DNA from: Nitrospirales bacterium | GTDB lineage: Bacteria; Nitrospirota; Nitrospiria; Nitrospirales; UBA8639 | Assembly: GCA_029261305.1 (NCBI GenBank) | Contig: JAJDBO010000201.1 | Span: forward strand, 1 to 12,616 | Direction: 5' to 3' | Length of the DNA stretch: 12,616 bases | Shown: piece by piece, positions 1 to 12,616 of the stretch | How positions within the stretch are numbered: the stretch's first letter is position 1 | Layout: every line of letters begins with the position of its first letter | Program-made: the position numbers and the translations under genes | Notes under the pieces: generated by a model | Databases searched by the model: none | What the model was told of the DNA's origin: nothing | Seen by the model: only the letters and a program-made list of their open reading frames with translations

Positions 1-1347
1 TTGACATGCCAACGGGACCCAAATGTTTCACCCACCCCTCTCGCTTCCCTCCAGGGAGTACGGGTTTGCTTTGTGGATGACAATTCCACCAATCGAATGA
101 TTCTTGAACATTACGCACAAGCCTGGGGAATGCAACACACCAGCGCATCGACAGGAATAGAAGCTATCTCTCGGCTACAGGAAGGTGTTGAAACACACAA
201 ACCCTATCAGCTGGCGATCCTGGATCAATACATGCCAGACACCGACGGATGGGCGCTGGCGAAAATGATCCGATCCGATCCTCGATTCGCCTCCATCTCT
301 CTGGTCCTCCTCACCTCACTCGCGCAACGGGGAGAAGCGCAAAGAGCCCAAGACGCAGGGTTTGTCGGCTATCTCACCAAACCCATTCATCAACGACACC
401 TACATCAATGCTTGGCCATGGTCATGGGAAGGGCCGAACTAACACCGGACTTTCCCCAGGGGTCCATTGTGACTCGCCACAGGGTCTCTGAAAACCTCTC
501 CCACATGGAAATCCAAATCCTAGTGGTAGAAGACAACTTGGTGAATCAAAAGGTCGCAGTTCGAATGCTTCAGAAATTGGGGTATCAGGTTGACGTGGCT
601 TCAAATGGGCGTGAAGCCCTCACGGTATATCGCACCAAGCCGTATGCGCTCATCCTTATGGATTGCCAGATGCCAGAAATGGATGGGTTGGAGGCAACGC
701 GGGAAATTAGAAAACGAGAGTCGAGGCTAGGAGAACACACGGAATTGGCAACGAGAGCCCAGCAACGGATTCCCATTATTGCCATGACTGCCAATACGAT
801 GATAGGCGACCGAGAAAAATGTCTAGAGGCTGGCATGGATGACTTCATCTCCAAGCCGGTGAAAATGGAAGAGCTCGCCCAACGCATCGATACGATTCTC
901 ACCCTAAACACAGAAGCCCCGGCAACCGTCAATGCCGTATCCGTAGAATATTCACCAACCCCCTCAAATGATGACAGTGACCACTCGCTCCCCGCACCCT
1001 TGAATCCTCAAACGATAGATGAATTGAAGAGCTTGGGCGGGGAAGATGATCCAGATTTTTTCCTTTCGCTCATTGACCAATTCCTCCAGGATGTTCCCAA
1101 ATATGTGGAGTCGATTCAGGATGCACTCAAGAACCAGAATGCAGATTCCCTGATGAAGGCTGCCCATTCATTAAAAGGAAGCGCCAAATATTTAGGCGCT
1201 GATTCTTTAGCCGAACATTGTTTTTCATTGGAAGAAAGTGGCCAACAGGGATCATTCGAACAGACACCACAACAATGGGATCTGCTTCAAGATGAAATTG
1301 ATCGTGTCACACAATGGCTGGCCCAGTCGAAATCCACGAAGAAATAA
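1..1347 (+). CDS. Hybrid sensor kinase, C-terminal part (REC-REC-Hpt), 5' truncated
   Basis: This is the end of a multi-step phosphorelay protein; the frame is open at base 1, so the true start lies outside and the TTG there is probably an internal codon. Residue numbers count from base 1. A first receiver domain (about 18-143) has the acidic pair VDDN, a phospho-acceptor Asp75 (LAILDQYMPD) and Lys127 (LTKP). A second receiver (about 171-300) has VVEDN, Asp221 (LILMDCQMPEMDG) and Lys285 (ISKP). A histidine phosphotransfer domain (about 335-442) has His389 in AAHSLKGS. Known BarA/TorS-type proteins carry a sensor, HisKA and HATPase region before such modules, so that part is presumably upstream. 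All phosphorylatable residues are intact, so the relay looks functional. No DNA-binding output domain is present; the Hpt probably hands phosphate to a separate regulator. It converges on the CBS gene with a 25-base gap and no clear terminator. Confidence 0.9.
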   Translation: MTCQRDPNVSPTPLASLQGVRVCFVDDNSTNRMILEHYAQAWGMQHTSASTGIEAISRLQEGVETHKPYQLAILDQYMPDTDGWALAKMIRSDPRFASISLVLLTSLAQRGEAQRAQDAGFVGYLTKPIHQRHLHQCLAMVMGRAELTPDFPQGSIVTRHRVSENLSHMEIQILVVEDNLVNQKVAVRMLQKLGYQVDVASNGREALTVYRTKPYALILMDCQMPEMDGLEATREIRKRESRLGEHTELATRAQQRIPIIAMTANTMIGDREKCLEAGMDDFISKPVKMEELAQRIDTILTLNTEAPATVNAVSVEYSPTPSNDDSDHSLPAPLNPQTIDELKSLGGEDDPDFFLSLIDQFLQDVPKYVESIQDALKNQNADSLMKAAHSLKGSAKYLGADSLAEHCFSLEESGQQGSFEQTPQQWDLLQDEIDRVTQWLAQSKSTKK

Positions 1348-1372
1348 ATCATGGCTCGCTCGAACATGAATC

Positions 1373-2017
1373 CTAAATCCATAGTTCGAACGGCACCTGA
1401 TTCATGACGGTTTGGAGAATATCGCTCCGGGTGATGATGCCCAGCGGGGTTCCCGCTTCATTCACGATGGGCATGGCGCCGATGCGTTCTTCGAACATGA
1501 CTCGAGCGATGGTCCGAATTTCCGTGTCAGGATGAGCCGTGAGCACACGATCGATCATAACGTCTTGGACCATCAGGTTTGACAATGCCATGGACTCGGC
1601 ACTGGGATGTGTATGAATACCTGCGGCTTCTCGCCACAGATCGCGGTCTGAAATAATTCCCACAATCCGCTGATCCTTTGTGACCACTGGAACGTGGCGA
1701 AACCGACGGTGATGAAACAATTTCCAGGCTTCGGCTATTGAGGCGTTCAGATCTATCGATACCGCCGGCGCGGTCATGACTTGTTTGGCTAAAATGGCCG
1801 GCTCCCGTTTTGGCTGAAGCTCTAGGACTTCGCCATAGGTGTCTCCCACTCTTCCCTTGAATTTGGTCGAAAGAGCCTCAGGATTCCCTTTGGAATGAGA
1901 ATCTTTAATTGAAGATATGGAGGTGGGGGATGTGACTTTTTCAACCGAGCGTGTGGTTCGAACCATACCCGGCACATATTGCTCGGCTTGGCTGTGAATG
2001 CTCCACATGGTAAGCAT
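1373..2017 (-). CDS. Two-CBS-domain protein
   Basis: A 214-residue cytoplasmic protein. The first 75 or so residues are low-complexity and recognisable as no family. Two CBS domains follow, about 78-135 and 148-207, each ending in the usual signature (GIISDRDL at 120-127, GIITRSDI at 193-200). CBS pairs bind adenosyl ligands such as AMP, ATP or S-adenosylmethionine and act as energy-state sensors, either alone or on a partner; no enzymatic domain is attached, so the partner is unknown. The ATG at 2015-2017 is favoured because GGAG sits nine bases upstream; a second in-frame ATG lies three codons in. The gene follows the pentapeptide gene on the same strand but 184 bases separate them, so co-transcription is uncertain. 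The Shine-Dalgarno overlaps the stop codon of a startless open stretch described separately. Confidence 0.85.
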   Translation of the reverse strand: MLTMWSIHSQAEQYVPGMVRTTRSVEKVTSPTSISSIKDSHSKGNPEALSTKFKGRVGDTYGEVLELQPKREPAILAKQVMTAPAVSIDLNASIAEAWKLFHHRRFRHVPVVTKDQRIVGIISDRDLWREAAGIHTHPSAESMALSNLMVQDVMIDRVLTAHPDTEIRTIARVMFEERIGAMPIVNEAGTPLGIITRSDILQTVMNQVPFELWI

Positions 2018-2023
2018 GAAATG

Positions 2024-2236
2024 TTACTCCAATCGAGAAAGGGATGAGCTGATCAGAAAATAGCCTTCCCTCCTATGAAGCATCTCACTCGCCTGTGCGT
2101 TGAAGTGCTTCGGCGCGTAAACGTGAAGCCACTCCTGGTCTTCGTAGCCTTCGGTGGAGTAGACTCGGCGGAGCCAGAGGTGCCATGAGATGATGTGTCC
2201 TTTAATTCTTTTTACCCTGGCAAGCCTTGGGCCTGG
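2024..2236 (-). other. Startless coding-like open stretch between two genes
   Basis: On the minus strand, 70 sense codons run from just after a TGA (2237-2239) to TAA (2024-2026). The middle reads like real protein, for example RRVYSTEGYEDQEWLHVYAP, with G/C-rich third positions. No ATG, GTG or TTG opens it: the only Met is near the end. Its first codons overlap the pentapeptide gene's 3' end out of frame. The same DNA holds inverted repeats (ACTCC...GGAGT; GTGGCTTC...GAAGCAC with one bulge). It may be a decayed gene remnant, a dispersed intergenic repeat, or chance. I do not recognise the peptide. Confidence 0.3.
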
Positions 2237-3491
2237 TCATCCCCTTTGGCAAACCAGTTGTTTCATCCACACAAGCTTCGTTGAGCTGTTCCTGTGTCAG
2301 ACCTTGGACGAATTTCAAGGAGGTGCTTTGCAAATTTGCCCCCGACAATTTGGCGTTCTGAATATCCGTTCCTCGCATATCCGCCCCATACAAATTGGCT
2401 TCTTGAAGATTGGCATCTTGAAGGTTGGTGTTAAACAACACGGCCCGGGTGAGATTCGCGGAAGTTAAATCCGCATCAACCATATTCGCCCAGGAAAAAT
2501 CCGCGTCTTCCATATCCGCATGTTGAAGATTCGCCTTGGCCATATAGGCTTCATCAAATTCTGCTTCCCTTAGATGGGCGTGGCTCAGATCTGCCATGAG
2601 GAGATCAGCTTCCTGAAGATTAGCCTCGGTTAAATCCGCATGGTGCAAATTAGCCCGATAGAAAATTCCCCGTTCCAGGTTCGCTCCACGTAGACTAGCC
2701 TCTTGGAGATTGGCCTCATTAAAATTGGCTCCATGTAAATCTGCCTGATCAAAATTAATTCCCTGCAAATCTGCCTCTTGAAGATCAGCCTGAAATAAAT
2801 CCGCCTGCGCCATATTGGCCTTTCTCAGAATGGCTCTATGGAGACTTACGCCTTGAAGATCTGCTGATCGCAAACTCGCTTGAGTAAGATTGGCTCCATC
2901 CAAATTGGCCCCCAAGAGATACCCATCGTCGATATCAGACTCTTGGAAAGTAGCCAGCACCAGATAGGCTTCCGCGAGGTTAGCTTCTCTCAAACTCGCC
3001 TGATAAAAATTTCCCCTGGCAATATCGGCTTTTCGCAAATCAGCTCCATTCAGGTTGGCCAAGGAAAAGTTTGCTTCCCGAAGGTCGCTGAGAGACAAAG
3101 ACGCTTCTCGTAAATTGGCATTCTGAAAATTCGTCTTCACGAATTTTCCGCCCGAAAGATCCGCATGGATCAGTTTCGCTTCCGAGAGGTTCGCACCGCT
3201 GAGATCGACTTCGCGTAAATCCACTTCCCGTAGATCAGCCCCACAGAGATTGGCTTTGTTCCCTTCAGAATCCTGACGATTTGTCAGCCACTGTTTATGG
3301 TCCTTGAGAATGGTGAGCAGAGTTTCGGCATCGATCGTTTGGCCTTTGTACGATCCCTGACATCGTACCCCTTGTTTTGTTGGCTCACTCCATACAACAC
3401 CCGATCCCATGAACAATGTCACACCCAACACCAAGAGATTCAAAACTACTATCTGGGGCGTGATCCAAATGTTACGTCGTCTAGTCAGCAA
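2202..3491 (-). CDS. Exported pentapeptide-repeat protein
   Basis: A 429-residue protein. Residues 1-36 form a signal peptide: basic MLTRRR, hydrophobic core about 13-34 and a likely cleavage near VWS-EP. A short linker follows, then an almost unbroken run of about 60 A(D/N)Lxx pentapeptides from about residue 80 to 390. Such repeats fold into a right-handed quadrilateral beta-helix, here around 15 coils long. The tail (LTQEQLNEACVDETTGLP) resembles the usual C-terminal cap, and Cys44, Cys83, Cys407 and Cys424 could form disulfides in the periplasm. The start is TTG at 3489-3491, supported by GAGGTGA a few bases upstream; the next Met would destroy the signal peptide. Family members range from gyrase mimics to scaffolds, but gyrase mimicry is unlikely for an exported protein. 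Its substrate or partner cannot be told from sequence. No convincing promoter is seen in its upstream region. Confidence 0.9.
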   Translation of the reverse strand: MLTRRRNIWITPQIVVLNLLVLGVTLFMGSGVVWSEPTKQGVRCQGSYKGQTIDAETLLTILKDHKQWLTNRQDSEGNKANLCGADLREVDLREVDLSGANLSEAKLIHADLSGGKFVKTNFQNANLREASLSLSDLREANFSLANLNGADLRKADIARGNFYQASLREANLAEAYLVLATFQESDIDDGYLLGANLDGANLTQASLRSADLQGVSLHRAILRKANMAQADLFQADLQEADLQGINFDQADLHGANFNEANLQEASLRGANLERGIFYRANLHHADLTEANLQEADLLMADLSHAHLREAEFDEAYMAKANLQHADMEDADFSWANMVDADLTSANLTRAVLFNTNLQDANLQEANLYGADMRGTDIQNAKLSGANLQSTSLKFVQGLTQEQLNEACVDETTGLPKGMTRPKACQGKKN

Positions 3492-3599
3492 AGTTCACCT
3501 CAATCTTTCTTTGGAAATGTTGGAGCTAACATCAGGGCCCTTTAGCTCATACTTAATCGAGCTGTTGAATATTTCACGCCAATAGCGAATAAAAGCTCC

Positions 3600-3670
3600 T
3601 GAAAAGCCTAGCATTATCAACGAGAGGGAATGGTCAAAATGGCGAGAACCCCGCTGACGGCTTTTTCAAC
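3600..3670. repeat. Imperfect inverted repeat TGAAAAGCC / GGCTTTTTCA
   Basis: TGAAAAGCC at 3600-3608 is complementary, with one extra A/T, to GGCTTTTTCA at 3659-3668, leaving a loop of about 50 bases. The right arm ends in five T, so on the plus strand it resembles a long-loop terminator, but no plus-strand gene precedes it. The same GTTGAAAAAGCC-type word recurs at 6954-6964 and 7942-7952. Confidence 0.4.
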
Positions 3671-3972
3671 ATTCCCCTAATAGATTTCCCTTCAGAGCCA
3701 TCCCCCTTATGTTCCCCCTCTTCTTCTCTTGATGCAAGGCAACTTTTATTCCAACTACAATTTTCTTCTCCATATGACCACCTGCCCAATGGATTTCCTA
3801 CTCGAATTTGCCCTGCACAGAACATTCCCACACTGCCTCACTGGGCCCAAATGCTACAGAGGTGTTTCCTAAAACTGTGGCAATTTCCCCAACTTTAAAG
3901 ACCCAAATTGACTTTTAGATTCAGGTTTTATGGATTTACCCCACCCTCTCCAAAATGTAGTGTATTCAAAAA

Positions 3973-3989
3973 TTGGCCCTGTTCTTGCT
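3973..3989 (+). promoter_or_regulatory. Sigma-54 type -24/-12 promoter for the amidohydrolase gene
   Basis: TGGC at 3974-3977 and TTGC at 3985-3988 are separated by exactly seven bases, matching the RpoN consensus TGGCACGN4TTGCW at all eight core bases. Transcription would start near 4000, giving a leader of about 45 bases before the ATG at 4045. It is 14 of 17 bases identical to the element at 10920-10936. An overlapping sigma-70 reading (TTGGCC, 15 bases, extended -10 TGATATAGA at 3991-3999) is possible but poorer. Confidence 0.55.
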
Positions 3990-4044
3990 GTGATATAGAA
4001 GAGAGGCCATTTCTTCGCCCATTTCAATACCACAGGTGTGACGC

Positions 4045-5232
4045 ATGCGTGATCCCATCGATTCCAATCCCCAACTGTTCCAAAAAATTGTCACGGTGAG
4101 GAGAGACCTTCATCGCTACCCCGAACTGAGCTGGGGCGAGAACCGAACCGCTCAAGCTATTTGCAATTTTCTCAAACACGAAGGGATAAGCTATCGGACC
4201 GACGTCGCTGAAACCGGCGTCGTGGCTGAACTCCCTGGACCCCCAAATGTCTCGTATGTCTTGCTTCGCGCCGATACCGATGCCCTCCCCATCGAAGAAG
4301 AGACAGGTTTGGAATTTTCCTCCACCCACAAAGGTGTGATGCATGCCTGTGGTCATGATGGACACACCGCCATGGTCCTCGGCGCAGCCAAGCTTCTGTC
4401 TCGAGAATCCAATCTTCCCGCACCGGTGCGATTCATCTTCCAGCCGGCAGAAGAAAAAGGCACTGGAGCCTTAGCCATGATCAAGGAGGGCGTCTTGGAT
4501 AAGGCAGGGATGATTTTTGGCGGACATTTAGATCGTCACTGTAAAGCGGGAGGGATCATTGTTTCGGAAGGTCCTGTGAATGCCTCCTCGGATATGTTTC
4601 GGATTGAGATCACCGGGCAAGGTGCCCATGGAGCCAGACCACACGAAAGCATCGATGCCGTGGTTGTAGGAAGCCTCATGATCATGGCTCTCCAAACCAT
4701 TGTGTCCCGGGAAGTGGATCCCGCATTTCCATCAGTCGTATCAGTGGGATCCTTCCAAGCAGGCACCGCATCCAATGTCATAGCAGGGCACGCCATATTA
4801 TCAGGTACTATCAGAGCCCAGCATCAGCACATACGAGAGCATTTGCAGACCGCCATCAAGCGCATTGCGGATTCGATCGGGCAATTGCACGGCGCGAAGG
4901 TCAACGTGACGATGACCCAAGGGACACCCCCGGTCGTCAATTCTCAAGAAATGACCCAACTCGTAAGAGAGGCCGCCATACAAACCGTAGGGCAGGACAA
5001 CGTCTTCCCCCTTCGAACTGCCAACATGGGAGGGGAAGACTTTAGTTACTATTTGGAAAAAATTCCTGGAGCCTATGTGCGATTTGGAGGTCAAGTGGCT
5101 GGACGAGAAAATTTCCCAGCACATTCCAGCAAATTTGATTTTGACGAACAGGCTCTGGCCATAGGAGCTCACTATTTTTATCATGTGGCACTTTTGGCTG
5201 GAGAAATTCTTCAACAACAGAAACAAGCTTGA
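4045..5232 (+). CDS. M20-family amidohydrolase (HipO/AbgB-like)
   Basis: A 395-residue metal-dependent hydrolase of the M20D group, which removes acyl groups from N-acyl amino acids (hippurate, N-acetyl amino acids, p-aminobenzoyl-glutamate and similar). Its length is typical. The N-terminal catalytic part has RRDLHRYPELSW (19-30), RADTDALP (75-82) and the metal motif ACGHDGH (Cys102, His104). Catalytic/metal glutamates Glu136-Glu137 lie in QPAEEKGTG. A metal histidine is expected in GGHLDRH (His161), a position often written G-L-H, and His360 is in FPAHSSKFDFDE. The dimerisation domain (about 183-295) contains GQGAHGARPH. There is no signal peptide, so it is cytoplasmic. The ATG at 4045 has AGGTG six bases upstream. 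A sigma-54-like promoter lies 57-71 bases upstream. The fused acetyltransferase starts 57 bases downstream on the same strand, so a two-gene operon is plausible. The exact substrate cannot be assigned. Confidence 0.9.
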   Translation: MRDPIDSNPQLFQKIVTVRRDLHRYPELSWGENRTAQAICNFLKHEGISYRTDVAETGVVAELPGPPNVSYVLLRADTDALPIEEETGLEFSSTHKGVMHACGHDGHTAMVLGAAKLLSRESNLPAPVRFIFQPAEEKGTGALAMIKEGVLDKAGMIFGGHLDRHCKAGGIIVSEGPVNASSDMFRIEITGQGAHGARPHESIDAVVVGSLMIMALQTIVSREVDPAFPSVVSVGSFQAGTASNVIAGHAILSGTIRAQHQHIREHLQTAIKRIADSIGQLHGAKVNVTMTQGTPPVVNSQEMTQLVREAAIQTVGQDNVFPLRTANMGGEDFSYYLEKIPGAYVRFGGQVAGRENFPAHSSKFDFDEQALAIGAHYFYHVALLAGEILQQQKQA

Positions 5233-5289
5233 TGGCAGAGGAACTGAAGCCACTCCATTTTCATGCTCACGTGATTATAGAGATGTTTA

Positions 5290-6951
5290 TTGACAATGAA
5301 ATTTGAAATTCGATTGGCAGAGGAAAAAGACGTTTCCGAAATTCGGGATATTTTCATTGCCGTCTATGGCAAAGATTATCCTTACAAAGAATTTTATGAC
5401 CAGCAGTGGATTAAACGTTCAATCTTCAATGATCAAGTCTTGATGCTGGTTGCAGAGGACCCCGACACGAAACATGTTGCTGGGACAGCCTCAGTCGTAT
5501 TCGAAATGGGTGCGCACTCCGATTTGGTCGGGGAATTTGGTCGATTGGCCGTTCATCCGGATTTTAGACAATATGGCATCGGCAATCTGCTGATGAACAA
5601 ACGGTTGGAAGCCATCGAGGATCGACTTCACCTTGGCATGGTGCAAACACGAATCATTCACCCTTACGCACAAAAAATCAGTTTAAATCATGGGTTTGCT
5701 CCTTTAGGATTCCTCCCCTTATCACACACCTTTTCCCATCGTGAAAGCTTTGCGTTGTTTGGCCGATATTTTTGCGACGCCCTGGCTCTCCGCAACAACA
5801 ATCCCAGGGTAATTCCCGAAGTCTATCCCCTGGCTAATCTGGCCTTAGGCCATATAGGCTTACCCTGCGATGTAATCGTTGATGAAGAATCCGCCCCCTA
5901 TCCCTACCAGAACGAATACCAGATACAAGAACTGACCGTTCAGGGTTACCCTAGACTGTTACGCATTGAACGAGGTCGCGTACGAAACCGAGAAATTTTT
6001 GGACATATGCGCTTGGAATATGGATTTTTTAAATTACACGCCAACCACGCCAATTATTTATTGGCATCAGAAAGCACGCAACTGGTCGGTGCCATTGGTT
6101 TTACGTTGGACAAGACAGACCATTCGGTCAGAGTATTTGAGCTCATTACCTTTACAGACCATGCCATCCGTTTTCTCCTCAGTGAATTAGAACGCAAATG
6201 TCGCGAAGAATGGGATATCCAATATATTGAAATTGATGTGAGCGCCCATTCCCCACGCATGCAGAGGACCCTTCTGGAGTTAGACTTCATGCCTGCAGCA
6301 TATGTCCCAGCTATGGTTTTTCATGAAGTGGAACGCTTGGACATTATTCGAATGGTCCGACTCACCAAACTTCAAGATCTTGGCCCACTTGCCTTGACAC
6401 CACCCATGCAAGAAATTGCCGATGTGGTCATGGGAGGGTTTTATACTCGGTCGGTAATACCGCGTGTTGCTCAAGTCGTGACCGACATTCCTTTATTCCA
6501 TGGGCTAACCCAGGAACAGGTCGAACGTTTGGCTGCCACCTGTACTATGGAGGGATTCCAAGCCGGGGAGCCGGTGTTTCGTGAATCGGACCCAGCGGAC
6601 CGCATGTTCATTCTTTTGGAAGGTCAGATCAACATTGGCGTGGGAAGTCCGCCGGTCCAGGTAGGTACCGTCAAAAAAGGAGAAACCCTAGGTGAATACT
6701 CCCTGCTTTCGTCCAAACCTCGGACAGCCACCGCCACGACTAGGACTGAAGTCGAGGCGGCAGTGCTCTCGTATCACGACCTCGGCGACTTGGTTCGCCG
6801 CCGACCGGATATCGGTGTCATTATTTACCGGAACTTGGGTATTGGGTTGGGAGAAAAACTTGTTCGTTCCGACCAATCTTTACGGGAACAGGCACTCACA
6901 GAAACTGAATTTCTCAAAGTGACGCACCCTCTTTCTTCACAAGAGCAATAA
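5290..6951 (+). CDS. GNAT acetyltransferase fused to a cyclic-nucleotide-binding domain
   Basis: A 553-residue cytoplasmic fusion. Residues about 4-150 are a GNAT acetyltransferase with the acetyl-CoA pyrophosphate loop HPDFRQYGIGNLLM (RQYGIG at 93-98) preceded by a beta-strand EFGRLAV. Residues about 225-345 look like a second GNAT-type fold without a clear acetyl-CoA loop, so possibly non-catalytic. Residues about 398-525 are a cNMP-binding domain (IPLFHGLTQEQ..., ILLEGQINI) whose phosphate-binding cassette GETLGEYSLLSSKPRTATA keeps the key Glu469 and Arg478, so cAMP or cGMP binding is credible. Mycobacterial Pat has the same partners in the opposite order (cNMP first, GNAT last). By analogy this may be a cyclic-nucleotide-controlled protein acetyltransferase; the target is unknown. 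Start: TTG 5290 (GAG seven bases upstream) or ATG 5296; the Shine-Dalgarno is weak for both. It follows the amidohydrolase by 57 bases. Confidence 0.87.
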   Translation: MTMKFEIRLAEEKDVSEIRDIFIAVYGKDYPYKEFYDQQWIKRSIFNDQVLMLVAEDPDTKHVAGTASVVFEMGAHSDLVGEFGRLAVHPDFRQYGIGNLLMNKRLEAIEDRLHLGMVQTRIIHPYAQKISLNHGFAPLGFLPLSHTFSHRESFALFGRYFCDALALRNNNPRVIPEVYPLANLALGHIGLPCDVIVDEESAPYPYQNEYQIQELTVQGYPRLLRIERGRVRNREIFGHMRLEYGFFKLHANHANYLLASESTQLVGAIGFTLDKTDHSVRVFELITFTDHAIRFLLSELERKCREEWDIQYIEIDVSAHSPRMQRTLLELDFMPAAYVPAMVFHEVERLDIIRMVRLTKLQDLGPLALTPPMQEIADVVMGGFYTRSVIPRVAQVVTDIPLFHGLTQEQVERLAATCTMEGFQAGEPVFRESDPADRMFILLEGQINIGVGSPPVQVGTVKKGETLGEYSLLSSKPRTATATTRTEVEAAVLSYHDLGDLVRRRPDIGVIIYRNLGIGLGEKLVRSDQSLREQALTETEFLKVTHPLSSQEQ

Positions 6952-6956
6952 TATTG

Positions 6957-6976
6957 AAAAAGCCACTAGGGGCTTT
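6957..6976 (-). terminator. Rho-independent terminator of the tandem usp gene
   Basis: Read on the minus strand, AAAGCC (6976-6971), a six-base loop and GGCTTT (6964-6959) form a six-pair stem, and the T-run extends to five T at 6961-6957. It begins three bases after the TAG of the minus-strand usp gene (6980-6982). It may also work weakly for the plus-strand acetyltransferase gene, where the stem is not followed by T. Confidence 0.6.
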
Positions 6977-6979
6977 CCG

Positions 6980-7894
6980 CTAAACTGCCCTGGGCCGAAC
7001 CACCATCACCGAGCAGGCTGAGTATGCCGCGACCCATTCCGACACGCTTCCCATTTGAAACCGTTCCGGGCCGGTTAAACCTTTGCTGCCCAAAACTGCC
7101 AGTTGTGCTTTTGATTTGCGAATAGATTCCAAAATAACCTCACGAGGATTGCCTTTAAGAACTTCAGGATTCACTTCATACCCTTCTTTAATAAACATGG
7201 TGCGGTATTGGTTCGTCAGTTCTTGCGCTCGCAGGTAAAACGGTTCGGTTAACGCCAACAGATGGGCTTTGGGAAGCACTTTTGGCGCAATATCTGTTAA
7301 GATTTGTGGAACAGCCGACAAGATCCGGATAGACACATCTTCTGGATCCAGCCAGTTTTTTGCGGCATTGGCTGCTCGTTTCGACGCTGTTGATCCGTCA
7401 ACAGCTAACACGGCCTTTAATGGTGTCAGCAACGGTTCCTTCACCATCAACACGGCACAAGGGGCATACGACAATACCTTTCGTGAGACACTACCCATTA
7501 AATACCCTTTGATGTCAGCCATTCCACGTGACCCAAGGATAATGAGATGTGGCTTCCGCTTTTCCGCCTCCCGAACGATCACTTCCGCAGCATGCCCCTT
7601 GGCCAAGACAGATCGAATCGTCACATACGGTTTCGTCGTGGATTGGTTGATGGCAACCTCGGCTTGGTCTTTGGCTCGTTTCAGCAAATCCTTCCCATGC
7701 TTCTCCAACGCAGACACATATTTTTTAACTTTGGTGACCCGGGCGCCCTCTTTCCTTAACCCGGCTTTTACTGGATTTGTGTCCATGACATGAAGAAGGA
7801 CAACTTCCTTAATTGACCGATGAAACAAGGAACCAAGGGTTTCAAGCCCCCAACCAGCATATTCAGACCCATCCACCGCACAGATGATTTTCAT
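6980..7894 (-). CDS. Tandem-domain universal stress protein (UspA family)
   Basis: A 304-residue protein made of two Usp domains, about 1-152 and 158-302. Both keep the ATP-binding signature G-x2-G-x9-G-S: Gly121-Ser-Arg-Gly124 to Gly134-Ser135, and Gly269-Ser-Lys-Gly272 to Gly282-Ser283. The adenine-contacting Asp is present in each (Asp8 in CAVDGS, Asp166 in LAVDGS). Usp proteins with this signature bind ATP and are induced on growth arrest, redox or energy stress; they act in the cytoplasm by protein interaction rather than known catalysis. Length is typical for tandem Usp. The ATG at 7892-7894 is preceded by AAGGGG about nine bases away. It lies 186 bases downstream of the BCCT gene on the same strand, with a sigma-54-like element in that gap, so it probably has its own promoter. 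Confidence 0.93.
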   Translation of the reverse strand: MKIICAVDGSEYAGWGLETLGSLFHRSIKEVVLLHVMDTNPVKAGLRKEGARVTKVKKYVSALEKHGKDLLKRAKDQAEVAINQSTTKPYVTIRSVLAKGHAAEVIVREAEKRKPHLIILGSRGMADIKGYLMGSVSRKVLSYAPCAVLMVKEPLLTPLKAVLAVDGSTASKRAANAAKNWLDPEDVSIRILSAVPQILTDIAPKVLPKAHLLALTEPFYLRAQELTNQYRTMFIKEGYEVNPEVLKGNPREVILESIRKSKAQLAVLGSKGLTGPERFQMGSVSEWVAAYSACSVMVVRPRAV

Positions 7895-7941
7895 GGTCAG
7901 CCGCCCCTTTCCTAAATAATCCTAAAAATAGTAAGTGTGGT

Positions 7942-7983
7942 TGTTGAAAAGGCTCTTGTACCCTTACCTGAGAAGGCCTTCCT
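7942..7983 (-). terminator. Possible weak terminator after the BCCT gene
   Basis: On the minus strand AAGGCCTT can pair with AAGAGCCTT (one bulged A) across a loop of about 15 bases, followed directly by TTC. The T-tract is short. Because it lies just downstream of the sigma-54-like element at 7997-8011, it could instead sit in the usp leader. Confidence 0.3.
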
Positions 7984-7995
7984 TCTGTTTAAACT

Positions 7996-8013
7996 AGCAA
8001 AATGCATGCCCAA
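7996..8013 (-). promoter_or_regulatory. Sigma-54-like promoter for the tandem usp gene (7 of 8 core bases)
   Basis: On the minus strand GGGC (8011-8008), seven bases, then TTGC (8000-7997) and T. The invariant GG and GC pairs keep the canonical spacing; only the T of TGGC is changed. Transcription would start near 7985, giving a leader of about 90 bases. It is weaker than the other three elements, and matches of this quality are expected several times by chance in the whole window, so its position upstream of a Usp gene is the main support. Confidence 0.35.
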
Positions 8014-8080
8014 TTTCTCCACCACAGAATGAGCCCGCCATTCAACTCGTTCATTTATATACCCGTGAAGACGTTTGCTC

Positions 8081-9622
8081 TCATTTCTTTCCTGCCTCTT
8101 CCTCTGCCTCTGCCATGGATTGGGATAGATATTTGGCAAGTCCAAAACAGGCAACAATCAGCAATAGACTCTGTGGCAATCCGGCTGAAATTGATGCCGA
8201 CTGCAAAGCTTTAAGACCTCCGGCCAAAAGTAACACTGAAGCAGCAGCACCTTCAGAAACACCCCAAAAAATTCGATTCGCCACAGGTGGATTTGGGTTG
8301 CCCCCTGAAGTGACCATATCATCAACAAATGATCCAGAATCCGAGGAGGTAATAAAAAAAATGACGATGAGAAATAGTCCAATCCACTGCATCACATCGC
8401 CCCAAGGAAGTCGTTCCAACAATACATACAGCGACATGGCGGCATTCTCAATCACCGGCTGCCCCAACTCTCCATGACTGCTTTGATCAAGATGCAAAGC
8501 CGTACCCCCAAACACGGCAAACCAAAAGCAATTGATGCATGTCGGGACTAACAAAACAAAGATGATGAATTCTCTCAGAGTACGACCTCGCGAAATGCGA
8601 GCGATAAAAATTCCGACAAAGGGGCTCCAGGAGATCCACCATCCCCAATAAAACAGCGTCCAGTTCGCCTGCCAATCCGAGTCAGCCCGGAAATCAATCC
8701 ACAGACTGGTTGGCACAATATGGAGGAGATAATCGCCCATTCCGAAGACAAACGTTTTGAGTTGATAAAGAGTCGGCCCAGCAAAAAACACAAACCCCAA
8801 CAACAGAAGCATGAAGCACACATTCAGGATGCTGAGGTATTTAATTCCACGCGAGACGCCACTGACTGTCGAAGCCGTGGCAATGATGGTAATCACCACG
8901 ATGATGGCAATTTGAATGTCCAGTGCATAGGCAACCCCGGCCACTTGAGTCAAGCCCGCGTTGATCTGCATGGCTCCTAACCCAAGTGAAGTTGCCACAC
9001 CAAGAAGCGTCCCCACGGTGCAAAAGGCATCCGTGACATGACCAATCCAGCCATAGATGTGATTTCCCAACAGCGGATAGAGGAGTGATCGAGGAGCAAG
9101 TGGCAATCCATTCCGGAAATGCAATAGGGCTACCCCCAATCCAAAAATGACATACACGGCCCATGGGTGAAATCCCCAGTGAAAAAAACTAAACCGCATC
9201 CCTTCGGCTATGGCCTGATCCGTTCGAGGAGAAGCCGTCGGAGGGAATTGATAGTGGAACAAGGGTTCGGCCACTCCCCAGAACACGAGCCCCATCCCCA
9301 TGCCTGCCGCAAACAGCATGGCCAACCAGGCAAAACGGCTGTATTCAGGCTCATCCTGTGGCTTTCCCAATCGGATACGGCCATATCGACTAAAAGCCAA
9401 CCATACCACAAACATGAGAATTCCAGCGGTGGTAAGAATGTAATACCATCCAAAATATGTCGTAATAAAATTCAGCACGACCTGAAACAGATCGCCTGCG
9501 GTCTTCGTCCATATTCCTGCAAAGAAAATGAGGGCCACATTAAAGGCAGCTGCGGAAAAGAACACCGGACGACTTACTCCGTCACGCCATTCAATCCATA
9601 ATGCTTTAAGCCTGACATTCAT
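8081..9622 (-). CDS. BCCT-family glycine betaine/choline/carnitine transporter
   Basis: A 513-residue inner-membrane secondary transporter with about 12 hydrophobic segments, the standard BCCT length. Signatures: the glycine-rich helix AGMGMGLVFWGVAEP (106-120), the family block WTLFYWGWWISWSPFVG (321-337) with its aromatic substrate cage and IARISRGRTLREF after it, and ITSSDSGSFVDDMVTSGG (424-441), which corresponds to the Na+-site region of BetP. Known members take up betaine, choline or carnitine, mostly with Na+ or H+; the substrate cannot be fixed here. The glycine-rich helix lacks the Asp of BetP (GMGID), as in BetT-like members. The cytosolic C-terminal tail is only about 20 residues, unlike the long osmosensing tail of BetP. 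ATG 9620-9622 has a weak GAGAG upstream. It starts 47 bases after the thioredoxin/DsbD-like gene, so the two may be co-transcribed. Osmolyte uptake fits a saline or alkaline habitat. Confidence 0.94.
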   Translation of the reverse strand: MNVRLKALWIEWRDGVSRPVFFSAAAFNVALIFFAGIWTKTAGDLFQVVLNFITTYFGWYYILTTAGILMFVVWLAFSRYGRIRLGKPQDEPEYSRFAWLAMLFAAGMGMGLVFWGVAEPLFHYQFPPTASPRTDQAIAEGMRFSFFHWGFHPWAVYVIFGLGVALLHFRNGLPLAPRSLLYPLLGNHIYGWIGHVTDAFCTVGTLLGVATSLGLGAMQINAGLTQVAGVAYALDIQIAIIVVITIIATASTVSGVSRGIKYLSILNVCFMLLLLGFVFFAGPTLYQLKTFVFGMGDYLLHIVPTSLWIDFRADSDWQANWTLFYWGWWISWSPFVGIFIARISRGRTLREFIIFVLLVPTCINCFWFAVFGGTALHLDQSSHGELGQPVIENAAMSLYVLLERLPWGDVMQWIGLFLIVIFFITSSDSGSFVDDMVTSGGNPNPPVANRIFWGVSEGAAASVLLLAGGLKALQSASISAGLPQSLLLIVACFGLAKYLSQSMAEAEEEAGKK

Positions 9623-9669
9623 GTTGTTCTCTCATGTGTGCTCGCTAAGTTTCCAATGCCATCTTCCTC

Positions 9670-10878
9670 TTAAAACAATGTTTCGGGTGCGCCGATCAAC
9701 AGTCCTGCAAGGCCTATCATCACCACGCCACTCATTAATTTTAACCATCGCCCTTCCTGCACCTGAAGTTTACGATGACTGAAGGTCACCACTGCAATAG
9801 AAACCATGGCCGCATCGTCAGCAATATACGCCAGGTTGTATAATCCCAAGTACCCGTAATACGTCCACCCATCCAAAGATTGTTGCGACAAGATTTGCGT
9901 ATACAAGGCAGGGAATCCCGCGGTACAGGCCAGCTCGAACAAATTCACCATCAGGGCTAATCCGACCATCCCTATCAACGCCACAGGAATAGTGTTGGCT
10001 TGAAGGATGGTCCGCATTTTTTCATAGAGACTCGGTTTGACAGATTTGGGAATACTCACGGTCACCCCTCGACCAAACGCAAAAAAGTCTTTGATATTGA
10101 ATAGACCAACGGCGCCGGCTAAACCACCTAACACCAATTGCGTGACTCTGGTATAGCCGATCAAGAAAAATAGATTGAGCCACGCCGCCATAAACCCGAA
10201 ATAGACGACTCCACTCATGATCACGAAGGTCCCGGCCAACCAAGCCATTTTCCTTCTATCCCGAAGCGTGGCTAACAACGATAACAAGAACAACAAGACC
10301 CACATGGCACAAGGGTTGAATCCATCAAGCAGGCCAAGCAACAGGGTAAAAAGGGGAAGTCCAATATCAGAGAAGGTCTGAGGGCCAAGGAGGGGAAAGT
10401 GGACGACACCAGGAGGTGGCTCTTTTTTGAGGGTAACACAGGGTTCGAGATCTTCTAAGCCACACACTCCATCATTTTCATTCTGAGACTGTTGCGGGGG
10501 AGACCTTCCTAATACCTCTTTTAATTGCCGACCAGTGGTCTCCTCCGCTGAAAAGCCTACAATCAGCTTCCCTTTGACATAAAACGCTGGCACGCCAATC
10601 GGCGTAACGCCAAATTTTGAAGCCAAATGTTTTAGGCGATCGCGAACCTCTGGGTCTTTCCCAACATCTTGGATAACGATTTTTAACTCAGGGTACTCCT
10701 GCTGCAATGCTGTCAAAAACTTTTTGGCTGCCTCACAATGTGGACACCCCTGCTTCACAAATACTTCGAGAGCCGCTTGATCTTTTTCAATAATCGAAGA
10801 AGGTGGCGAGGCCATGCCCAAAAACAGGAGCACACCTACAACAGATAGTACTTTGTTAGCAACAGCCCTGATGCTCAT
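9670..10878 (-). CDS. Thioredoxin-like domain fused to a CcdA/DsbD-type membrane electron carrier
   Basis: A 402-residue envelope redox protein. A signal peptide or anchor (about 8-25) precedes a periplasmic thioredoxin/glutaredoxin-like domain (about 35-124) with active site CPHC (45-48) and the cis-proline in GVPAFY (Pro97). A linker holds two more cysteines (Cys139, Cys147). The rest (about 168-398) has about six membrane segments with one cysteine each in FNPCAMW (Cys190) and ELACTAGFP (Cys318), matching the paired membrane cysteines of the DsbD/CcdA superfamily. By family knowledge it would pass electrons from cytoplasmic thioredoxin across the membrane to the CPHC domain, keeping periplasmic thiols or cytochrome c maturation partners reduced. 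In DsbD the thioredoxin domain is C-terminal; here it is N-terminal. ATG 10876-10878 has a weak GAGA. Both a sigma-54-like element and a perfect TATAAT lie just upstream. The BCCT gene follows after 47 bases. Confidence 0.88.
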   Translation of the reverse strand: MSIRAVANKVLSVVGVLLFLGMASPPSSIIEKDQAALEVFVKQGCPHCEAAKKFLTALQQEYPELKIVIQDVGKDPEVRDRLKHLASKFGVTPIGVPAFYVKGKLIVGFSAEETTGRQLKEVLGRSPPQQSQNENDGVCGLEDLEPCVTLKKEPPPGVVHFPLLGPQTFSDIGLPLFTLLLGLLDGFNPCAMWVLLFLLSLLATLRDRRKMAWLAGTFVIMSGVVYFGFMAAWLNLFFLIGYTRVTQLVLGGLAGAVGLFNIKDFFAFGRGVTVSIPKSVKPSLYEKMRTILQANTIPVALIGMVGLALMVNLFELACTAGFPALYTQILSQQSLDGWTYYGYLGLYNLAYIADDAAMVSIAVVTFSHRKLQVQEGRWLKLMSGVVMIGLAGLLIGAPETLF

Positions 10879-10897
10879 TCTGTCTCAGAGAATTAGT

Positions 10898-10924
10898 ATT
10901 ATAACCTCTTAAAATATTAAGCAA
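10898..10924 (-). promoter_or_regulatory. Sigma-70-like promoter alternative for the thioredoxin/DsbD-like gene
   Basis: On the minus strand a perfect TATAAT (10903-10898) follows TTGCTT (10924-10919) with a 15-base spacer, shorter than the optimal 17. Transcription would begin about 13 bases before the start codon, a very short leader. It overlaps the -12 part of the sigma-54-like element. Confidence 0.4.
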
Positions 10925-10936
10925 GAGAAAGGCCAA
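10920..10936 (-). promoter_or_regulatory. Sigma-54 type -24/-12 promoter for the thioredoxin/DsbD-like gene
   Basis: On the minus strand TGGC (10935-10932), seven bases, TTGC (10924-10921), then T: all eight core bases match. Transcription would start near 10909, giving a leader of about 31 bases. The element is 14 of 17 bases identical to the one at 3973-3989. A 10-bp-phased direct repeat TTCAGAG lies immediately upstream. Confidence 0.55.
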
Positions 10937-11070
10937 GTCTGATATTCAGAGACGTTCAGAGTACAAGCGAACTATTCTCCCCCTTGGTTGATCACACTCA
11001 AAATCCTGCTTCCTTTTTGGACAAGGGCACCTGGAGCCCTGTGGCCATTTTCCCCATTCCCACAACTCCT

Positions 11071-11095
11071 TGCACTCCTATTAAGTCTGCACTCC
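11071..11095 (+). repeat. Direct repeat TGCACTCC, possible activator site
   Basis: TGCACTCC occurs at 11071-11078 and 11088-11095, 17 bases start to start. This is about 75-95 bases upstream of the start predicted from the sigma-54-like element at 11141-11157, within the usual range for enhancer-binding proteins. Classical sites of this kind are inverted rather than direct, so the role is a guess. Confidence 0.3.
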
Positions 11096-11140
11096 CTTTC
11101 CCTAAGGACAATTATTAGATCTTTTTTAGGAATCAAGAAA

Positions 11141-11157
11141 GTGGCATCCAGATTGCT
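11141..11157 (+). promoter_or_regulatory. Sigma-54 type -24/-12 promoter for the single uspA gene
   Basis: TGGC (11142-11145), seven bases beginning with the consensus A, TTGC (11153-11156) and T: all eight core bases match. Transcription would start near 11168, giving a leader of about 33 bases that contains the AAAGGA ribosome binding site (11187-11192) eight bases before the ATG. Confidence 0.55.
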
Positions 11158-11200
11158 GCTTAATGAAGAATAGAGGGAGAACCAAGAAAGGAATAGAACC

Positions 11201-11734
11201 ATGGTTTCAACACGATTTAAAAAAATTTTGGTGCCAATTGATTTTTCTGCTTGTTCTGAAGAAGCGTTTCGTATGGCCAAGGAACTGGCTATGACCTTCG
11301 ATGCCAAACTCTTTGTCCTTCATGTGATTGATACCAACGCTCTCGAAGCGTTAAACAACATGGGTCTGGCTTCTCCCAGTGAGGAAAAAACTCAAAAGAA
11401 AAAATTACGGCACTTTGCCAGACTGAAAGCACGAACCCTTTTACAAACACCCGACTCAAAGAAGTTGGACATTGAGCGTGTTCTCAGTGAAGGTAAGCCC
11501 TTTGTGGAAGTTATTCGAACAGCCCGGGCGGAAAAGGTCGATCTTATCGTGATGGGTAGTTATGGCGGGCAAACCGCCGATGTGGGCAGAATCTTTTTTG
11601 GAAGCACGGCGGAACAAGTAGTGCGAACCGCCAACTGCCCTGTGTTGTGTGTACCGTTCCCTTATGCGAAACCCAAAAACGTCAACCCACCACAACCCAA
11701 AACTAAACGGCCAAGGAAGAAAGCGAGTTCATAA
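11201..11734 (+). CDS. Single-domain universal stress protein (UspA family)
   Basis: A 177-residue cytoplasmic Usp. The N-terminus KKILVPIDFSACSEEAF is typical, with Asp14 at the adenine position. The nucleotide loop reads Gly119-Ser-Tyr-Gly122, then 11 residues, then Gly134-Ser135; the usual spacing is nine, so the loop is two residues longer and ATP binding is likely but not certain. The closing strand CPVLCVP is normal. After about residue 152 comes a Pro/Lys/Arg-rich tail ending KTKRPRKKASS, not part of the fold, which could contact nucleic acid or membrane; its role is unknown. ATG 11201 has AAAGGA at eight bases. It is divergent from the thioredoxin/DsbD-like gene across a 322-base region with two sigma-54-like promoters, so the two may respond to the same signal. 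The other Usp in this window has two domains and is only distantly similar. Confidence 0.93.
   Translation: MVSTRFKKILVPIDFSACSEEAFRMAKELAMTFDAKLFVLHVIDTNALEALNNMGLASPSEEKTQKKKLRHFARLKARTLLQTPDSKKLDIERVLSEGKPFVEVIRTARAEKVDLIVMGSYGGQTADVGRIFFGSTAEQVVRTANCPVLCVPFPYAKPKNVNPPQPKTKRPRKKASS

Positions 11735-12616
<882 letters not shown>

Follow-up and report, generated by a model that had tools for sequence, protein, structure and literature searches.

Probable sigma-54-type promoters with predicted paired palindromic enhancers upstream of stress genes in a Nitrospirales bacterium

Three elements with an exact TGGC-N7-TTGC core in a 12,616-nucleotide stretch of Nitrospirales DNA, here called the window, are very probably promoters for sigma-54 (RpoN) that belong to a single stress regulon, in which an NtrC-type regulator would act on paired palindromes. 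We speak of one regulon, which is more specific than several RpoN promoters, because the enhancer pairs are shared. The basis of the whole analysis was computation, by which the promoter elements, the enhancers, their spacing and their recurrence in relatives were identified (Table 1).

Table 1. Predicted genes and regulatory elements in the window.
Feature	Position	Strand	Sequence or remarks
UAS 1 of amidohydrolase promoter	3842..3858	+	TGGGCCCAAATGCTACA; -132 from sigma-54 element
Enhancer 2 of amidohydrolase promoter	3876..3892	+	TGTGGCAATTTCCCCA(A); -98; arms best with 4-base centre
Amidohydrolase-GNAT sigma-54 (-24/-12) promoter	3974..3989	+	TGGCCCTGTTCTTGCT; exact core; PWM 9.7
M20 amidohydrolase, first gene of operon	4045..5232	+	PF01546/PF07687; TIGR01891 above cutoff
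GNAT acetyltransferase with cyclic-nucleotide-binding domain	5290..6951	+	PF00583, PF00027
uspT, tandem universal stress protein	6980..7894	-	PF00582, two stretches
7-of-8 sigma-54-like element before uspT	7996..8011	-	GGGCATGCATTTTGCT; PWM 10.6; weak
BCCT betaine/choline-type transporter	8081..9622	-	PF02028; TIGR00842 above cutoff
"Redox", membrane protein with N-terminal glutaredoxin domain	9670..10878	-	PF00462
Redox-BCCT(-uspT) sigma-54 promoter	10920..10935	-	TGGCCTTTCTCTTGCT; exact core; PWM 14.3
Distal enhancer common to redox/usp1	11007..11023	.	TGCTTCCTTTTTGGACA; 3.6 alone, weak
Main enhancer common to redox/usp1	11040..11056	.	TGTGGCCATTTTCCCCA; best window match, 17.5
usp1 sigma-54 promoter	11142..11157	+	TGGCATCCAGATTGCT; exact core; PWM 17.7
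usp1, universal stress protein	11201..11734	+	PF00582
atpD start, alternate F1F0 (N-ATPase-like) operon	12036..12614	+	best NCBIfam TIGR03305; fragment, below full-length cutoff

The exact elements lay where the preliminary description had put them, at 3974–3988 (+), 10921–10935 (−) and 11142–11156 (+), and the 12,616 bases held no others. As had also been claimed, they were close to start codons and aimed at them: each pointed toward its gene, with 71, 57 and 59 bases, respectively, from the first base of the element to the start codon. The 7-of-8 match before the tandem usp gene was present (7997–8011, −), and the first two elements had 14 of 17 bases in common, one flanking base on each side included. 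GG and GC dinucleotides ten bases apart, the −24/−12 criterion for sigma-54, were found in the three exact elements and in the 7-of-8 element. The argument from chance had been overstated. In dinucleotide shuffles of the complete window, 0.67 exact matches (sd 0.89) were expected, three or more were found in 11 of 200 shuffles, and with one mismatch allowed 16 matches were observed vs 13.4 expected. By itself, the number of exact elements is weak evidence and only suggestive; they are credible because of their position, their orientation and the comparison with relatives. Ten PWM hits in the window scored 8 or more, the amidohydrolase element ranking seventh at 9.7, and in the nearest genome (G217) a score of 9 was reached by 18 of 358 genes.

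An rpoN gene, whose absence had been proposed as grounds for rejection, was found in all 14 related genomes searched; a 15th rpoN locus was seen outside those 14. In the window's own genome, rpoN and the regulator are assumed to be present from the relatives. The comparison of intergenic with coding hit density, also proposed, was made in G217 (440 kb) and gave 0.209 matches per kb of oriented non-coding upstream sequence vs 0.033 per kb of coding sequence. Since the orthologous region of G217 had been chosen deliberately, a control was made without this region and its surroundings (40 kb), giving 0.132 per kb (5 hits) upstream vs 0.033 coding. In the same genome, the N7 spacing yielded 9 upstream matches in 43 kb vs 0–2 at each of nine other spacings, and without the orthologous region 5 in 38 kb vs 0–2. 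Genome-wide, the strict pattern occurred 38 times in G217 and 17 times in G204, vs 14 and 5 control matches, respectively.

Conservation of the four elements, a further check that had been called for, was found widely for usp1 and in the close family only for redox and amidohydrolase, and was weak for uspT. The usp1 element kept 8 of 8 core bases in each of the 10 relative genomes in which it was examined. The redox element was kept in both family genomes found with the gene (TGGCCTTGCTCTTGCT in G204 and TGGTCCTTCTTTTGCT in G213), and of two family genomes that have a start-side ortholog of the amidohydrolase, one carried the element. That the elements are chance matches, eight-base patterns before ordinary sigma-70 genes, is disfavoured and highly improbable. 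The shuffles that yielded three or more exact matches speak for it, as do the PWM scores of the amidohydrolase and uspT elements, which lie within background, but the conservation of the usp1 element, the specificity of the N7 spacing and the enhancer pairs described below oppose it, and in the gaps that precede usp1, redox and the amidohydrolase gene nothing sigma-70-like was reported.

The candidate enhancer is a 17-bp palindrome, TGTGGC-N5-GCCACA, often paired 34 bp apart, and such a pair lies upstream of every exact element. The palindrome was first written after the window had been seen, and window-blind de novo motif runs were made against that bias; the palindrome found had a log likelihood of 93.3, vs 26.6–33.9 for six shuffles with equal seeds. 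The first training set included promoters orthologous to usp1, and a later run was made without usp1-type promoters. The 11040 site was the best match in the window and scored 16.0 in the later run; a score of 15 was reached at 0 of 399,680 sampled G217 positions. The 3842 site was second best (13.6; 13.0 in the later run), and the 3876 site was third (12.0), or fourth (11.3) in the later run. The 11007 site, weak alone, matched a near-invariant footprint of seven relatives. A single TNCC-T5-GGRAC footprint in the usp1–uspT gap, first read as the enhancer, is now taken as the distal member of the pair. The best pair in the window was 3842/3876 (score 25.6, spacing 34), and the 11007/11040 pair, 33 bases apart, scored 21.1; the highest score in 400 kb of G217 was 18.4. 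In the later run, the pairs scored 24.3 and 19.9 vs 16.9. Neither was reached by any of 2000 resamples. At spacings other than 33–35, pairs in the window scored up to 17.5. In 25 loci outside the training set, several of them close kin, a spacing of 34 occurred more often than any other (11 of 21 site pairs).

These pairs bear on whether the elements might be real sigma-54 promoters that answer to different activators, with no single regulon, which we consider quite improbable. Matches to sigma-54 activators are many (26 in G217 and 16 in G204), and only 2 of the 35 strict G217 sites outside the stress island (38 in all) had a pair score of at least 18. Against this, both window pairs outscored everything in the 400 kb of G217, and no exact element lacked its pair.

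The activator is likely the NtrC-type regulator that is encoded in relatives divergently from usp2, another sigma-54-driven usp gene, acting with its PAS histidine kinase, as judged from gene arrangement. In relatives, the regulator has receiver, sigma-54 activation (AAA+) and Fis-type HTH domains, and the kinase adjoining it in G217 has PAS, HisKA and HATPase domains and gave no match to globins at E 0.001. The usp2 upstream region, on the side that faces the regulator, carried a sigma-54 element and an enhancer in 19 of the 21 loci having usp2, and in 14 of 16 loci outside training; usp2 was missing beside the regulator in 9 of 30 regulator loci. It is unlikely that the palindrome belongs to another protein, for example another Fis-type activator, and that the regulator adjoining usp2 has a different target. 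Gene arrangement is what links regulator and site, and at regulator loci without a nearby usp2 (L241, L260, L261 and L264) the best pair scored only 5.7–7.3, but the 19 loci with element and enhancer facing the regulator argue for the regulator itself.

For the best 25 of 120 NCBIfam families, the regulator always scored below the cutoff, those for AtoC, NtrC, ZraR and the PEP-CTERM regulator included; against PrsR (TIGR02915) it scored 411.3 bits, below the equivalog cutoff of 502.6. Because two of the strict sites in G217 stand before genes for PEP-CTERM-like proteins, control of the window genes by a PEP-CTERM/PrsR system was considered; it was rejected on this score and because the palindrome pair is lacking at those two sites.

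Judging from the loci, redox and the amidohydrolase gene appear to have entered the regulon only in this lineage. At the 79 redox loci that lie outside the family set, promoter plus enhancer was not found, and in 25 Nitrospira-type redox loci the promoter was missing and the enhancer pair too; redox orthologs with both were seen only adjoining usp1. The order of the amidohydrolase and GNAT genes was kept in relatives' loci, and promoter and enhancer pair preceded the operon in the window and in G204. The counterpart at one relative locus (L153) reads TGGTCTTAAATTTGCT and has an enhancer pair scoring 23.0. In G233, the amidohydrolase gene had no near element and no enhancer pair (pair score 3.7), and promoter and pair went undetected upstream of 29 amidohydrolase orthologs elsewhere.

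The preliminary description had proposed an RpoN regulon joining all four elements. The three exact elements, with their recurrence and enhancer pairs, bear this out; the 7-of-8 uspT element, which has no enhancer, does not. The best pair score for it was 4.2, and −5.5 in the gap itself, a value reached by 1782 of 2000 resamples. The redox and BCCT genes are separated by 47 bases and are probably in one operon. Because its element lacks an enhancer pair, either read-through out of the redox-BCCT unit or a remnant is the better explanation for uspT; the element may, weakly, be a remnant or a minor promoter. We find it doubtful that this regulon includes it as a functional sigma-54 promoter. In one clade (nine genomes) a 7-of-8 element lies at −87 to −93 of uspT, and where uspT is divergent from usp1 the enhancer pair is common to both, as checked in G217 plus five other loci, of which one lacks usp1. 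Enhancers are able to act from a distance, which also counts for a uspT promoter. However, in the window BCCT-redox stands between uspT and the enhancer, the gap of uspT itself is without a pair, the element reads GGGC instead of TGGC, and in the remaining uspT orthologs the element is poorer, distant or missing.

Downstream of usp1, the N-ATPase operon is perhaps read from the usp1 promoter. It is linked to the regulon because of G218 and G235, where a sigma-54 element and an enhancer pair lie directly before atpD; at L139 (G230) the 300 bases next to atpD held no site. A promoter of its own for the window atpD (11947, PWM 11.2) was rejected, being without TTGC.

In the mechanism we propose, the phosphorylated NtrC-type response regulator would bind pairs of 17-bp palindromes, typically 34 bp apart and mostly 65–220 bp upstream, and loop to RNA polymerase–sigma-54, opening the promoter. 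The redox/usp1 intergenic pair would drive both divergent transcripts, of which that of redox-BCCT probably continues into uspT and that of usp1 perhaps into the N-ATPase operon, both by read-through, and the second pair would drive the amidohydrolase-GNAT operon. The signal may be low oxygen, redox or energy stress.

A wider reading, which we offer tentatively as close to an even call, is that an undescribed NtrC-type two-component system, its regulator conserved across much of Nitrospirales, uses a new paired enhancer to run a sigma-54 stress/dormancy programme in nitrite oxidisers, covering Usp, Hsp20, Na+/H+ exchange, betaine uptake, membrane redox and a Na+-type ATPase. To our knowledge, the control of starvation and low-oxygen survival in nitrite oxidisers of this order is poorly known. 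If true, the system would be a sigma-54 counterpart of DosR- or sigma-S-type responses, with targets recruited per lineage by gaining an enhancer pair (amidohydrolase operon) or moving beside one (redox-BCCT). The amidohydrolase operon and redox, with both parts only in few relatives, offer a case of regulon growth. A promoter guess made from raw sequence holds up in relatives, and a predicted binding site, a candidate regulator and a target list make the regulon directly testable.

We found no description of this regulon in the literature searched; the type of system is already known, and the regulon itself is apparently undescribed there. The candidate regulator of the relatives has the same three domain types as the NtrC/AtoC/ZraR class of sigma-54 response regulators. 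DosR-type dormancy regulons put Usp genes together with other stress genes under a single two-component system; such joint control would be similar here, but DosR is not known to be a sigma-54 activator. The available text on NmpR mentions a dormancy regulon, induced by hypoxia, that has Usp genes (PMC11841059). Universal stress proteins (COG0589) are given as enriched sigma-54 targets in Planctomycetia in the available part of a cross-phylum sigma-54 regulon prediction, in whose main text "Nitrospir" is absent (PMC12316311).

A close likeness is also seen to NmpR (NmpRSTU), the regulon for oxygen utilisation in Myxococcus xanthus, which, in the available text of its description, has an NtrC-like response regulator, sigma-54 promoters and paired dyad sites with a 5-base centre (PMC11841059), all of which are predicted here. 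An orthology with NmpR was considered and rejected: each of four Myxococcota genomes gave 10–13 matches (E ≤ 1e-100, 42–50% identical), none of them a clear ortholog. The NmpR site, GCGCA-N5-TGCGC, with 14–15 bases between sites in 5 of 7 promoters (PMC11841059), differs from the de novo motif, which is TGTGGC-N5-GCCACA-like with 17 bases between sites at the commonest spacing. NmpR is described with a protoglobin-domain sensor (NmpU) and a phosphorelay (PMC11841059), whereas the kinase neighbouring the regulator in G217 has PAS domains. The NmpR targets cbb3 oxidase, HemN and hemerythrin differ from the set in the window, but a CBS-domain protein and a universal stress protein are also among its targets (PMC11841059), and Usp is common to both.

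Exact matches to TGGC-N7-TTGC occur three times in the window, all at the positions and in the orientations originally described, and the seven-of-eight match preceding the tandem usp gene (uspT) was also confirmed. The argument from chance made for them was weaker than claimed: in whole-window shuffles, 0.67 exact matches were expected and three or more appeared in 11 of 200 shuffles, so that the count is only suggestive. The elements are tabulated with scores from a sigma-54 weight matrix, built from 18 hand-picked strict sites of two relatives, G217 and G204, with none contributed by the window. By this matrix, the usp1 and redox elements are clear and the uspT and amidohydrolase elements are not; two window sites, which read TGGCC, are penalised because all 18 training sites carry an A after TGGC. 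Scores of at least 12 were found for 8 of 358 G217 genes, training sites among them, and the amidohydrolase site was the seventh of ten window matches scoring at least 8. Judged by sequence alone, the amidohydrolase element is the least certain promoter among the three exact matches, and it draws its support mainly from its enhancer pair and its G204 counterpart.

Sigma-54 elements, enhancer pairs and neighbouring features of the window
Feature	Position	Strand	Score	Details
Enhancer pair before amidohydrolase	3842/3876		25.6	spacing 34
Sigma-54 element, amidohydrolase	3974-3988	+	9.7	exact; first base to start codon, 71 bases
Sigma-54 element, uspT	7997-8011	-	10.6	seven of eight
Sigma-54 element, redox	10921-10935	-	14.3	exact; first base to start codon, 57 bases
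Enhancer pair between redox and usp1	11007/11040 (11007-11056)		21.1	spacing 33; distal site weak (3.6)
Sigma-54 element, usp1	11142-11156	+	17.7	exact; first base to start codon, 59 bases
Two receiver domains and an Hpt domain	1-1347			runs to first base; perhaps a hybrid kinase tail
GNAT acetyltransferase	5290-6951			fused to a cyclic-nucleotide-binding domain; beside M20 amidohydrolase
atpD	12036-12614			after usp1; start of alternate F1F0 ATPase operon; matches TIGR03305 (N-ATPase type)

The closest relative found was G217 (uspT 86% and usp1 75% identical), and wide searches with two window proteins gave Nitrospira or Nitrospirae records as the best matches among records giving names. The proposed RpoN regulon presupposes an rpoN gene; one was present in all 14 relatives searched, and a 15th rpoN locus lies outside these genomes. 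The predicted excess in non-coding sequence was borne out in a 440-kb G217 sample (20 spread 20-kb stretches and 40 kb around the orthologous region, with genes called mechanically), where TGGC-N7-TTGC occurred nine times in 43 kb of oriented upstream sequence (0.209/kb) versus 0.033/kb in coding sequence; other spacings (N3–N6 and N8–N12) gave 0–2 upstream matches each. Four of the nine fall in the purposely chosen 40 kb, and without it the signal is smaller yet confined to N7, with five matches in 37.9 kb (0.132/kb versus 0.033/kb coding) and 0–2 at other spacings. Genome-wide, the strict pattern TGGCA-N6-TTGCW outnumbered its reverse by 38 to 14 in G217 and by 17 to 5 in G204. Five of the 16 usp genes of these two genomes whose start lay inside the fetched locus (16 of 21) had an upstream site scoring at least 12.

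Conservation in relatives held for the usp1 element, was limited to the close family for redox and amidohydrolase, and was weak for uspT. All 10 relative genomes with a fetched usp1 at least 50% identical (13 loci) carry an exact eight-of-eight element 44–80 bases before the start; further usp1 copies are possible in other genomes. The redox gene was present only in G204 and G213 of 13 family genomes searched, with the element counterparts TGGCCTTGCTCTTGCT and TGGTCCTTCTTTTGCT, respectively. Among the 79 of 80 more distant redox loci that could be scanned, five had a sigma-54-like site scoring at least 10 and none had an enhancer pair of at least 14; 25 of these loci, with Nitrospira-type titles, had neither. 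The amidohydrolase element has a counterpart, TGGTCTTAAATTTGCT, at −80 in G204, where the amidohydrolase is also preceded by an enhancer pair (23.0). In G233, the only other of 48 family genomes with a good ortholog, no pair was found and the sole sigma-54 site lies far off, at −252, while the amidohydrolase upstream regions of other Nitrospirales (n = 29) contained no sigma-54 site of at least 12 and a best pair of 4.7. The GNAT/amidohydrolase neighbourhood itself is kept in many Nitrospirales, with neither element nor pair detected there. The amidohydrolase of G204 appears split into two pieces (loci L153 and L115) separated by about 270 kb; a run of N adjoins the second piece, and the split is probably an assembly fault. 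One clade of nine genomes has a seven-of-eight element before uspT, at −87 to −93; in the others it is poorer, distant or absent. In G218 and G235, which show no usp1 match between uspT and atpD, atpD itself has a sigma-54 element 174–178 bases ahead, with enhancer pairs of 18.7 and 16.7, respectively.

The enhancer, a 17-bp palindrome TGTGGC-N5-GCCACA, was first suggested by side-by-side reading of upstream regions. Since the window sequence was already known at that stage, de novo motif finding was restricted to 25 upstream regions from other genomes. Over widths 15–18, the best was 17 (TGTgGcAAaTTgCcACA), with a log likelihood of 93.3, versus 26.6–33.9 in six shuffles repeated with equal seeds, the shuffles of the first run having had fewer seeds than the real data. 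Its top three matches in the 12.6-kb window were at 11040 (17.5), 3842 (13.6) and 3876 (12.0). Of 399,680 sampled G217 positions, 13 reached 12 and none reached 15; a single match near 12 is therefore not rare. Six training promoters were usp1-type, related by descent to the usp1 region of the window. With these removed, the same motif was recovered from 19 regions (log likelihood 76.4), and the window was then led by 11040 (16.0) and 3842 (13.0), followed by a match within the CBS gene at 1622 (12.5) and by 3876 (11.3). Sigma-54 promoters do not generally carry this enhancer; a palindrome of at least 8 lay upstream of 3 of 20 sites scoring at least 12 in the spread G217 sample, versus 1 in the downstream control.

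In 25 regulator loci outside training, several of them close kin, a spacing of 34 was seen in 11 of the 21 pairs made up of sites scoring at least 9. At spacings 33–35, the next window pair reusing neither of the two tabulated pairs scored 9.0, and the maximum in a 400-kb G217 sample was 18.4, a peak itself upstream of a sigma-54 site. Without usp1-type training, the window pairs scored 24.3 and 19.9, versus 16.9 for the G217 sample; when all spacings of 18–59 were allowed, the best other window pair reached 17.5. None of 2000 resamples of either gap reached the observed pair score. The gap before uspT in the window had no pair. In relatives, pairs preceded usp1 in 10 of 11 loci tested (14.4–21.9), the usp1 of G205 having none within 260 bases, and a pair common to redox and usp1 was found in G204 (20.6) and G213 (21.9). 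The hsp20 genes of G217, G204 and G214 have sites at −132 and −98, positions identical to those of the window amidohydrolase promoter. Two similar small secreted-looking proteins of G217 (L177 and L179) lie behind sigma-54 sites with pairs of 18.4 and 20.4, and are likely further regulon members. PEP-CTERM-like proteins at L187 and L189 of G217 lie behind strict sigma-54 sites without a pair, presumably under another activator. PMC9850573 deals with RpoN-dependent PEP-CTERM genes.

Sigma-54 activator domains gave 26 matches in G217 and 16 in G204. In both genomes, one of these activators is encoded divergently from usp2, a tandem usp gene driven by sigma-54; in G204 the activator sequence is broken by N. 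The G217 protein, a response regulator, carries a sigma-54 activation domain and a Fis HTH domain, and adjoins a PAS histidine kinase. In its island, sigma-54 elements also precede hsp20 and a Na+/H+ exchanger gene, with a hydrogenase gene nearby. Of 235 genomes in the order, 216 have a regulator match at E ≤ 1e-120, paralogs included. The usp2 gene was divergent from the regulator in 21 of 30 loci fetched, and 19 of these 21 had both a sigma-54 element of at least 10 and an enhancer of at least 11.9 upstream of usp2 (14 of 16 outside motif training, which five of the 21 had fed).

Most likely, this regulator acts through the enhancer pairs, binding them and activating RNA polymerase–sigma-54. 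All of the support is computed; the assignment of regulator to sites, the signal and the read-through considered below are inferred. The pair between the divergent redox and usp1 promoters could serve both transcripts; its main site lies 121 bases from the element of redox and 102 from that of usp1. A search for terminators reported none on the minus strand from BCCT to uspT, nor on the plus strand from usp1 to atpD, and uspT and the N-ATPase may therefore share the upstream redox and usp1 promoters by read-through. In several relatives, uspT adjoins usp1 and the enhancer is common to both, whereas in the window BCCT and redox intervene.

Literature searches that combined Nitrospira with universal stress and either sigma-54 or rpoN yielded no paper; the binding motif was not itself a search term. 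The excerpted text of three sigma-54 regulon papers (PMC12316311, PMC4641369, PMC3162934) describes no comparable regulon in Nitrospirales. Among the described systems found, the closest is NmpR of Myxococcus xanthus, which, according to the excerpted text of PMC11841059, belongs to the same class and has CBS and Usp proteins among its targets, but has another binding site and another sensor.
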